From Anaerocolumna sp. MB42-C2 (lineage in GTDB: Bacteria; Bacillota; Clostridia; Lachnospirales; Lachnospiraceae): 64,000 bases of DNA. Position numbers and translations under genes: made by a program. The notes beneath the pieces were generated by a model, which saw only the letters and a program-made list of their open reading frames with translations, did not search any database and was not told where the DNA came from. Where the stretch lies: NCBI RefSeq assembly GCF_030913705.1, contig NZ_CP133190.1:3053501-3117500 (forward strand), given 5' to 3'. This document shows positions 1 through 64,000 of this stretch, piece by piece; the stretch's first letter is position 1, and each line of letters opens with the position of its first letter.

Positions 1-276
1 GATTGGTAAAAGATAATTCGATATACTCATTTTTGAATTACCAAGTTCTTTAAAGTAAAAGTCCAGTTTGTCTTTTTCAAACCTCATATTTTCTGTTACA
101 TAATAATATATCTTAAGAATAAGGTCATATCTTTCCTTATAAAGTTCTTTGCTGTAATCAAATTTACCGTAACCTTTCTGTTTCATCTCTTCATATGAAA
201 TAGAATTGGCATAATAAAATAATAGATTATTTGCTTCTTCCACATAGTTTATTTCTTTTTTAACCGTAACCTGCAA
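1..276 (-). CDS. Partial gene of unknown function, possible transcriptional regulator
   Basis: Only the first 92 codons are in the window; the gene runs off the left edge. The frame is open throughout and starts at a TTG preceded by a GAGGG ribosome binding site about 7 bases upstream. The product begins MQVTVKKEINYVEEANNL and is rich in Lys, Glu, Tyr and Leu, which suggests a soluble helical protein. It lies about 18 bases downstream of the MFS transporter gene on the same strand, so the two are probably co-transcribed. Regulators of the ArsR type often sit next to MFS exporters in clostridia, so a regulator is a reasonable guess. No helix-turn-helix can be seen in the visible part. Confidence 0.5.
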   Translation of the reverse strand, partial: MQVTVKKEINYVEEANNLLFYYANSISYEEMKQKGYGKFDYSKELYKERYDLILKIYYYVTENMRFEKDKLDFYFKELGNSKMSISNYLLPI

Positions 277-294
277 GTATATCCCTCATTTCTT

Positions 295-1560
295 CTACTC
301 AAATCTTACCTTTTTTAAATAAAGAATGATAAAAAATATCATACTAAGTCCCCCGATCGCATAAAAAATAACTGATACTGATACGATTTTGGTGAGAATA
401 CCTATTAGGAAAGAAACAACCGGTATTGCCCCCACACAGCCGGAACTCATAATAGCTCCCACTCTCGCTAAATATTCACTATCTACCTGTTTCATAAATT
501 GTACATTTAACGCTGATATCAGCAAGGATAAAGCACAACCCGTAATCAGGGAAGTAATAATGCAGACCGCATAAACTATAAGCTTATAGTAACTTAAATA
601 ACCGCATAAGACAAGAACCAGATAATAAAAACTTAATAATATTCCCCCCATAAAAACAATTACCCTGGTATTTAATTTTTTCGCCGCATAAGGATAAAGA
701 GCTGAACCGATACCCAATCCCGCCGTCATACCAAAAGAGAGAACCGATAGCATTAATTCCCCCTGTTTTAAAACATTTTTAATCAACGGCGCCTGCAAGG
801 AATTAAGGGGAACCAAGATTGCATTTGCAACCATTGCCAATAATACAAAATTAAAAATAATGGAATTCTTTTTTAAATAAATTATTCCGCCCTTTAAAGT
901 ATCAAGATATTCATTAAAATTTATCTTTTGATAAGTATTTATATCTTCACCCGTTTTAATAAATAATATAATAACCGCTGATCCAAAAAATGTAACAGCG
1001 TCAGTAAAAATTGCCGTATGGATACCGAAAAGTGCAATAATACCTCCGGCTAATGCAAGACCTGCCAATTCTATAACATTTGTCAATGTAGAATTCAGCG
1101 ATAAACCGAAATCATAACATTCTTTATCCAATATCTTAGGTAAGACAGCCGTACCTGCCGGCCCTCTGAAAGCTTCCGCACTTGATATTACTAATGTAAA
1201 GGCAAGGAGAATCCAGGGATTTAACAGGTGCAGCAAAAATAATACGGCTACCAGACTTACGCTAACTCCCCGTATGATATCATTTAAAACCATAACCGTC
1301 TTCTTATTCCAGTTTTCCACCATTGCGCCGGCAAACGGCTGCAGAAAAATAGTAGGCACCCGGTTAATACCAAATATAATAGCAGACCAGGCCGCACTTC
1401 CTGTTAAGGAATAGACTAACCAGGTAAAAGCCACATAATCTATAGAATCCCCGAACCGATTAATTACATTTGCAAAAATAAGTTTCATATATTCTTTTTG
1501 CCGAAATACATCTCCGTAACCAACAGTCATACGACCTTTTGCACAATTTTCATCACTCAT
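295..1560 (-). CDS. MFS transporter (exporter-like)
   Basis: Major facilitator superfamily permease of about 421 residues with twelve predicted hydrophobic segments; likely a proton-coupled drug or small-molecule exporter of the MefA-like type. The N-terminal helices carry NRFGDSIDYVAFTWLVYSLT followed by a Pro/Phe-rich second helix, typical of this group. A longer reading frame starts at 1620, but that ATG overlaps the -10 box of a strong promoter, so translation cannot begin there. The ATG at 1560 (MSDENC), 12 bases after an AGGGGG ribosome binding site, is preferred. The partial gene at the left edge follows closely. The substrate cannot be told from sequence. Confidence 0.85.
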   Translation of the reverse strand: MSDENCAKGRMTVGYGDVFRQKEYMKLIFANVINRFGDSIDYVAFTWLVYSLTGSAAWSAIIFGINRVPTIFLQPFAGAMVENWNKKTVMVLNDIIRGVSVSLVAVLFLLHLLNPWILLAFTLVISSAEAFRGPAGTAVLPKILDKECYDFGLSLNSTLTNVIELAGLALAGGIIALFGIHTAIFTDAVTFFGSAVIILFIKTGEDINTYQKINFNEYLDTLKGGIIYLKKNSIIFNFVLLAMVANAILVPLNSLQAPLIKNVLKQGELMLSVLSFGMTAGLGIGSALYPYAAKKLNTRVIVFMGGILLSFYYLVLVLCGYLSYYKLIVYAVCIITSLITGCALSLLISALNVQFMKQVDSEYLARVGAIMSSGCVGAIPVVSFLIGILTKIVSVSVIFYAIGGLSMIFFIILYLKKVRFE

Positions 1561-1590
1561 ATACGGTATAGTCCCCCTGATTAAATATTT

Positions 1591-1604
1591 ACCAAATATT
1601 TGGT
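1591..1604. promoter_or_regulatory. Palindromic operator candidate at the MFS transcription start
   Basis: ACCAAATATTTGGT is a perfect 14-base palindrome just downstream of the -10 box, at the expected +1, so a bound repressor would block initiation. A second, shorter dyad (ATCAA-N5-TTGAT) lies just upstream of the -35 box. Confidence 0.5.
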
Positions 1605-1610
1605 TACCAT

Positions 1611-1639
1611 ATTTTAACATTATATTCGATATATGTCAA
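1611..1639 (-). promoter_or_regulatory. Sigma-A type promoter of the MFS gene
   Basis: On the minus strand TTGACA (1634-1639) and TAAAAT (1611-1616) are separated by exactly 17 bases, a near-consensus vegetative promoter reading into the MFS gene. Confidence 0.8.
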
Positions 1640-1745
1640 TCAATATATTTGATATTGATAAAACATTGAACAATTCCGGCTGTGGTTGAATTGTATCATT
1701 AGGCTGAACTATACTATAGCAGCTTTTTGTTTCGATCTTTACATA

Positions 1746-1788
1746 CAGCAACCCCCAATGTTCACCTACTAAACATTGGGGGTTGCTG
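1746..1788 (-). terminator. Strong hairpin after the opp remnant
   Basis: Two 17-base arms (1746-1762 and 1772-1788) are perfectly complementary around a 9-base loop. There is no long T run on either side, but the hairpin follows the truncated permease gene and separates it from the MFS promoter. Confidence 0.6.
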
Positions 1789-1826
1789 CCTTATCAATTA
1801 TTCCTCTTTTTTTCCAATTTTAAGTC

Positions 1827-2027
1827 TTAATGCGGTATTAAACAAATAAGTATCCACTCCATTTGTGCAGGATCCATCTGACCGGAACGGGACTGAATCT
1901 GACCGATCATGTTCTCCACCGGATCGGAAGGAAACATTCGGGGTATAAAAAATATAAAAGTAATACCAATCCACACGGTCAACAAATAGGTTAAAAATCT
2001 TAGACCGAAATATTTACGAAACTTCAA
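1827..2027 (-). pseudogene. Truncated oligopeptide ABC permease (OppB/DppB-like) stub
   Basis: The frame encodes only the N terminus of a binding-protein-dependent permease: a basic start, one transmembrane segment (FLTYLLTVWIGITFIFFIP) and the FPSDPVENM periplasmic stretch typical of OppB/DppB. After DPAQMEW the family sequence stops and about eight unrelated residues lead to a stop codon. A full permease is about 310-330 residues. GGAG spaced 8 bases favours the TTG at 2027. It lies 100 bases downstream of the binding-protein gene, the normal opp order. No second permease or ATPase genes follow, so the rest of the operon was probably deleted and the stub is non-functional. Confidence 0.8.
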
Positions 2028-2136
2028 CTGCTTCACTCCTTTTTTAGTAAATCATGATGGCTTTTCCTATATGTTTTTACTGCCCGGTGAGTATCACCAG
2101 GCAGCAAAAATACTATATTACAGTAAACATTTGTTT

Positions 2137-4164
2137 TTATTTAACAGGTGAAATCTCTGTCAATATATACTTAAAGCAGCTCCACCACCACCATGGACCA
2201 TTATAAGGATTTTCTGAATTCGGATAGTTATTCCAGTATGTGCTGTTCGTAGGAACGAATTTAACACCGGAATGGAAACCAATAAATGGAAGTTCTTCTA
2301 TTGCAATCTTGAAAAATTCCTGACCCAGTTCATAAGCTTTCGCGTCATCCGGTGAAAGTTTAGATAACTCATGAATGATTTCAGTCGCTCTGTCATTCTT
2401 CCAACGTGTTCCCTGACCGGAACCTTTTTCTCCCATCGGAACGATAAGGTCAGCATCCCAGCCATTGATCTGTGAATAGATATCTTTGGTTATGAAACCG
2501 GTAGGCCAGTATCCTGCTATATCATAATTACCTGTTTGGCCATTGGTATCCCATGTTGCACTGGATTCACTAACAAGATTGATCTTGAATCCAAATTTTG
2601 TAAGTTGGTCATAAGCCGCCTGAACACCACGTCCTGCCTGAGCTTCGGTATCTGCTAAATAAGTCATATTAAATGTGAAAGGTTTTCCGTTAAAATACCA
2701 GCCGTCATCTTTTTTCTCAAGACCTGCTTTAATAAACAATTTCTCTGCTGCAGCGGGATCGTATTTCCAGCAGCCTACACCGAACATATCAACAAGAGCA
2801 TCGTGATCTGTTGGGATATCATATCCTTTGCCTTTAAGAACTTCTGCCATTCTGTCTGCATAACCTTCGTCGAAAGGTTTCACAGTAGTACCATCACCTA
2901 AATCGAGTGAGAAATCTTTCAGCCATGGAAGTAATGGTTTCACATACAGTTCCTGAGCAGCGCTTGTATTGGTAAGGATCGGGAATGGTGACGCACGGCC
3001 TACACCGTTAAATATGTTCTGTGATATCTCGTCGAAATTCATTGCAAGTGCAACACCCCAACGGAAATCTTTATTATCAAAAGGAGCACCTTTACCCATA
3101 GAGAAAGCTAAACCTTTTGAACAAGGGTCATCACTGGTAGCATATGGGAAGTCTTTATACCAGCATGCGATATTCGGATTCTGAGCAGTCATAACTTCCA
3201 ACATTTCCGGTGAAACTTCGCAAAGGATATCTACTTCGTTATTGATGAGACTCATCTGACGGGTAGTATCATCGCCAAGATTTCTGAACCATACGTATTT
3301 TGCCTGAGGTTCTTTTCCTGTAACAACACCAACGGTACTGTTCTTCCAGTCTTCACGGCGTTCATACAGAATCCATTTTCCTAAATCATCATAAGCCTTT
3401 ACTGTATATGGACCAGCAACAACAGGTTCGGAATCCTTAAACTGGGTAACATCTGCCTGTTTTGAATAGATGTGTTCCGGAACGATTCTTAAATCATTAC
3501 CCCAGATTGTAACACCGAATCTCTGTGCCAAACGAGGAAAAGGTTCATTCGTAACAATCTTAACAGTATAATCGTCAACTTTCTCAACGGATTTAAATAC
3601 CTGTTTGTAATAAGTACACTGGGGTATACCAGGGTTGTTCATTATCATGTTAAATGTAAATGCAACGTCATCTGCAGTTAAATCTTCCCCGTCAGACCAT
3701 TTAATACCCTGACGTATCTTAATTGTATGCTCTGTAAAATCTGCATTGGATTCCGGCATACCATCTGCAACTTCGCCGAACTGTTCCCCTTTAACAGTAT
3801 CGATTTCCCACATCATTGCTGACATAAGCTGGTGAATACCGAACCCCATCGATGTTCCCTGCATATAGGAGTTAAATTGTCCTGGTGTGTCAGTAGGTGA
3901 CTGACATTCAACGATAAGTGTTTCATTTCTTGGAGTTCCAACCTCCGTCATCTCTCCCGATGGCGCAGGTTCTGACTCAGCCTTTGTTTCAGTTTTCGTT
4001 TCTGTCTTAGTTTCCTTCTCCGTTACAGACTCTGCTTCTTGCGATGTTTCAGCAGTCTTTTTCCCGGTCGTCGTGTCTTTCGGACCTTTGCACCCGGTTA
4101 GCATGGCAGCTATAAGAACAAAAGCTACAATGTAAGCAAGCCATGTGCGTACTACCTTTTTCAT
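2137..4164 (-). CDS. Oligopeptide ABC transporter substrate-binding lipoprotein
   Basis: Extracellular solute-binding protein family 5 (OppA/DppA-like), 675 residues. A lipoprotein signal (basic start, hydrophobic core, MLTGC lipobox with Cys25) is followed by a low-complexity Thr/Glu/Lys linker at about residues 30-75 and the binding domain. Family features include the VEKVDDYTVKI and EPFPRLAQRF regions and aromatic-rich ligand-binding segments. The reading frame extends 40 codons further upstream, but those codons include a translated AGGAGG site, so ATG 4164 is the start. Its permease partner is only a stub and no ATPases are nearby. It is either an orphan that works with another transporter or is on the way to decay. 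Confidence 0.9.
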   Translation of the reverse strand: MKKVVRTWLAYIVAFVLIAAMLTGCKGPKDTTTGKKTAETSQEAESVTEKETKTETKTETKAESEPAPSGEMTEVGTPRNETLIVECQSPTDTPGQFNSYMQGTSMGFGIHQLMSAMMWEIDTVKGEQFGEVADGMPESNADFTEHTIKIRQGIKWSDGEDLTADDVAFTFNMIMNNPGIPQCTYYKQVFKSVEKVDDYTVKIVTNEPFPRLAQRFGVTIWGNDLRIVPEHIYSKQADVTQFKDSEPVVAGPYTVKAYDDLGKWILYERREDWKNSTVGVVTGKEPQAKYVWFRNLGDDTTRQMSLINNEVDILCEVSPEMLEVMTAQNPNIACWYKDFPYATSDDPCSKGLAFSMGKGAPFDNKDFRWGVALAMNFDEISQNIFNGVGRASPFPILTNTSAAQELYVKPLLPWLKDFSLDLGDGTTVKPFDEGYADRMAEVLKGKGYDIPTDHDALVDMFGVGCWKYDPAAAEKLFIKAGLEKKDDGWYFNGKPFTFNMTYLADTEAQAGRGVQAAYDQLTKFGFKINLVSESSATWDTNGQTGNYDIAGYWPTGFITKDIYSQINGWDADLIVPMGEKGSGQGTRWKNDRATEIIHELSKLSPDDAKAYELGQEFFKIAIEELPFIGFHSGVKFVPTNSTYWNNYPNSENPYNGPWWWWSCFKYILTEISPVK

Positions 4165-4398
4165 ATAAGTTCCTCCTTTATGATAAATTTCCCGGAATAA
4201 AAAGGGGTTAATTATAAACCTTTCTATCCCTTTTTTAAAAATCAGCCATTTGATTACAGAAAACAGCCGACAAATGTGTATCATTTGCGACAGTGCCGAG
4301 TACCTATCTATTATTTTTCGGTTTGGCGGTGATTTTTAATTTATGTTACTTCTTGCCTCCGGCGTGCCCCCCGCCTTTCCTGATACTCTCTTATCCTT

Positions 4399-4477
4399 GT
4401 TACTGTTCACTCCTCTGCAAAAAGCAGCAGTTCCGCGAGCAATAACACGCTTCACGATGTTGACTGAGAACAGTAAC
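4399..4477. repeat. Short palindromic repeat element, copy 1 (79 bp)
   Basis: GTTACTGTTCAC at 4399 and GAGAACAGTAAC ending at 4477 form imperfect terminal inverted repeats. The first 49 bases match the end of a 163-bp element at 24531-24693 with about two substitutions, including the internal CTGCAAAAAGCAG hairpin. This copy is shorter, so it looks like an internal-deletion derivative. No target duplication is seen. Confidence 0.7.
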
Positions 4478-4644
4478 GATTTCTCAACTAATTTCTGTTT
4501 TCCCTTGTTTTTGTTATTTTTGACGTAAAAATTACTGTATTTAATTGCTTTCTATACAAAATATATAAACATAATTTATGTTTTAGAACTGTAATCCTGT
4601 ATTATACCTATAATTCGTCCACCAAAACATACATTTAACACATA
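4478..4644. other. AT-rich intergenic DNA without a recognised gene
   Basis: T-rich sequence between the repeat element and the promoter of the decarboxylase genes. No convincing reading frame or RNA structure is seen. Confidence 0.5.
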
Positions 4645-4673
4645 TTGACATTTTGAAGTTTATATGGTATAAT
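4645..4673 (+). promoter_or_regulatory. Consensus promoter of the oadG-oadB unit
   Basis: TTGACA (4645-4650) and TATAAT (4668-4673) with a 17-base spacer: a perfect vegetative promoter reading right. Confidence 0.9.
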
Positions 4674-4694
4674 TTAAAAAAATATTTCGATTTT

Positions 4695-4777
4695 TTCCGG
4701 TTGGCAGTTTATTGTAAACTGTTTCAAGTTTTAGCTTAAAGGGTGGAGAGCTTCTTTATTAAAGTTCTCTTTTTTTG
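4695..4777 (+). promoter_or_regulatory. Structured leader with hairpin and T-run (attenuator-like)
   Basis: The transcript from the 4645 promoter would start near 4680. A first hairpin is formed by CAGTTTA-TTG-TAAACTG (about 4707-4723). An imperfect GAGAGC...TTCTC hairpin followed directly by seven T residues (about 4745-4777) has the form of an intrinsic terminator. It lies about 110 bases before the first start codon, as in riboswitch- or protein-controlled attenuation. It matches no riboswitch class I can name. Confidence 0.5.
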
Positions 4778-4884
4778 TGCAAAATTATAATTTTATGTAG
4801 GCGAATCGGAGAAATACAATTTAACCTATCTCCGATTTAAAATAAATTTTAAACTTACTTAACAAATGAAATGGGGTGAATGAA

Positions 4885-5037
4885 GTGTCTTTATCTGAGA
4901 GTATTCTTATTGCATTGTTCTGTATGGCGGTCGTATTTAGCGTCTTATGCATGCTCTGGGCTATTATTCGAGTATTTTCTCTGATTATAATAAATATTGA
5001 GAAAAGAAATGAAAAAAGCTCAACGGATGCTAATTAA
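4885..5037 (+). CDS. OadG-like gamma subunit of a sodium-pumping decarboxylase
   Basis: A 50-residue protein, MSLSESILIALFCMAV..., with one N-terminal transmembrane helix and a short basic/polar tail. Size, the SESxLIALFxMxxVF start and position directly before an OadB gene match the OadG_gamma family, which holds the membrane beta subunit to the cytoplasmic carboxyltransferase. GTG 4885 is preferred because GGGGTGA lies about 8 bases upstream; an in-frame GTG at 4876 is possible. The stop is 48 bases before the beta-subunit gene. No biotin-carrier or carboxyltransferase gene is adjacent. Confidence 0.75.
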   Translation: MSLSESILIALFCMAVVFSVLCMLWAIIRVFSLIIINIEKRNEKSSTDAN

Positions 5038-5085
5038 AAGTTTATAATTTATACTATTTTCGACAAGTAAAAGGAGGACTTCATT

Positions 5086-6222
5086 GTGTTTATTGATTCA
5101 CTGGTAAAATTGTTAGGAGATTCCGGCTTTGTTGCTTTAACCTGGCAATCTTTAATTATGATTTTTGTTTCATGTGTACTTATTTATCTTGCTATCGGTA
5201 AAAAATTCGAACCGCTTCTGCTATTACCAATCGCTTTTGGTATGCTTTTAGCCAATCTGCCACTAACAGGACTAATGGCTGAACCTGCCAGCGCAAAAGA
5301 AGCAGGCGGACTTCTTTATTATCTTTACCTGGGTGTTAAAAAGGGAATTTACCCCTCTTTGATCTTTTTAGGAATTGGTGCAATGACGGATTTCGGTCCA
5401 TTAATAGCTCGTCCCAGCAGTTTACTTATTGGAGCCGGCGCTCAATTCGGTATTGCAGTAGCTTTCATAATAGCAACACTTATGGGATTTACACCACAGG
5501 AAGCTGCCTCCATTGGTATAATCGGCGGTGCAGATGGTCCTACAGCTATCTATCTTACAACAAGACTGGCTCCCCATCTCCTTGCCTCTATAGCGGTGGC
5601 CGCTTATTCTTATATGGCATTGATTCCGCTTATTCAGCCGCCTTTAATGAATTTACTTACTACAGAAAAAGAACGTAAAATAAAGATGGAACAATTAAGA
5701 AGTGTATCCAAGTTAGAAAAGATTTGTTTTCCCATCGCCGTATCAATTATTTGTATATTGCTTCTTCCGTCCGTTGCCCCATTAATCGGTATGCTTATGT
5801 TAGGTAATCTATTCAGAGAATCCGGTGTCGTAGAAAGACTATCTGATACTGTACAAAATGCATTAATTAATATAGTCACTATTTTCTTAGGGGTTACTGT
5901 TGGTGCCACCGCAGTTGGTTCAGAATTTTTAAGACCTCAAACCATAGGAATTATTATCCTTGGTCTTACTGCATTTATGTTCAGTACAATTGGAGGTCTG
6001 TTAATCGGTAAGTTAATGTGTGTCTTAACTAAGGGAAAGATAAACCCTCTGATCGGTTCTGCCGGAGTATCTGCTGTACCTATGGCTGCCCGTGTATCAC
6101 AGGTGGAAGGTATGAAAGCAAGTCCGGGTAATTATCTGCTTATGCATGCTATGGGACCAAACGTAGCCGGAGTTATCGGTTCCGCTGTTGCAGCCGGTAT
6201 CCTTTTATCTTTATTTAAATAA
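5086..6222 (+). CDS. Sodium ion-translocating decarboxylase beta subunit (OadB/GcdB/MmdB family)
   Basis: Integral membrane subunit, 378 residues, that decarboxylates carboxybiotin and couples this to Na+ export. The family signature [15 protein letters not shown] lies near residues 145-158 and includes the Asp central to Na+/proton coupling. GAMTDFGPL near residue 100 and the C-terminal [12 protein letters not shown] and [14 protein letters not shown] segments are also conserved. The start is GTG with an AGGAGGA site upstream. The substrate (oxaloacetate, methylmalonyl-CoA or glutaconyl-CoA) is fixed by the alpha subunit, which is absent here, so it cannot be named. It is probably co-transcribed with the gamma-like gene and ends at a hairpin terminator. 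Confidence 0.93.
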
Positions 6223-6302
6223 TTATTAATCTTTATTTTTTCAAAACGAAAATATAATTTTCTATATTTTAAATTACTAAATTTTATTATACTGAATCAA
6301 TA

Positions 6303-6381
6303 AAGTACTGCCGCAATTATATTCTACCGAAGAAATTACAAGTCATAAAACAGTAGAGTTTAATTGCAGCAGCACTTTTTC
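6303..6381 (+). terminator. Terminator after the decarboxylase beta gene
   Basis: A long imperfect stem pairs AGTACTGCCGCAATTA...TCTAC with GTAGA...TAATTGCAGCAGCACT and is followed by TTTTTC. The loop is unusually long, about 25 bases. Confidence 0.7.
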
Positions 6382-6467
6382 TTTCTTTATTTCTTTCTTT
6401 ATTTCTTTTCTTTTGCTTAATTAAATTAATTTTTTAACTTTAGGCAGATTCTATTGTCAAGCTAATT

Positions 6468-7286
6468 TTATTGTTCAACCAAATCATTTAGATTGCCGAA
6501 CGTATAACCCATCTCTTCCCATTTGGTAAGCAACTCATCTAAAATTTCTGAATTTGTTTTAGATGTACTATGAAGAAGCACAATAGCACCCGGATGAATT
6601 CTACCGCATAATTTTTTAAATGCTTCTTCTTTCGTAGGCTGTTTATCCTGATACCAGTCTACATAAGCAAGACTCCAGAAGAATGTCTTGTATCCTAACT
6701 TCTGAGCCATTTTCAGATTTGACTCACTGTATTTTCCCTGAGGTGGCCTATAATATTTTACCATCTTCTGTCCGGTACAAGCTTCATAGGCTGTATCCAG
6801 ATCTTCCAATTCTTTACGGAAAGATTCCATAGACGCCATACTTGACATATTGGGATGGTGATATGTATGATTACCAACATTATGTCCCTCTTTTAGCATT
6901 CGTTTAACCAAATCCGGACTAGTATTAATATAATTACCTACTATAAAAAAAGTTGCCTTGACATTATGCTTTTTCAGGGCATCCAGGATGGCAGGCGTAT
7001 ATCCGTTTTCATACCCCGCATCAAAAGTTAAATAGATGACCTTTTTATTAACATCACCGATATAATAGGCATCATATTTTTTCATCTCATCCGGTGTAGC
7101 ATTGCCCGTAGGTGGGTTTCCCTCCTTGGAGAACCCCAGTCCCCAGTTTTCTTCACTTGGTTTTAAGATATCTTTCCCATACACATCAGCTAATACAGCC
7201 GCTCCACCGCCAAGCAAGTACGCAATCATAAAAACAAAAATAGTCAGAATCACATTTTTGTTTCTTAAAAGTTTTATCCATTTCAT
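6468..7286 (-). CDS. pdaA: Delta-lactam-biosynthetic polysaccharide deacetylase (PdaA-like)
   Basis: NodB-domain deacetylase of 272 residues with an N-terminal signal anchor (residues about 14-33). In sporeformers PdaA removes acetyl groups from muramic acid so that muramic-delta-lactam can form in spore cortex. Visible motifs are LTFDAGYENGYT (near 87-98, catalytic Asp; the usual second metal-binding Asp is replaced, as in the PdaA subgroup), GNHTYHHP (metal-binding His), RPPQGKYSE and HPGAIVLLHSTSKTNSEIL. The reading frame begins upstream at a TTG, but ATG 7286 with GGAG six bases upstream is the better start. That ribosome binding site lies inside a 16-bp inverted repeat. Confidence 0.9.
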   Translation of the reverse strand: MKWIKLLRNKNVILTIFVFMIAYLLGGGAAVLADVYGKDILKPSEENWGLGFSKEGNPPTGNATPDEMKKYDAYYIGDVNKKVIYLTFDAGYENGYTPAILDALKKHNVKATFFIVGNYINTSPDLVKRMLKEGHNVGNHTYHHPNMSSMASMESFRKELEDLDTAYEACTGQKMVKYYRPPQGKYSESNLKMAQKLGYKTFFWSLAYVDWYQDKQPTKEEAFKKLCGRIHPGAIVLLHSTSKTNSEILDELLTKWEEMGYTFGNLNDLVEQ

Positions 7287-7289
7287 AAA

Positions 7290-7333
7290 AAACTCCATCA
7301 AATATTATTATTATAATATATTTGATGGAGTTT
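7290..7333. promoter_or_regulatory. 16-bp inverted repeat covering the pdaA ribosome binding site
   Basis: Arms at 7290-7305 and 7318-7333 are perfectly complementary around a 12-base AT spacer. The left arm contains the GGAG site of pdaA on the minus strand and a TATAAT-like sequence lies in the spacer. A read-through transcript would hide the ribosome binding site in a hairpin; the DNA could also be an operator. Confidence 0.6.
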
Positions 7334-7573
7334 CCAGTCATTCCTGTATAACTTGGTCCTTTTTAAATGTTTTCGGATAATATTATATAGAATTATTATT
7401 TGAAAGCATTTTCACCTCTCAATTTGTCTCCCTTAAATTTTAAAGACAACTTTATATCAGCAAAAAACAATTTATATCATAAAGTCTTTTACGATTCCAA
7501 AAAAAGAAAACATTAGATCTTACATATATTACTCAAATAATAAAATAATATATATTATAAGGAGGAAGTTTAT

Positions 7574-7819
7574 ATGGAAATAATGGAAAACTGGCATGAT
7601 TGGAAAAAGACTCTAGGTAAAGCAGTTGATCTCGGAGAAACCGTTGGTATGTCTGAAAAGACAATAAATGATCTTTCCGAAAAAGTTGGGACCTACCTTT
7701 CAAACCATGTTCAACCTCACAACGATGAGGAAAAACTTTTAAAGGATATGTGGGATGCGGCAGACGAAGAAGACAGAAAAGTTTTAGCTAAGATTGTTGT
7801 AAAAATTGTTGATAAATAA
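7574..7819 (+). CDS. DUF3243 family protein
   Basis: An 81-residue acidic, helical, cytosolic protein. The pattern WHDWKKTLGKAVDLGETVGM followed by a KVGTYLSNHVQPHNDEEKLLKDMWDAA stretch and a LAKIVVKIVDK tail matches DUF3243 (B. subtilis YmfJ-like), whose biochemical role is not established. The start is supported by AAGGAGGAAG five bases upstream. It stands alone, divergent from pdaA. Confidence 0.85.
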   Translation: MEIMENWHDWKKTLGKAVDLGETVGMSEKTINDLSEKVGTYLSNHVQPHNDEEKLLKDMWDAADEEDRKVLAKIVVKIVDK

Positions 7820-7857
7820 AATACAACACTTTTTAAGTTTAGTTCATATAATGTTGG

Positions 7858-8004
7858 GTCCTATCTATGGTACCATCCTGCGGAATTGGCAAAATATCTG
7901 GTTGCTATCTGGTTGAAATGCAATTTTGCAGGTGGAGGCTCCACTCCTAAAGTAGAGAATATTAATGCCCTGGAACAAGAATATATCAAACTTGCAAAAT
8001 AAAA
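7858..8004 (+). pseudogene. 3' remnant of an unidentified gene
   Basis: An open frame reads SYLWYHPAELAKYLVAIWL...GGGSTPKVENINALEQEYIKLAK before a stop. The composition looks like the C-terminal end of a real protein, but there is no start codon or ribosome binding site. It ends about 10 bases before an IS-like element, so it is probably a leftover from a deletion. I do not recognise the family. Confidence 0.35.
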
Positions 8005-8014
8005 TCTATAAGCA

Positions 8015-8200
8015 GGGGCTGTTGCAAAATAATAAACTTATCGAGCTTGGGCCTAGAATATAGTTAATATTTCTTGAATTTCGTTAAGTCGCGCGAATGG
8101 CTACATTCTCTTTCTTGTAGCCATTCGTGCATACTCTTCACAAAATATCTAAATATATTCTCTCCTGGGTAAGATAGATTTTAAATTTTGCAAAAGTCCT
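8015..8200. mobile_element. Miniature IS-like element (186 bp, no transposase)
   Basis: The ends GGGGCTGTTGCAAAAT (8015-8030) and, inverted, AGGACTTTTGCAAAAT (8185-8200) match at 13 of 16 positions and resemble IS1182-type termini. The interior has no gene but holds a perfect 12-bp-arm hairpin (CGAATGGCTACA...TGTAGCCATTCG, about 8096-8129). The best reading is a non-autonomous derivative of an insertion sequence. No clear target duplication is seen. Confidence 0.55.
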
Positions 8201-8208
8201 AGTTACTT

Positions 8209-8279
8209 AATCGGCTCCTCTATCCGTTACAAACGATCAAAAACCCTCTATAAGTTACGGACTCCGGTTTTCGCCGATT
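8209..8279. repeat. Nested inverted repeats downstream of the GH42 gene
   Basis: AATCGGC (8209-8215) pairs with GCCGATT (8273-8279). Inside these, TCCGTTAC (8223-8230) pairs with GTTACGGA (8254-8261) at 7 of 8 positions. This may be the end of the sugar operon transcript or part of an element next to the miniature IS. Confidence 0.45.
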
Positions 8280-8296
8280 CTGCCGCAGTAGCAGTG

Positions 8297-10297
8297 TCAT
8301 CTTAAGTGCTTACCCAGAACAGCTACACCATATGCCTCAAGTTTTATAGTATTAACAACTTTTTGATCTGTTAGAAAATCTGTATATTCTTCATTTACAG
8401 CTATAACTGTATTGTAATTATTATGATTCAGAATAAATTTAACATGGTTTTTTCCATCTGTAGTATCTACAACCTCTATTCCTTCCTGCTCATAAAGTCT
8501 TGTCTCAATGCCGGCCTGATTACAGAGATATTTTGTAAAATTGCTTCTTGCCTTATCATCCAAATCGCAAGCTAAATAATATACGGTACCTTTTCTCGTC
8601 AAACATGGAGTTCCTGCAAAATAACTTTCCGTATATAACCCCAAAACCTCTGCATCCTCAGGAGTCACGATATCACACCAGATATCAGCCGTACCGGACC
8701 CAAAGATACCTGCTACTGAAGTTGATTTTTCAAACTGAGGGTCATAATCATTCACTTTTACACCGGTCAATTCTGCAAGCGGTCCCGGTATCGTTTGCGG
8801 CAGCATTCTATTATATTCATCTTTAAAAGCTGACCGGAAAGTTATAACTAAAGTGCCGCCCTTTGCTGCATAGCTTTCCAGATTATTTTTAGCCTCCTCC
8901 GAAACAAATGCCAAAGCAGGTGCCAATACCAGGGAATACTCTGATAATTCGTCCTCCGCCTGTACAAAATCAACCGGAATATTCATATCATAAAATGGCT
9001 TATAAAACGATAGCAAGAGATTATCATATTGAAACCCTTCTACATTCTGAAAGATCGTATGGCACCACTCCGTGTCAAAAGATTTAATAATTGCCGCCCT
9101 TGCTTTCGGCATTAAAGAACCAACTCTTAGACTTAATAGCTCCATTTCTTCACCGGTTCGCATTATTTCTGCATATCTTCTGTTTTCTTTTCCATCATGA
9201 CCTAATATGCCGTGCCAGTTTTGCTCCGCACCAAAGGTACACGCTCTCCATCTGAAATATACTACCGTATCAGCACCATTCGCAACTGCTTCATAGGTCC
9301 ATAATCTGAGCTTTCCCGGATCCGGTGAGGGACCCATTTTACTCCACCCGCATGGCCCGCTCTGCTGTTCCATTACCCAGAACGGTTTTTTCTTATATGA
9401 CCTTAACAGCGCATGATCTCTGGAAACTGTCTCCATCTTTGCCTTGCCCCATTGAAACTCAATATAATTATCCCAGGAAACAAAATCTAATTCCTTGGAT
9501 AACTTAAAATAATCTATTCCTGTTCCGGAATTGACGGCGGCATCCAAAAGATTACTTGTACATGGCTTATCACTATATTTTTTTATAATATCTACTGACT
9601 CTTTGGTAAAACTTATAATAGAGTCACTGCAAAATCTGTAGTAATCTATCAATAAGCTTGGATTCTGTCCCTGTGTTCCGGAATCAAAATCAAAGCAAGT
9701 ACCTGCTTTCGGTATGATGACTTCGTCAAAGCTATTATAAATCTGACTCCAGAATACAGTTCCATAGCTCTTATTAAGGCATTCAATCGTTTTATATTTC
9801 TTTGCAAGCCAGTCAATAAATTTTTTACGGCATTCTTCACAATAACAGCGGGCCGTATTTCCGTGACCCAGCTCATTGTCTATCTGCCACCCCTCCACAT
9901 AAGGATTTTTCCCGTATCGTTTAGCAATAAGTCCAACCAGCTTCCGGATTTTTTCTCTGTATATTTCACTATTAAAACAATAATGCTTTCTCGTACCAAA
10001 CAGTTTCGTATTTCCATGAATATCTTCCGCTAAAATCCCCGGATATTTATCGATCATCCATTTAGGAGGAGTCGCCGATGGAGTACAAAGAATAATTTTT
10101 ATCCCTTTTTTCCCAAAAAAGTCTATTATCTCATCCATCCAGGCAAATTCATAAACCTCTTCCTTTGGCTCATATAAACTCCATGCAAATTCTCCGACAC
10201 GAATTACTTTTATCTTAGCTTTTAACATTAGCCGGGCATCCTGTTCCCACCGTTCTCTGCCCCAATGCTCAGGATAGTAATCAACACCGATTCGCAT
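8297..10297 (-). CDS. GH42 beta-galactosidase
   Basis: Glycoside hydrolase family 42, 666 residues, no signal peptide, so probably intracellular. It would release galactose from beta-galactosides by a retaining mechanism. The N terminus MRIGVDYYPEHW is typical. The acid/base Glu is in WQIDNELGHG (near 142) and the nucleophile Glu in FWVMEQQSG (near 308). A Cys group (CYCEEC, near 152-157, with an earlier Cys) matches the zinc site of many GH42 enzymes. The trimerisation domain and C-terminal beta domain follow. It is the last gene of the mgl-GH3-GH42 run, 20 bases after the GH3 gene, with a good ribosome binding site. Some GH42 enzymes act on arabinogalacto-oligosaccharides. Confidence 0.93.
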   Translation of the reverse strand: MRIGVDYYPEHWGRERWEQDARLMLKAKIKVIRVGEFAWSLYEPKEEVYEFAWMDEIIDFFGKKGIKIILCTPSATPPKWMIDKYPGILAEDIHGNTKLFGTRKHYCFNSEIYREKIRKLVGLIAKRYGKNPYVEGWQIDNELGHGNTARCYCEECRKKFIDWLAKKYKTIECLNKSYGTVFWSQIYNSFDEVIIPKAGTCFDFDSGTQGQNPSLLIDYYRFCSDSIISFTKESVDIIKKYSDKPCTSNLLDAAVNSGTGIDYFKLSKELDFVSWDNYIEFQWGKAKMETVSRDHALLRSYKKKPFWVMEQQSGPCGWSKMGPSPDPGKLRLWTYEAVANGADTVVYFRWRACTFGAEQNWHGILGHDGKENRRYAEIMRTGEEMELLSLRVGSLMPKARAAIIKSFDTEWCHTIFQNVEGFQYDNLLLSFYKPFYDMNIPVDFVQAEDELSEYSLVLAPALAFVSEEAKNNLESYAAKGGTLVITFRSAFKDEYNRMLPQTIPGPLAELTGVKVNDYDPQFEKSTSVAGIFGSGTADIWCDIVTPEDAEVLGLYTESYFAGTPCLTRKGTVYYLACDLDDKARSNFTKYLCNQAGIETRLYEQEGIEVVDTTDGKNHVKFILNHNNYNTVIAVNEEYTDFLTDQKVVNTIKLEAYGVAVLGKHLR

Positions 10298-10317
10298 ATT
10301 CTCTTCCTTTCATGCAA

Positions 10318-12390
10318 CTACCTAAAAGTAAATTTTACCGACTGAAGATCTTTCATTCTGCTGCAATTTCCAATATAAGCAACATATACGATATCCTCTT
10401 GTACAAATTCATTTTTAGTCTCGTCAAAATATGCCATGTTCTCTTGTGAAACCTGAAGACACACTTCTCTCTCTTCGCCCGGATTCAACTCAATTCTTGC
10501 AAAATCTTTTAGTACCTTTACCGGTCTGTCTACCGAACTTTCCTCACATCCCACATATAACTGTACGATTTCCGCACCTTTTCTGCTGCCGGTATTTTTC
10601 ACTGTTACCGTTATTTTTGCCTTATTATTAAAGCTGGAAATCTGCGGAGCACTAATGTCGAATGTGGTATAAGACAGTCCATAACCAAATGGATAGAGTA
10701 CATTTTTATTCTCTTTTTCCATTTTCGCATATCCGTGATAATATTCATAAGTTATGCTGGTACAATCCGGGTCAAACTCCGGATAATCGTCTTCTTTATA
10801 GGCTACCGTATACGGAAGTTTACCGCTGGGGCATACGTCCCCAAATAAAATATCTGCCAGGGCATTGCCGCCTTCCATACCACTATAGAAAGAAAACAGT
10901 ATTGCCGATACATCCTGCTCCCATTCGTCAATAAGAATGGCGCTGCTCCCCACCAGTGATACGACGGTATTCGGATTAACACCCTTTAATCCTTTTATTA
11001 AATCAATATCCCTTTTATGCAGTCTCATAGATGCCCGGTCTCCGCCCATCTCTGCAATATCACTCCGGTCGGCAAGAAATTCTCCTTCATCCGAATGAAT
11101 ATATCCTGCCACAATAATCACCGCGTCCGCTTCTTTCGCAAGGGATCTTGCTTTTTCCAAATCATTTCCGTCATGATAAAGAATTTCTGCTGTCGGCATT
11201 TTTCTCATCAAACCGCGCAAAGGAGTAACCGTATACCAGGGATGAACTTTACTGGAACCATGATCTCCGATATTTTCTGTATTTCCTAAGACACCCAGAA
11301 CCACAATACGGTTTGTTTTTTCCGAATGAAACGGAAGAATATTTCCTTCATTTTTTAGCAGAACCATGGATTCCTCAGCCGCTCTCCTGGCGACAGCAAT
11401 ATGTTCTGCAGAAGCAATACAATCCGCTTTATATCCCTTAGGATCTTTTCTGGTTTCAAAATAAAGGATGGTTCTTAAAATATACCCAACCGCCTCGTCA
11501 ATATCTTTTTCGTCAATTCTTCCTTCCGCTACTGCATCCGGTAATTGATTCACATAACAGAGAAGGCTTGGCATTTCTATATTCATTCCATTTTGTACCG
11601 CCTTAACAGCATCTTTCACTGCCCAGATAAAGTCAGATAAAGTGAATCCCTCAAATCCCCACATTGTCCTTAGAATATCTTTTAATAAGAGTTTACTTTC
11701 TGATGCCTGGTCACCGTATACTTTATTGTAAGCACCCATTACGGATGCCGCACCTGCTTCTATACAACGTTTAAAATGCGGAAGATAAACTTCGTGAAGC
11801 GTTCTCTTGTCTGCAAAAACATCGGCTTTAAAACGGGCATTTTCAATACTGTTCATGGCAAAATGCTTGATACAGGCCATAACATTTTGGCTCTGCACCC
11901 CTTTGGTAAGCGCCGCACCCATTTCTCCAAGATGATACTGGTCTTCGCCGTAACATTCCTGGGCCCGTCCCCATCTTGGATTACGCGGCAAATTAATGCA
12001 TACACCGCCGAAATAATTACCTCCCTGTGCCCGTATCTCGGCTCCTATTACTTCTCCTATTTTTTCTTCCAGTTCCCTGTCAAACGATGCACCTCTGGCC
12101 ATGGATACCGGAAAACAGGTGGAGGAACCTGCAACCACTCCTCTTGGCCCATCTACAAAACGTACATTAGGTAACCCTAATCTGTCTATGACCTTCGTAG
12201 GATACGGTTTCATATTATAATGTTCGATTACAAATAAGTCATCCATTAATTTTTCTTCTGTCGACTGACCGGACATAATCCCTATTTTTTCATCCAGGGT
12301 TAACTGTGGAATAATCTCGTCTACAAACCTTTTAATATCTTCTTTACTGCAGTCTTCCGTTAATTTCGTATTTTTTACCACATCACGCAT
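10318..12390 (-). CDS. GH3 family glycosidase (beta-glucosidase type)
   Basis: Glycoside hydrolase family 3, 690 residues, no signal peptide. The N-terminal barrel carries RGVVAGSSTCFPVSMARGAS, KHFAMNSIE (the conserved KHF) and GFTLSDFIWAVK with the nucleophile Asp near residue 253. The alpha/beta sandwich follows, then a fibronectin-III-like domain containing YPFGYGLSYTTF. It probably hydrolyses short beta-linked oligosaccharides brought in by the upstream transporter. The start ATG 12390 has GGAGG at 8-base spacing; an upstream in-frame start at 12411 includes that site and is disfavoured. It follows mglC by 22 bases. The exact linkage cannot be read from sequence. Confidence 0.92.
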   Translation of the reverse strand: MRDVVKNTKLTEDCSKEDIKRFVDEIIPQLTLDEKIGIMSGQSTEEKLMDDLFVIEHYNMKPYPTKVIDRLGLPNVRFVDGPRGVVAGSSTCFPVSMARGASFDRELEEKIGEVIGAEIRAQGGNYFGGVCINLPRNPRWGRAQECYGEDQYHLGEMGAALTKGVQSQNVMACIKHFAMNSIENARFKADVFADKRTLHEVYLPHFKRCIEAGAASVMGAYNKVYGDQASESKLLLKDILRTMWGFEGFTLSDFIWAVKDAVKAVQNGMNIEMPSLLCYVNQLPDAVAEGRIDEKDIDEAVGYILRTILYFETRKDPKGYKADCIASAEHIAVARRAAEESMVLLKNEGNILPFHSEKTNRIVVLGVLGNTENIGDHGSSKVHPWYTVTPLRGLMRKMPTAEILYHDGNDLEKARSLAKEADAVIIVAGYIHSDEGEFLADRSDIAEMGGDRASMRLHKRDIDLIKGLKGVNPNTVVSLVGSSAILIDEWEQDVSAILFSFYSGMEGGNALADILFGDVCPSGKLPYTVAYKEDDYPEFDPDCTSITYEYYHGYAKMEKENKNVLYPFGYGLSYTTFDISAPQISSFNNKAKITVTVKNTGSRKGAEIVQLYVGCEESSVDRPVKVLKDFARIELNPGEEREVCLQVSQENMAYFDETKNEFVQEDIVYVAYIGNCSRMKDLQSVKFTFR

Positions 12391-12412
12391 ATTAGATACC
12401 TCCATAATCATA

Positions 12413-13447
12413 TTATTTTTTCTTCGTATATTTTCTCATATCAAGAATTACGGCAAATAAAATAATTAAACCTTTCACTATATATTGCCAATACATATTA
12501 ACTCCGATAAATGCCAAACCATAGTTAATTACCGTAAAGATAAGAACTCCAATCAGTACCCCTCCCACACTTCCGATTCCACCGGTAAGGGAAACTCCTC
12601 CTACTACGGCTGCCGCAACCGCATCTAATTCATATCCGTTACCGGTTGTATTCGATGCACTGCCGATACGTGCAACTTCAAGGGTAGCGGCAAAAGCATA
12701 CATTGCGCCTGCTAATGTATATACAAGAATCTGGATGCGGTCTACATTAACCCCCGATACTTTTGCTGCCTCCGGATTACCTCCGACCGCATACATATAT
12801 TTACCGAATTTCGTCTTGTTCCATAATACCCAGATAATGGCAGCTATTATAATTGCAATAATAATTAAATAAGGAATTCTAAAACTTCCAATACCAATAG
12901 AACCAGTCGCTATTTTAGTAAATTTATAATCAATTCCGCCGATTGGCTGTGCTCCATAGGGAGGACGGTCAAAATAAATGGATGCTAATCCATAGAGCAC
13001 CAACTGCATCGCTAACGTAGCTACAAAAGGTGGCACCTTACATTTTGAAACCACAATACCGGAAAGCATTCCTGCGATTGCGCAGACAGCCATAACCACC
13101 AGAAAAGGTACAATGATTGGAAGCTCTGCAAGATTTGGATACATTCTGTATGCATAAGTAACCTGCTGCATCAGAGACGCTGAAACAACCGCTGCAAATC
13201 CAATCATACGTCCCGCCGATAAATCTACCCCCTGTACGATTAGCACCATTGCCGAGCCTAGAGCAATGATTATTCTTGTTGAGGATTGGGAAAAAATATT
13301 AGTAAAATTATTCAAAGATAAAAATTTAGGTTCAAATGCAGCAATCAATATTAATAGCCCTATTAAAACAACATACATGGCTTTTTGAGCCAATAGTTCT
13401 TTTATATTTATGTTTTTTCTCTCTATACCTTTACTTAAACTACTCAT
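12413..13447 (-). CDS. mglC: Galactose/methyl-galactoside ABC permease MglC
   Basis: Branched-type sugar permease of the MglC/RbsC family, 344 residues, with about ten hydrophobic helices. Conserved parts include QGVDLSAGRMIGFAAVVSASL, KFGKYMYAVGGNPEAAKVSGV and AAAVVGGVSLTGGIGSVGG. It forms the membrane channel for MglB-delivered sugar and is driven by MglA. The start ATG 13447 is chosen because of a GGAGG 8 bases upstream. It is 17 bases downstream of mglA on the same strand. Confidence 0.93.
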   Translation of the reverse strand: MSSLSKGIERKNINIKELLAQKAMYVVLIGLLILIAAFEPKFLSLNNFTNIFSQSSTRIIIALGSAMVLIVQGVDLSAGRMIGFAAVVSASLMQQVTYAYRMYPNLAELPIIVPFLVVMAVCAIAGMLSGIVVSKCKVPPFVATLAMQLVLYGLASIYFDRPPYGAQPIGGIDYKFTKIATGSIGIGSFRIPYLIIIAIIIAAIIWVLWNKTKFGKYMYAVGGNPEAAKVSGVNVDRIQILVYTLAGAMYAFAATLEVARIGSASNTTGNGYELDAVAAAVVGGVSLTGGIGSVGGVLIGVLIFTVINYGLAFIGVNMYWQYIVKGLIILFAVILDMRKYTKKK

Positions 13448-13464
13448 GTTAAATTCCTCCATTG

Positions 13465-15009
13465 CTATACGTATTTTGCTGATGAGCTCATAATCTCTAC
13501 CTGGGAAGTGCTTTTTGCCTCAAATAATCCTGACTGTCTGCCATTGCTCATGACTAAGATTCTGTCACAAATTCCAAGTAATTCAGGCATTTCAGAGCTT
13601 ACAATAATCACTCCTTTTCCCTGTTCCGCCAACTGATTGATTAATTGATATATTTCAAATTTGGCTCCGACATCAATGCCCCTGGTAGGTTCGTCCAGCA
13701 GCAATATGTCAGGATTGGTCAGCAGCCAACGGCCAAGTATTACTTTCTGCTGATTGCCTCCGGATAAATTACCGATAAAGGTTTTTCCCGAAGGTGTTTT
13801 AACATTCATAGCTTGAATCATTTTTGTAACATCCTGCTGAATCAATTTATTATTAAGTACTCCTATTCTATTCGAATAATTCCCTACATTCGCAATAATT
13901 GTATTAAATGCAACACTAAGTGTTGCAAAAATCCCATCTGCGCGCCGTTCTTCCGTGAGCATTGCAAATCTGTTCTTCATAGCCTTAATCGGTGTACTGT
14001 TATCTATTTTTTTTCCGTTAAAAAGAATTTCACCCTTCCCTATTCTCCTGATGCCAAAAAGAGTTTCCAATAATTCGGTCCGGCCTGCTCCTACCAATCC
14101 GGCAACACCTAAAATTTCACCTTCATGTAGTTGGAAATTTACTTCCTTAATTGCCGGTGCAAAGGAAGAAAGATCCTTAACTTCCAGCAACACACCGCCG
14201 ATACTGCTATTTCTAACCGGGTAACGGTTCGTCAATTCTCTTCCCACCATCATTTTAATAATAGCATCAATCGATAATTCCTTAGCTGGTTTTGTCGCTA
14301 TCCATTTTCCATCCCGCATAATGGTTACTTCATCGGAAATCCTCAAAATTTCTTCCATTTTATGGGATATATATATAATACTTGTGTCATTTTTTTTCAA
14401 TTTATCAATGATTCTAAATAAATGTTCAACTTCCTTATCTGTTAATGAGGACGTTGGTTCGTCCATTACAATTACTTTTGCATGATAGGATACCGCTTTT
14501 GCTATCTCTATCATTTGTTTCTGCGAAACCTGAAGTGTTCCGATTCTAACTTTAGGATCAATATCAATATCTAAATCGTTAAAAATAACTTTAGTATCTT
14601 CGTACATTTTCTTTTCATCAACCAGGCCGTTTTTCATCGGATAGCGTCCCAGCCATACATTTTCCATAACAGTCTGATATAGTACCTGATTAAGCTCCTG
14701 ATGAACCATAGAAACCTGATTATGCAAAGCTTCTGCCGGATTGGAAAATTTTATATTTTTCCCGTTAAGTAAAATTTCTCCGCTATCACTAGAATAAATT
14801 CCAAACAAACATTTCATCAGCGTTGATTTTCCCGCACCATTTTCACCCATTAAAGAATGAACCGAACCCCAGCGTAAATGAAAGCTGACATGATCTAAAG
14901 CCTTTACACCCGGGAACTCCTTACTGATTCCTTTCATTTCTAACAGGTATTCACCTTTTTTAACAATGTCTGGAGTTTTATTATTATTGTTTTCCCTGCT
15001 TTTGGACAT
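13465..15009 (-). CDS. mglA: Galactose/methyl-galactoside ABC ATPase MglA
   Basis: Tandem-domain sugar ABC ATPase, 514 residues. Domain 1 has an intact Walker A (GENGAGKST), a signature region around [13 protein letters not shown] and Walker [12 protein letters not shown]. Domain 2 has the usual degenerate P-loop (GLVGAGRTE) with an intact signature LSGGNQQK and [13 protein letters not shown]. This is the normal MglA/RbsA pattern and serves as reference for the degenerate homologue at 16371-17837. The upstream in-frame TTG includes the ribosome binding site; ATG 15009 after AGAGGG is preferred. Confidence 0.95.
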
Positions 15010-15080
15010 GTTTAACCCTCTTTTCTGCAAATATAGGACACACGTTCATTTATTACGTATGCCCTATATTTAATTTAGAT

Positions 15081-16202
15081 TTATTTCGCGTACGTAGATT
15101 TTGCTACATCAAGATTTTCTTTCGTAATCGCCTGATAAGGGACACGAACTGCTTTTGCTTCATCTAACTTGAAATCCATACCATCACAGGCATCTTTTCC
15201 ATTGATTAAGTTTTCGGCCATCTTCACAATAACCTGTCCCTGGGTCTTAGCATCCTGCAGTACGGAACCCATTACTTCTCCGCTTTCTATTTTATCTAAC
15301 ATCTCCGGAAGAGCATCAATTCCAATAATCGGAATATATTTTTCACTTTCTGTTCCTTTCATGTTATATCCGGCTGCCTCGATAGAGGTCAATGCTCCCA
15401 GAGCCATTGCGTCATTTGCCGCTACAATACATTCAATCTCATCACCGTATTTGGAAATCCATGCATCCATTTTATCTTTTGCTGTTGCTGTCACCCACAT
15501 ACCGGTATCTTCGGCAAGTAAGTCAATTTCAATTCCTGCATCTTCAATTGTACTTTTTACATAATCTGCTCTGGGCTGGGAAGCGGTATGTCCCGGATCA
15601 CCCATTAAATTGACCAGCTGGAGCTTTCCGTCCCCGTTCTTATCCATATCGGGATTTGCTTTCCATGCATCAGCAACCATCTGCCCTTCAATGGCTGCTC
15701 CATAATCTCCTCCGGTTGAAGTAACCTGATATGCATTCTCATAGGAATCAATAACACCTTCATCAGTTATTTCTTTATTAAAGAAAATAATTGGCAGGTT
15801 ACCAGCTGCTTTTACTTTTTCAATCAGCGCCGGAGCTGCTGTTGTATCACAAACAGATAAGGCAATTACCTTTGCCCCTTTTGCAATCATGGTATCAACC
15901 TGATTTGTTTGTGTCGATTGATCGTTTTGCCCGTCTTCAATATTAGTCTTAAAAATACCGTCCGATGCGTTAACAATACTTTTTCCAATATAGGAATTGA
16001 AATTATCCGAAGCGGAATAGATACCGGCACCTAAAATCGGTAAATCCTTTGAATCCTTTCCTCCTGCTTCCTGCGATGTCTCCTGCACCCCATCCTGTGT
16101 TCCCTTACCTGCATTTTCTCCGGTAGAAGAATTATCTCCGCAAGCTGACAATGATATAATCATTGCACCACATAACAATAAGCTTAATACTTTCCTTCTC
16201 AT
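15081..16202 (-). CDS. mglB: Galactose ABC transporter substrate-binding lipoprotein MglB
   Basis: Periplasmic-binding-protein family (MglB type), 373 residues. A lipobox LSACG at the end of the signal (Cys21) anchors it outside the membrane. Family features are PIIFFNKEITDEGVIDSYENAYQVTSTGGDYGA, the Asp/Asn-rich calcium-loop-like segment DMDKNGDGKLQLVNLMGDPGH, and VAANDAMALGALTSIEAAGY. It would bind galactose or methyl-galactosides; glucose is also possible. AGGAGGG precedes the ATG. It is the first gene of the transport/hydrolase operon and has its own promoter behind a terminator. Confidence 0.93.
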   Translation of the reverse strand: MRRKVLSLLLCGAMIISLSACGDNSSTGENAGKGTQDGVQETSQEAGGKDSKDLPILGAGIYSASDNFNSYIGKSIVNASDGIFKTNIEDGQNDQSTQTNQVDTMIAKGAKVIALSVCDTTAAPALIEKVKAAGNLPIIFFNKEITDEGVIDSYENAYQVTSTGGDYGAAIEGQMVADAWKANPDMDKNGDGKLQLVNLMGDPGHTASQPRADYVKSTIEDAGIEIDLLAEDTGMWVTATAKDKMDAWISKYGDEIECIVAANDAMALGALTSIEAAGYNMKGTESEKYIPIIGIDALPEMLDKIESGEVMGSVLQDAKTQGQVIVKMAENLINGKDACDGMDFKLDEAKAVRVPYQAITKENLDVAKSTYAK

Positions 16203-16265
16203 GTTAAACCCTCCTGATACTTTTGTTGTGATTTATTACAATAACAGGATACCCTTAACTACGTT

Positions 16266-16310
16266 ATTATACAACTTTCTATCTTTAGAAGTAGTCGACT
16301 ATTTTTAGAA
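16266..16310 (-). promoter_or_regulatory. mgl promoter with two direct repeats, likely response-regulator site
   Basis: On the minus strand a TATAAT -10 box (16266-16271) has no good -35 hexamer. Instead TTCTAAAAATAG (16299-16310) and TTCTAAAGATAG (16279-16290) form direct repeats 20 bases apart, with the downstream copy lying over the -35 position. This is the usual layout for activation by an AraC-type dimer, here most likely the YesN-like regulator encoded upstream. Confidence 0.6.
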
Positions 16311-16323
16311 CTTAATTCTCGCT

Positions 16324-16376
16324 AAAAAAAAATAAGATACAGGTATTTATTTGTGATAAATACCTATATCTTATTT
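16324..16376 (-). terminator. Terminator between the regulatory operon and mglB
   Basis: 20-base arms (16331-16350 and 16356-16375) pair with one mismatch around a 5-base loop, followed on the minus strand by nine T residues. The stop codon of the ABC-like gene lies within the stem. Confidence 0.9.
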
Positions 16377-17837
16377 TCCGCCATATAAAAATTGATATAC
16401 TCCGTCTTCATCGATTACAGTACCATTGTGTACAAATATATTTTCCCCGTCAACCAAATCAATTTCCGAGAACGCCGATAATAGAATGATAACCGTAATT
16501 CCACGATTTCTCAGCATTTCAATCATTAGAACCGTAGTTTCCCTTACATGCACATCTTCCTGTGCAAAGGGCCTTATGCAGACGACTACTTTGGGATTAT
16601 ACAGATACCATTTATAATAAGCCATTCGTTGTAAATCCACAGGTTGAATTTCCTCTGGTTTCTTGTCCAAATCTGCTGCATCAAAAGCCGCATCCAAAAA
16701 ATTTCTAATATTTTTTCTGAACCGTCTGCGTAGCCAAAACATAGGAACTTTTTCGCCTAAAAGCAAACTAATATTTTCAAAAGCAGTCAAATTACCTAAC
16801 AGTTTGTTTTCATAAGCAAATTCTTCAATAAATCCTACTCCCCGCTTAATAGCCTGGCTCATATTACTGACAGAATAGCATTCTCCTTCTATCCGTATAT
16901 TGCCACTCTCAGCTTTTCTTTCTCCTTTTAATAATTCCAATATATGATTCCCGCTTGCGTCATCCATATAATAAATTTTAACAACTTCGCCGCGTCCAAC
17001 CGTAAAAGAGAATTTATGAAGCACTTCCGTAGAAACATGATCAAACTCTATCTCTGATGTCCATTCATCATATTCTACATTATTTACTGGCGCAACCGGA
17101 TTTTTTTTCTCTGTTTCATCTCTGAGAAGCATTTCAAAAACCTTATCACTCTGTACATTTTTTGAATTTACGATTCCCATTGTTTTACCATGTTTGATAA
17201 TAACAAAATTATCTGACCAACGGAAAATAATTTCATCAAAAGCCTCTATGATAAGAAAAGACATCTCAAACTGCCGCATTTTTTTCATCATTGTATAAAC
17301 TTCATCTAATTCCGGTTCTTTTAAAAAGCTTGTTATATTTGAAAAGGCAATAATTTTTTTCCTTTCCGCAAAAGCTTTTACCATCTCAAGAATGACTCTG
17401 TCTTTTTCTGAAAGTGAAACGGGTGAATTATATTTTCGAAGATTGATACCCAACTTATTTTCGATTTCTTTTATTGGTATCTCAAAGGCATGCTTACTTA
17501 CAAAATAGCGAGGTACATAAGAAGAGAATAAAAAAATGTTTTCCTCTACACTTAAGGATCGTATTAATTTACTGGTGCGCTCAATAACAGAAATATTGTT
17601 TTCAAAACATTTCTCATAATTTTCTGTCGAAATTTTGTTATTCTCAAAGGCAATCTTCCCTGTTTGCAGCGGTTTCTTACCTTTGAGAAAATCTACCAAA
17701 ATATTTTTTTCCAAAGCATTATCAAATACAAATCCAAGACTGTCACCATGAAACAGATTAAAATAGAGACTTTTAATAATCTCCACGCCATTATTAAAAA
17801 TACTTCCGTTTTCTACAAATAACAATTCTTTCTTCAC
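16371..17837 (-). CDS. Degenerate tandem ABC ATPase homologue (MglA/RbsA-like pseudo-ATPase)
   Basis: A 488-residue protein with the length and two-domain layout of a sugar ABC ATPase but without the nucleotide-binding motifs. Aligned by eye to MglA of this window, Walker [10 protein letters not shown] is FDNALEKNI (38-46; the Lys is kept, the glycines and Ser/Thr are lost), and the domain-1 Walker [10 protein letters not shown] is AFSNITSFL (near 160). In domain 2, GLVGAGRTE is YMDDASGNH (near 290), the signature LSGGNQQK is IQPVDLQR, and LLLDEPTRG is VVCIRPFAQ (near 415). Flanking hydrophobic spacing is preserved without gaps at both P-loops. The start GTG overlaps the kinase stop (GTGA), indicating translational coupling. 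The frame is intact, so it is a maintained gene, probably regulatory. No function is proven. Confidence 0.8.
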   Translation of the reverse strand: MKKELLFVENGSIFNNGVEIIKSLYFNLFHGDSLGFVFDNALEKNILVDFLKGKKPLQTGKIAFENNKISTENYEKCFENNISVIERTSKLIRSLSVEENIFLFSSYVPRYFVSKHAFEIPIKEIENKLGINLRKYNSPVSLSEKDRVILEMVKAFAERKKIIAFSNITSFLKEPELDEVYTMMKKMRQFEMSFLIIEAFDEIIFRWSDNFVIIKHGKTMGIVNSKNVQSDKVFEMLLRDETEKKNPVAPVNNVEYDEWTSEIEFDHVSTEVLHKFSFTVGRGEVVKIYYMDDASGNHILELLKGERKAESGNIRIEGECYSVSNMSQAIKRGVGFIEEFAYENKLLGNLTAFENISLLLGEKVPMFWLRRRFRKNIRNFLDAAFDAADLDKKPEEIQPVDLQRMAYYKWYLYNPKVVVCIRPFAQEDVHVRETTVLMIEMLRNRGITVIILLSAFSEIDLVDGENIFVHNGTVIDEDGVYQFLYGGK

Positions 17838-18871
17838 GATCTGCTTCCTTCTGAATGAATATTCGGGATCGTAATTCGAACATCCGTCCCCATTCCCGGC
17901 AAACTATATACATGTATACCATATTCTTCCCCAAATAAAAGTTTTATCCTGCGGCATACATTTTTAAGTGCTATTCCTCCGCTTTTACCGCGGTCGTCAT
18001 TTACATAACTTACGGATACCCGCTCAAGTTTAGCATTGAGTTCTTCCAGTTTATCTTCCGGAATTCCGACCCCGTCATCTTTAATACTGATATAGAATTT
18101 TGTATCCGATAGTTCAAAATCTAAAACAACTACTCCGGCATTTGACTTTTTTTCAAGTCCATGAAAAATAGCGTTTTCAATAATTGGCTGCAATGTTAAT
18201 TTAGGAATCTTTAATTGCAAAATATCTTGCTGTTTCTCCGGTAAATTAAAAACTATTTTTAATTTTTCCCCAAATCGGTATTCCTGTATTGCGAAATAAT
18301 TTTCTACGTTTTCTATTTCACTTTCAAGCGTTACCAAATTTTCTGTTTCCGTAATCGTATAGCGAAAAAATTTCGAAAGTGCTTCTGTTATATTAGCAAT
18401 ATCCTCCTTGCCGGCACATAACGCATCACCCCGGATAGCATCTAACGTATTATAAAGAAAATGTGGATTGATCTGATTCTGTAAAGCTAGATATTCTGCC
18501 TGTTTTGTAGAGATTTTAATTGCACTTTGTTTATCTAACATATTATGCAATCGCTGTAAAACCTCTTGTAACTCCGGAACAATTTGATAGTCTTCCTCAA
18601 ATAATTCTTCATAGATTAATCCATCCTTAAACTTTTTAAATTTATTTATTTTTCGCAGATAAGGCAACATGATTTTATGCTCAAATACATATACGAGAAA
18701 GCTGAATAAAAGAATAATAAAAAAGGTACTCCCCCAAAATACTTTAGAATCAATTATTTGATATTGGTATAATACGATAAGAAAAGAAAAGCTCAACGTT
18801 ATTACCATTGCAAATAAAATAAAAACAACAAGAAAAATTTGTTTGGAAAATGTTTCATACTCCTTTTTCAT
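17834..18871 (-). CDS. Sensor histidine kinase, LytS/YesM type
   Basis: A 345-residue membrane kinase with two transmembrane helices (about 11-33 and 44-65) and almost no extracytoplasmic loop, so direct sensing of an outside sugar is unlikely. A short coiled linker precedes the His_kinase domain with the phosphoacceptor motif NQINPHFLYNTLD (His near 137), then HATPase with PIIENAIFHG (N box) and DDGVGIP (G1). It follows the response-regulator gene by 11 bases and overlaps the ABC-like gene by 4. With no sensor domain, the signal may come from a partner protein. Confidence 0.92.
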   Translation of the reverse strand: MKKEYETFSKQIFLVVFILFAMVITLSFSFLIVLYQYQIIDSKVFWGSTFFIILLFSFLVYVFEHKIMLPYLRKINKFKKFKDGLIYEELFEEDYQIVPELQEVLQRLHNMLDKQSAIKISTKQAEYLALQNQINPHFLYNTLDAIRGDALCAGKEDIANITEALSKFFRYTITETENLVTLESEIENVENYFAIQEYRFGEKLKIVFNLPEKQQDILQLKIPKLTLQPIIENAIFHGLEKKSNAGVVVLDFELSDTKFYISIKDDGVGIPEDKLEELNAKLERVSVSYVNDDRGKSGGIALKNVCRRIKLLFGEEYGIHVYSLPGMGTDVRITIPNIHSEGSRS

Positions 18872-18882
18872 TCATCCACCTG

Positions 18883-20490
18883 CTAACGATATAATTTACG
18901 GTATTCCGACGGGGTTAAGCCTGTAATCCTTTTAAAAACCTTTGAAAAATATTTAAAATCAGAGTATCCGACTTCCGTTGAAATATCAATCAGTGACCGG
19001 TTCGTTGATGCAAGAAAATTCTTTGCATTTTGAACGCGGATTTCCATAACATATTCCATAAAGTTTTTCCCGGTTTCCTTCTTAAAAAGTGAAGAAAAGT
19101 AGGCAGGATTAAACCCTATTTGTGCACTGATGCTTTCTAAACTTAATGCTAAATTGTAATTATCGTTAATATATTGCTTTGCCAGACGTATTGGTTTCGT
19201 TTCAGCCAGTTTTATACTTTCACGATATCGTTCCAGCAGTTCATTAATTTCTTTTTCCAGCCCGTTAAAAACATCGTCCGGTGAAAAATAGGTCTCATAT
19301 AATTTTTCATAATATGATACAGGCGGAATAACAAACTCACTGCTAAAGTCTTTAAAACCATAGACTATAATACCAATGACTTCCATATAGCAGTCAAATA
19401 CTAATTTTCCATTTGTGCTGTAAGGAAGCACCCGGATTTTCAGCTCTTGTAATATATTTGAAATCCCATCCGGATTAAACCTTTCCAGATTACCGCGCAG
19501 ATCGTTTTTCATCTGAACATCTACAATATCGCTTACTTCTCTTTTATCTTCCTTTCTATCCTGATACTCAATAATATATTTTTCCTGTCCCGATAATCTG
19601 TTAAAAATGGCTTCTTGGGCCTGTCCCAAAGAACTTGTTAATTCTTTCAGGTTATCAATGACGGAACCGATTCCTATATATACCTTAAGTTCCCGGAATA
19701 TACTCTTTAAATTAATAATGTCGAGTCTCATTTTCTTCAATTGCTTTTTCACTTCAAAAAGAGAGGGCTCATTTACATTAATAATTAAAATAATACTGTC
19801 TTCATATTCCATAAAAATAATTTCCTGGCAATATTTTGTTAACCGTTCTTTCAGCATTTGCTGTATTTTCGTTAATGCCATGTCACGCTCTTCATCACTT
19901 AAGCGCTTGCCTCGGATGAACGGCTGAATTTTTAATACTGTATAATAACCTTCTATAAAATGAGTATGATACTCTTTATTAAACTCCTCGATATTATTTA
20001 AATTTATCTTTTCCGGATTCAATATCAGATCTGCGATAAGTGATTTTTTCACTTTTTCACTGGAACTCTCCGCAAGAGATTTCCATTTGTTCTGCTCGAT
20101 CTGCTGCTCCAATATATTATAATGCTTTTCTTTTATTTTAATAAGTGTGTTTACCAGTTCTTCTTTTCTCAAAGGTTTAAGCAAATAATCCTGTACTCCG
20201 TAATGAATTGCATTTTGGGCATATTCAAAATTACTGTATCCGCTGATAATAATAAAGCTAATATCCGGATAGGCTCCCTTTGCTTGTTTTATCATCTCAA
20301 GGCCATCGCAATTTGGCATCCGGATATCCGAAATAACAATGTCAGGTTTATTTTCAATGATATATTCCAAAGCAGTCTGGCCATCATGTAAGATATCTAC
20401 AACTTCTAAATTCATAACTTCCCAGTCAACGAGATGTAAAATCAATTGACATACTTTTACTTCATCATCAACAATTAGTACTTTAAGCAA
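18883..20490 (-). CDS. Response regulator, YesN/AraC type
   Basis: A 535-residue response regulator: receiver domain (residues 1-120) with acidic pair DD at 8-9, phosphoacceptor Asp55 in VISDIRMP and the conserved Lys in DYLLKPL; a long middle region (about 150-420); and a C-terminal pair of AraC helix-turn-helix motifs (SLESISAQIGFNPAYFSSLFKKETG, LIDISTEVGYSDFKYFSKVFKRITG, PSEYR end). The start is TTG after GGAGG. It is the first gene of the regulatory operon. Its probable target is the mglB promoter with 20-bp-spaced repeats. Confidence 0.93.
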   Translation of the reverse strand: MLKVLIVDDEVKVCQLILHLVDWEVMNLEVVDILHDGQTALEYIIENKPDIVISDIRMPNCDGLEMIKQAKGAYPDISFIIISGYSNFEYAQNAIHYGVQDYLLKPLRKEELVNTLIKIKEKHYNILEQQIEQNKWKSLAESSSEKVKKSLIADLILNPEKINLNNIEEFNKEYHTHFIEGYYTVLKIQPFIRGKRLSDEERDMALTKIQQMLKERLTKYCQEIIFMEYEDSIILIINVNEPSLFEVKKQLKKMRLDIINLKSIFRELKVYIGIGSVIDNLKELTSSLGQAQEAIFNRLSGQEKYIIEYQDRKEDKREVSDIVDVQMKNDLRGNLERFNPDGISNILQELKIRVLPYSTNGKLVFDCYMEVIGIIVYGFKDFSSEFVIPPVSYYEKLYETYFSPDDVFNGLEKEINELLERYRESIKLAETKPIRLAKQYINDNYNLALSLESISAQIGFNPAYFSSLFKKETGKNFMEYVMEIRVQNAKNFLASTNRSLIDISTEVGYSDFKYFSKVFKRITGLTPSEYRKLYR

Positions 20491-20711
20491 TGCTTAGCCT
20501 CCTTACAATTGTTATTTGTTAATTCCGGTAAATTACAAGCTTCTTCTGATTATATTTCTATTCTAGCATCAGTTTTTAACAATGTAAAGCAAAGTATACT
20601 GTCAAACAATAAAAAACAGGGCTTATTATATAAAAACATCATAGAAACTCACATATTGTAGCTATATGTTATGTAATTATACAATTTCAGAGCTGCATTC
20701 TTCCTATCACA

Positions 20712-22562
20712 TTATTGATAGTATTGTGCCTGAGCATTCCATAACTCATAATACTTTCCATTGCTATCTTTCAGAAGTTCATCATGTGTTCCGCGCTGAA
20801 TAATCCCCCCTTGATCAAATACGAATATTCTTTCACAGAATCTACAGGATGAGAGTCTATGTGAAATAAATATGGCCGCTTTTTCACCAACAATCTGATT
20901 GAATTTTGTATATATTTCTGATTCAGCAATGGGATCAAGTGCTGCAGTTGGCTCATCAAAAATAATGAATGGAGCATCCTTATAGAAAGCTCTTGCAATT
21001 GCAAGCTTTTGTTCTTCTCCCCCTGATATATCCACACCCTCAACATCTACATTCTTATATAGGTACTGTTCAAGCTTATTTGGTAAACTTTCAGCTTTCT
21101 CATTAAGACCTGCCGTCTTTAATGCATCCCATACCCGCTTTTCGTCATAATGAACAGATGCTGCAACATTTTCGCCCATTGGAAATGCAAAGACTTTAAA
21201 ATCCTGAAATACAACAGAAAATAACTCAAGATATGTTTCACGCTTATAATTTTCGATACTAATTCCATTCAAAGTGATATACCCTTCCTGGGGCTGGTAA
21301 AATCCACATAATAATTTAATCATTGTAGTTTTTCCAGAACCATTAACTCCAACGATAGCTGTCTGGCTGTTTGAAGTTATCTTAAAAGATACATTCTTCA
21401 ATGCATATTCATCTGTAGAGGGATACTTAAAACTTACATTATGAAATTCGATTGTAAAGCCGCTTTGTTCTTTTGGTATCCTCTCGCCTTTTGAAGATAC
21501 ACTCGATAAATCGATATATTCATACAAAACTTTCAGATAATCATTGTTGCTGATGATTTGTGACATAGAGACAAAGAGATTCTGAATAGAAGAAATCAGT
21601 ATTACGATGGATGCGTAACTTTGTGATACATTACCTAAACTGATATATCCTTTAAGTGCTCTTAAACCAATGACACCATAGGTAAGTCCTCCGATAAATG
21701 CCCCAATGATTATATTGGAACCAAAATACATTTGTATCAGTCTGGATCTTCTGATTAAAATATTCATCCAGGGTTTACGTGCTTTATCTCGGATCTCACC
21801 AATGATTAAATCTCTTTGGTTAAAGATATGTATGTCTTTCGCTGCTTTATCATCTTCCATATAGTTAAAATGGTAATAATCAATATAACGATTTGTGGCA
21901 CAATTTTTGTAAAGGCCAAATTCCTCTTCGCTTTCTTTTTTTGAATTCCTTACAGTTAATGTGATACAGCCGATAACAATTATGGTATACGACAAGCCAA
22001 CTCCCAATGAAGCAAAATTATTAATTTCTCCTGAGGTTTTTATAAACACTCTTATAATGATAATAACCGCAGTTATCAATGAGATACTATTGGCCACAAG
22101 GCTTGTAATCAAGTGGGCAACGCTGGTAATACCTCCATTTATCATAAACATGGAGCCCACAATCCTGGAATGCAGCTCATTATATTTTGGATCTTCCATT
22201 TTGGCGTAATCTAAATTCTGCTTAATATTATTAAGATATTTTTTAAATTCATGATGAAATAACACATTCCTGATATTTATCTTTTCTAGTAAAAAAACAG
22301 ATAATATATTAAAAATTAATGTGCCTGCCGTTGTTATAAGAACGTAGCGGATCAAAATCGCAGGATTTCTCTCTCCGATTAATTCATCAATAATCAAAGA
22401 GGACATACAGATTGCGATATAAGGAGTTAATGCATCAATGAATGCTTTCATCACATTGTTCTTTAAAATATTAGGCGATAGTTCAGAAATTATGGACAGT
22501 GCTCGTTTTATCAAACTTATGTTCTCTGAAAAACTAACTTTTTCCCCTTTCTTTCTTTTCAC
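20712..22562 (-). CDS. ABC exporter half-transporter, second subunit
   Basis: Fused membrane/ATPase ABC exporter, 616 residues. The N-terminal transmembrane domain (about 20-340, six helices) is followed by an ATPase domain with Walker A GVNGSGKTT, Q-loop VVFQDFK, signature ISGGEEQK, Walker B IIFDEPTAALDP and switch ISHRLSS. All catalytic residues are present. The start GTG overlaps the stop of the upstream half-transporter (GTGA), so the two are coupled and probably form a heterodimer. The substrate is unknown; peptides, lipids and drugs are all possible. Confidence 0.9.
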   Translation of the reverse strand: MKRKKGEKVSFSENISLIKRALSIISELSPNILKNNVMKAFIDALTPYIAICMSSLIIDELIGERNPAILIRYVLITTAGTLIFNILSVFLLEKINIRNVLFHHEFKKYLNNIKQNLDYAKMEDPKYNELHSRIVGSMFMINGGITSVAHLITSLVANSISLITAVIIIIRVFIKTSGEINNFASLGVGLSYTIIVIGCITLTVRNSKKESEEEFGLYKNCATNRYIDYYHFNYMEDDKAAKDIHIFNQRDLIIGEIRDKARKPWMNILIRRSRLIQMYFGSNIIIGAFIGGLTYGVIGLRALKGYISLGNVSQSYASIVILISSIQNLFVSMSQIISNNDYLKVLYEYIDLSSVSSKGERIPKEQSGFTIEFHNVSFKYPSTDEYALKNVSFKITSNSQTAIVGVNGSGKTTMIKLLCGFYQPQEGYITLNGISIENYKRETYLELFSVVFQDFKVFAFPMGENVAASVHYDEKRVWDALKTAGLNEKAESLPNKLEQYLYKNVDVEGVDISGGEEQKLAIARAFYKDAPFIIFDEPTAALDPIAESEIYTKFNQIVGEKAAIFISHRLSSCRFCERIFVFDQGGIIQRGTHDELLKDSNGKYYELWNAQAQYYQ

Positions 22563-24400
22563 TCTTCTACCCCCTTGGTTTCGCTCTTATAGTATTGACG
22601 TTGTATTTCAAATAGTTCTTTATATTTTCCGGATAATTTCATTAATTCATCATGGGTTCCGCTCTCTGCAATTGTTCCCTGATCTAACAGTATAATGCGG
22701 TCACAGAATCTTGTAGACGAAAGCCGATGCGAAATATAGATTGCAGTACGATTTTTAGTTAAATCATTATATTTTAAATACATCTCCTGTTCTGCAATCG
22801 GATCCAGTGCAGCCGTTGGTTCATCCAGAATAATCAATGGAGCTTCCTTATATATGGCACGTGCCAGCATTAATTTCTGTGTTTCTCCACCAGATAAGTT
22901 AATTCCACCCTCAATCACAGAAGGTACCAATTCTGTGTCCAAACCATTTGGTAACGATCTAATCTTTTCATTTAATCCTGACAATTTTACAGCCTTGTGC
23001 AATTTTTCCTTGTCGATGCTGCTATCGTTGTTATATCCAATGTTTCTTGCTATACTCATTGGAAGAAGACACACATTCTGAAATGATGCACTAATCAACT
23101 TGTAATATTCATCTCGATTATACTCACGTATATCAATTCCATTGAACAAAATTCTACCTGATATCGGTTCTAGCAATCCGCAAACCAGCTTAATAAGAGT
23201 AGTCTTTCCGGCACCGTTATTCCCGACAACTGCAAGCTTCTCACCTTTATTTATCGTTAAATTGATATGATTCAGTATGGTATAATCACTGCCCTCATAT
23301 TGAAAACTGACGTCTTCAAAACTTATTTCACATGGAGCCTTCACATCTGGGATCGCAGCTCCCTTTTCTCTCTTCATATGATCCTTTGTCTCAATCAAAT
23401 AGCGATAATCATCCACACGATAATTGGCATTGGATAAACCACTGATTCTTGATACGATTTGGCTTAACCATTGCCCGAATCCAGTTATTACACCAAAATA
23501 TAGCGTAAAATCACCAATTGTCATATTGGAATGGAACATTCTCCATAACAAATAAAGATACGCCCCTCCATTACGGACAAATACCAGTAAAACTTCGATC
23601 AGCTGCTGATTTGTATACTTTCTCTGTACTTTTCTTTCTAATTCTTTAAATTCATTAATATACTTACTGGTGTTTTCATTAATCCAATTCATCATTTTAT
23701 AAATTTTTATATCTTTTGCCATAAGTGAATTGCTGATATCGTCTAAAACATAACCAAGACGTCGATTCACAACTGCTCTCTCTTCTTTAACACTAATCTC
23801 CCATTGCTGTATTTTGATTGAAACAATTCCATCAATCAAGTATGTAACAAGCAATATTAATATAACAATTGGATTTAGCAATAAAATAACTGTACTAAAT
23901 GAAATTAGTCCCAGCATGCTCTTTAAGAACTCTACAAGATTGATATAGTAGGATGCCATGTTAACGTACACGTTTCTGTTTATGGCACTATGCCCCTTTT
24001 CAATCTTCATTTTTCCCTCTTTTGACATTGCTATGCTATAATCCATGTCCAGGGACTTCCAGTCTTTTTCTATGTAAAACCGCATATTTAAGATTCGTAT
24101 CGCACCAATAATCACACTTTGTTCCGAGAAAAAACCAGCATATCTGAAAATAATTAATACCACGGTTAAGATACCTATACGAAATAAAAATTCACTGTCA
24201 GAAACAGACTGACCAATGGAATCTAATACTACTTTAGGAAAATAAATTCCTACTAATGAAACGATTAATTCCGATAAAATACGTAAAATCCATACAAACA
24301 CCGGTTTTTTCTCAAATATCCATTGCTCCTTGATCATAAACCGAAAATTACTTAATACACCATGTGTTGCATGTTCCTTATCTTTTTGTTTGACCTTCAT
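22559..24400 (-). CDS. ABC exporter half-transporter, first subunit
   Basis: A 613-residue fused ABC exporter, first of a two-gene unit. Six predicted helices in the first 340 residues; ATPase domain with Walker A GNNGAGKTT, Q-loop ASFQNVCLLP, signature LSGGETQK, Walker B LIILDEPTAALDP and switch ISHRLSS. Both subunits keep a catalytic Glu, so this is not the asymmetric type with one dead site. GGGGAA precedes the ATG. No precursor peptide, protease or modification gene is adjacent, so peptide export is not specifically supported. Confidence 0.9.
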   Translation of the reverse strand: MKVKQKDKEHATHGVLSNFRFMIKEQWIFEKKPVFVWILRILSELIVSLVGIYFPKVVLDSIGQSVSDSEFLFRIGILTVVLIIFRYAGFFSEQSVIIGAIRILNMRFYIEKDWKSLDMDYSIAMSKEGKMKIEKGHSAINRNVYVNMASYYINLVEFLKSMLGLISFSTVILLLNPIVILILLVTYLIDGIVSIKIQQWEISVKEERAVVNRRLGYVLDDISNSLMAKDIKIYKMMNWINENTSKYINEFKELERKVQRKYTNQQLIEVLLVFVRNGGAYLYLLWRMFHSNMTIGDFTLYFGVITGFGQWLSQIVSRISGLSNANYRVDDYRYLIETKDHMKREKGAAIPDVKAPCEISFEDVSFQYEGSDYTILNHINLTINKGEKLAVVGNNGAGKTTLIKLVCGLLEPISGRILFNGIDIREYNRDEYYKLISASFQNVCLLPMSIARNIGYNNDSSIDKEKLHKAVKLSGLNEKIRSLPNGLDTELVPSVIEGGINLSGGETQKLMLARAIYKEAPLIILDEPTAALDPIAEQEMYLKYNDLTKNRTAIYISHRLSSTRFCDRIILLDQGTIAESGTHDELMKLSGKYKELFEIQRQYYKSETKGVEE

Positions 24401-24530
24401 GTATATTCCCCTTATTTACACCTTATAGATCGTTATAATACTTAACTATAATTTTCTTAATTGTAATTTTATCATACAAGCTGATACATTTTGGTTCATT
24501 AATTATGTCTTTGAATTAGGTTCCTTATAA

Positions 24531-24693
24531 ATTACTGTTCACAGGCCAATAAGCGCGACGTGTTTTTTGTGAGTGTATTGTCCAGAAAACCGGAGAATTG
24601 CAGCGTAGGAACGCTGTCTTCGCGTTTTGTGTGCATCGGAAGTCTGTTATTGTTCGCGGAACTGCTGCTTTTTGCAGGGGAGTGAACAGTAAC
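24531..24693. mobile_element. MITE-like palindromic element, copy 2 (163 bp)
   Basis: Twelve-base terminal inverted repeats, ATTACTGTTCAC at 24531 and GTGAACAGTAAC ending at 24693 (11 of 12 match), are flanked by an 8-base direct repeat CCTTATAA (24523-24530 and 24694-24701), a target-site duplication. It encodes no transposase. Its right 49 bases match the element at 4399 in inverted orientation. Confidence 0.8.
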
Positions 24694-24780
24694 CCTTATA
24701 ACCTTATTGTACATCGTACCAAAAAAATTACTAGACTTTAATTACAGCTTATGGTATGATGTATAATGTATTATGCGTAA

Positions 24781-24813
24781 AAAAAGCTTCTTCAAAACTT
24801 GAAGAAGCTTTTT
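24781..24813. terminator. Bidirectional hairpin terminator
   Basis: AAAAAGCTTCTTCAA (24781-24795) and TTGAAGAAGCTTTTT (24799-24813) are perfectly complementary around a 3-base loop, with T runs on both strands. Confidence 0.85.
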
Positions 24814-24833
24814 ATTGCAATATTCTTATTTAT

Positions 24834-24986
24834 CTAATTCTTCGTAAATTCAAGTAAAGGAAATAACTCCGCCCACTCATGTGCAATACACATTTGATTA
24901 ACCATATCTTTAATGCTATCCCAATGATTCCGCATTTCTTTGATTTACTGAGCTTTCTTAGTAAGAATAACTACCCGTCTCCACAT
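24834..24986 (-). pseudogene. Short degraded coding fragment with an internal stop
   Basis: The minus-strand frame reads MWRRVVILTKKAQ, a stop, then IKEMRNHWDSIKDMVNQMC... ending in LFPLLEFTKN. The two parts share one frame and look like coding sequence broken by a nonsense change. No family is recognised. A downstream start at ATG CGG could yield a 33-residue peptide, but no good ribosome binding site is present. Confidence 0.35.
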
Positions 24987-25046
24987 GCCTTAAGAAGACA
25001 AAAATTCCGATACTAATAAATGCTACTTCTTCAAAGCGAGGGTGCA

Positions 25047-25613
25047 TTAATAGAAATCTTTCGATACTGCTTCTGTCGCTTTATCAATAAAAGCAGCAAT
25101 TTTGCTGGGACTTTCCTTCATTCCACTATTAACCCACTTTTTTATTATGGCTATACTGCCATATGCGGTAAATGTATACCATTTATCAAATAATTTTTGA
25201 TCAAAATATTTAACTTCTTTCATCCATTTCTCAATATTTATATCGTGGCTGATATAAAGAATACGTTCTAATAATTCTTTGTCCCCATTCTCTGAAAATA
25301 ATACTTCACATATGTTACTATTTGCTTTTATATACTTGCAAATTTCATATGATAGTTTTCCAGACGCTTCAAGGTTCATAGTATGTTCCACAACCTGTCT
25401 GATTTCTTCATATAACTCATCTTCTATAATTGATAAAAGTTCGAACTGATTCGTATAATGCGAATAAAAAGTATTGCGGTTTATATTTGCTTTCTTGCAT
25501 ATATCTGTAACTGTAACTTTGCTGATAGGATGCTCTTTCATAAGTTCCAGTAAACTGTTTTTTATAACCATCTTTGTATATCTCACTCGTTGGTCTGCTT
25601 TTTCGTATGCCAT
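25047..25613 (-). CDS. TetR/AcrR family regulator
   Basis: A 188-residue regulator. The N-terminal helix-turn-helix (residues about 12-60: TKMVIKNSLLELMKEHPISK, DICKKANINRNTFYSHY) is typical of TetR; the rest is a helical ligand domain of the DhaS-like type. It is divergent from the DUF422-like membrane protein gene. A palindrome over the divergent gene's start site suggests it represses that neighbour. Confidence 0.88.
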   Translation of the reverse strand: MAYEKADQRVRYTKMVIKNSLLELMKEHPISKVTVTDICKKANINRNTFYSHYTNQFELLSIIEDELYEEIRQVVEHTMNLEASGKLSYEICKYIKANSNICEVLFSENGDKELLERILYISHDINIEKWMKEVKYFDQKLFDKWYTFTAYGSIAIIKKWVNSGMKESPSKIAAFIDKATEAVSKDFY

Positions 25614-25696
25614 AATATCCTCCCTTAATAAATCAGTAAACGAACAATAATTATATGGTTTGTAAGATATCGAACGTAATGTTATCGAACTGCCTG

Positions 25697-25741
25697 TTGA
25701 TTAAGTAACACTGTATCATTATAATATATTTGAACGTTCAA
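25697..25741 (+). promoter_or_regulatory. Promoter and palindromic operator of the DUF422-like gene
   Basis: TTGATT (25697-25702), a 17-base spacer and TATAAT (25720-25725) read right. TTGAACGTTCAA (25730-25741), a perfect 12-base palindrome, lies at the start point. Two TATCGAAC direct repeats 15 bases apart lie a little further left. Confidence 0.7.
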
Positions 25742-25773
25742 CACAATCATAATTTTAACTGGAGGTACAAATA

Positions 25774-26760
25774 ATGGTAAATATAACGATAGTTCCTGTA
25801 TGGATTATTCAAGATATTTTAGTTTTAATCATTGCCACTTTAATGGTTTTTTATATAATTAATAACGAAGAGCGTCCAAAGATAGTATTAATGCAATTCA
25901 TATGTTTTGTCTTTTTCTACGCCGCAGCCTTTGAAAATGTTGCGGTATCTATGGGACTTATGGGAAATGAAGGTTTTTACGCATATGGGCGCAGTATCCT
26001 AATGATATGCAATATACCATTAACTGTTCCAATTATCGAGTTTCTTATCGTTTACTCAACGTTACGTATTTTGAAGACGATAAATATACCGTCATGGACG
26101 AAACCATTCATTACTGGACTTAGTGCTATGATTTTTGACTTTTCATTGGATCCAGTTGCAGTAAAACAGATTTTTCAAACTTCGGAAGGAATCATTGGCA
26201 GGTGGAGTTATTACCCGATCCCTGGTGAACCTGTAATATATGGGGAACCAGTCATGAATTTTACAGGATGGATTTATATAGCCGGATACTGGACTGCCTT
26301 TATTTTAATCGGTGAATGGTGGCATAAAAAGAAAGGCTACAGTAATCTAATTGGTTATTTATATCCGGTATTGGCTTCCATTCTTTCTCTGGTTTGTTTG
26401 GTTTCACCTATATCCAATTTCTTTAATTATATGGGACCATTTTTCCCCAGAACTTCTAACATGCAATGGGTAATGTTGATTGCACTTTCTGTAATTACAG
26501 TGGGAGTTTTAGTGTTAGCCTTCGTTAAGTTCTGGGATCGTCGGTTTGTTAGCTCTTTGAATTACAAAAAAGATTTTCCAATCATGTTTACTTTCCTGGG
26601 TTTTCCTCTGGTTAATACTATATTTTGCATTATTGGTGGGTACACGCAGGTATTATGGCTTGTTGTCCTGGCACAGGTGTTATTATTGCTCGGCTGGAGT
26701 GGAATTTATATTTTGAGTAAAAAAGTTAATCCAAATAATGAAATGCTCCAAACAAGTTAA
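25774..26760 (+). CDS. Multi-pass membrane protein, DUF422/carotenoid-biosynthesis-like
   Basis: A 328-residue protein with about eight hydrophobic helices. The central segment FDFSLDPVAVKQ ... GRWSYY ... YGEPVMNFTGWIY resembles the DPVA...W...YG.P..NF.GW pattern of the DUF422 (CruF-like) carotenoid biosynthesis family. The match is by motif order, not full alignment. Anaerobic clostridia are not known carotenoid makers and no other carotenoid gene is near, so another hydration or lipid reaction, or transport, is equally possible. AACTGGAGGT precedes the ATG. It is divergent from a TetR gene. Confidence 0.6.
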   Translation: MVNITIVPVWIIQDILVLIIATLMVFYIINNEERPKIVLMQFICFVFFYAAAFENVAVSMGLMGNEGFYAYGRSILMICNIPLTVPIIEFLIVYSTLRILKTINIPSWTKPFITGLSAMIFDFSLDPVAVKQIFQTSEGIIGRWSYYPIPGEPVIYGEPVMNFTGWIYIAGYWTAFILIGEWWHKKKGYSNLIGYLYPVLASILSLVCLVSPISNFFNYMGPFFPRTSNMQWVMLIALSVITVGVLVLAFVKFWDRRFVSSLNYKKDFPIMFTFLGFPLVNTIFCIIGGYTQVLWLVVLAQVLLLLGWSGIYILSKKVNPNNEMLQTS

Positions 26761-26861
26761 ATAAATTTTCAATAAGCAAGCCGTAGTCTGTATTTTGGTA
26801 TAACACTATTTGTTACTGCGTTTCGGCCTGCAATGTGATAAACCTTTACTGTCAATTGGAT

Positions 26862-26904
26862 GCCTCCTATGTACCATTATCATTATAACATAGGAGGCTT
26901 TTTT
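26862..26904 (+). terminator. Terminator after the DUF422-like gene
   Basis: GCCTCCTATGT (26862-26872) pairs with ACATAGGAGGC (26888-26898), followed by six T residues. Confidence 0.85.
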
Positions 26905-26929
26905 ATTTCCCTCCGGGCTACTGTTTATT

Positions 26930-27037
26930 CATTCTCCCCAGCTTAGCTGGGGGAATGTTGCCATAAGTGCCATTCATGATTATTGCCACGGAAATCCCAG
27001 ACTGATAGACAACCTCAATATTCTTAAGAATGAGGTT
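26930..27037. repeat. Two closely spaced hairpins, possible IS200/IS605-type remnant
   Basis: CATTCTCCCCAGCT/AGCTGGGGGAATG (26930-26957, one bulge) and AACCTCA...TGAGGTT (27011-27037, with an inner TTCTTAAGAA palindrome) lie 53 bases apart with no gene between. Subterminal hairpins of this kind mark the ends of IS200/IS605 elements. No TnpA or TnpB sequence is present. Confidence 0.35.
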
Positions 27038-27106
27038 TCCTCTTGATCGGATAATGTTTTATGTAAGGTTTTAATTTTTTATAATGCTAATAATATTTAA
27101 TACTAC

Positions 27107-27156
27107 TTGACATGTGAATTAATTCATTGTATAGTGTGAATGAATTCACACTATAC
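27107..27156 (+). promoter_or_regulatory. Promoter and 28-bp operator of the TetR-hydrolase unit
   Basis: TTGACA (27107-27112), 17 bases, TATAGT (27130-27135). The -10 box lies inside a 28-base dyad with two perfect 13-base arms (27129-27141 and 27144-27156). A second palindrome, TGAATTAATTCA (27115-27126), fills the spacer. This is a typical autorepressor operator. Confidence 0.85.
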
Positions 27157-27176
27157 ATTAAGGAGGAGTATAACCT

Positions 27177-27878
27177 ATGCCCAAAAATACTTTCTTTCGT
27201 TTAGATGAAGCAAGGCGCGAGGAAATATATAATAGCGCAATGCATCTTTTTGTTGATAATCTTTACGAGGATATAACTATGAAGATGGTTTTGGATAGTT
27301 TATCCATGCACCCCGGAACATTTTATCGGTATTTTGAAGACAAAGATGACCTTTATTGTCTTTTAATACGTAATGTGACCCAGAAAAGAGCTGCGTATTT
27401 TAATAACAGTAATGAAGATTCCCTTTTCCAGTTTTTCCTTACTGGACTTTTTGGGAACGATAATGGCATTGTGACCGAACCACTGAATGAGCTGGAAATC
27501 AAACTCACTGAAACATTTTTACACATTCCTGAGTACATTTTGCTTAAAATATATCTGAATGTGCTAAAGGGCGAGACATTCCCCTTAATCAAGGACCTTT
27601 TACGCCGAATGAGAGTAGATGGTTATCTCCGGCCTGATATTGACGACGACCTGATTTCTTTTATGTTTGAGTCAATGCAGTTTAATTTAATCATGTTTTT
27701 TAGGGAGTTCGATATTAAGGACACTAAGCTGCAACATAAGATTAGCAAGTACTTTACTGACTTTATGGGTCATGGGCTATTTGAAGATTCTAAATATTCT
27801 GAAATTGTAAACGATCTCAAGAAAGCCAAAAAGCCACTTTTATTAATTAAGGAGGAACAAGAAAATGAAAACTTATGA
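27177..27878 (+). CDS. TetR/AcrR family regulator
   Basis: A 233-residue TetR-type repressor. The helix-turn-helix lies near residues 12-58 (EIYNSAMHLFVDNLYEDITM, HPGTFYRYFEDKDDLY). It probably controls its own promoter, which is covered by a long dyad, and the hydrolase gene, whose start lies 14 bases before this stop. A strong AGGAGG precedes the start. Confidence 0.9.
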   Translation: MPKNTFFRLDEARREEIYNSAMHLFVDNLYEDITMKMVLDSLSMHPGTFYRYFEDKDDLYCLLIRNVTQKRAAYFNNSNEDSLFQFFLTGLFGNDNGIVTEPLNELEIKLTETFLHIPEYILLKIYLNVLKGETFPLIKDLLRRMRVDGYLRPDIDDDLISFMFESMQFNLIMFFREFDIKDTKLQHKISKYFTDFMGHGLFEDSKYSEIVNDLKKAKKPLLLIKEEQENENL

Positions 27879-29001
27879 CAGATTTCCAGAACCAATTGGC
27901 AGCTATACTGTCGGACGAACCCAGATCGATTTTGATTACACGGCATCAAATCACTCAAAAAGAGAACTGACAGCGTTTGTGTACTATCCGTCTGACAGCA
28001 GCGAGGGTAAGACTACATCAACGTACATGTTTCCTGAAATCTACGAGATGTTTAATGAGCGGCCGCTTATCACTGTTTTAAAAGATGTTTTCTCTATAGA
28101 CATCAAAACCCAGTGTTACGACGACCTTACTCTCTCCGGGAAAGAAACGCGCTATCCGGTTTTATTCTATGTTTGCGGCGGGGGCGGTTCTCCGGAATGG
28201 GGTACAGTGCTCTGTACAGACTTGGCAAGCATGGGATATGTTGTGGTAAGCATCGGCCATCAGAATAGCACGATGTATAAGCGTAAAGATGGGCGTCTGT
28301 TTAATATATCAAAGGATTTTTCGGATGTCATTATGGCGTTTTCTGAAGATCCTAAGATGCTTGCGTTGGCTGGTAAAATGGAGATGTCGCCTGACGATAA
28401 AACTGCCATCGAAATGTGCCATAACGTGCTTACCTTACCGATACTTTCCAAGTTAACAGAGTATAGTGAATTACAGGCTGAAGATGTAAGGTATGTAGCC
28501 GATTATCTTTACAAACTGGACTCCGGAGAGATGAATTCCATCTTTAAGGGCAGATTGCTGCTTGACATCGGCATGGGCATAGTGGGACATTCTTATGGAG
28601 GGCCAACAACGGCGATTGTTTGCCGGGACGACGACCGGTTCGTCTGCGGGATTGGCTTGGATAGCGGTGCGTTCGGCCTTCAGGGCAGCAACCTTAAGAA
28701 ACCCTTCTTACTATTGTATTGTGAACCTAACTATAACATGAATGCAATAATTGGCGTTAACAATAGTATGGAAACCTATTATTTCTCTGTTGATCGTGTT
28801 GGGCATTTAGATTACTGCGACATCGTGTTTACCTGTATTAATGAGAAAGTAAGAGGCGAACGGGATGCTATGGAAATGCGAAATCTTGTTACAGACTATA
28901 CAAAGAACTTTTTTGATCATTACATATTGAAGAAGTCTGCAAGTGTGGAAAGTCTGGCATACGATGGCGTGGACTTAATCAAGAAGACCAGCAACAAATG
29001 A
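27865..29001 (+). CDS. Alpha/beta hydrolase, PAF-acetylhydrolase-like
   Basis: A 378-residue predicted cytosolic hydrolase. The nucleophile elbow GHSYGG lies near residue 235, an oxyanion-type GGGGSP stretch near 107, a likely acid in GLDSGAFG and a likely catalytic His in VGHLDYCD. The layout (elbow followed by a TAIVCRDDDRF helix and a rescuing strand) resembles the platelet-activating-factor acetylhydrolase/dienelactone hydrolase group. It overlaps the TetR gene and is probably induced by its own substrate or a related ester. The exact substrate is unknown. Confidence 0.85.
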   Translation: MKTYDRFPEPIGSYTVGRTQIDFDYTASNHSKRELTAFVYYPSDSSEGKTTSTYMFPEIYEMFNERPLITVLKDVFSIDIKTQCYDDLTLSGKETRYPVLFYVCGGGGSPEWGTVLCTDLASMGYVVVSIGHQNSTMYKRKDGRLFNISKDFSDVIMAFSEDPKMLALAGKMEMSPDDKTAIEMCHNVLTLPILSKLTEYSELQAEDVRYVADYLYKLDSGEMNSIFKGRLLLDIGMGIVGHSYGGPTTAIVCRDDDRFVCGIGLDSGAFGLQGSNLKKPFLLLYCEPNYNMNAIIGVNNSMETYYFSVDRVGHLDYCDIVFTCINEKVRGERDAMEMRNLVTDYTKNFFDHYILKKSASVESLAYDGVDLIKKTSNK

Positions 29002-29058
29002 CATAACCGAGAGGCTGCTGATAAACGTATGTCAGTGATTTTAGCCATACAGACACAA

Positions 29059-29089
29059 AGCCGATAACCCTATTATGCGGTTATCGGCT
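29059..29089 (+). terminator. Terminator after the hydrolase gene
   Basis: AGCCGATAACC (29059-29069) pairs perfectly with GGTTATCGGCT (29079-29089); a T-rich tract follows. Confidence 0.75.
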
Positions 29090-29171
29090 CTCTCATATTT
29101 CAGGCATTTTTTCTATTTGAGATGATAAGCAGTGTTTTCACTTTGCCCCTTGTTGCTGCTTAAGCTGTTAA

Positions 29172-29954
29172 TCAAGTTCGAATGCTCTTTCTACAAATCT
29201 TAATAAAGCCGGCTCCCTCCTCTTTTTGCAAGCGTACAAACTCTGCGGCAATCTCAGGCGTCGACGCGTTAATCGGTGTCAGAATATCGCCGGGCATTGT
29301 CAGCAGTGCCGGCTGATCGGTGGAGCTGGAAAAGGCACCGGAATGCCATTCTTTCAAAAGCTCGTAAGATCCGCTCATCTGCCTGAATCCGGTTATGCCC
29401 TCGGCCAGCATACTATCCAATGTTTCAGAGGTATGTTCAGCTCCTACTACATGCATATGCATATTGAGGTACCCGGGAACTACATATTTTCCGGTGGCAT
29501 CCACAACCTTCGTATCCGGACTCGCCTGAATCGTACCGGCGGGTGCCATGTCTTTGATTTCTCCATCTGCGCATAGGATGCTCATGTTCGTGGTCAAATT
29601 ACCGGTGCGTGTATCCACAATGTGTTACGTTGTTCAGCAAAAGCTGATAGGAAGCACTGGGCAGTTCCAGGTACTTAGATGTATAAGGCTGAATCTCAAT
29701 CAAAGGCTGTCCCACAAATAAACCTGCCCATGCAATGGCAATTGCAATAACCCAGCAGAGAATGACTTTCCATCCATGCCAAAAACTCTTTCTTCTCAGG
29801 AACACGAGGGCTCCGATGGATGCTGCAAGAATCAGGTAAGCAAACCAGCGTTCTTCGCTGCTTATCATCAGCACTAAAACTGTACCGAGAAAAGCACTAT
29901 TAGTAGTGTAAATCCAATAGTCTTTAGAATCTTTCCGTTTCTATTTTGTTCCAT
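29172..29954 (-). pseudogene. Frameshifted and truncated membrane-anchored amidohydrolase
   Basis: Three frames join into one broken gene. It starts at ATG 29954 (MEQNRNGKILKTIGFTLLIV, good ribosome binding site). It shifts frame near 29890 into FLGTVLVLMISSEERWFAYL with three transmembrane helices. It shifts again near 29618, where an extra base turns NVT-IVDTRTGN into NVTHCGYTHR. The last frame carries the amidohydrolase start (VVDATGKYVVPGYLNMHMHV, metal-binding HxH) and ends after GFIKICRKSIRT at only about 145 residues of the roughly 400 expected. The catalytic core is missing, so it cannot be active. Confidence 0.85.
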
Positions 29955-30368
29955 AATAAAAACCCTTCCTTATCTCCTATTATTTAATGATTAGTAATGT
30001 CCAATAAACTTCATTGCAAAGCACATTTCTCTGGTATATCAAGCCTGAGGAACAATGCCTGGTGTTTGATATCGTATGAAACTTCGGTTGCTGAATGTAC
30101 AAACCCATCTTACTCCTAATTGTAACTTAAATTTTCTAAACTTTTTTATTATCTTGCTATTTTATATCTTCAGCCAATTAATATTATCCTGGAATAAGCA
30201 CTTGTAAAAAGCCAGAATTTATGATAAATAATATATCATCAGTCTGATTTAAGTCAATAGAAGGCATTACAAAATGAGAGAATTCAGACCTTGAAACATT
30301 TATTGATATGCTGAAGTGTTTTAACGGACATGAACAAAACATCTTATATATCCGCCCTTATATCTATC
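29955..30368. other. Intergenic region with a coding-like remnant
   Basis: Mostly AT-rich with no intact gene. On the minus strand 30011-30109 reads DGFVHSATEVSYDIKHQALF and continues to RLDIPEKCALQ before a stop, which has coding-like composition but no start codon. The origin is unknown. Confidence 0.3.
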
Positions 30369-31253
30369 TTACTGCTTTTTTGCTTGCAACTTTAGCTCTA
30401 GCATCTCCTTTTTCTCTGACAGACATCCAACGCTTATGGCATTAGTAGGGCATGCCTTTTTACATGCATTACACCGAATGCATTCAGGGTGGTTAGGCTG
30501 TTTATATGGGTCAATATTCATCCCACAAGTTTTTGAGCATATTCCACATTTTGTGCACCTACTTTCTGCTACTCGGAGTTTATAAAAAGAGATAGGATTA
30601 AAAAGCGAATAAATCGCCCCGAGTGGACAGATATACTTGCAAAACGGTCTATAAATTATAATTGATAGAATAATGATTGCAACTAAAACTACATTTTTCC
30701 ATATAAACAACCAGCCTATTGTATCCTGTAACGGCTTATTCGATAATATTAGAGGCCACCCTCCCATCAAGGTACCTGATGGACATATTAATTTGCAAAA
30801 AAAAGGCATTCCTTGTCCAATAACATCGACTATAAACATTGGTAATATGATTACGAATAGAAGCAATATGACATACTTTAAAAATCTTAACGGTTTGTCC
30901 AGTTTGAAGGTTTTTAACTTCCTTACAAAAGGAATTTTATACAGCAGATCTTGAATCCACCCAAAAGGACAAAGCCATCCGCAAACAAACCGACCGCATA
31001 TTGCGCCGATAAGCATCAGAAATCCTGTTATATAAAGTGAAGTCTGGAATTTCCAGCTGCCAACAACCGCTTGCAGAGAGCCAATTGGGCAGGAGCCAAG
31101 CGCACCGGGGCAGGAGTAGCAATTAAGCCCCGGTACACATATTCTCTTCAAGTTACCTTTATATATTTTCCCTTGTATAAGTCCTACAAGATAGCTATTT
31201 GAAGCGAGGGTCCAAATAGCTTGAACTGTACTGCGAAGGGTTACTTTAGCCAA
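30369..31253 (-). CDS. Membrane 4Fe-4S protein (NapH-like)
   Basis: A 294-residue polytopic protein with about five helices and many cysteines. CGWLCPFGWIQD and CKYICPLGAIYS are the two CxxxCP motifs of NapH/NosR-type quinol or electron-transfer proteins. The C-terminal domain has two ferredoxin-type clusters (CTKCGICSKTC and CIRCNACKKACP). It likely passes electrons across or along the membrane. The start appears to be TTG at 31253, overlapping the end of the CXXC mini-gene (GGAATTGGCTAA), so translation is probably coupled. It is the third gene of a TlpA-CXXC-4Fe4S unit. Confidence 0.88.
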   Translation of the reverse strand: MAKVTLRSTVQAIWTLASNSYLVGLIQGKIYKGNLKRICVPGLNCYSCPGALGSCPIGSLQAVVGSWKFQTSLYITGFLMLIGAICGRFVCGWLCPFGWIQDLLYKIPFVRKLKTFKLDKPLRFLKYVILLLFVIILPMFIVDVIGQGMPFFCKLICPSGTLMGGWPLILSNKPLQDTIGWLFIWKNVVLVAIIILSIIIYRPFCKYICPLGAIYSLFNPISFYKLRVAESRCTKCGICSKTCGMNIDPYKQPNHPECIRCNACKKACPTNAISVGCLSEKKEMLELKLQAKKQ

Positions 31254-31386
31254 TTCCTATACACTCCAAGCAAATATGAATAGCTTTTGAGAATACAATC
31301 TCTACCTCGCCTCTCATGACGCCCATCGCCATCATGAAAATACCAGAAAGAGATAGAGCTAAGGACATCAATAGTCTCTGCCTCAT
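31246..31386 (-). CDS. CD1871A-type CXXC membrane mini-protein
   Basis: A 46-residue protein with one transmembrane helix (LLMSLALSLSGIFMMAMGV), the sequence RGEVEIVFSKA and the C-terminal CLECIGIG with a CxxC pair. This matches the CD1871A family of clostridial CXXC mini-proteins. ATG 31386 overlaps the stop of the TlpA-like gene (ATGA). The short distance to the 4Fe-4S gene suggests that the three products work together, with the Cys pair as a likely redox or cluster-handling site. Confidence 0.85.
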   Translation of the reverse strand: MRQRLLMSLALSLSGIFMMAMGVMRGEVEIVFSKAIHICLECIGIG

Positions 31387-31985
31387 TTCGAGGACGCCTC
31401 CACCTTCGTCAAAAGCTCTTCTATAATTTCTTTCCACTCATCCTTTGTATGTGAACCAAAATATTTCTTTCCTACAAGCTTTCCATCTTTGTCAACAAAG
31501 AAAGTCGATGGATAACCGCCCAAACCGTTCAAGATACCCTGTTTAAGAGTTGCGTCGGGGATGAGATTCGTATATTTTACACCAGTTTGGTCGCATATTC
31601 TAAATGCAAGTTCTGTAGCTGATTCACTAACATCCCCTGTGTCGGCATCGATCAGATCATCCACAATACCGATCACATTAAACCCTTTCTCCTCCAGCTC
31701 TTTATCGAGAACGGCAAGATCAGGCATTTCTTTTAGGCAAGGAGAGCAAGAAGTCGTCCAAACATTAATCATCGTGAGTTTATAATCCGAGAATATATCA
31801 TTTGTGACTTTATTACCATTTAGATCTACTGCATTAAAATTGTCAATTGTGGCGGCGGTTTGACCTGCACCCGCAGGACTATAATTGGCACTGGTTGACA
31901 TGGGATAGAACTTTGTAAAAATCACTGCTCCTGCCAAAATCACCACACCAACAATAAGAATAATGACTACTATTTTCTTTTGCAT
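31383..31985 (-). CDS. TlpA-like membrane-anchored thioredoxin
   Basis: A 200-residue protein with an N-terminal signal anchor (about 5-27) and a thioredoxin-fold domain outside the membrane. The active site is WTTSCSPCLKEMP (CxxC near residues 95-98) and the cis-Pro is in GGYPSTFFVDKDG. It would catalyse thiol-disulfide exchange on exported proteins, possibly fed by the CXXC and 4Fe-4S partners. A strong AGGAGG precedes the ATG. The upstream region contains a GGTTAAG motif also found before the two-component genes. Confidence 0.9.
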   Translation of the reverse strand: MQKKIVVIILIVGVVILAGAVIFTKFYPMSTSANYSPAGAGQTAATIDNFNAVDLNGNKVTNDIFSDYKLTMINVWTTSCSPCLKEMPDLAVLDKELEEKGFNVIGIVDDLIDADTGDVSESATELAFRICDQTGVKYTNLIPDATLKQGILNGLGGYPSTFFVDKDGKLVGKKYFGSHTKDEWKEIIEELLTKVEASSK

Positions 31986-32031
31986 AAAAATAACCTCCTG
32001 TTTTTTGATAGTTTAAGTATATCAAACAGAA

Positions 32032-32048
32032 GGTTAAGTTTTAGATAA
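32032..32048 (-). promoter_or_regulatory. Possible response-regulator site before tlpA-like gene
   Basis: GGTTAAG followed by AGATAAG 11 bases on (plus-strand reading) resembles the GGTTAA-N5-GGTTAA pair upstream of the two-component operon. It lies near the -35 region of a TATACT -10 box on the minus strand. Confidence 0.4.
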
Positions 32049-32077
32049 GAATATAAATGAAAGAACAAGCAATCATC

Positions 32078-33202
32078 TCATAAATTGGTCACAGTGAATA
32101 TTGTTCCTTTATTCTCAGTACTAACAACATCAATTTTAATTCCATTTTTATCAAAAATTTCTTTTGTTATTGCAAGCCCAAGTCCACTCCCGCCAAGCGC
32201 CCTGGAACGGGATGCGTCTACGCAGTAAAATGGTTCGAAAATGTGTGGTAATTTGTCAGAAGGAATTCCAATACCGGTATCGGAAATAGTAATACCTGAT
32301 TCAGAACAATAAATTATAATCGAACCATTATTATGATTGTATCGTATGGCATTTTGGACTATATTCGAAAATGCTCTTTCTAGCATAAAACGATTTCCAT
32401 TAATCTCTCTCTCGCCATTAATATTTACAGAAATATTCTTTTTTTTAATATCATTATCATTGTCATTTAATATAGAGACAAACAAATCACGGATTGAAAA
32501 GCGGCTGATATCCATATGATTTTTTTCCACATTTAGTGCAAGCAAATCGGTAACCAAGGCTGTCATTCTTTCTACATTTTGCTTTACTATAAGCAAATTC
32601 TCTTTATATTCTTCAATGCTTGCCGAATCCTCATCAATCTCCATTACTTCGATGTTGGTCAGCATGGCAGATAATGGTGTCTTCAATTCATGCGCAGCAT
32701 TTTGAGCAAATCGTTTTTGACTTTCAAAAGCCATACTAATTTTTGTAAGCATATTATTGAATGAGTAGGTGAGTCGCGCAACCTCATCCTTACTATATGG
32801 AACAGGAATTTGTGTCGACAAATTGTTCACGTCAATATCTTCAACAGTCTTACTGAGTGTAGTAACCGGCTTCAGCGCTTTTCCAGCAACAAACCATGTT
32901 AATATGGTCCCAATACCTGTAATTGCAACCATCACTAATATGCTTTGCAGTGTGAACCCTTTTTTTGACTCCTGAAGCATATCATAAATATATGCAGTTG
33001 TGGGAGGTACATTTTCATCCGTCTCAGTATCAGATATGATTGGCTTAGGCACCGTAGGCTGAACAGACAAGGCTTTAATTGGTTTCAAAAACATGTTACC
33101 TGCATTGAACACCGACACAGTCGTTAAACAGGCACAGGCTACAACCAAAATACTGTATGTCAGAATTGTCAGTCTCAATCGTAAAGAAATTTTACTCAAC
33201 AT
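32078..33202 (-). CDS. Sensor histidine kinase (HisKA type)
   Basis: A 374-residue membrane kinase: helix (about 10-30), short extracellular segment (to about 85), second helix (about 88-108), HAMP (to about 160), HisKA with NAAHELKTPLSAM (His near 171) and HATPase with N box, DTGIGIP and GLGLAI. It overlaps the response-regulator gene by 11 bases. It lies directly upstream of the TlpA-CXXC-4Fe4S unit, which it probably controls; redox or envelope stress would be a fitting signal but is not shown. Confidence 0.92.
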   Translation of the reverse strand: MLSKISLRLRLTILTYSILVVACACLTTVSVFNAGNMFLKPIKALSVQPTVPKPIISDTETDENVPPTTAYIYDMLQESKKGFTLQSILVMVAITGIGTILTWFVAGKALKPVTTLSKTVEDIDVNNLSTQIPVPYSKDEVARLTYSFNNMLTKISMAFESQKRFAQNAAHELKTPLSAMLTNIEVMEIDEDSASIEEYKENLLIVKQNVERMTALVTDLLALNVEKNHMDISRFSIRDLFVSILNDNDNDIKKKNISVNINGEREINGNRFMLERAFSNIVQNAIRYNHNNGSIIIYCSESGITISDTGIGIPSDKLPHIFEPFYCVDASRSRALGGSGLGLAITKEIFDKNGIKIDVVSTENKGTIFTVTNL

Positions 33203-33845
33203 AATAGCCTTGCCCCCTTATATTTCTTATTGTATTCCGCGGCAATTTTTTTCTTAGTGAATTAATATGAACCTTAAAGGCACTTGTGAATGTATCCGCT
33301 TCACTGTCCCAAACATGCTCAATTAAATCTTCACCACTCACAATAGTCCCTTTGTGCATCAGTAAATATTCTAAGATGCCATACTCCTTTTTTGTCAGGT
33401 TAATTTCTATACCGTCAAGATGAACTTTTTTTAAAGCTGTCTCTAAAACCAACCCACCTGCAACAATTTCAGTGCTTTGTGTTAAAAAATCACGCCGCAA
33501 TAATGCCCGGACTCTTGCTTCCAGTTCTTTAAAATGAAATGGCTTTGCAAGATAATCATTCGCTCCTGTATCAAGTCCGATTATTTTATCATCTAACTCG
33601 TTCCGCGCAGAGAGTATAAGAACTCTGACCTCCGCGTTTTCTTTTCGGATTTCCTTTAGTACGGTAATACCATCTATCTTCGGTAAATTTATATCCAAAA
33701 TAATAGCGTCATAAATAGAGGAATAGTAACATTCCAACGCTTCTTCACCATCGGACGCAGTATCTACAGCGTAACCTAATTTCGTAAAACCTTTTTTCAG
33801 AGCCAATTGCAAGGATATTTCATCTTCTATAACCAGTAATTTCAT
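33192..33845 (-). CDS. Response regulator, OmpR/PhoB family
   Basis: A 217-residue regulator: receiver domain with Asp51 in ILDINLP and the Lys in DYLAKPF, then a winged helix (about 125-217) ending RNTIRNIRGQGYYVE. A GGAGGTGA ribosome binding site precedes the ATG. The promoter region has a GGTTAA-N5-GGTTAA direct repeat, consistent with autoregulation. Confidence 0.93.
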   Translation of the reverse strand: MKLLVIEDEISLQLALKKGFTKLGYAVDTASDGEEALECYYSSIYDAIILDINLPKIDGITVLKEIRKENAEVRVLILSARNELDDKIIGLDTGANDYLAKPFHFKELEARVRALLRRDFLTQSTEIVAGGLVLETALKKVHLDGIEINLTKKEYGILEYLLMHKGTIVSGEDLIEHVWDSEADTFTSAFKVHINSLRKKLPRNTIRNIRGQGYYVE

Positions 33846-33893
33846 GCTTCACCTCCATTCGATAAATACACCAATCAACTGTAACATATTGTG

Positions 33894-33910
33894 GGTTAAG
33901 ATTTGGTTAA
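33894..33910 (-). promoter_or_regulatory. OmpR-type direct repeat upstream of the two-component operon
   Basis: GGTTAA at 33894-33899 and 33905-33910 (11-base period, plus-strand reading) is the usual spacing for tandem OmpR/PhoB binding. Confidence 0.5.
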
Positions 33911-34245
33911 CACACGAAGAGCAGTCATTATTCAGATGATTGTGGACTTTTGGCATTAAATAACTTAGCATCAGTCTTACGTTCATGCCTGCCATCAGCA
34001 GGCTTTTCCACAACCCTTGAAATTGCCCAGAAACGGCTGAAAAGGATATACTAGGTATTCGATTCTCTTAGGTCCAATGCCTTTAGCTATCATCTATAGA
34101 ATTTGTATATTTTGGATGTTATCTTCAAAAACCCTAATGTCATCTATGAAACGCCCTAAAAAAAGGGCTAAACAAATGCAATTTTTGTGCCCTTATTTTG
34201 CTCATTTTTAGCTCCAAAGCTACTACATATAGTGGTTCACCTGCC
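33911..34245. other. Intergenic region without a recognised gene
   Basis: It contains two small hairpins (CCTGC-CATCA-GCAGG near 33988; GCCCTAAAAAAAGGGC near 34152), the second possibly a weak terminator. No convincing reading frame is seen. Confidence 0.4.
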
Positions 34246-35622
34246 TCATTTCCCCTTATAACCACTACGTGTCATCAAAATTATCGCTTCCACATGCCCC
34301 GTATGTGCAAATTGATCCACTGCTTGAACTTTCATCAGTTCATATCCTCTGTCACAAAGGTAGCGAAGATCTCTTGCTAAAGTAGCAGGATCACAGGAAA
34401 CATAAACTACTTTTTTCGGTGCCATCGTTACAATTGTATCAAGAAGACTTTCTTCACAGCCTTTTCTGGGTGGATCGACCACAATTACCTCGGCGTAAAT
34501 ATTATTTTCTTTATATTTCTCGGGAAGAATATCCTCTGCTGCCCCGACAAAAAACTCTGCATTGGTTATCTGGTTGATTTCTGCATTTCTCCTGGCATCT
34601 TCAATTGCCTGAGGTATGATCTCCACTCCATATACCATTTTTGCCTTACAGGCCAAAAATAAGGATATGGTACCGATTCCGCAGTATAAATCCCATACGG
34701 TTTCATCTCCGTGCAGATCTGCAAATTCAAGTGCAGTTTCATATAATAACTTAGTCTGCTGCGGGTTCACCTGATAAAAGGATAACGGAGATATCTGATA
34801 TTTAATTTCACCGATATAATCCGTTATAAAGGGCTGTCCCCACAGGTTAATTACTTTATCCCCTAATATGACATTGGTATTTGCTTTATTAATATTTAAA
34901 CTGATGCTGGTCATTCCAGGAATTTCTTTTAGTTGTTGTACCAATTTATCCTGGTGGGGAAGCTCATTTCCGTTTATGACGATACATACCATAATTTCAC
35001 CGGTTACATATCCGATTCTGGTGAGAATATGTCTTATTACCCCCTTTTGTTTTTCTTCCTCATATACACTGATGTCATACTTTTCTATAAATAATCTAAT
35101 AATTTTTATTAAATTATCATTCCCTTTCGCCTGTATAAAGCAATGACCCGTATCTATGATTGAATGTGTCCCTCCGGCATAAAATCCGATTACTACTTTA
35201 CCGTCTTTATTTTTTCCTACAGGAAACTGGGCTTTATTTCGGTAATAATAGGGTTCTTCCATCCCGATGATCGGTTCTAAGGGTACCTCCGTAAATCCCC
35301 CAATACGTTCCAGACAGTTTTTTACCTTATTCTGTTTATACAAAAGCTGCCGCTCGTAACTTAAATGCATAAGACTGCAGCCGCCGCATTTATCAGCTAT
35401 CTTACATTTTGGAGTTACACGATGAGGAGAAACTTCCATCACTTCCACCAGCCTGGCATACCCGTAATTCTTTTTACACTTCATGGCCTTTACCCTTACT
35501 TTATCACCGGGCAGGGCATTTTTAACAAATAAAGTGTAACCCTGGTACTTGCCGATTCCCTCTCCATCAGAACCAATATCTTCTATTTCAATAATTAATT
35601 CGTCATTTTTATTAATTAGCAT
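34246..35622 (-). CDS. rlmD: 23S rRNA (uracil-C5)-methyltransferase RlmD family
   Basis: A 458-residue TrmA/RlmD-type methyltransferase that makes 5-methyluridine in 23S rRNA (U1939 and, in Gram-positives, often U747). An N-terminal TRAM domain (residues 1-60) is followed by the 4Fe-4S cysteines (CKIADKCGGC plus a later Cys), the SAM-binding VWDLYCGIGTISLFLA and the catalytic Cys in VYVSCDPATLARDL. The length and motif order are normal. It could equally be called rlmCD. A weak GAGAG site precedes the ATG. Confidence 0.92.
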   Translation of the reverse strand: MLINKNDELIIEIEDIGSDGEGIGKYQGYTLFVKNALPGDKVRVKAMKCKKNYGYARLVEVMEVSPHRVTPKCKIADKCGGCSLMHLSYERQLLYKQNKVKNCLERIGGFTEVPLEPIIGMEEPYYYRNKAQFPVGKNKDGKVVIGFYAGGTHSIIDTGHCFIQAKGNDNLIKIIRLFIEKYDISVYEEEKQKGVIRHILTRIGYVTGEIMVCIVINGNELPHQDKLVQQLKEIPGMTSISLNINKANTNVILGDKVINLWGQPFITDYIGEIKYQISPLSFYQVNPQQTKLLYETALEFADLHGDETVWDLYCGIGTISLFLACKAKMVYGVEIIPQAIEDARRNAEINQITNAEFFVGAAEDILPEKYKENNIYAEVIVVDPPRKGCEESLLDTIVTMAPKKVVYVSCDPATLARDLRYLCDRGYELMKVQAVDQFAHTGHVEAIILMTRSGYKGK

Positions 35623-35785
35623 TCTGTCTCTCTTTCATTTCTAAGTAAAATCTCATTTCTTTGATTCGTTTTCCTCTTGGTAACGGCTTTATCCTGAACT
35701 ATCATGTTTGGTAAAAATGCTGTTATAACTAAATTTCAAGCAGTGAAATACAGTTATGTCTATTCTTCAAGTCGAAAAAAATACA

Positions 35786-35813
35786 CAGGCAACACTTTAA
35801 TAAGTGTTGCCTG
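35786..35813 (-). terminator. Terminator after the YhaM-like gene
   Basis: CAGGCAACACTT (35786-35797) pairs perfectly with AAGTGTTGCCTG (35802-35813). On the minus strand a T-rich run follows. Confidence 0.9.
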
Positions 35814-35818
35814 ATTTC

Positions 35819-36760
35819 TTAAATCGTAGTACGCCGTATATTGGAATCAAATAAACGGCTTAATCCAAGCCAGGTTGATTTTTCATCCCCGCTGTTTAAA
35901 ATCTCGGTCATCGTCTGCAACTTCGCATCTGTATTATCGGCAAAATTTAAAGCCAGCGCTTCAATAATCGCAGGTTTCTTAGGTGAACCATATTCCAGTT
36001 CTCCATGATGGGCTAAGATGCAGTGTTTTAACTGAGAAGCCAGCTGAACCGGGAAGTTTGGTATTGTGTTAATTCTATTTCCTATAATTTCAGTTCCCAT
36101 ATAAATATGCCCTAATAACTGTCCGTCATCCGTATAGTCATTTTCAGGAAAAACAGATAACTCATAAAGCTTTCCGATATCATGAAAAACTGCAGCGGTA
36201 ATCAGGAGATCCCGGTTTATTAAGGGATAATTATTAGCATAATAATCACAAAGTTTCACTACACTTAACGTATGTTCTAATAAACCTCCAACGAAACCAT
36301 GATGTACACTTTTTGCTGCAGAATGGAATTTAAAACCGGCTATAAAAGTTTTATCTTCCACAAAAAAGCTTTCTGCCAGTTTTCTCATATGCGGCTGCTC
36401 GATGGAACTGATAAATTTCAATAATTCACTGTACATCTCATCGATATTTTTCATGGTTGTAGGTACAAAATCAGCAGGATCGTATTCGCCCTCCTGACTT
36501 CTTCTTACCCGCTTAATATTAAGCTGAAGAGCACCCTGAAAGCAAATTACCTGCCCATCTACACGGATATACTCCATTGCTTCAAAATGATCGATTCCGC
36601 CGGACAACTCCCAGATCTTTGCATCTAATGTTCCCGATTTATCTTGTAGTAGCAGAGAATAATAATTCTTTCCTGCTTTTGTTTTTAACGTTTGTTTTGT
36701 TTTACAGAGATAGGTTTCCGAAACCATTTCTCCATCCCTAAGTTCTCCAATATATCTCAT
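35819..36760 (-). CDS. yhaM: 3'-5' exoribonuclease, YhaM family
   Basis: A 313-residue cytosolic nuclease. An N-terminal OB-fold (TLKTKAGKNYYSLLLQDKSG, about 15-100) is followed by an HD domain with HTLSVV, HDIGKL and HHGELEYGSPK metal-binding motifs. It processively degrades RNA from 3' ends and also acts on DNA in related species. It is a single gene with its own hairpin terminator. Confidence 0.9.
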   Translation of the reverse strand: MRYIGELRDGEMVSETYLCKTKQTLKTKAGKNYYSLLLQDKSGTLDAKIWELSGGIDHFEAMEYIRVDGQVICFQGALQLNIKRVRRSQEGEYDPADFVPTTMKNIDEMYSELLKFISSIEQPHMRKLAESFFVEDKTFIAGFKFHSAAKSVHHGFVGGLLEHTLSVVKLCDYYANNYPLINRDLLITAAVFHDIGKLYELSVFPENDYTDDGQLLGHIYMGTEIIGNRINTIPNFPVQLASQLKHCILAHHGELEYGSPKKPAIIEALALNFADNTDAKLQTMTEILNSGDEKSTWLGLSRLFDSNIRRTTI

Positions 36761-36906
36761 TCAGATACCCGGCCTTTCTAATTCTTTTCGTTCTTATTTT
36801 TATAGAGGTTACCTTAATTCTACTATTTCTTACACCGGATTTTCCGTCGTCCCATACATTATACCTTAGCAGACATTGGTTTTCAACCTTGTTCTAAAAT
36901 AAAAAT

Positions 36907-36938
36907 AGCCAGAGAAGTTGTTTTATAACTCCTCTGAC
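36907..36938 (-). terminator. Terminator of the second sugar operon
   Basis: CAGAGGAGTT and AACTTCTCTGG (minus-strand reading) form a stem around a short loop, followed by a T-rich run. It lies just after the isomerase stop codon. Confidence 0.8.
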
Positions 36939-36949
36939 ACCTTTTTTTG

Positions 36950-37768
36950 TTAAGCCTGGATCAGTTCATCCAATATTTTTTTCGCCTTGATAATGTCTTT
37001 CTTCTGTTCTTCCCCGGAGATTTCCCTTTCTATGGTAATATCCCCCTGGTAGCCGATTTCCTTTAGTTTGGCTATAAACTTAGGGTAATCTACCCTGCCT
37101 TCTCCAAGAGGCTTTTCTTCTCCCAGATTTCTGCCGTCCGTAGGATACATTCCGTCTTTTCCGTGAATACCAAGCACATATTTGCCTAATATATCAAGTG
37201 CATCCACCGGATTAGCCTTACCATACATTAACAGATTAGCCGGATCAAGATTAATACCTACATTATCATAACCAATATCTTCAATTGCCCTTCTTAAGGT
37301 TACCGGTGTCTCCTGGCCGGTCTCAAATAAGAAATTCTGTCCGTTTTCTTTGCACTTACCAATTAATTTCTTTAATGCAACCAAAGTACCGGTGTAATTT
37401 TCATCAAAAGGATTTTCCGGTATATACCCTACATGGGTTACGAAATCCCTTATATTCATTTTTTTAGCAAAATCAGAACCATTCATTAATGTCTGCAAAC
37501 GGCAGAAGCGGTAAGCAGCCGGTATTAATCCAAGCGTGAGCTGTCCATCATAAAAATCCCAGGTCACAGGACCGGACCAGCCACACCAGAATGCCGTAAT
37601 ATGCACTTCATGTTTTTTAACAGCCTGATTAACTAATTCTGCCATTTCATCCGTAAATTTATTTTCATCCCAGCATACCAGCTGGCAGCTGTTCATACCC
37701 ATCCCACGCAATTCTTCAAATTTATCGTCTATATTTTTATTCAGTTCGATTAATACACCCACATTCAT
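36950..37768 (-). CDS. Sugar phosphate isomerase/epimerase (AP-endonuclease-2 fold)
   Basis: A 272-residue TIM-barrel protein of the xylose-isomerase-like family. Metal-binding positions are visible in FLFETGQE (Glu), GINLDPANLL (Asp), GIHGKDG (His) and TIEREISG (Glu). It probably isomerises or epimerises the sugar or polyol taken up by the adjacent ABC system. AGGAG precedes the ATG. It is the last gene of the operon, 66 bases after the permease. The substrate is unknown; inositol-type or C3-epimerase substrates are common in this family. Confidence 0.88.
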   Translation of the reverse strand: MNVGVLIELNKNIDDKFEELRGMGMNSCQLVCWDENKFTDEMAELVNQAVKKHEVHITAFWCGWSGPVTWDFYDGQLTLGLIPAAYRFCRLQTLMNGSDFAKKMNIRDFVTHVGYIPENPFDENYTGTLVALKKLIGKCKENGQNFLFETGQETPVTLRRAIEDIGYDNVGINLDPANLLMYGKANPVDALDILGKYVLGIHGKDGMYPTDGRNLGEEKPLGEGRVDYPKFIAKLKEIGYQGDITIEREISGEEQKKDIIKAKKILDELIQA

Positions 37769-37834
37769 TCCGAATTCTCCTCACTTCCATAAACTTGGGG
37801 TTTAGATGGTCTTATGACATACTAGTCCCATTAA

Positions 37835-38665
37835 TTAGCCTTTAACCGCCCCCGCGGTTATTCCGCCTACAATATGTTTTTGCATAAATACAAAAAAGAT
37901 TAAGCTTGGTATCGTAGACATCACGATTCCTGGTAATGCATGTTCCCAATCTGAAGTCTGGGCAGAAAATTGCATATACAAAGCATTTTGTATATTTAAT
38001 GCATTCTGCTTGCCTCCTACAATTAACTGATTGGTAATTACATCATTCCAGGTAGCCAGCGCATCCAATACAATTACCGTTGTAAGAATCGGTTTTAACA
38101 ACGGAAGAACTACTGAAAAATAGGTACGGTATCTGGATGCACCATCTATTAAGGCACTCTCTTCCAATTCCAGCGGAATTCCCTTGATAAATCCATGAAT
38201 CATAAACACCGCCAAAGGCATGCATAATCCTACAGATACCATGATATAACCCACCTTTGTTCCATTTATACCGACTTTTGACACTAATTTCGTTAATGTG
38301 ATCATATAAGCCTGAAAAGGGACCATCATAGGCAATATAATAAGCCCGAAAATAACAGTGCTGTATTTTGTTTTCGTTCTTGCTAATTTATATGCTGCCA
38401 TAGGTGCACAAATTACAACTCCCAATACCGTACAAACCGTATATAAAAGAGTAGTTAAAGTAAGTTGCGAAAATTTAAAAGTCGTCCAGGTCTCTATATA
38501 CATATCAAAATTAATGCTGGTTGGTAAGGCCAGAAAATGCTGGATCATATCATTATACGGTTTAAATGAGTTGATAAAAATCAATAAAAGAGGCATAAGC
38601 CAAAAGATTGAGCAGGCTAATATGACCCATGATAATATATCAATATCCCTATGTTTTCTTCTCAT
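37835..38665 (-). CDS. Sugar ABC permease, MalG type
   Basis: A 276-residue carbohydrate ABC permease (CUT1, inner component) with six helices. The EAA loop reads LEESALIDGASRYRTYFSVVLPLLKP (EAA-x-x-DGA), and the end IVGGITAGAVKG is typical of MalG/UgpE. It pairs with the upstream MalF-like permease; the genes overlap at TAATG. No ATPase is encoded here, so a shared MsmK-type ATPase elsewhere is expected. Confidence 0.92.
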   Translation of the reverse strand: MRRKHRDIDILSWVILACSIFWLMPLLLIFINSFKPYNDMIQHFLALPTSINFDMYIETWTTFKFSQLTLTTLLYTVCTVLGVVICAPMAAYKLARTKTKYSTVIFGLIILPMMVPFQAYMITLTKLVSKVGINGTKVGYIMVSVGLCMPLAVFMIHGFIKGIPLELEESALIDGASRYRTYFSVVLPLLKPILTTVIVLDALATWNDVITNQLIVGGKQNALNIQNALYMQFSAQTSDWEHALPGIVMSTIPSLIFFVFMQKHIVGGITAGAVKG

Positions 38666-39555
38666 TATGCCTCAACCTCCCTAGACTTAGTAACTCTCAT
38701 CTGTATAACCGTAACTGCCAGCACAGCAATAAAGAATATCAGTGATTTCGCTGTAGCAAGACCGTAGCTGCTATTTGTAAAAGCTTCCTTATAGATATTG
38801 TAAGCTACTGATATAGTAGAATTAGCCGGGCCGCCCTTAGTAAATACCATGATGACATCAAATAATTTAAATGAAAAGGTCAGTGATGTAAATAAACATA
38901 TGGATATGGAGGGCATGATGAGAGGAAAGGTTATTTTCTTTGTTACCATCCATTTAGAGGCGCCGTCAATTCTGGCCGCTTCCAATACATCTACCGGAAC
39001 CGCAATGATTCCCGCTATATAAGTAACCATATAAAAACCTATATTCTGCCACACAGTCATAATAACAACAACATAAAAAGCCAGTTTTGGTGTACCAACC
39101 CAGCTCCAGTTAAAAAATTGCCAGCCGGTTATATCAAACAGCGCCTCAAATCCAGGTCCGAAAATAAATTTCCAGATTAAACTGATTGCTGTAAGGCTGA
39201 TAAGATAGGGGACATAATAAAATGCACGACCCAGGCTGTTTTTTTTCTTTTGCTTTGCAAGTTTTAATGCAACTGCTAAGGATATGATATTAACGATAAT
39301 GACATAGAATACAGAATATTTAAGTGTAAATAAAGCCGATTTAATAAATAACGGATCATTTGTAAGTATTTTTTTAAAATTATCAAAACCAACAAAAGTC
39401 ATATCTTTACTGATTCCATTCCATTTGAATACGGAATAGTACAGATTCATCACAAAAGGAATATCCGACGCGAATAACACAAACACTAGAGCCGGTATGG
39501 TGAAAATGGCAAAACATATTCCCTCTGATATTTTTCTTTTTGTTTTGACACGCAT
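38665..39555 (-). CDS. Sugar ABC permease, MalF type
   Basis: A 296-residue permease with six helices. The EAA loop VLEAARIDGASKWMVTKKITFPLI marks the CUT1 family. It follows the binding-protein gene after a hairpin and overlaps the second permease by one base. It acts with the binding protein and an unlinked ATPase. Confidence 0.92.
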   Translation of the reverse strand: MRVKTKRKISEGICFAIFTIPALVFVLFASDIPFVMNLYYSVFKWNGISKDMTFVGFDNFKKILTNDPLFIKSALFTLKYSVFYVIIVNIISLAVALKLAKQKKKNSLGRAFYYVPYLISLTAISLIWKFIFGPGFEALFDITGWQFFNWSWVGTPKLAFYVVVIMTVWQNIGFYMVTYIAGIIAVPVDVLEAARIDGASKWMVTKKITFPLIMPSISICLFTSLTFSFKLFDVIMVFTKGGPANSTISVAYNIYKEAFTNSSYGLATAKSLIFFIAVLAVTVIQMRVTKSREVEA

Positions 39556-39579
39556 CGTTTCGCCTCCCTGTTATAAAGT

Positions 39580-39628
39580 AAAGGGCTGCTGCAAAAAATT
39601 CAAAGTATGAATTTGCAGCAGCTCCTTT
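39580..39628 (-). terminator. Hairpin between binding-protein and permease genes
   Basis: 17-base arms (39580-39596 and 39612-39628) around CTGCTGCAAA/TTTGCAGCAG pair with one mismatch. There is no T run after it on the minus strand, so it may protect the 3' end of the abundant binding-protein mRNA rather than terminate. Confidence 0.65.
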
Positions 39629-39659
39629 AAAATATACTATTTAATCATATAATTATTTA

Positions 39660-40991
39660 CTATTGCGTAACCCAGCCTGCCTGAAGAGAGGCGATTGCAT
39701 CCTTTACCGGAAGGTCACCTAACATATACGCCTGAAGGGTAGGTCCCATGGTACTGTCATTATATCCATCCGGGTATGAGGTATGAATCCAACCATTGGT
39801 CTTACCTGCTGAAATATAAGCTGCTGCATCATTTGCCAGTTTACCTGCAACTTTATGTTCTCCTGCAGCAGACGGTACTGATCCGATTGTATTACACATC
39901 CAATCCAAACCTTCGTCGGAGGTTAAGATATACTGCAAGTATTCTTTCGCTAAATCAAGATTTTTTGAGTCTTTGTTAACGATATACGTCCATGAAATGG
40001 AAGATAATAAATTGGTATCATCCGGATTCTCACTTACAGGAACTGGTAAGAATGCAAGATTTGCATTCGGGTTAAATTTATCCAGAGTAGCCTGGCACCA
40101 GTCACCCATATGTATAATAGCAGCTTCTCCGTTTGCTAACATGTTTTCTGAGGTTTCCCAATCAATTTCCAGCGGTTTATCAGGTCCGTATTTAACTGCT
40201 AAATCCAATACCTTAAATAAATTCTTAAAATTAGGTGCCGTATCAAAAGTTAAAGAACCATCGTTCATAGCTGCAACCGTACCGGCTGCATCTTTAGACT
40301 TATCCATTAAGAAATGTGTTGCAAGCTGTCCTAAAACCCAGGTTTCTTTTGCAGCTAATGAAAATGCTGTAATACCTGCAGCATCTAATTTTTTACAAGC
40401 ATCCTCTAATTGTGATATAGTTGTGGGAACTTCTGTGATGCCTGCTTTTTGGAACAGATCCTTATTATAGATAAGTCCCATATTTTCATAGGTCCATGGC
40501 AAAGACTTTACATTACCGTCTGCATCTTTACCTGTATCTACTGCAGCTTGATTAAACTTTGCAAGAACATCCGTATCATTGGTCCAATCATATGCAAAAT
40601 CATAATATGATTTCGCTTGCGTACCTGTCTGTACGGCAAATACATCCGGAACATCATCAGAGTTTATTCTTGCTTTTAAAAGGGTATCCGTATCATTGGC
40701 AGCATGCTGTACTTCAACTTTTACTCCAGGATGACTCTCTTCAAAACTTTTAACAAGCTCATCATATCTTTCGAGACCATATGCCTGGCCATCAAAGACA
40801 GTTAATGTAACATCCTCACCGGATGCGGCACTTGTGTTTGCACCTGCATCTGTACTGCCAGCGTCACTGGATGCGGTATCTGCTGTACCTGCATCATTAT
40901 TTGTTTCTTTTGATGCGCCCCCGCTGCACCCTGCTAACATAATTACTACCATTGCCAAACTTAACAATAACGCTAGAGATTTCTTCATCAT
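39660..40991 (-). CDS. Sugar ABC transporter substrate-binding lipoprotein
   Basis: A 443-residue extracellular solute-binding protein of family 1. The signal ends in the lipobox MLAGC; a Ser/Ala/Asp/Thr-rich linker (about 25-60) leads into LTVFDGQAYGLERYDELVKSFEESHPGVKVEV and DVFAVQTG, standard for CUT1 sugar binders. AGGAGG precedes ATG-ATG at the start. The sugar cannot be predicted; the linked isomerase and oxidoreductase remnant suggest a sugar alcohol or sugar acid. Confidence 0.92.
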   Translation of the reverse strand: MMKKSLALLLSLAMVVIMLAGCSGGASKETNNDAGTADTASSDAGSTDAGANTSAASGEDVTLTVFDGQAYGLERYDELVKSFEESHPGVKVEVQHAANDTDTLLKARINSDDVPDVFAVQTGTQAKSYYDFAYDWTNDTDVLAKFNQAAVDTGKDADGNVKSLPWTYENMGLIYNKDLFQKAGITEVPTTISQLEDACKKLDAAGITAFSLAAKETWVLGQLATHFLMDKSKDAAGTVAAMNDGSLTFDTAPNFKNLFKVLDLAVKYGPDKPLEIDWETSENMLANGEAAIIHMGDWCQATLDKFNPNANLAFLPVPVSENPDDTNLLSSISWTYIVNKDSKNLDLAKEYLQYILTSDEGLDWMCNTIGSVPSAAGEHKVAGKLANDAAAYISAGKTNGWIHTSYPDGYNDSTMGPTLQAYMLGDLPVKDAIASLQAGWVTQ

Positions 40992-41044
40992 AAATTTCCT
41001 CCTTTAGTAATAGTAAATTTAACTATAGAGATAATAAAATATAA

Positions 41045-41405
41045 TTATTTCATTGCCTCTGATAATTCGTTTAAAGTAAGTAAAACTGACTTAACACCTT
41101 CCGACAATGGGGCTATTTCAATCGTTTTTTTATTAACTAAGCATCTCCATTGCCAGGATTAGTAAATCGGCATGTAAATAACTCGGGACACAAATATGTA
41201 CAAGGTCAACATCTGTATTTTCAATTATGTCTTTGCCGTATTTAAACTTTTCCACATCTGCCCAAAAACTAGCCGCCTTTTCTAAAAATTTTTATCTGCA
41301 ATCTGCAACTGCGGTTACTTGAATATCATATTTCTTAGATAATTCTTTTAAGGACAGATTATGCACGGTACCCATCCCGCCGCAACCAATAAGTCCTACT
41401 TTCAT
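41045..41405 (-). pseudogene. Wrecked Gfo/Idh/MocA oxidoreductase gene
   Basis: The start (MKVGLIGCGGMGTVHNLSL, Rossmann GxGxxG) is clear and shows the family. The frame has a stop after VTAVADCR, continues KFLEKAASFWADVEKF and VHICVPSYLHADLLILAM, and stops after MEMLS. A separate 41045-41120 frame reads IEIAPLSEGVKSVLLTLNEL to SEAMK and a stop, the expected C terminus. About 200 central codons are missing. The gene is the first of the sugar operon and cannot make a working enzyme. Confidence 0.85.
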
Positions 41406-41468
41406 AATGGCACCTCTTTTCTAAATAGTAGTTTATTAGTTTGTCCACCCACCTTATTAATTACCTTT

Positions 41469-41496
41469 AAAAAAAAGCTCCGGTTATTCTAGAGCG
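41469..41496 (-). terminator. Possible attenuator in the leader of the second sugar operon
   Basis: On the minus strand CGCTC and GGAGC form a short stem around about 10 bases, followed by eight T residues. It lies between the promoter and the first gene. The stem is short, so confidence is low. Confidence 0.35.
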
Positions 41497-41556
41497 CCTT
41501 TGCTTTGTCGAATATTTGTTATTTTGGGTAATTTTTGGAACTTTTAATCTATTCAC

Positions 41557-41585
41557 ATGATAACACTGACTATCTTTATTGTCAA
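41557..41585 (-). promoter_or_regulatory. Promoter of the second sugar operon
   Basis: Minus-strand TTGACA (41580-41585), a 17-base spacer and TATCAT (41557-41562). The transcript would have a leader of about 145 bases before the oxidoreductase remnant. Confidence 0.7.
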
Positions 41586-41749
41586 TTTTTTTTTTATTAA
41601 ATTTCAAAAAATAAAATTATTGCTAAAATAATGTGATTATGTTACTATTTTATATAATTAGTAAGTTAGTTGGATTAATTAATGATTTCTCTCTAAAATT
41701 CCTCAATACGAAACATATCTAAAGTTATAATTTACCAGGAGGTATCAAC

Positions 41750-42955
41750 TTGAAACTAGTAAACCAGCACCTTATAAAAGATTCCAATATGAAACTGCTA
41801 TATAATGAGATTTATAACAATAGCGGCATCTCCAGAGCACAGTTGGCTAAATTATCCAATTTAAGCAAGACAACCGTTTCAACTCTGATTGATGAACTAA
41901 TAAACCGCGGTTTTGTTTATGATTCTGGAGTAGCGGATTCAAATAACGTGGGGCGAAAGCCGAACAGTCTGCATGTTAAACCATCCAGTTATTATGTTGT
42001 AGTCTTTAGCTGGATTGAAAACTATATAAACTTATATCTAATGGACATTACCGGTGCAACTACCTTTGAACTTCATCTTAAACTGGAGGGGGATGATACT
42101 TATGTCTCATTGTCCCGTAAATGTATGGAAGAGTATGTTCTGACTCAAGTTAACAGAGAGCAAATTCTAGGTGTCTGTGTAGTTGTATCTGCAATGATAG
42201 ACACTGTTAATGAAGAAATTTATTCCACAACCCTTAGTCTTCCTAAATCCGAGGGTATGAACCTTATTGCATCGTTAAAATCAACATTCCGTGAATTTCC
42301 GGTAGCAATACTGGAAGATACCGCCTGCTCCGCATATGCGGAGAAAGTATATGCACGTGTGACAGAACCGGATTTTGCATTTATTAATTTTAGCCGTGGT
42401 ATAGGAGCCACGCTATTTATACGAAATAAAATGGTTGGTAAAGCAAATGGAGCCTCCACTCAGTTTGGACATTATTCCGCAGATCCGGACGGTGTTCTGT
42501 GCGCCTGCGGTAACCGAGGTTGTATTGAAGCTATGATGGGTGAAAGCGCTCTTGCCAAAATGGTGAAAGCAGAGGGCGGAAGTCCGGCATTAGACCGTCT
42601 TCCTGCTATTACTTATGCTACGCTGGGTAATGCCGCTTTATACGGAGATGCAGTTTCCAAAAAAGTTATAAAAGAAATTGCCCGTGTTTTATCGTACGGT
42701 CTTGCTAATTTAATCTCTATTGTAAATCCTCATTTAATAATACTTGGTGGTAAAAGTATTCTACTTGGCGATTTATTCTTGAATGAGATTAATAAAAATC
42801 TGAAATCTACCGGCTTTCGGAGAATGGTCGATAACGTGGAAGTACAATACTCAAAATTAGATTCCAATGCTTTTCTAAACGGTGCTATGAAATACTTTTT
42901 TGATGTTCATTATGCATTTACCAAAGATTTAACTAACTCATTTTTCATTGGATAG
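41750..42955 (+). CDS. ROK family transcriptional regulator
   Basis: A 401-residue XylR/NagC-type repressor. A winged helix-turn-helix (residues about 15-60: NNSGISRAQLAKLSNLSKTT) is followed by a ROK sugar-kinase-like domain with the zinc motif CACGNRGCIEAMMG (near 247). The catalytic kinase region reads INFSRGIGATLF and lacks the usual DxGxT, as in regulators. The start is TTG after AGGAGG. It is divergent from the sugar operon and probably represses it until the substrate binds. A hairpin terminator follows. Confidence 0.9.
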   Translation: MKLVNQHLIKDSNMKLLYNEIYNNSGISRAQLAKLSNLSKTTVSTLIDELINRGFVYDSGVADSNNVGRKPNSLHVKPSSYYVVVFSWIENYINLYLMDITGATTFELHLKLEGDDTYVSLSRKCMEEYVLTQVNREQILGVCVVVSAMIDTVNEEIYSTTLSLPKSEGMNLIASLKSTFREFPVAILEDTACSAYAEKVYARVTEPDFAFINFSRGIGATLFIRNKMVGKANGASTQFGHYSADPDGVLCACGNRGCIEAMMGESALAKMVKAEGGSPALDRLPAITYATLGNAALYGDAVSKKVIKEIARVLSYGLANLISIVNPHLIILGGKSILLGDLFLNEINKNLKSTGFRRMVDNVEVQYSKLDSNAFLNGAMKYFFDVHYAFTKDLTNSFFIG

Positions 42956-42992
42956 CTGGAATTTATCTATTGAATTAATTTAATAATAAAAC

Positions 42993-43049
42993 AAATAGAG
43001 AAGAAAGAGCTCTTAAACCATAAGTTTAAGAGCTCTTTCTTCTCTATTT
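42993..43049. terminator. Bidirectional terminator
   Basis: A long perfect stem (about 24-base arms around GAGAAGAAAGAGCTCTTAAAC) with a 5-base loop, T-rich on both sides. It serves the ROK gene and the convergent HtrA-like gene. Confidence 0.9.
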
Positions 43050-43065
43050 TTATTCTCTATCTTTA

Positions 43066-44445
43066 TTATCTGTCTTTCTTACCAAGCACAACTTCCAAAT
43101 CCATATCTTTTGATGTATTTTTCGTATTACGTCTGATCGTAACCTTTAGGGTCGATTTAGGTTCACCTGCTTTTATCAGACTGTTAAAATTATTAACGGA
43201 TAATATCTCTGTTCCATTAACAGAAAGAATAATATCACCACTCTGCAATCCTGCTTCTAACGCCGGAGAATTTGCCTCGACTTCAGTAATATAAATACCA
43301 TTATTAATACCGGCCTGCTTTAATGCAGTTTCCGTCATATCGGCTCCTTTGATACCAAAATAACTTCTCTCCTGGTTATTTACCAGGCTGGCAATGATCT
43401 CTTTTATCCTGGAAATACCAATAACCGTATTAACATTCTTATTATATTCATCCTTTAATTTCTGAGTAATAATACCGATTACTTCACCACGAAGATTAAC
43501 GATTATTCCATCGCTGTTTTCATTATCAAGGATATCGGTAGTGAATAAGTCTATTTTATTATCTGTAATATAGGTACTGGTATCCTTACTGGTTATAATT
43601 CCATACTCCATGGAATCTACATAACCATTGGGACTTCCCAGAGCAATAATAGGGGTACCGATTATCAATGGATATGATTCACCCAGCTTTACTACCTTTA
43701 TATTACTTAATACCGTATCCGGAATATCAGCAAGACTTACTGCAATAACTGCCAGATTAAGATCACTGTCATAATCCTGAAGTTTTGCTTTCACATCCAA
43801 AGACTCTGTTAAATTTACCCTAATATTTTTAGCATCCTGAATTCTGTCATAACTGACCAATATCAGCAAATCGGCACCATTATTGGCTACTACTAATCCA
43901 GAGGACACTTCAGAAGCCTCAAATTCATTATTAAACAACACATCTACTCCGTTTTTAATGCTGGTTACATTAAGAATGGATTTGTCTACTTCACTGGCAA
44001 CATTTCTTAAGTCCATATAAATATTGTTTAGATCCTGTACATCCGCCTGAATATATTTCTCAATTACTACTGTATCGGGTTTCGTTTCTTCCTTAGTTTC
44101 CTTTTCGCTCTCACTATTATTTGGTTTATCCGTTTCGGGTTTATTCGTATTTTCCGTACTTCCCATATGCGGTTTATTTTGATCCGGACCTGTGGATGAA
44201 CTCTCCGGAGTGGTTGTTGGAAATTCAACTGTTTTTTTATCCTGATATTTTCCTAAAATTTTATTAATCGCAGGCTGGGAAATACAAAATGAAACACCTG
44301 CTACAATACCAAAAATACATGCCAATACTATCGTCCAAGTTACGGAGTAAAACATTCTTCTAAATTTAAATTTCTTTTTGGACGCTATCTGTTCCTGGAT
44401 AAAAGAGTACTCTTTCTCATCCTTATTTTTGTTATCATTAGACAT
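43066..44445 (-). CDS. HtrA/DegP-like PDZ protein lacking the catalytic His (pseudoprotease)
   Basis: A 459-residue membrane-anchored protein: short cytosolic start, transmembrane helix (about 34-55), low-complexity Thr/Ser/Pro/Glu/Lys linker (about 65-125), trypsin-like domain and a C-terminal PDZ domain (about 355-455). The fold is clear from SSGLVVANNG, DSDLNLAVIAV, IALGSPNG and NLRGEVIGII. The catalytic His region, normally LTNxHV, reads LVSYDRI, so His is Asp. The Ser motif GNSGG reads ENSDG, keeping Ser but losing its glycines. The Asp is kept. It is therefore probably inactive as a protease and may bind or sense proteins. Confidence 0.85.
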   Translation of the reverse strand: MSNDNKNKDEKEYSFIQEQIASKKKFKFRRMFYSVTWTIVLACIFGIVAGVSFCISQPAINKILGKYQDKKTVEFPTTTPESSSTGPDQNKPHMGSTENTNKPETDKPNNSESEKETKEETKPDTVVIEKYIQADVQDLNNIYMDLRNVASEVDKSILNVTSIKNGVDVLFNNEFEASEVSSGLVVANNGADLLILVSYDRIQDAKNIRVNLTESLDVKAKLQDYDSDLNLAVIAVSLADIPDTVLSNIKVVKLGESYPLIIGTPIIALGSPNGYVDSMEYGIITSKDTSTYITDNKIDLFTTDILDNENSDGIIVNLRGEVIGIITQKLKDEYNKNVNTVIGISRIKEIIASLVNNQERSYFGIKGADMTETALKQAGINNGIYITEVEANSPALEAGLQSGDIILSVNGTEILSVNNFNSLIKAGEPKSTLKVTIRRNTKNTSKDMDLEVVLGKKDR

Positions 44446-44725
44446 TTCTTTTCTCCTTTAGGACAATCCGTATGTATATTTTATCATTTACTTATGAACA
44501 TTATATGAATGATTTGTAAACAAAAGGGTATTTCATTAGGTATTTTTAAATAATGGTTTTATTTTTAACGAAAATAAGGTAAAATAAAGAATTAGGAAGC
44601 AACCTGTACTTAAGATACTTGCGTCAGTAACACCGCCTTTTATCGGAGATTTAGAAAACAATTTCCGTAAGTATTATTATAAACGATAATTGAAAATAGG
44701 CAATAGTTTAATATGGAGGAAGCTT

Positions 44726-47107
44726 ATGAATGAAAAGGCTTTATTTAAATTAGAATATAACAAGATTATAGATAAATTAGTTTCTTTAGCCGGGTCAGGG
44801 CTTGGCAAAGAATTATGCGCCGCTTTACAACCCAGTGACGACATTATTGAAATCCAATCAAGGCAAAAAGAAACTTCGGATGCCTTATCCCGTATTTACC
44901 GCAAGGGAAGCCTGGGGTTTTATGGCTTACACGATATTCGTGGTTCTTTAAAGAGATTGGAGATAGGGTCCACTCTTGGGGCAGGAGAACTTCTTCATAT
45001 CAGTTCCGTACTGGATGCCGCTCTGCGAATTAAGGCATACGGTGTTCGGGATAATGAGGAGAATGCAGGAGATTCCCTGGATGAGATGTTTTCTTCACTG
45101 GAACCCTTAACACCTCTTAATAATGAGATAAAACGCTGTATCATTAGTGAAGAGGAGATTGCAGATGATGCAAGCCCTGCCTTAAAAAATATACGCCGTT
45201 CCATGAAAGTGGCCAACGATAAGATCCATGAACAGTTAAATTCTTTATTGAATTCTTCCAGTTCAAGAACCAAACTTCAGGAGAATATTATTACCATGCG
45301 TAACGGCAGATACTGCCTGCCTATTAAACAGGAATACAGAGGCCAGTTTCCCGGCATGATTCACGACCAGTCCTCTTCCGGTTCCACATTATTTGTTGAA
45401 CCAATGGCGGTAGTTAAACTAAATAATGATTTGAAAGAATTAGAGATTAAAGAACAGGAAGAGATTGAGAAAATACTTGCAGATTTGAGTAACCAGGCAG
45501 GGATTGAAACAGAAAATCTGGACAACAATGTACGGGTTATTGCAGAACTTGATTTTATATTTGCCCGGGCAGCCCTGTCAAAGCAGATGAAAGGTACGGA
45601 GCCTGCCTTTAATGATAAGGGCATAATTAACATTAAAAAAGGCAGACATCCCTTAATTGATTCCAAAAAGGTTGTTCCAATCGATATTACTTTAGGTAAA
45701 GATTTTAATCTTTTGGTTATTACAGGTCCGAATACAGGCGGTAAAACCGTTTCCCTTAAAACGGTCGGGTTATTTACACTTTTAGGGCAGGCAGGTTTAC
45801 ACATTCCGGCATTTGACGGATCTGAACTAGCAGTTTTTGAAGAAGTATACGCAGATATCGGCGATGAACAAAGTATTGAACAAAGTTTAAGTACTTTCTC
45901 ATCCCACATGACAAATACCGTATCCATATTGGAGAAAGCAAACTATAAATCTCTGGTTCTTTTTGATGAATTAGGTGCCGGAACCGACCCGACAGAGGGT
46001 GCCGCACTGGCTATGGCTATTTTATCAAACCTTCATAAGCGTAAAGTCTGTACTATGGCAACTACCCATTACAGTGAATTAAAGGTATATGCCCTATCAA
46101 CGGAGGGGGTTAGCAATGCCTGCTGTGAATTTGATGTAGAAACCCTTCGGCCGACCTACCGATTGTTAATCGGTATTCCCGGTAAAAGTAATGCATTTGC
46201 AATATCCTCTAAGTTAGGCCTTCCTGACTCTATCATTAATGATGCCAAAAACCTGATTGGAATACAGGATAAGAGCTTTGAGGATTTGATCAGTGATTTA
46301 GAAAAAAACCGAATTGCAATGGAAAACGAACGCCTGGAAATCAGTAAAACAAAGAAGGAAATCGAGGAGTTACGCCGCAGACTGGAACAGAAAAACGAGA
46401 AGATCGACAACGCCAAAGACAGAATTATGGCAGAAGCTAAAGAAGAAGCAAGAAAAATTCTACAGGATGCAAAAGATATTGCCGACCGAACCATTAAGAA
46501 TTTTAATAAATGGAGCAGTGAGGGCGGTATCACCAGAGATATGGAAAATGAACGTACGGCGCTCAGGGAAAAATTATCACAGGCTGAGTCCGGTCTTTCT
46601 ATAAAGAACAACAAAAAATCTAAGAAGACACCGAAAGCAAAAGATTTCAAATTAGGTGATTCTGTTAATGTATTAAGCTTAGGATTAAAAGGTACCGTAA
46701 GCAGTATCCCAAATGCCAAAGGCGATTTATACGTCCAGATGGGTATTTTGAGATCCCTTGTTAATATCAGTGATTTAGAGTTAATTGATGAACCGGTAAT
46801 CACCGGACCTAATATAAACCGAACCGGCAGCGGAAAGATTAAAATGTCCAAAACATTCTCCATCAGCACGGAGATAAACCTGATCGGTAAAACAGTGGAC
46901 GAAGCACTTTCCCTTCTGGATAAGTATTTAGACGATGCATACCTGTCACATCTGCCACAGGTTACCGTTATCCATGGACGGGGTACCGGAGCCCTTAGGA
47001 ATGCTGTACACTCCCATCTAAAAAGGACCAAATATGTAAAATCATATCGGGAGGGTGCTTTTGGCGAAGGCGGTCAGGGTGTAACCATTGTTGAATTTAT
47101 ACAATAA
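44726..47107 (+). CDS. mutS2: Endonuclease MutS2
   Basis: A 793-residue MutS-family protein without mismatch-recognition domains. Core and lever region (about 1-310); ATPase with Walker A TGPNTGGKTVSLKT (near 335), Walker B LVLFDELGAGTDP and ATTHYSEL; a coiled coil (about 510-620); and a C-terminal Smr nuclease domain with HGRGTGALRNAVHSHL. It limits recombination or rescues collided ribosomes in related bacteria. The frame opens 36 bases earlier, but the GGAGGAAGC site places the start at 44726. Confidence 0.95.
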   Translation: MNEKALFKLEYNKIIDKLVSLAGSGLGKELCAALQPSDDIIEIQSRQKETSDALSRIYRKGSLGFYGLHDIRGSLKRLEIGSTLGAGELLHISSVLDAALRIKAYGVRDNEENAGDSLDEMFSSLEPLTPLNNEIKRCIISEEEIADDASPALKNIRRSMKVANDKIHEQLNSLLNSSSSRTKLQENIITMRNGRYCLPIKQEYRGQFPGMIHDQSSSGSTLFVEPMAVVKLNNDLKELEIKEQEEIEKILADLSNQAGIETENLDNNVRVIAELDFIFARAALSKQMKGTEPAFNDKGIINIKKGRHPLIDSKKVVPIDITLGKDFNLLVITGPNTGGKTVSLKTVGLFTLLGQAGLHIPAFDGSELAVFEEVYADIGDEQSIEQSLSTFSSHMTNTVSILEKANYKSLVLFDELGAGTDPTEGAALAMAILSNLHKRKVCTMATTHYSELKVYALSTEGVSNACCEFDVETLRPTYRLLIGIPGKSNAFAISSKLGLPDSIINDAKNLIGIQDKSFEDLISDLEKNRIAMENERLEISKTKKEIEELRRRLEQKNEKIDNAKDRIMAEAKEEARKILQDAKDIADRTIKNFNKWSSEGGITRDMENERTALREKLSQAESGLSIKNNKKSKKTPKAKDFKLGDSVNVLSLGLKGTVSSIPNAKGDLYVQMGILRSLVNISDLELIDEPVITGPNINRTGSGKIKMSKTFSISTEINLIGKTVDEALSLLDKYLDDAYLSHLPQVTVIHGRGTGALRNAVHSHLKRTKYVKSYREGAFGEGGQGVTIVEFIQ

Positions 47108-47116
47108 TTTTCAAAT

Positions 47117-47199
47117 GGAGTATAAGATTTAATCATTCAAATACCTGTTACGGGTTTAAGATTTCATGTTCCATTTACTCCGGGTCCAGATGATTAAAT
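47117..47199 (+). promoter_or_regulatory. Interleaved inverted repeats in the leader of a response-regulator gene
   Basis: GGAGTA (47117-47122) pairs with TACTCC (47176-47181), and ATTTAATCAT (47127-47136) pairs with ATGATTAAAT (47190-47199). The order A-B-A'-B' allows alternative hairpins or a pseudoknot. An ACC-tgttac-GGGT stem lies between. It starts just after mutS2. Confidence 0.4.
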
Positions 47200-47238
47200 T
47201 AAATCTAAACTCAATACACATATTAAGTAGGAGGTTTT

Positions 47239-47955
47239 ATGGCAACGAAACAAAAAATATTAATTGTGGATGATGATGTAAACATAGCAGAATTAATCTC
47301 CCTTTATCTTACCAAGGAATGTTTTGATACTCTTATGGTACATGATGGGGAGGAGGCAATTATTAATTTTGCAACTTATCAGCCGAATCTTATCCTGTTG
47401 GATTTAATGCTTCCGGGAATAGATGGTTATGAGGTCTGCAGAGAAATCCGTAAAACCTCTTCCGTACCTATTATTATGTTATCAGCCAAAGGTGAAATCT
47501 TTGATAAAGTATTAGGTCTGGAACTGGGTGCGGATGATTATATTATAAAACCTTTTGATTCCAAAGAGTTAGTTGCCCGTGTTAAAGCTGTCCTAAGACG
47601 TTTTCATCCAACGGTAACACAAGCTGCGGAGACTACGGTTTCCGAACAGACCGGTGATTATGTGTCTTATCCGGATTTAGTTATCAATCAATCAAACTAT
47701 TCCGTAATGTATTACGGCAATACAATAGAAATGCCTCCAAAGGAACTGGAATTATTTTATTTCCTGGCTTCCCACCCAAACCAGGTATTTACCAGGGAGC
47801 AGCTTCTGGATCATATCTGGGGATATGAATATATTGGTGATACCAGAACCGTTGATGTGCATATAAAACGCCTTAGGGAAAAAATTAAAGATCATACTTC
47901 CTGGAGCCTGTCTACTGTTTGGGGTATTGGTTACAAATTTGAAGTTAAAAAATAA
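47239..47955 (+). CDS. Response regulator, OmpR/PhoB family
   Basis: A 238-residue regulator: receiver with Asp in LLDLMLPG (near 54) and Lys in DYIIKPF, a linker, and a winged helix (about 140-238) ending GIGYKFEVKK. A perfect AGGAGG precedes the ATG. It forms an operon with the histidine kinase 105 bases downstream; close in type to the WalR/PhoP subgroup. Confidence 0.93.
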   Translation: MATKQKILIVDDDVNIAELISLYLTKECFDTLMVHDGEEAIINFATYQPNLILLDLMLPGIDGYEVCREIRKTSSVPIIMLSAKGEIFDKVLGLELGADDYIIKPFDSKELVARVKAVLRRFHPTVTQAAETTVSEQTGDYVSYPDLVINQSNYSVMYYGNTIEMPPKELELFYFLASHPNQVFTREQLLDHIWGYEYIGDTRTVDVHIKRLREKIKDHTSWSLSTVWGIGYKFEVKK

Positions 47956-48060
47956 TAGTAACATCTGCAAGTTATGTAGTTTAAGCTGTACCGGAAGCAG
48001 TTGAAAATATGATAAGCAGTAAATCATCATCAAACAATGCTTTATGCAATGGGAGTTATT

Positions 48061-49482
48061 ATGAAACAACATTTATGGATTAAACTTCTGATATGTTATA
48101 TTTTCTCTGCAGTATTTATGTTTATACTGCTTAATACATATGCAGCAAACCGTTATAAAGATAAATTAATTGAGGATAAAAAATCTTTATTATATAACGA
48201 AGCTGCTTCTATTTCCGATGAATATATGACCAGCTTTTACAATGAAGAATTGTCCCTTCCTAACCTGACAACACAGATTAAAACCATCGGCACTATCCTG
48301 AATGCCCGTATTTGGATTGTGAACAATTCCGGCTTTGTTATTTCCGATACGAAACCAAATACGGAGAGTGATAAGCCGATTAATGTCCTCGACATTAACC
48401 CTGACTTTCTGGACTTTACCTTTCATAACCATACCGTTATGAAAGATGTATTATCAGAACCCATGTTAAGTGTAGTATATAAGGTGATTTATAAGTATCA
48501 GATACAGGGTTATATTGTTATGCACTCCTCTATTAACGGCATACAAAGGGAATGCACTCATGTAATTGATATAATTAATATCTGCTTTATCCTGTTTTTA
48601 GGGTTTTTATTCCTATTATTCTCATATATTTATTATTTGACAATAATACCTTTAAGTAAATTGAATAAAGCTGCCTCCGAGTATACCAAGGGAAATTATT
48701 CTTACGTCTTAAAAATGAAACGGCAGGACGAGTACGGAAGTCTTGCCAATTCCATATCCTATATGGCAGGAGAAATCAACAACCTGGATGATTACCAGAA
48801 GAAATTCGTAGCAAATATCTCCCATGATTTCCGTTCTCCACTAACCTCTATAAAAGGATATGCGGAAGCCTTACAGGACGGCACAATCCCTTATGAAATG
48901 AAAGATAAATACCTGGGTATTATACTTTTTGAAACAGAACGTCTCAATAAGCTGACAACAAGTCTGTTAGCTTTAAACAGCTTTGAAAATCATGGTACGA
49001 TACTGGAAATTGTATCATTTGATATTAATCATATTATTAAGAAAACTGCAGAAAGTTTTGAGGGTGCCTGCACTCAGAAAAAGATTACTCTTAATCTTTT
49101 CTTTTCTTCCAAAGAAACTTTAGTGGATGCGGATATGGGTAAAATTCAGCAGGTGCTTTATAATCTGTTGGATAATGCTATAAAGTTCAGCCACCATAAT
49201 TCCACAATTAAAATTTCAACAGTAGAGAAAGGCGACAAAGTATTTATCTCTGTGAAAGACAGTGGAATTGGTATTCCAAAAGAGAGTATAAAAAAGATAT
49301 GGGAACGTTTTTATAAGACGGATGCTTCCAGAGGAAAAGATAAAAAAGGTACCGGCCTTGGTCTTTCCATAACCAAGGAAATTATAGCTGCACATAATGA
49401 AAATATTAATGTAATCAGTACGGAGGGTGTAGGAACAGAATTTATCTTCACCCTGCCCAGAACAGAGGGATTTCTTTTGTAA
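48061..49482 (+). CDS. Sensor histidine kinase (PhoR/WalK-like)
   Basis: A 473-residue membrane kinase: first helix (about 5-25), a 150-residue extracellular domain, second helix (about 175-197), HAMP (to about 250), HisKA with NISHDFRSPLTSIKGYAEAL (His near 258) and HATPase with NLLDNAIKFS, DSGIGIP and GTGLGLSI. The open frame starts 24 bases earlier; ATG 48061 with GGGAG at 5 bases is preferred. Confidence 0.93.
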   Translation: MKQHLWIKLLICYIFSAVFMFILLNTYAANRYKDKLIEDKKSLLYNEAASISDEYMTSFYNEELSLPNLTTQIKTIGTILNARIWIVNNSGFVISDTKPNTESDKPINVLDINPDFLDFTFHNHTVMKDVLSEPMLSVVYKVIYKYQIQGYIVMHSSINGIQRECTHVIDIINICFILFLGFLFLLFSYIYYLTIIPLSKLNKAASEYTKGNYSYVLKMKRQDEYGSLANSISYMAGEINNLDDYQKKFVANISHDFRSPLTSIKGYAEALQDGTIPYEMKDKYLGIILFETERLNKLTTSLLALNSFENHGTILEIVSFDINHIIKKTAESFEGACTQKKITLNLFFSSKETLVDADMGKIQQVLYNLLDNAIKFSHHNSTIKISTVEKGDKVFISVKDSGIGIPKESIKKIWERFYKTDASRGKDKKGTGLGLSITKEIIAAHNENINVISTEGVGTEFIFTLPRTEGFLL

Positions 49483-49493
49483 GGAGACATCTG

Positions 49494-49676
49494 TTACATT
49501 TGTTTCCTTACAATCTTGTATTCATCATTAAATTTAAAATGTGGGCAATTATCATAGGAACTCCTTAAAAATTTCCCCATTTCATCTTCATCCAGATAGA
49601 CATCACAACCATAACAGTTATATTCTTCATCATATATATAATTACCGCAATATTCACAATTCGTTTTTTCTTTCAT
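49494..49676 (-). CDS. Small Cys-rich zinc-ribbon-like protein (DUF6472-like)
   Basis: A 60-residue acidic protein with two CxxC pairs (CEYCGNYIYD, CYGCDVYLDEDEM) and a later Cys in NCPHFKF, ending YKIVRKQM. It looks like a zinc-binding module common as a small single gene in Lachnospiraceae; the DUF number is from memory. GGAAGGA precedes the ATG. No function is known. Confidence 0.8.
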   Translation of the reverse strand: MKEKTNCEYCGNYIYDEEYNCYGCDVYLDEDEMGKFLRSSYDNCPHFKFNDEYKIVRKQM

Positions 49677-49781
49677 AAAATCCTTCCAATCTTTTAAGGT
49701 GCTAATCTGTTTATATAATTATTATTACCATACTGTTCATAGAAAACTCCTGATATTTAGTTTTGGTTTCATTTATAATTA

Positions 49782-49810
49782 CATAGGAAAGTTCGGAGAA
49801 CTTTCCTATG
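49782..49810 (+). terminator. Perfect 13-bp hairpin
   Basis: CATAGGAAAGTTC (49782-49794) and GAACTTTCCTATG (49798-49810) with a 3-base loop. It lies between two minus-strand genes and may be a terminator for either direction; an A-rich run follows on the plus strand. Confidence 0.55.
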
Positions 49811-49820
49811 CAATAAAAAA

Positions 49821-49860
49821 GTACATCAGGATTAGACTTTTTAGGTCCATCCAGTTGTAC
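49821..49860 (-). terminator. Terminator of trmL
   Basis: GTACA...GGAT pairs with ATCC...TGTAC (imperfect), followed by six T residues on the minus strand. Confidence 0.8.
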
Positions 49861-49880
49861 TTCTATTCATTATTAATAAA

Positions 49881-50381
49881 TTATAAGCTTTCATCCCATG
49901 TGTGGTGATGTAGCTGCCCGGTTCTTTTCATACCGGAAAAGTTATTCTGGCGTAAAGCTTCGTAAAGTACGATTGCCACCGAATTAGACAAATTCAGAGA
50001 ACGAATCTCCCCTATCATTGGAATACGTACTGCCGTTTCTTTGTTTTCTAAAAGTATTTCTTCCGGAATTCCGGCACTTTCTTTTCCAAACATGATAAAA
50101 CAATCCGGCTCATAATCTACTTCCGTATAGGTCTGAACCGCTTTGGTAGTCGCCATATATATTTTTGCATTGGGATTTCTTTTAAGAAAGTCTTCATAAT
50201 TATCATAAACTGTAACATCTAAATCTTTCCAATAATCAAGTCCCGCTCTTTTAATTTCTTTTTCATTTAATTTAAAACCTAAAGGTTCTATTAAATGTAA
50301 TCTGGTACCGGTAGCCACACAGGTACGCCCTATATTTCCGGTATTTGCCGGTATCTCCGGCTCTAATAATACTACGTTCAT
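49881..50381 (-). CDS. trmL: tRNA (cytidine(34)-2'-O)-methyltransferase TrmL
   Basis: A 166-residue SPOUT methyltransferase. MNVVLLEPEIPANTGNIGRTC (start), IEPLGFKLNEKEIKRAGLDYW, FGKESAGIPEEIL and IPMIGEIRSLNLSNSVAI are the four conserved TrmL blocks. It 2'-O-methylates the wobble base of tRNA-Leu in known homologues. Length is normal. Confidence 0.93.
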   Translation of the reverse strand: MNVVLLEPEIPANTGNIGRTCVATGTRLHLIEPLGFKLNEKEIKRAGLDYWKDLDVTVYDNYEDFLKRNPNAKIYMATTKAVQTYTEVDYEPDCFIMFGKESAGIPEEILLENKETAVRIPMIGEIRSLNLSNSVAIVLYEALRQNNFSGMKRTGQLHHHTWDESL

Positions 50382-50495
50382 CTTTACTCCTATTATAATC
50401 GAAATTTCTTCGACTATTTAATATTAAAACATTCCCCTTATACTCCACTCCCTTTATGTAGAAAGAACTTCTATATTAATTCGGAGGAATTTTTC

Positions 50496-50963
50496 TTAAT
50501 CTTTAAGAGCTACATTAATTTCAATTGCTCTGCTCTCATCATAAATTAAAGGTATACAGATATTCTGAGAGTAATTATTAGTAAAAGCTACATTACCCGT
50601 GCAAAGGGTTGGCGGGGTAATATCAATACCAATACCCTTGGTTGAGAAAATGGTAGCAGTATTACCCATAATCATATTACCTAATTCACACACTGCACTG
50701 GTTGCCAACTCATCTAACTGCGTGACCGGCATCATAATCATTTTAGATGCAATATCACATGCTACTGAATTAGGGAATGCTATCATAGCTTGGCCACGTA
50801 TCTCACCTGTGATACCAATCATAATAACTAATGTGTCATCTGTAAAATCAGCGTTTTTTACATATGGTTTACCGATTTTTACATCTACAAAGCACATATC
50901 CTTAAGTATTTTCGTAGCAGCAATTAAAAATGGATTAATGTGCTCTGCATTCAATCCTGCCAT
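50496..50963 (-). CDS. cheX: CheX-family chemotaxis phosphatase
   Basis: A 155-residue protein of the CheC/CheX/FliY group. It starts MAGLNAEHINPFLIAA and contains the phosphatase motif ELGNMIMGN (Glu...Asn near 95), the residues that dephosphorylate CheY-P. AGGAGG precedes the ATG. No chemotaxis operon lies beside it. Confidence 0.88.
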   Translation of the reverse strand: MAGLNAEHINPFLIAATKILKDMCFVDVKIGKPYVKNADFTDDTLVIMIGITGEIRGQAMIAFPNSVACDIASKMIMMPVTQLDELATSAVCELGNMIMGNTATIFSTKGIGIDITPPTLCTGNVAFTNNYSQNICIPLIYDESRAIEINVALKD

Positions 50964-51209
50964 ATTTTATCCTCCTAAGTAACTCATCTTTCTTTTGGTG
51001 ATCAGCAAGAGCCTGAAAACCAACTCCCACACTGCCGCGATGTCGCTTTTGTGACAATTATCCTGTATACTTATCCATTTGCCTAATTCAAAGGTATCCC
51101 GCGGAGTCTTCAATCATATAGGTCTCATTACCCATATGATAAAATTCATCATATTTCGATTTTATCACAAAAACAATATATATTACAATATAAATTATTT
51201 ATTTAACAA

Positions 51210-52376
51210 TTAAATAATCCTGTGCTTTGAGACAAACTTTTCGATTCGCTCAATTGCCACTTTCAGATTTTCTATAGAATATGCATAGGATATCCTTAAA
51301 AAACCTTCACCGCATTCACCGAAAGCTGTGCCCGGTACTACAGCCACCTTCTCTTCTCTAAGGAGAGAAGTTGCAAACTCGTCTGAGGTCATACCTAAAC
51401 TCTTAATACAGGGAAAAATATAAAAAGCTCCATACGGTTCAAAACATTCCAGTCCCATTTCACGAAATGCATGGATTAAATACCTTCTTCGCTGATCATA
51501 TGCATCCCGCATAGTTTCTACATCGGAATCACCGTTTCTTAAAGCCTCTATCGCAGCATACTGACTCGTAGTAGGTGCACACATAATAGCAAACTGATGG
51601 ATTTTAACCATCTGTTCTATGATAACAGCAGGTCCGACCGCATAACCCAACCGCCAACCGGTCATAGCATAAGATTTTGAAAAACCGTTAATTAAAATCG
51701 TTCTTTCTTTCATTCCCGGAAATTCAGCAATGGATACGTGTTTCTTACCATAAGTAAGTTCTGAATAAATCTCGTCGGACAGAACAAAAATATCCTTTTC
51801 TTTCACGATCTTAACTATATCTTCCAGGTCCTCCCTCTCCATAATTGCTCCTGTCGGATTATTAGGAAAGGGCATTATCAAAACTTTGGTACGTTCGGTT
51901 ATAGCATCTAAGAGCTCCTCTTTTGTAAGTCTGAATTGGTTTTCTGCTTTTAATTCTATTATAACCGGTTTGCCGCCTGCTAACGTTGCACAGGGTAAAT
52001 AAGATACATAACTTGGCTGAGGAATTAAAACTTCATCTCCCGGATCCAGCATGGCACGCAGTGCGATATCAATTGCTTCACTTCCCCCAATGGTTACAAT
52101 GGTTTCATGATCCGGATGATAGCTCAACGAAAACCTGCGATTTAAATAATTGCAGATTTCCATTTTTAAATCTTTTAACCCTGCATTAGAAGTATAAAAG
52201 GTTCTGCCCTTTTCCAAGGAATAGATACCCTCTTCTCTAATATGCCAGGGTGTATCAAAATCCGGTTCGCCAACGCCTAAAGATATGGCATCTTTCATTT
52301 CACTTACGATATCAAAGAATTTTCTTATGCCGGACGGCTGTATATCAACAACTATTTTAGATAATGGGTTTCTCAC
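51210..52376 (-). CDS. PLP-dependent aminotransferase, class I/II
   Basis: A 388-residue fold-type I aminotransferase. The PLP Lys is in SFSKSYAMTGWRLGYAVGP (near 235); other conserved parts are ISLGVGEPDFDTP, NPTGAIMERED and SDEIYSELTYG. The start is GTG, overlapping the Lrp gene stop (CCGTGAG), so the pair is coupled. It probably transfers amino groups of an amino acid sensed by that regulator (aromatic or aspartate type). Confidence 0.93.
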   Translation of the reverse strand: MRNPLSKIVVDIQPSGIRKFFDIVSEMKDAISLGVGEPDFDTPWHIREEGIYSLEKGRTFYTSNAGLKDLKMEICNYLNRRFSLSYHPDHETIVTIGGSEAIDIALRAMLDPGDEVLIPQPSYVSYLPCATLAGGKPVIIELKAENQFRLTKEELLDAITERTKVLIMPFPNNPTGAIMEREDLEDIVKIVKEKDIFVLSDEIYSELTYGKKHVSIAEFPGMKERTILINGFSKSYAMTGWRLGYAVGPAVIIEQMVKIHQFAIMCAPTTSQYAAIEALRNGDSDVETMRDAYDQRRRYLIHAFREMGLECFEPYGAFYIFPCIKSLGMTSDEFATSLLREEKVAVVPGTAFGECGEGFLRISYAYSIENLKVAIERIEKFVSKHRII

Positions 52377-52855
52377 GGTGTAATCAGCATCCTTTCATCG
52401 TTGGTCTCGTGTACTAATGGTAATCCATGTTCCTTATATTTCTTTAAAACAAAATGTGTTGCCGTACTAAGCACAGCTTCCATAGGAGCTAATTTACTGG
52501 ATACAAAATTAGCTACTTCTCTCATACTTTTGCCCTCAATAATTACAGTCAGGTCAAAACCGCCGGACATGAGATAAACCGACTCCACTTCATCAAATTT
52601 ATAGATTCTCTCTGCTATTTTATCAAATCCCTGTCCTCTCTGAGGAGTAACTTTTACTTCGATTAAAGCAGTGACTTTTTCACTTTCTGTTTTATCCCAG
52701 TTAATTAAAGTTGGGTATCCGCATATTATGGTTTCAGCTTCTAATTCTTTTATGATCGTAGATATCTCTTCTTCGGAACTTCCTAACATGGCCGCCAGGT
52801 CTTTCGCAGTTAATTTACTATTTTTATCAATGGCTGCTAATATTTTCTCTCTCAT
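52373..52855 (-). CDS. Lrp/AsnC family regulator
   Basis: A 160-residue regulator: winged helix (about 3-60; KLTAKDLAAMLGSSEEEISTII) and an RAM ligand domain (about 65-150; TALIEVKVTPQRGQGFDKI, VYLMSGGFDLTVIIEGKSM). It probably controls itself and the coupled aminotransferase in response to amino acids. Confidence 0.92.
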   Translation of the reverse strand: MREKILAAIDKNSKLTAKDLAAMLGSSEEEISTIIKELEAETIICGYPTLINWDKTESEKVTALIEVKVTPQRGQGFDKIAERIYKFDEVESVYLMSGGFDLTVIIEGKSMREVANFVSSKLAPMEAVLSTATHFVLKKYKEHGLPLVHETNDERMLITP

Positions 52856-52922
52856 TTTATAATTTCCTTTCCATGCGTTAATATTTTATTATATGAATTA
52901 TTATTGATTAAATTTAATTAAA

Positions 52923-53909
52923 TTAACTAATTGCCTTATACAATTCATCACTTTTAGGCGGAGCTAAAAACCGCTTTTCTTCTTCATTTTTTACAACCCT
53001 GTCATTTCCAGGTGTAATCCGTCCAATTACAGCCGCCGGAATATTATTTTTCTTAAGTACCTCAACCAGCTCATTGGCTTTATCCGTAACCATGATCATA
53101 ACCCCGCTTGAAATTAACTGATACGGATTTAAATCGTAAAATTCACAAATCTCTATGGTTTCCTGTTTGATTGATATCTTTTTTAAATCTACTTCAAGAC
53201 CTACTCCCGAAGCTTCTCCCAATTCCCATAAGGCTCCGAATATTCCGCCCTCCGTAACGTCATGCATGGAGGTTACCCCCATCTCTCTTGCTATTTTAGC
53301 TTCTCCTACGACGGATATATTCTTTATAAAATTTTGAGCACCTATAATAAAATCTCTGGTATATTTACCGGTTAGTTCTTTTTCTTTCATTTTTGCAATA
53401 ATTGCAGTACCCTCAAGGCCTGCCCACTTTGTCATTACAATTTCCTGGCCCGGAATAACACCTGCTGTTTTAATCATTTGCTGTTTTGGCATCTTACCGA
53501 TTCCGGTTACTGTTATGACAGGTTGGTTAACAGCTGCAGTTATTTCCGTATGCCCGCCCATAATTTCAATATTCAGTTTTTCACATACACCCTCGATTTC
53601 CTGCATAATTTCTTTTAAATCAGATTCCCGGAATCCATCCGGCAATAAAATTGTAAGCATTATACCTACAATCTCCGCACCATTTGAAGAAATATCATTG
53701 GCTGTTATATGTACAGCGAGGGTACCTATGTCTTCCGTAGTTCCGGTAATTGGATCTGTAGAAATGACAAATACTTCATCCTCCTTAAGTTCAACAACAC
53801 TGCAGTCTTCTCCAACCCCCGGCCCAACTAACACTTCTTCCCGTCTGTGTTTTATCTGTTTTAAGATTGACCTTTTTAAAACTGTTTCCGAAACTTTACC
53901 GATATTCAT
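52923..53909 (-). CDS. AIR synthase-like protein (PurM/HypE/ThiL superfamily)
   Basis: A 328-residue protein of the PurM superfamily. VLVGPGVGEDCSVVEL, VISTDPITGTTEDIG and IMGGHTEITAAVNQPVI, then MHDVTEGGIFGALWELGEAS, match the two-domain ATP-binding fold. No hydrogenase genes are nearby, so HypE function is not supported. Role unknown. AGGAGG precedes the ATG. Confidence 0.85.
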   Translation of the reverse strand: MNIGKVSETVLKRSILKQIKHRREEVLVGPGVGEDCSVVELKEDEVFVISTDPITGTTEDIGTLAVHITANDISSNGAEIVGIMLTILLPDGFRESDLKEIMQEIEGVCEKLNIEIMGGHTEITAAVNQPVITVTGIGKMPKQQMIKTAGVIPGQEIVMTKWAGLEGTAIIAKMKEKELTGKYTRDFIIGAQNFIKNISVVGEAKIAREMGVTSMHDVTEGGIFGALWELGEASGVGLEVDLKKISIKQETIEICEFYDLNPYQLISSGVMIMVTDKANELVEVLKKNNIPAAVIGRITPGNDRVVKNEEEKRFLAPPKSDELYKAIS

Positions 53910-53926
53910 ACTGCCTCCTATAAAAC

Positions 53927-53965
53927 TAGCAAAGCAGATGTTCCATCCGCTTTGCTACTTGTTTT
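53927..53965. terminator. Hairpin before the AIR synthase-like gene
   Basis: TAGCAAAGCAGATG (53927-53940) and CATCCGCTTTGCTA (53944-53957) pair with one mismatch. Eight T residues follow on the plus strand and a short T run on the minus strand. It most likely ends the VanW transcript. Confidence 0.7.
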
Positions 53966-53977
53966 TTTTATTAATAG

Positions 53978-55549
53978 TTAGTTTGCATCTACAGCATCTT
54001 CCACAGTCTGATTATCCGTAGTTTCATCGCTGTCCTGCAAGTACTCAGAAGTTTGATCTTCCCCCATATTATATGCCTCTGTATTATCTATATTGGTAAT
54101 AGCATCTTTGGGTTTTGTATCATCACCTTCCGGAGTATCCACCGGTTTTTCATCTTCTGATGGTTTCTCCTCTTTTGGAGGTTTCTCTTCTTCCACCTTT
54201 TTAGTTCCTACGGTTACATACCTCGGTGACGAGTTATATACACTTTTATTAATCCTGGTTCTGCTTACCTCTACCCCATTCTCATATACGATTTTATACA
54301 ATTCAGCTACATATCCGGTATGTGCCGACTGAGTGGTTAACGTATAGGTTGTTGGTTTTGTAGGATCTTTCGTTACAACATCTTTACCAGGTGCCTTTTC
54401 ATCCAATACAACCGTTTCATATTTGATTGTTCTATTCTTTGTATCTCTGGTTTCATTCCCCCATATATTAAAGGTTATGGTTCTTCCTGAAGTATATGCT
54501 TCTATTAAGATCGGTGAATCCGTATTGTTTTCGAATTTTAAATCTTTCCAGGTTCCTGCAATAGCAGAATCCCTTGATAAATCCACATAACTGATTGTCA
54601 TGGAATGAGGCTGGCGTTCTACTACCTCTAATTCGGATAATAAAACCGCATTATATAACGTAGTTGTAACCTGACATGCACCACCTCCGATACTGTCAAT
54701 TACTTTACCGTTAGAATATGCACCTGCCTCAAAGTAACCGTTATCCGTTGTAAACGGCGTAAGTTTTTTATACGCAGAAAAAACATCTCCCGGATATAAT
54801 ACCGTATTATTTATTAAACGTGCACCATTCGCAAGATTGCCGGCACGGTCTTCCGAGGAAGTGGTATAGGTTGTTGAAAAAGTACCAAGTCTGGTATTAC
54901 ATTTTTCAACCATCTCCCTTGTGTATTTGGGCTGATCATCTTCTACGACTGCTGTCAGAGTAATATCCTCATGATTCCAGTTATCCAATATAGCTGTCTT
55001 AATTGCATCTATATTTTTATCTACATCAGCTTTACGGCCGACGGAGTGATTTGTATATATAAATTCGCCGCCCTCTCTTTTTACCGATGCATTTTTAGCC
55101 TTAACATCATGGGAGCTTAATTTATCTTTTACAAATTTTTTGATTTTTTTATCACTTAAACTGAATTCCAGATTATAAACTAAATTCGATTGTTCCGTAT
55201 CTTTTAATTCTTTATATCTTTTAATCAGATTACCTGTCTTACCGATTAGAATTGCCTCATCAATATAATTGTTCTCTTTATAATCATAACCCAGCTTGTC
55301 TAAAGTTATTTCTTCCGTTTTATCATCAATTTTAACAGTAATTTTCTTTGATTTTAAATCGTCCACATAATCTTTGACAGCCTGTTTCGCTTCCTCTGCC
55401 GTCAAACCGCCGATATGAATGGAATCTATATATACGCCCTTTGTAATTGTTTCGTCTTCCGTTGCCGCCGCTACCTTAGGAGTTATAGAAATAAAATAGA
55501 AACAAATCACAAACAGCATAAATGTAATTATTTTTTTCATTCTATCCAT
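53978..55549 (-). CDS. VanW family cell-wall protein with PG-binding domains
   Basis: A 523-residue exported protein. A signal anchor (about 5-25) is followed by two peptidoglycan-binding_4 regions (about 30-210), the VanW domain (about 220-345: FSTTYTTSSEDRAGNLANGA, GGGACQVTTTLYNAVL, ERQPHSMTISYVDL), a G5-like tail and a Pro/Glu/Asp/Lys-rich end. VanW function is not settled; it is linked to cell-wall metabolism. The start ATG 55549 has AGGAGG at 8 bases. Confidence 0.88.
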   Translation of the reverse strand: MDRMKKIITFMLFVICFYFISITPKVAAATEDETITKGVYIDSIHIGGLTAEEAKQAVKDYVDDLKSKKITVKIDDKTEEITLDKLGYDYKENNYIDEAILIGKTGNLIKRYKELKDTEQSNLVYNLEFSLSDKKIKKFVKDKLSSHDVKAKNASVKREGGEFIYTNHSVGRKADVDKNIDAIKTAILDNWNHEDITLTAVVEDDQPKYTREMVEKCNTRLGTFSTTYTTSSEDRAGNLANGARLINNTVLYPGDVFSAYKKLTPFTTDNGYFEAGAYSNGKVIDSIGGGACQVTTTLYNAVLLSELEVVERQPHSMTISYVDLSRDSAIAGTWKDLKFENNTDSPILIEAYTSGRTITFNIWGNETRDTKNRTIKYETVVLDEKAPGKDVVTKDPTKPTTYTLTTQSAHTGYVAELYKIVYENGVEVSRTRINKSVYNSSPRYVTVGTKKVEEEKPPKEEKPSEDEKPVDTPEGDDTKPKDAITNIDNTEAYNMGEDQTSEYLQDSDETTDNQTVEDAVDAN

Positions 55550-55626
55550 ACAGTTTTCCTCCTTTTTACATGCTAAAATTTATTGTAACATAATCCTTAG
55601 ATTAATCAAGATAATATTTCTGTCGT

Positions 55627-55655
55627 TTGACATTTCCATATATATTATGTATATT
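55627..55655 (+). promoter_or_regulatory. Strong plus-strand promoter
   Basis: TTGACA (55627-55632), 17 bases, TATATT (55650-55655). It would transcribe across the antisense of the small gene at 55675-55773 toward the gene at 55954. Confidence 0.6.
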
Positions 55656-55674
55656 CTTAATAGACAGAAATAAA

Positions 55675-55773
55675 TTAGTACATAATCGCACTTAAGACTA
55701 CAGGTACAACCATTGATAATACAATGATTAAGATTATTATAGTAGAAATTATTTTCCTCATTTTTCTGTTCAT
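55675..55773 (-). CDS. Small single-helix membrane peptide (32 aa)
   Basis: MNRKMRKIIS... with a basic start and one hydrophobic helix ending VPVVLSAIMY. GAGGG lies 8 bases before the ATG and a TATAAT box (spaced 18 bases from TTGTGG) lies upstream. Short peptides of this form are common in Lachnospiraceae. No function is known. Confidence 0.6.
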   Translation of the reverse strand: MNRKMRKIISTIIILIIVLSMVVPVVLSAIMY

Positions 55774-55953
55774 GTTAAATACCCTCATATTATAGAATGT
55801 ACTATAATATCGCCACAATATTGTTGAAAGAATCCGCATGTGGCCTTCCTTTCTTTTTATTTTTTTCTTTCAACACTTACCTTTTTAATCTATGCAGATA
55901 TTCTTAGGTCTGCTTACACTACTTAATCATACCCTTACAGAAAGGATTACATT

Positions 55954-56571
55954 ATGCTTATTGTCGTAGGATTACTCCTATTTCTTTATCTATTAATACA
56001 ATATTCCAATATTAGGACAAAACAGATACTAAAAAAAGAGAAAGAAGCTTTTTGGAATAGGGAATATCAGGCTAATTCAACCAGGAAGTCCGACATATCC
56101 GGCTTAGACTACATTACAATCCCTATGGATACCCTTCCCTTTACTGATACAGACGAGGAAGAACTAACTGAGATTCAGTCTAATATAAAAAGTTTATTCC
56201 AAAAACCGATTTTAAATCTGACAGGATTGTCCAACACGGATTTAAAACTAAAGTATGGAGTTGCTAATATTAAATTTCTGATAAATTGCGATGATAATTA
56301 CTCCTCTCTGGTAAAAAATCTATCCAGGTGGGGTTCCTATCTTTATGACCATAACAGATGGAATGAAGCCCTTACTGTCCTTGAATTCTGCATACAATGT
56401 AAATCGGATATCCGTAAGAATTACACTCTGCTCGCCGAGTTGTATAAAGAGCTTAACACTCCGGATAAAATCGATGATTTAATTCAGACAGCGCAGACCC
56501 TTGACACCTTATCCAGGGAAAACATCCTGATTTCTCTGAAAGAAATTAAGATGTCTTTTTATTTAAAGTAA
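55954..56571 (+). CDS. Membrane-anchored TPR-like hypothetical protein
   Basis: A 205-residue protein with an N-terminal transmembrane helix (about 2-16), a polar linker and helical repeats (about 120-190: WGSYLYDHNRWNEALTVLEF, NYTLLAELYKELNTPDKIDD) resembling TPRs. AGAAAGGA precedes the ATG. It likely acts as a protein-binding scaffold; function unknown. Confidence 0.75.
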   Translation: MLIVVGLLLFLYLLIQYSNIRTKQILKKEKEAFWNREYQANSTRKSDISGLDYITIPMDTLPFTDTDEEELTEIQSNIKSLFQKPILNLTGLSNTDLKLKYGVANIKFLINCDDNYSSLVKNLSRWGSYLYDHNRWNEALTVLEFCIQCKSDIRKNYTLLAELYKELNTPDKIDDLIQTAQTLDTLSRENILISLKEIKMSFYLK

Positions 56572-56625
56572 CTACGACTCTATTTAATTTATATTCCTCA
56601 TTCTATTTATTATAATTCATTTTCA

Positions 56626-57360
56626 TCAGATTATTCTGCCCTTATCCAGAATAATTTTGTCAATCATCCGGGATGCTTCACTTTGGGTCAGTAAATCTAT
56701 GGATTGTTCACTCTCTATCTTATGATATTTTAGTAAATCAATCAAGTAATTTTTTTGTTTATTTGTAATGGACCTGCTTTTCTTTACTTTAAACCTCATA
56801 GGTTTTGGTATAAAAATTTCAGGTTTTTTTAGATAAAACTCATTGCAAAGTTTCACATACAGCAAAGCGGTTGCCTTAGCATCGTCATAGGCCCTATGTG
56901 CATTTTCATTTATAATCTGGTAATGTCTGCACATGCTTCCTAAGCTTTTACTCTCTGTATCAGGTAACAGCTTTCTGCATAACAGAAGAGTATCAATTCC
57001 CATTTTATCAAAGTTTTTATGCTGTCTTGCGGCTGCTGTTTTTAGAAAGCTGTAATCGAACCCCACATTATGTCCCATAATAATATAATCTCCCGCAAAC
57101 TCCAGGAAACGTTCTATCACTGTTTCTTCCATCTCAGCGTATTGAATCATTTCATCCGTTATTCCGGTCAGCTTTACAATATGTCCCGGCAATTTCATTT
57201 TGGGATTGATAAATTCGGTAAATTTATCAATGATCTTTCCCTCTTTCACCTTAAGCGCACCTATTTCAATAATTCTGTCCTTTTCCGGACTAAGTCCGGT
57301 TGTCTCAACATCAAAACAGACAAATGATGTAATTCTCTCATTTTGTACCCTATCATCCAT
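56626..57360 (-). CDS. DnaQ-like 3'-5' exonuclease
   Basis: A 244-residue DEDDh exonuclease: CFDVETTGLSPEKDRIIEIGAL (DxE), GHNVGFDYSFL (Asp) and HRAYDDAKATALL (HxxxD). It resembles the proofreading exonuclease module of PolC/DnaQ but is a free-standing protein with an extra C-terminal helical region. Likely acts in DNA repair or processing. The ribosome binding site is weak. Confidence 0.88.
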   Translation of the reverse strand: MDDRVQNERITSFVCFDVETTGLSPEKDRIIEIGALKVKEGKIIDKFTEFINPKMKLPGHIVKLTGITDEMIQYAEMEETVIERFLEFAGDYIIMGHNVGFDYSFLKTAAARQHKNFDKMGIDTLLLCRKLLPDTESKSLGSMCRHYQIINENAHRAYDDAKATALLYVKLCNEFYLKKPEIFIPKPMRFKVKKSRSITNKQKNYLIDLLKYHKIESEQSIDLLTQSEASRMIDKIILDKGRII

Positions 57361-57477
57361 TTATTTATAAACCCACTGCATATCATATCGCATATTTGCT
57401 CGTGATACTGCCACATAATAAAAATTGGTAAGAGTTAATAAGTGGCTTCCTTTCTCAATTTATTTCTATTCCATATT

Positions 57478-57579
57478 TTATAGCATTACTCCTACAAAAG
57501 CTGCAACTATTGCAGGTAGAATGTTATTGGCCTGATGTAATGTCTTTTTAACCTTTCCCTTTCCACTTACACAAATCAT
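57478..57579 (-). CDS. Possible small ORF overlapping the end of nth
   Basis: An alternative frame starts inside the last codons of nth and runs 33 residues (MICVSGKGKVKKTLHQANNI, ending LPAIVAAFVGVML). It has a basic part and a hydrophobic end, and GGAG lies about 10 bases upstream. It could be a coupled membrane peptide or chance. Confidence 0.3.
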   Translation of the reverse strand: MICVSGKGKVKKTLHQANNILPAIVAAFVGVML

Positions 57580-58204
57580 ATAGAAAACACTCCGTGCATT
57601 TTGGGTTTCTGGCCGTACAAATGGATCTTCCATGGGCAATAATCTGTAAATTATACAATATCCAATGATCCCTCGGAAGTAAATCCATTAATTCAAATTC
57701 AATCTTTTCCGGATCTTCTGCTTTTGTAAAGCCCAGTTTACCGGATATTCTCTTCACATGGGTGTCCACTACAATACTTGGTTCATGATAGATGTTTCCT
57801 CTGATTACGTTAGCGGTTTTTCTCCCTACTCCGGCTAATTTCGTTAATTTATCTATCTCTTTCGGTACTTCCCCTCCGTATTCCGTAACCAGTGTTTTTG
57901 CACATTCTATAATGTTCTTAGCCTTATTGTGATAAAATCCGGTGGAATGAATGTCTTTCTCCAGCTCTTTTAGTTCGGCGCCTGCAAAATCTTCTAAGGT
58001 AGTATATTTCTTAAATAAATCCTTTGTTACCAGATTTACTCTTTCATCCGTGCATTGCGCACTTAATATGGTGGCAATTAATAACTGCCAGGGGGTTTCA
58101 TGGTTTAGATAACATTTATATTCGGTGGTATAATATTCATCCAGCAGGGATAAAATTTTATCCACCCTTTCTCTTTCCGCTTTTGTAATTCTCTTTTTTG
58201 CCAT
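57548..58204 (-). CDS. nth: Endonuclease III
   Basis: A 218-residue base-excision DNA glycosylase/AP lyase. HhH motif LAGVGRKTANVI with catalytic Lys, Asp in VVDTHVKRIS, and the 4Fe-4S cluster C-x6-C-x2-C-x5-C (CTARNPKCTECFLYDLC). Removes oxidised pyrimidines. ATG 58204 after AGAGG is preferred to the longer frame. It follows the radical SAM gene by about 30 bases. Confidence 0.94.
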   Translation of the reverse strand: MAKKRITKAERERVDKILSLLDEYYTTEYKCYLNHETPWQLLIATILSAQCTDERVNLVTKDLFKKYTTLEDFAGAELKELEKDIHSTGFYHNKAKNIIECAKTLVTEYGGEVPKEIDKLTKLAGVGRKTANVIRGNIYHEPSIVVDTHVKRISGKLGFTKAEDPEKIEFELMDLLPRDHWILYNLQIIAHGRSICTARNPKCTECFLYDLCKWKGKG

Positions 58205-58236
58205 CGTTACCTCTTTCTTTTTCAGCAAAGCAATAA

Positions 58237-60048
58237 TCAGGTAAATTTTATGGAGATGTTTCTCGCCTGTGAGTTTAATACATTTTTATGAAAATAGTCA
58301 TACAAGATAAACTCTTCGTTTTTCACCGGGATTCCTGTTTCGGCAGTTTGTTCGACATGAATGCTGTAATGTTCCAAATGCAGGTATGGTCTTAACCGAT
58401 CTATGGTTATCTCGGAGGAATCCGGGTTCAGACACGCTCTAATTCTTTGTTCGTCACAGTAAAAATCCTTATAAATCTTTTTATATGGCTCATATTCCTC
58501 TGCAAAAGGCGGTCGGCTTTTCAGATTCTCACGTAAATATAAGTCATGGACTAATATATTACGAAAAGCCATGATATTTATAGCTTCCGAAAGTTTATCT
58601 TCCATTTCCTTTAACTCAGACATAAAATCAAGTAAAATCTCATACTTTTTCATTCTGGAGGAGTTTATTCCCTTTAACTTCTTTCTCTCATAATAATCCC
58701 CCAGCTTTAAATAAAGCTCAAAGGGAGTATCAAAAAAATGCTCCATATATTTTATAGCATATTCAAACTGTCCGCTGTTATAGTAGATTTCTACCATATC
58801 TTCCACTGATTTCAATATAAGTATTTCATCATAACTTAGCCATTTGGTATACAGAACTTCATAAGGCGGTATGCTTTTACTAACGATTCCCCAGTCTTTA
58901 CTTTCATAAAACATAGCTGAACCTTTTAATACTTTTAAGAAACCAAGCTGGAACTGATCGGGTTTCATTGCATATACCTCATTAAAGGAATTCTGAAAGG
59001 TTTTCATATCCTCATAGGGCAGACCAGCAATTAGATCCAGGTGTTCATGAATATTCCTGCTTTGGTGTATCCGGTGGACCGCTTGTTTCAGTTTATCCAG
59101 ATTCATTTTTCTGCTTATGGCTTCTATGGTTTTAGGATTGGTAGACTGGACTCCTATCTCTAATTGTACCAGTCCGGGCCTCATGGTGCTTAACAATTCA
59201 AGTTCTTCCTCATCTAATATGTCTGCAGAAATTTCAAAATGAAAATTAGTGATACCATTATCCTGCTCTTTAATATAATGCCAGATTGCAAGTGTCTGTT
59301 TCTTGTTGCAGTTAAAGGTCCTGTCTACAAATTTAACCTGCGGCACTTTATGCTGCAGGAATAACCCCAATTCTTTTTTAACCAGTTCTATCTCCCTTAA
59401 CCTTACCTTTTTATCGATAGAAGAAAGGCAGTAACTGCAGGAATAAGGACAGCCTCTGCTGGCTTCATAATAAATAATTTTATTTTTAAAATCCTCAATC
59501 TTCTCATAGGGAAATGGTATGCTGCTTATGTCTGTCTCTGTTCTGATTCCGGTTGTGTTAACCCTCTTCGCTGCACAATCTAAGCTTTTATTCCGTTCCT
59601 CTGTTTTTCTGGCGTTATCCGTAAATGCAATACCTTTTATCTGTTCTAAGGTTTTCAATCCGGCGATATAATAATCCATTAATTCCAGAAATGTTTCTTC
59701 CCCTTCCCCGATCATAATACCGTCTGCGGCTGTGCTCTCTTCCAGTCGTTTTTCGGCATCATAAGATACTTCAGGACCTCCCAGCCAGATTTTACACTCC
59801 GGTAATAGTTTCTTTAATTCGATGCATAATTGATCAACCAAACCTATATTCCAGATATAACAGGAAAATCCTATAAAATCCGGTTTTTCCTTATAAATTG
59901 CCTGTAATATATCATCGGTATAATTATTTATGGTAAACTCCGCTAATTGAATCTGCTGCCTATAGGCCTTTGCGTAAGACCTCAGACTGTAAATTGCAAG
60001 ATTGGAATGAATATACTTTGCATTAATAGCGGTAAGTAATATTTTCAC
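58237..60048 (-). CDS. B12-binding radical SAM protein (DUF4080)
   Basis: A 603-residue protein: N-terminal cobalamin-binding-like domain (about 1-140; no obvious DxHxxG, so cobalamin binding is uncertain), radical SAM core with the cluster motif GCPYSCSYC (near 205) and a C-terminal DUF4080 domain (about 420-600). The start is GTG with TAGGAG at 6 bases. The reaction is unknown. Confidence 0.88.
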   Translation of the reverse strand: MKILLTAINAKYIHSNLAIYSLRSYAKAYRQQIQLAEFTINNYTDDILQAIYKEKPDFIGFSCYIWNIGLVDQLCIELKKLLPECKIWLGGPEVSYDAEKRLEESTAADGIMIGEGEETFLELMDYYIAGLKTLEQIKGIAFTDNARKTEERNKSLDCAAKRVNTTGIRTETDISSIPFPYEKIEDFKNKIIYYEASRGCPYSCSYCLSSIDKKVRLREIELVKKELGLFLQHKVPQVKFVDRTFNCNKKQTLAIWHYIKEQDNGITNFHFEISADILDEEELELLSTMRPGLVQLEIGVQSTNPKTIEAISRKMNLDKLKQAVHRIHQSRNIHEHLDLIAGLPYEDMKTFQNSFNEVYAMKPDQFQLGFLKVLKGSAMFYESKDWGIVSKSIPPYEVLYTKWLSYDEILILKSVEDMVEIYYNSGQFEYAIKYMEHFFDTPFELYLKLGDYYERKKLKGINSSRMKKYEILLDFMSELKEMEDKLSEAINIMAFRNILVHDLYLRENLKSRPPFAEEYEPYKKIYKDFYCDEQRIRACLNPDSSEITIDRLRPYLHLEHYSIHVEQTAETGIPVKNEEFILYDYFHKNVLNSQARNISIKFT

Positions 60049-60197
60049 TATATGCTCCTATCTGTGTTATCAACACCTTTTCTTAAACAAGTATTATCAG
60101 GATTTTAGTGTCAAAAGCCAACTTTAAATTATGGTCCCGGGCACGTCTTCATTATCCTAATGTATTATAATTGTAGCATATTTTTTAGAAAAATAAA

Positions 60198-60234
60198 AGG
60201 ACTGTATCCGGTGTAATAAACCGCTCCCAGTCCT
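60198..60234 (-). terminator. Terminator after the PF06541 gene
   Basis: AGGACTG pairs with CAGTCCT, with an inner CGGT/ACCG step, followed on the minus strand by TTTTATTTTT. Confidence 0.8.
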
Positions 60235-60245
60235 GACATCTCTAA

Positions 60246-60674
60246 TCAGAAAATTTTATAATCGGGTTTTTCTTCCCCTAACAGAAAATACTTCAGGTAA
60301 TCATCTAATAAGATCGCTCCTAACGAAAGAAAAAACCATATATTCGTAAAAAGCAGACAGATCTGCCCCATAAAGTTATAGGGCATATTGGAATAATCCC
60401 ATACATTCAGTTTCAACCAAACATTAACCACTAGACCCACGATAAGTTCTACTCCCGTAATAATAAATGCTGATATTACCATCTGGCTGATAATTGATAT
60501 TTTTTCCGTAAATATTTCATTTAACAGTCCTATCAGTATAAAACAAATCCCCCCTGCAATCAGCATGGATATGTGGGAATACCCTCGAAACAGTATCTCT
60601 ATTCCGCAATAGGAGTAACCACCTATAAAGAAGAGAAGAATGTATTTCAGCGTTTTGTTGTATAATTTGAGCAT
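60246..60674 (-). CDS. Putative ABC-transporter type IV membrane protein (PF06541)
   Basis: A 142-residue protein with four to five helices. GGYSYCGIEILFRGYSHISM, ELIVGLVVNVWL and VWDYSNMPYNFMGQICL are the conserved PF06541 segments. Function is unknown despite the family name. Confidence 0.85.
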   Translation of the reverse strand: MLKLYNKTLKYILLFFIGGYSYCGIEILFRGYSHISMLIAGGICFILIGLLNEIFTEKISIISQMVISAFIITGVELIVGLVVNVWLKLNVWDYSNMPYNFMGQICLLFTNIWFFLSLGAILLDDYLKYFLLGEEKPDYKIF

Positions 60675-60831
60675 ATGCTTCCATCCTTTCCAAGGTAGTT
60701 TTTTAATACCTGCAGATTAGGGACTGTTGCATAAATCTTGTTTGTATAAAGATTTTTACAACTTTTCTTGCATATAGTATGTTCAAATTGTATAGCAAAT
60801 ATTATGATCCGTTAATTTAGGGCAGCAAAAA

Positions 60832-60902
60832 AGCGGGTGATGGGAATCGAACCCACGTATCTAGCTTGGAAGGCTAGTGTTCTACCATTGAACTACACCC
60901 GC
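60832..60902 (-). tRNA. tRNA-Gly (anticodon TCC)
   Basis: 71 bases. Acceptor GCGGGTG/CACCCGC, anticodon loop CTTCCAA giving TCC, T arm GTGGG-TTCGATT-CCCAT. CCA is not encoded. It follows the Leu tRNA, probably in one transcript, with a T run after it. Confidence 0.95.
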
Positions 60903-60966
60903 ATAATAATATATAATTAAATAGAATAAAATTAAGTTTACCTATTAAGTAAATTAATTTTCTTAA

Positions 60967-61052
60967 TGCCGGCGACCGGAATCGAACCGGTACGGGAGAT
61001 TAGTCCCGCAGGATTTTAAGTCCTGTGCGTCTGCCAGTTCCGCCACGCCGGC
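60967..61052 (-). tRNA. tRNA-Leu (anticodon TAA)
   Basis: 86 bases. Acceptor GCCGGCG/CGCCGGC, anticodon loop CTTAAAA giving TAA, a long variable arm (GCGGGACTAATCTCCCGT) and T arm ACCGG-TTCGATT-CCGGT. Confidence 0.95.
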
Positions 61053-61100
61053 ATCTGATTAATCAAAATCATCTTAATCAAAACTTTCTGACAAGGATGA

Positions 61101-61129
61101 ATTATATCATATCAAATAACCATTTTCAA
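61101..61129 (-). promoter_or_regulatory. Promoter of the tRNA pair
   Basis: Minus-strand TTGAAA (61124-61129), a 17-base spacer and TATAAT (61101-61106), about 48 bases before the tRNA-Leu 5' end. Confidence 0.8.
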
Positions 61130-61267
61130 GTGTTTTTATGAATTTTCGTAATTTTCGTAAAATTTGTATAATTCTTCAATTATAACGTTTCGGTTATGAT
61201 TCCAAATAGTCATAAAAGTATAAGACCGTCTAATATTATTAGCAAACAAAGCAGTAGTACTACTTAA

Positions 61268-61288
61268 AGTTAAATTAACTTAAGTTAA
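61268..61288. repeat. Two overlapping palindromes
   Basis: AGTTAAATTAACT (61268-61280) and TTAACTTAAGTTAA (61275-61288) are perfect and overlap. They lie between the tRNA promoter and the end of the GH13 gene. Confidence 0.5.
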
Positions 61289-61329
61289 TCATCGCTTCCG
61301 ATTTTCATTAACATTTCTCGTATCATATA

Positions 61330-63369
61330 TTATGGAGATATAATATTTTTAATTATAACAGATGAAACCGGGGGCATAGTTATTTTCAAAATGCCGTTTT
61401 CCGTATGAAAAACCACAGCTTCCCGGTAATATCCCTCTTCTGTGGTAAGAAGCAACCTGCATAAGGTATCCTCGTCTGATATGCCTATTTTCCAGGTATT
61501 GATAACCTCCGTAATTTCATAATTATTATTATTCACTGCAACAATAAATTTATCAACCCTGTTGAACCTGCCGTAGCTTATAAAACCGAGGGCACCCTCC
61601 AAAAATAGAATAGAACCTGTTCTAAGAGCCTCATAATCCTTATGAATACTTATAATTTCCTTGTGAAAATCAATCAAATTCATATCTTCATTCCCCCAGG
61701 GAAAAGTTCTGCGGTTATCCGGATCCGTAAAACCGCAGACCCCCGCTTCATCTCCGTAATAAATAGTCGGTGCCCCAACCCAGGTCATCTGTACGGTGAC
61801 TGCAGATCGAAACACACCTTTATTTACGCCTTCATTCGCTGCATTGGGGCCTAAAGAATCGGTTCTGCCCACTTTTTTGTTCGTCCGTGTTAAAAATCTG
61901 GAATGATCATGGTTTGATAATTCGTTCATAGTTGTATAAAGAGAGGTAGTCTGATACCTGGACATATGGTAAGACATAGCCTGAAAGAAAATATCATGAC
62001 GGTTAAGTAAATTTTCCTTATATTCATCACTATGCTTTTCCATACCGGTTAAAAACCACGTTAACGGTTCCATAAAGGCATCATAATTCATAACGGTATC
62101 CCATTCATCACCTGACAGCCAGGATTTGGGATCACCATAATGTTCAGCGAAAATAATTGCTTCCGGATTGGCTTCTTTTACGCTTTTACGAAAATCTCTA
62201 AAGAATCTGTGGTTAAACTCTTTTGAATACCCTAAATCAGCTGCTACATCTAATCTCCACCCATCACAGTTAAACGGGGGAGATACCCATTTTTTTGCAA
62301 TATCCATAACATAATTATAAAGTATAGGGGATTCCTCATAATTAAGTTTTGGCAGGGTATCATGTCCCCACCAGCCGTCATAAGAGGAGTTATCCGGCCA
62401 CCGATCCTCTTTAAATCGAAAAAACGAAATATAAGGGCTGTTTTTGTCTGCATAAGCACCCTTTTCATACCCAACCATACCCTCATAGATGCCCTCTCTG
62501 TCCAACCATTTATGAAAAGAACCACAGTGATTAAACACTCCGTCTAAAATGACTTTTAAGCCTCTCTTATGAGCTTCCTCTACCAGCCGTATCAGCAGCT
62601 CATTGCTGGCGTTAAGGTTATCCGAATCCGTAACACGGGTTCTGTATTTTGTCGCCTGTCTGTTATTGGTTTCATGTAAAGCAAGTACTTCTCCTCCATC
62701 CCTTTTGATTACCCCATAATGCGGGTCAACAAAATCATAATCCTGAGTATCATATTTATGATTGGAGGGTGATACAAAAATAGGATTAAAATAGATTGCT
62801 TCAATGCCTAAGTCCTGCAAATAATCCAACTTTTTAATTACACCCTGTAAATCGCCTCCATAAAACTCTCCTATGCCAAAAGAATCCGGATATTTACTCC
62901 AATCAGTAACCTTTCTGACCGGTGTATTAATATAACTGTACTCTCCATCTACAACATCGTTCGTAACATCACCGTTAAAAAACCGGTCAACAAAAATCTG
63001 GTAAAACACGGCACCTTTTGCCCAGTCAGGCGTTTGAAAACCAGGTGTTATCATAAAATTAAACTCTTTATGAAGTTCCAAAGCCGCACCGGCTCTGTTG
63101 TAATACCAGATTTTACTATCACCATATACTTCAAAATAATAAGAGATGACCTGATCAGCCAGTTCAAACTCATTCTCATAATAATCAAACAGAGAATCCG
63201 ATTCTTTCATTGCCATCTGCCAAAAATCTTCTTCGGTAACCAGCCTGACACTGTCTATACCCTCTTTACCTGTCCGAAAACGAATCGTTACTGTATCATA
63301 AGGCAACGGTTCACAGGGATTCCTGTAATCCTGTGTACCATCACTAAAAAAAGCATCCGTATTAAGCAT
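61330..63369 (-). CDS. GH13 alpha-amylase family glycosidase (neopullulanase/cyclomaltodextrinase-like)
   Basis: A 679-residue enzyme with an N-terminal starch-binding-like domain (about 1-110) and a GH13 barrel. Conserved regions: DGVFNHCG, DGWRLDVAAD (nucleophile Asp), IFAEHYGD (acid Glu) and LSNHDHSRF (third Asp). No signal peptide, so it probably hydrolyses malto- or cyclodextrins inside the cell. Confidence 0.93.
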   Translation of the reverse strand: MLNTDAFFSDGTQDYRNPCEPLPYDTVTIRFRTGKEGIDSVRLVTEEDFWQMAMKESDSLFDYYENEFELADQVISYYFEVYGDSKIWYYNRAGAALELHKEFNFMITPGFQTPDWAKGAVFYQIFVDRFFNGDVTNDVVDGEYSYINTPVRKVTDWSKYPDSFGIGEFYGGDLQGVIKKLDYLQDLGIEAIYFNPIFVSPSNHKYDTQDYDFVDPHYGVIKRDGGEVLALHETNNRQATKYRTRVTDSDNLNASNELLIRLVEEAHKRGLKVILDGVFNHCGSFHKWLDREGIYEGMVGYEKGAYADKNSPYISFFRFKEDRWPDNSSYDGWWGHDTLPKLNYEESPILYNYVMDIAKKWVSPPFNCDGWRLDVAADLGYSKEFNHRFFRDFRKSVKEANPEAIIFAEHYGDPKSWLSGDEWDTVMNYDAFMEPLTWFLTGMEKHSDEYKENLLNRHDIFFQAMSYHMSRYQTTSLYTTMNELSNHDHSRFLTRTNKKVGRTDSLGPNAANEGVNKGVFRSAVTVQMTWVGAPTIYYGDEAGVCGFTDPDNRRTFPWGNEDMNLIDFHKEIISIHKDYEALRTGSILFLEGALGFISYGRFNRVDKFIVAVNNNNYEITEVINTWKIGISDEDTLCRLLLTTEEGYYREAVVFHTENGILKITMPPVSSVIIKNIISP

Positions 63370-63603
63370 AATTAATCAAAATAATCCTTTCTTATCGTTT
63401 TTAAACCTAACATAGAGATACCCCCATTTTATTACATCTAGTATGGAAACACAACTTTATTAATTAATAATTCATTGGAGACTTTTATTCGAATAATTTA
63501 TTTTTTTAGTTTATGTCTTTTAGCAGGATATGGTATATAGTTATATGTTGTAGTATACTATTTGTAAATTGTATTAAGGTCTTTTAAATATGGAGGAACG
63601 ATT
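63370..63603. other. Intergenic AT-rich DNA
   Basis: No gene, tRNA or clear hairpin seen. The GGAGG ribosome binding site of the NUDIX gene lies at its right end. Confidence 0.5.
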
Positions 63604-64000
63604 ATGATACATGTTAATGCAAGGGCGATTATAGTGTGTGAAACTAATGAAATCATTAAAATCCTGATACAAAAGAGGACAAAAAAAGGCGAAGAATGTT
63701 ATGAATTACCTGGTGGACACATTGAAGAATTTGAATCAATTACTGATGCGCTTAGGCGTGAAGTTTTAGAAGAGACCGGCCTTAATATAACATACATAGA
63801 AAACGAAAAAGAATCAGTTAATAACAATAGAGATAATGTTACTTTTAAAACACAATGTATAACCCCTTTTTCTGCTTATCAAACAATAGCAGGCCCCGTT
63901 GATTCTTTCGGCATTCATTTTATATGTTCAGCAAAAGGGCTTCCATTAAAAAAAGGTGATGATACTCAAGACATTCATTGGGCTACTATAGATGAAGTAG
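63604..64000 (+). CDS. NUDIX hydrolase (partial, 3' end beyond window)
   Basis: 132 codons visible; the gene runs off the right edge. The Nudix box is complete (GHIEEFESITDALRREVLEE plus TGL, near residues 39-61, G-x5-E-x7-REVLEETGL). It hydrolyses nucleoside diphosphate derivatives; substrate unknown. TGGAGG precedes the ATG. Confidence 0.9.
   Translation, partial: MIHVNARAIIVCETNEIIKILIQKRTKKGEECYELPGGHIEEFESITDALRREVLEETGLNITYIENEKESVNNNRDNVTFKTQCITPFSAYQTIAGPVDSFGIHFICSAKGLPLKKGDDTQDIHWATIDEV

Follow-up and report, generated by a model that had tools for sequence, protein, structure and literature searches.

What an ABC ATPase without a consensus ATP site does behind a histidine kinase gene, and beside a sugar importer that has an active ATPase of its own, is the question raised by this locus. 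The window analyzed here, the whole stretch of 64,000 nucleotides from Anaerocolumna sp. MB42-C2, contains an open reading frame (16371-17837, minus strand), called DEG in the following, which encodes a degenerate tandem ABC ATPase of the CUT2 (RbsA/MglA) type. A response regulator, a kinase and this pseudo-ATPase, in that gene order, make up a unit (the triad RR-HK-DEG). We consider it likely that DEG is a retired CUT2 sugar-importer ATPase which docks on a permease and forms the input subunit for a two-component system; it would probably report the activity of the sugar transporter to the kinase rather than power transport. The features of the locus are as follows.

12413-13462, minus strand: mglC-like CUT2 permease (BPD_transp_2; Pfam).
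13465-15009, minus strand: mglA-like active CUT2 ATPase with nine of nine catalytic-site residues (799.9 bits, cut-off 828).
15081-16202, minus strand: mglB-like galactose/glucose-type solute-binding protein (SBP; NCBIfam 281 bits, cut-off 420).
16330-16376, minus strand: terminator-like hairpin with a 20 bp stem and a U tract, overlapping the end of DEG (folding; z -6.9).
16371-17837, minus strand: DEG, pseudo-ATPase, tandem CUT2-type NBD of 488 aa with GTG start (ORF, Pfam, NCBIfam, alignment, AlphaFold).
17834-17837, minus strand: GTGA start/stop overlap of HK and DEG (ORF coordinates).
17834-18871, minus strand: HK, PF06580 (LytS/YesM-type) histidine kinase of 345 aa with two TM helices and no sensor domain (Pfam, model).
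18883-20490, minus strand: RR, response regulator of 535 aa with receiver, GGDEF-like middle part and AraC-type HTH (YesN-like; Pfam).

The initial annotation had described an intact frame, coupled to the kinase by GTGA and located beside mglBAC, and all of this is borne out. DEG consists of 488 open codons with a GTG start that overlaps the HK stop by 4 nt (gap -4), and the mglB-, mglA- and mglC-like genes lie downstream of it on the same strand, with the hairpin separating the triad from mglB. GH42 and GH3 glycosidase genes follow directly after mglC (8297-12411) and point to the use of galactosides as the pathway under regulation. Upstream of RR two adjoining ABC exporter-type genes (616 and 613 aa) occupy positions 20712-24400, and a TetR-type gene follows at 25047-25613. 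A shared regulator site upstream of RR and mglB was considered and rejected: the longest common word had 9 nt, and 70 of 200 shuffles were equally good. The same genome contains a second complete triad (L049; G000:C1:2427000-2446000) beside an RbsB-like CUT2 transporter.

Pfam detects ABC_tran on DEG with 41.2 bits in two stretches. The ten top NCBIfam matches are all CUT2-type ATPases, with the models for YtfR, AraG, RbsA, the xylose ATPase and MglA scoring highest, and all are far under their curated cut-offs (the best, YtfR, 120 vs 850 bits). DEG thus shares the tandem NBD homology to RbsA/MglA and stays outside the curated families. An AlphaFold model computed with 62 family members as input contains two complete NBDs (pLDDT 88.7). 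Foldseek ranks tandem NBDs first with this model, the top match being the tandem NBD of a peptide importer, and a sequence search of the PDB returned ABC ATPases of other kinds. The fold of DEG is a real tandem NBD.

Aligned with MglA, the motif positions of DEG are free of gaps and the letters are substituted: half-1 Walker A reads FDNALEKNI for GENGAGKST, the Walker B motifs AFSNI for VMDEP and VCIRP for LLDEP, the signature IQPVDLQ for LSGGNQQ, and Arg and Ala replace the Q-loop Gln and the H-loop His. In a script count over nine catalytic-site residues, a set of our own choice, DEG keeps one (the half-1 Walker A Lys position) and the MglA of the window all nine, so that the consensus ATP site of CUT2 ATPases (half-1 Walker A and B, Q and H, half-2 LSGG) is missing in DEG. 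The initial annotation had read the motifs as replaced in both halves; this stands, save for the half-1 Walker A Lys position, which is still Lys. It had also contrasted DEG with MglA and RbsA as proteins that keep their ATPase motifs. The MglA of the window does so, but canonical CUT2 ATPases already have one weak site, with Arg for Lys in half-2 Walker A, no LSGGQ in half 1 and no His in half 2. Since normal CUT2 ATPases thus have one consensus site only, DEG has lost that single site plus the remaining motifs.

The loss extends to the relatives. When DEG and 19 relatives are aligned with the window MglA and 18 further CUT2 ATPases, the DEG group proves to have lost most of the catalytic residues, and the place of half-2 Walker B is taken in most of its members by [ILV][QR]P[FL] instead of DEP. 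Of 175 kinase-linked proteins, 95 have Gln at the half-2 Walker B Glu position and 75 still have Lys at the Walker A Lys position, as does the window DEG. The loss is graded: nine of the nine residues are left in L209, six in L304 and five in L176, L177 and L187. Since Lys often remains at its position, and some relatives retain further residues, members of the DEG family may, as far as residues can tell, still bind nucleotide.

HK is a PF06580 kinase (His_kinase 92.9 bits, HATPase 43.4 bits) with an intact motif and the invariant H137. In its model (pLDDT 77) helices 8-36 and 42-82 are joined by a short turn and followed by the kinase core. HK has the two TM helices and the extracellular stretch of less than about 25 aa of an intramembrane-sensing kinase, 25 aa being the extracellular limit for this class. 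The genome has 48 PF06580 matches, 45 of them in frames of 518-650 aa; the short frames are the two DEG-linked kinases (345 and 352 aa) and a 335-aa fragment. The latter was dismissed as a counter-example, being the 3' part of a frame-broken kinase gene. At L168:6971-8781 of the same genome a PF06580 kinase is split into frames of 276 and 327 aa. Unbroken kinases recovered as ORFs in the set of 63 loci described below (n=58) measure 333-368 aa, and in a wider set of linked kinases two TM windows were found in 151 of 174, one in 12 and none in 11, with a median gap of 8 residues between the windows. Lengths, TM windows and the window model agree that the near-absence of a sensor domain, which the initial annotation had noted for HK, is true of the linked kinases as a set. 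The exception is L187, with a kinase of 565 aa, 218 residues between the membrane windows and an NBD that is among the least degenerate (five of nine).

Starting from DEG, 61 of 63 loci proved to have a same-strand kinase directly upstream, 59 of them by ORF (including L052, with a broken kinase frame) and L125 and L126 by tblastn; L056 (G136), a match of the DEG search that holds an active ATPase only, was excluded from the 63. The two misses are L128, whose region has no kinase or regulator, and L165, at a contig start. L128 (6615-8069) and L238 each have a solitary, intact DEG next to a gene that by eye resembles isoleucyl-tRNA synthetase, and no kinase or regulator was found in either region.

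In the converse search a kinase profile was run over 397 genomes, and the 60 matches beyond the DEG set that scored between 404 and 255 bits were taken. A DEG-type ORF of at least 340 aa was present in 47 of these regions and was recovered by tblastn in four more (L178, L191, L220, L224), the ORF picker having missed some genes that overlap by more than 90 nt. Five regions contained a shortened DEG-type ORF (L169, L194, L197, L200, L213); in the last four it measures 218-254 aa, lies near a linked-type kinase, and the gene order is partly changed. The rest comprises a fusion (L204), a partial match (L214), an intact ATPase (L209) and L227, the only region without a DEG-type NBD, whose kinase has 601 aa and a Cache sensor domain. 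A chance neighbourhood is ruled out by this search in both directions.

Position behind a kinase and loss of the catalytic residues go together. Among 103 NBDs encoded behind the kinase 102 keep 0-5 of the nine residues and one (L209) keeps nine; among 96 other tandem ATPases 90 keep nine, one keeps eight and five are DEG-type themselves. A larger census gave 172 kinase-linked proteins out of 175 with 0-5 residues, two with six (one of these, L251, being an active ATPase cut at the region end) and one with nine, vs 140 of 157 others with nine, one with eight, two with seven (cut at region starts) and 14 of DEG type with 0-3.

In L204 (G178) kinase and pseudo-ATPase form one frame of 616 aa (L204:5418-7268), in which a two-helix kinase (residues 24-372, by kinase profile) precedes a DEG-type half (400-613; 80 bits, E 5e-27) with substituted Walker, Q and H positions; Pfam detects the kinase and leaves the NBD half undetected. 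L204 had been a candidate for a long kinase without DEG, which was given up when the frame proved to be the fusion. A search of 61 genomes around G178 delivered a matching fusion frame in G1182 (L310), of the same genus, with 87% identity over residues 1-615, and a match of kinase length only in G1177. Besides the fusion no kinase ORF matching both the kinase and the DEG profile was found in the regions scanned. A ROK-family gene, SBP, permease and active ATPase are located on the same strand as the fusion in L204. Judged from the sequences, the fusion is the best evidence that DEG may act on the kinase itself: it makes contact with the kinase likelier and mere co-expression less likely, and it is silent on the permease.

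The three-gene set was also sought in other genomes, and it was found in the family, in other classes and in Spirochaetota. With a search profile built from 20 DEG proteins and a presence limit of E<=1e-100, DEG is present in 36 of 397 genomes sampled from the family Lachnospiraceae, in 4 of 15 genomes of the genus and in 7 of 398 genomes of the phylum, five of these from other classes. DEG-level scores occur in 13 of 391 genomes of the class, our own included. The class-level profile search gave DEG rows of at least 456 bits and a next row of 300, and in the family-level search rows as low as 338 bits were DEG-type on inspection. In a named collection 80 loci were retained out of 198 relatives; carriers include Anaerocolumna aminovalerica, Robinsoniella peoriensis, Blautia schinkii, Ruminiclostridium cellobioparum and Paenibacillus dakarensis. 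These loci partly duplicate sampled genomes (L230/G099, L238/G533, L290/G024), and the main counts use the sampled genomes. Two Sphaerochaeta (Spirochaetota; L299, L301) in the collection have a complete triad and a CUT2 transporter, which suggests horizontal transfer. The linkage to the kinase, on which the initial annotation had staked its proposal, is therefore conserved in relatives from several classes and a second phylum, up to fusion in two species. Spread by plasmids was rejected, all 52 plasmid records that match DEG being below 60% identity; the best 10 of the 52 show about 22% identity, eight annotated as sugar-type ABC ATPases and two without a feature.

A CUT2 permease is present in the region of 54 of the 63 triads, and active ATPase, permease and SBP all share the region with DEG in 50. 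No CUT2 permease was found in the region of nine loci, three of which (L127, L131, L133) lie at contig ends. The fetched regions of L042, L198, L203, L207 and L226 contain, besides the triad, a BPD_transp_2 permease and a Peripla_BP_4 protein, and yielded no active CUT2 ATPase; in L198 and L207 the genes form one run in the order SBP, permease, RR, HK, DEG. Such a layout would be expected of a receptor, not of an importer. Weak points are the SBP of L203, which is split over two frames, with DEG three genes behind the kinase, the SBP of L226, of which only the first 90 residues match, and the DEG of L207, which scores 72 bits against the DEG profile and fails the Pfam cut-off. Neighbours of other transporter types are TctA and TctB in L198, TctA, a TctC-like protein and DctM in L203, and in L226 a peptide-type permease together with an SBP_bac_5 protein. 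L198 and L207 both come from the genome G690, which encodes three full CUT2 ATPases at other places, and an ATPase could possibly serve these two loci in trans. L155, L253, L266, L283 and L297 are also without ATPase and were left uncounted, as regions or contigs end near their transporter genes. In L221 a permease is present and the SBP absent, and in L163, L181, L185 and L201 an additional permease lies directly behind DEG, next to a separate transporter. Binding-protein ORFs of about double length (~594-635 aa) occur in the triad loci L135, L149, L150, L154, L155, L263, L265 and L289.

The dN/dS of DEG is 0.04-0.18 in seven close pairs, two of which share a row (an eighth pair is saturated), and that of neighbour genes having a value is 0.01-0.30. 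DEG is under purifying selection, and dN/dS together with synteny rules out a decaying pseudogene. Its mean pairwise distance is 0.71 vs 0.48 for the active ATPase. All kinase-linked NBDs fall on one side of a branch, with a support of 99 in FastTree (99 rows) and an SH-aLRT of 99 in IQ-TREE (59 rows); the IQ-TREE tree omits 15 long-branched rows, and others randomly, and the FastTree tree retains the long-branched rows. L209 and L187 adjoin the active ATPases (support 99 and 97), a placement that is suggestive only because the branches are long. L209 (G133:C26), whose tandem ATPase retains all nine catalytic residues behind a kinase of 392 aa, possibly represents the ancestral state.

Over 43 loci the distances of DEG correlate with those of HK (0.93), RR (0.92), ATPase (0.83) and permease (0.81). 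The corresponding values toward permease and ATPase are 0.72 and 0.76 for HK and 0.70 and 0.74 for RR, below those of DEG, and the sign of this difference held in at least 98% of 300 subsampling draws. The partial correlation between DEG and permease given the ATPase is zero, so that co-evolution cannot separate permease from ATPase as the partner of DEG. N100 and N355, an Asn soon after the Q-loop of each half, are kept in 99-100% of 144 DEG rows and 143 active ATPases, unlike most ATP-site residues, which are not kept in the same DEG rows; we take this post-Q-loop region to face the coupling helix of the permease. Marks specific for DEG and absent from active ATPases are E4 (100%), R7 (96%, Phe in the window), P415 and F424. 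The Asn in both halves, the regions with SBP and permease and no ATPase, the additional permeases and the distance tracking indirectly point to a docking of DEG on the permease. Together with the conserved kinase linkage this lends partial support to the interpretation in the initial annotation, by which DEG may dock on MglC or compete with MglA and report the transporter state to the kinase.

In the mechanism that we favour, DEG would occupy the cytoplasmic face of the CUT2 permease dimer in place of RbsA/MglA. A sugar-loaded binding protein would dock on the outside and shift the permease, and DEG would follow this shift without an ATP cycle. In contact with the sensor-less kinase, as may hold for unfused members too, it would alter kinase activity, and the AraC-type regulator would raise or lower the expression of adjacent genes for transport and catabolism (here mglBAC, GH3 and GH42). 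A more far-reaching version is offered tentatively, since we lean slightly against it as a whole: SBP, CUT2 permease and pseudo-ATPase would form a non-transporting transmembrane sensor for the sensor-less kinase, in a family that arose once from an active ATPase (with L209 and L187 near the active ATPases on the tree), lost the kinase sensor as the ATPase died, was fused in one genus and stands beside another transporter class in some loci (TctAB; TctA, TctC-like and DctM; peptide-type permease).

As an active ATPase shares the permease in most loci, DEG need not touch the permease, and it could instead regulate the kinase by sensing a cytoplasmic ligand, such as a sugar phosphate or a nucleotide, in a remodelled pocket. 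The kinase as the most constant neighbour (61 of 63) and as fusion partner in two species, the conserved marks found in DEG only and the often kept Walker A Lys position would all fit, but the frequent CUT2 permease (54 of 63), the loci with a permease beside DEG and no active ATPase found, and the closer co-variation of DEG than of HK or RR with the transporter genes make this reading unlikely. The kinase fusion, the sensor loss in the linked kinases and the regions without any active ATPase found would be left unexplained if DEG were a dominant negative that slows uptake in competition with MglA for the permease, with the kinase linkage reflecting co-expression only; the complete fold and the 50 loci with active ATPase, permease and SBP in one region agree with such a role, which we nevertheless regard as improbable.

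An odd but working ATPase, binding or slowly hydrolyzing nucleotide at a non-canonical site, is suggested by the graded series from L209 through L304 to L176, L177 and L187 and by the Lys position present in the window DEG. It is hard to credit for a protein that lacks the Walker B Asp/Glu, Q, H, SGG and the Walker A Gly and Ser/Thr, and in a family where Gln takes the half-2 Walker B Glu position in 95 of 175 proteins. The fast evolution of DEG would also be that of a transient remnant, left by a recent MglA duplication and in functionless decay, but the low dN/dS, the intact frames and synteny conserved across classes and the family-specific residues leave this a negligible probability.

If DEG is indeed an input subunit docked on a permease, the triads would represent a family of bacterial pseudo-ATPases converting an ABC importer into a signalling receptor, and would supply the input for kinases without a visible sensor. 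They would also offer a natural system in which ABC permeases signal by conformation apart from transport driven by ATP, and ABC-ATPase-fold proteins encoded behind a kinase gene should then not be counted as transporter parts. Among the matches listed from open-access PubMed Central, none describes a sugar-type ABC ATPase that is dead and paired with a kinase.

Several known systems invite comparison. RbsA, MglA and YtfR have the same tandem NBD architecture and are the nearest sequence kin of DEG, which differs from them in the lack of catalytic residues, the separate branch (SH-aLRT 99) and the gene position behind a kinase. In MalK-MalT the activity of a transcription factor depends on the transport state through a sugar-importer NBD, the active ATPase MalK, which acts on MalT directly; DEG, as proposed, would likewise be an NBD-type regulator by transport state, but a degenerate one. 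PstSCAB-PhoU-PhoR uses an active ATPase and the helical adaptor PhoU, in place of which a pseudo-ATPase is found here. There the state of an ABC importer is reported to a kinase, as outlined in passages of a review of transport-coupled sensing in general (PMC6978683).

Unlike the kinase of XylFII-LytS, HK has no periplasmic SBP-binding sensor domain, and a cytoplasmic pseudo-ATPase is added. XylFII-LytS is likewise linked to an AraC-type regulator and a CUT2 transporter. According to excerpts of PMC9769921, its LytS-type kinase in Clostridium beijerinckii is signalled by a sugar-binding protein, which, as cited there from Li et al. 2017, binds the periplasmic four-helix domain of the kinase.

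In Bce modules (BceAB and BceRS) transporter and intramembrane-sensing kinase form one complex (excerpts of PMC10314905 and PMC7828314), which is primed by nucleotide binding of the ABC transporter (PMC10314905, in part) and whose permease has a large extracellular loop (PMC7828314, in part). The partner genes of DEG are of CUT2 type and include neither such a Bce-type permease nor BceA. The ligands of Bce modules are peptide antibiotics, whereas here the ATPase is degenerate, the permease is of the CUT2 sugar type and the kinase belongs to PF06580 and is paired with an AraC-type regulator. Common to both would be a kinase that has no extracellular sensor domain and is signalled by an ABC transporter complex, as is proposed for the DEG system. 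On the best reading, the DEG system works like a Bce module but outside the Bce family.
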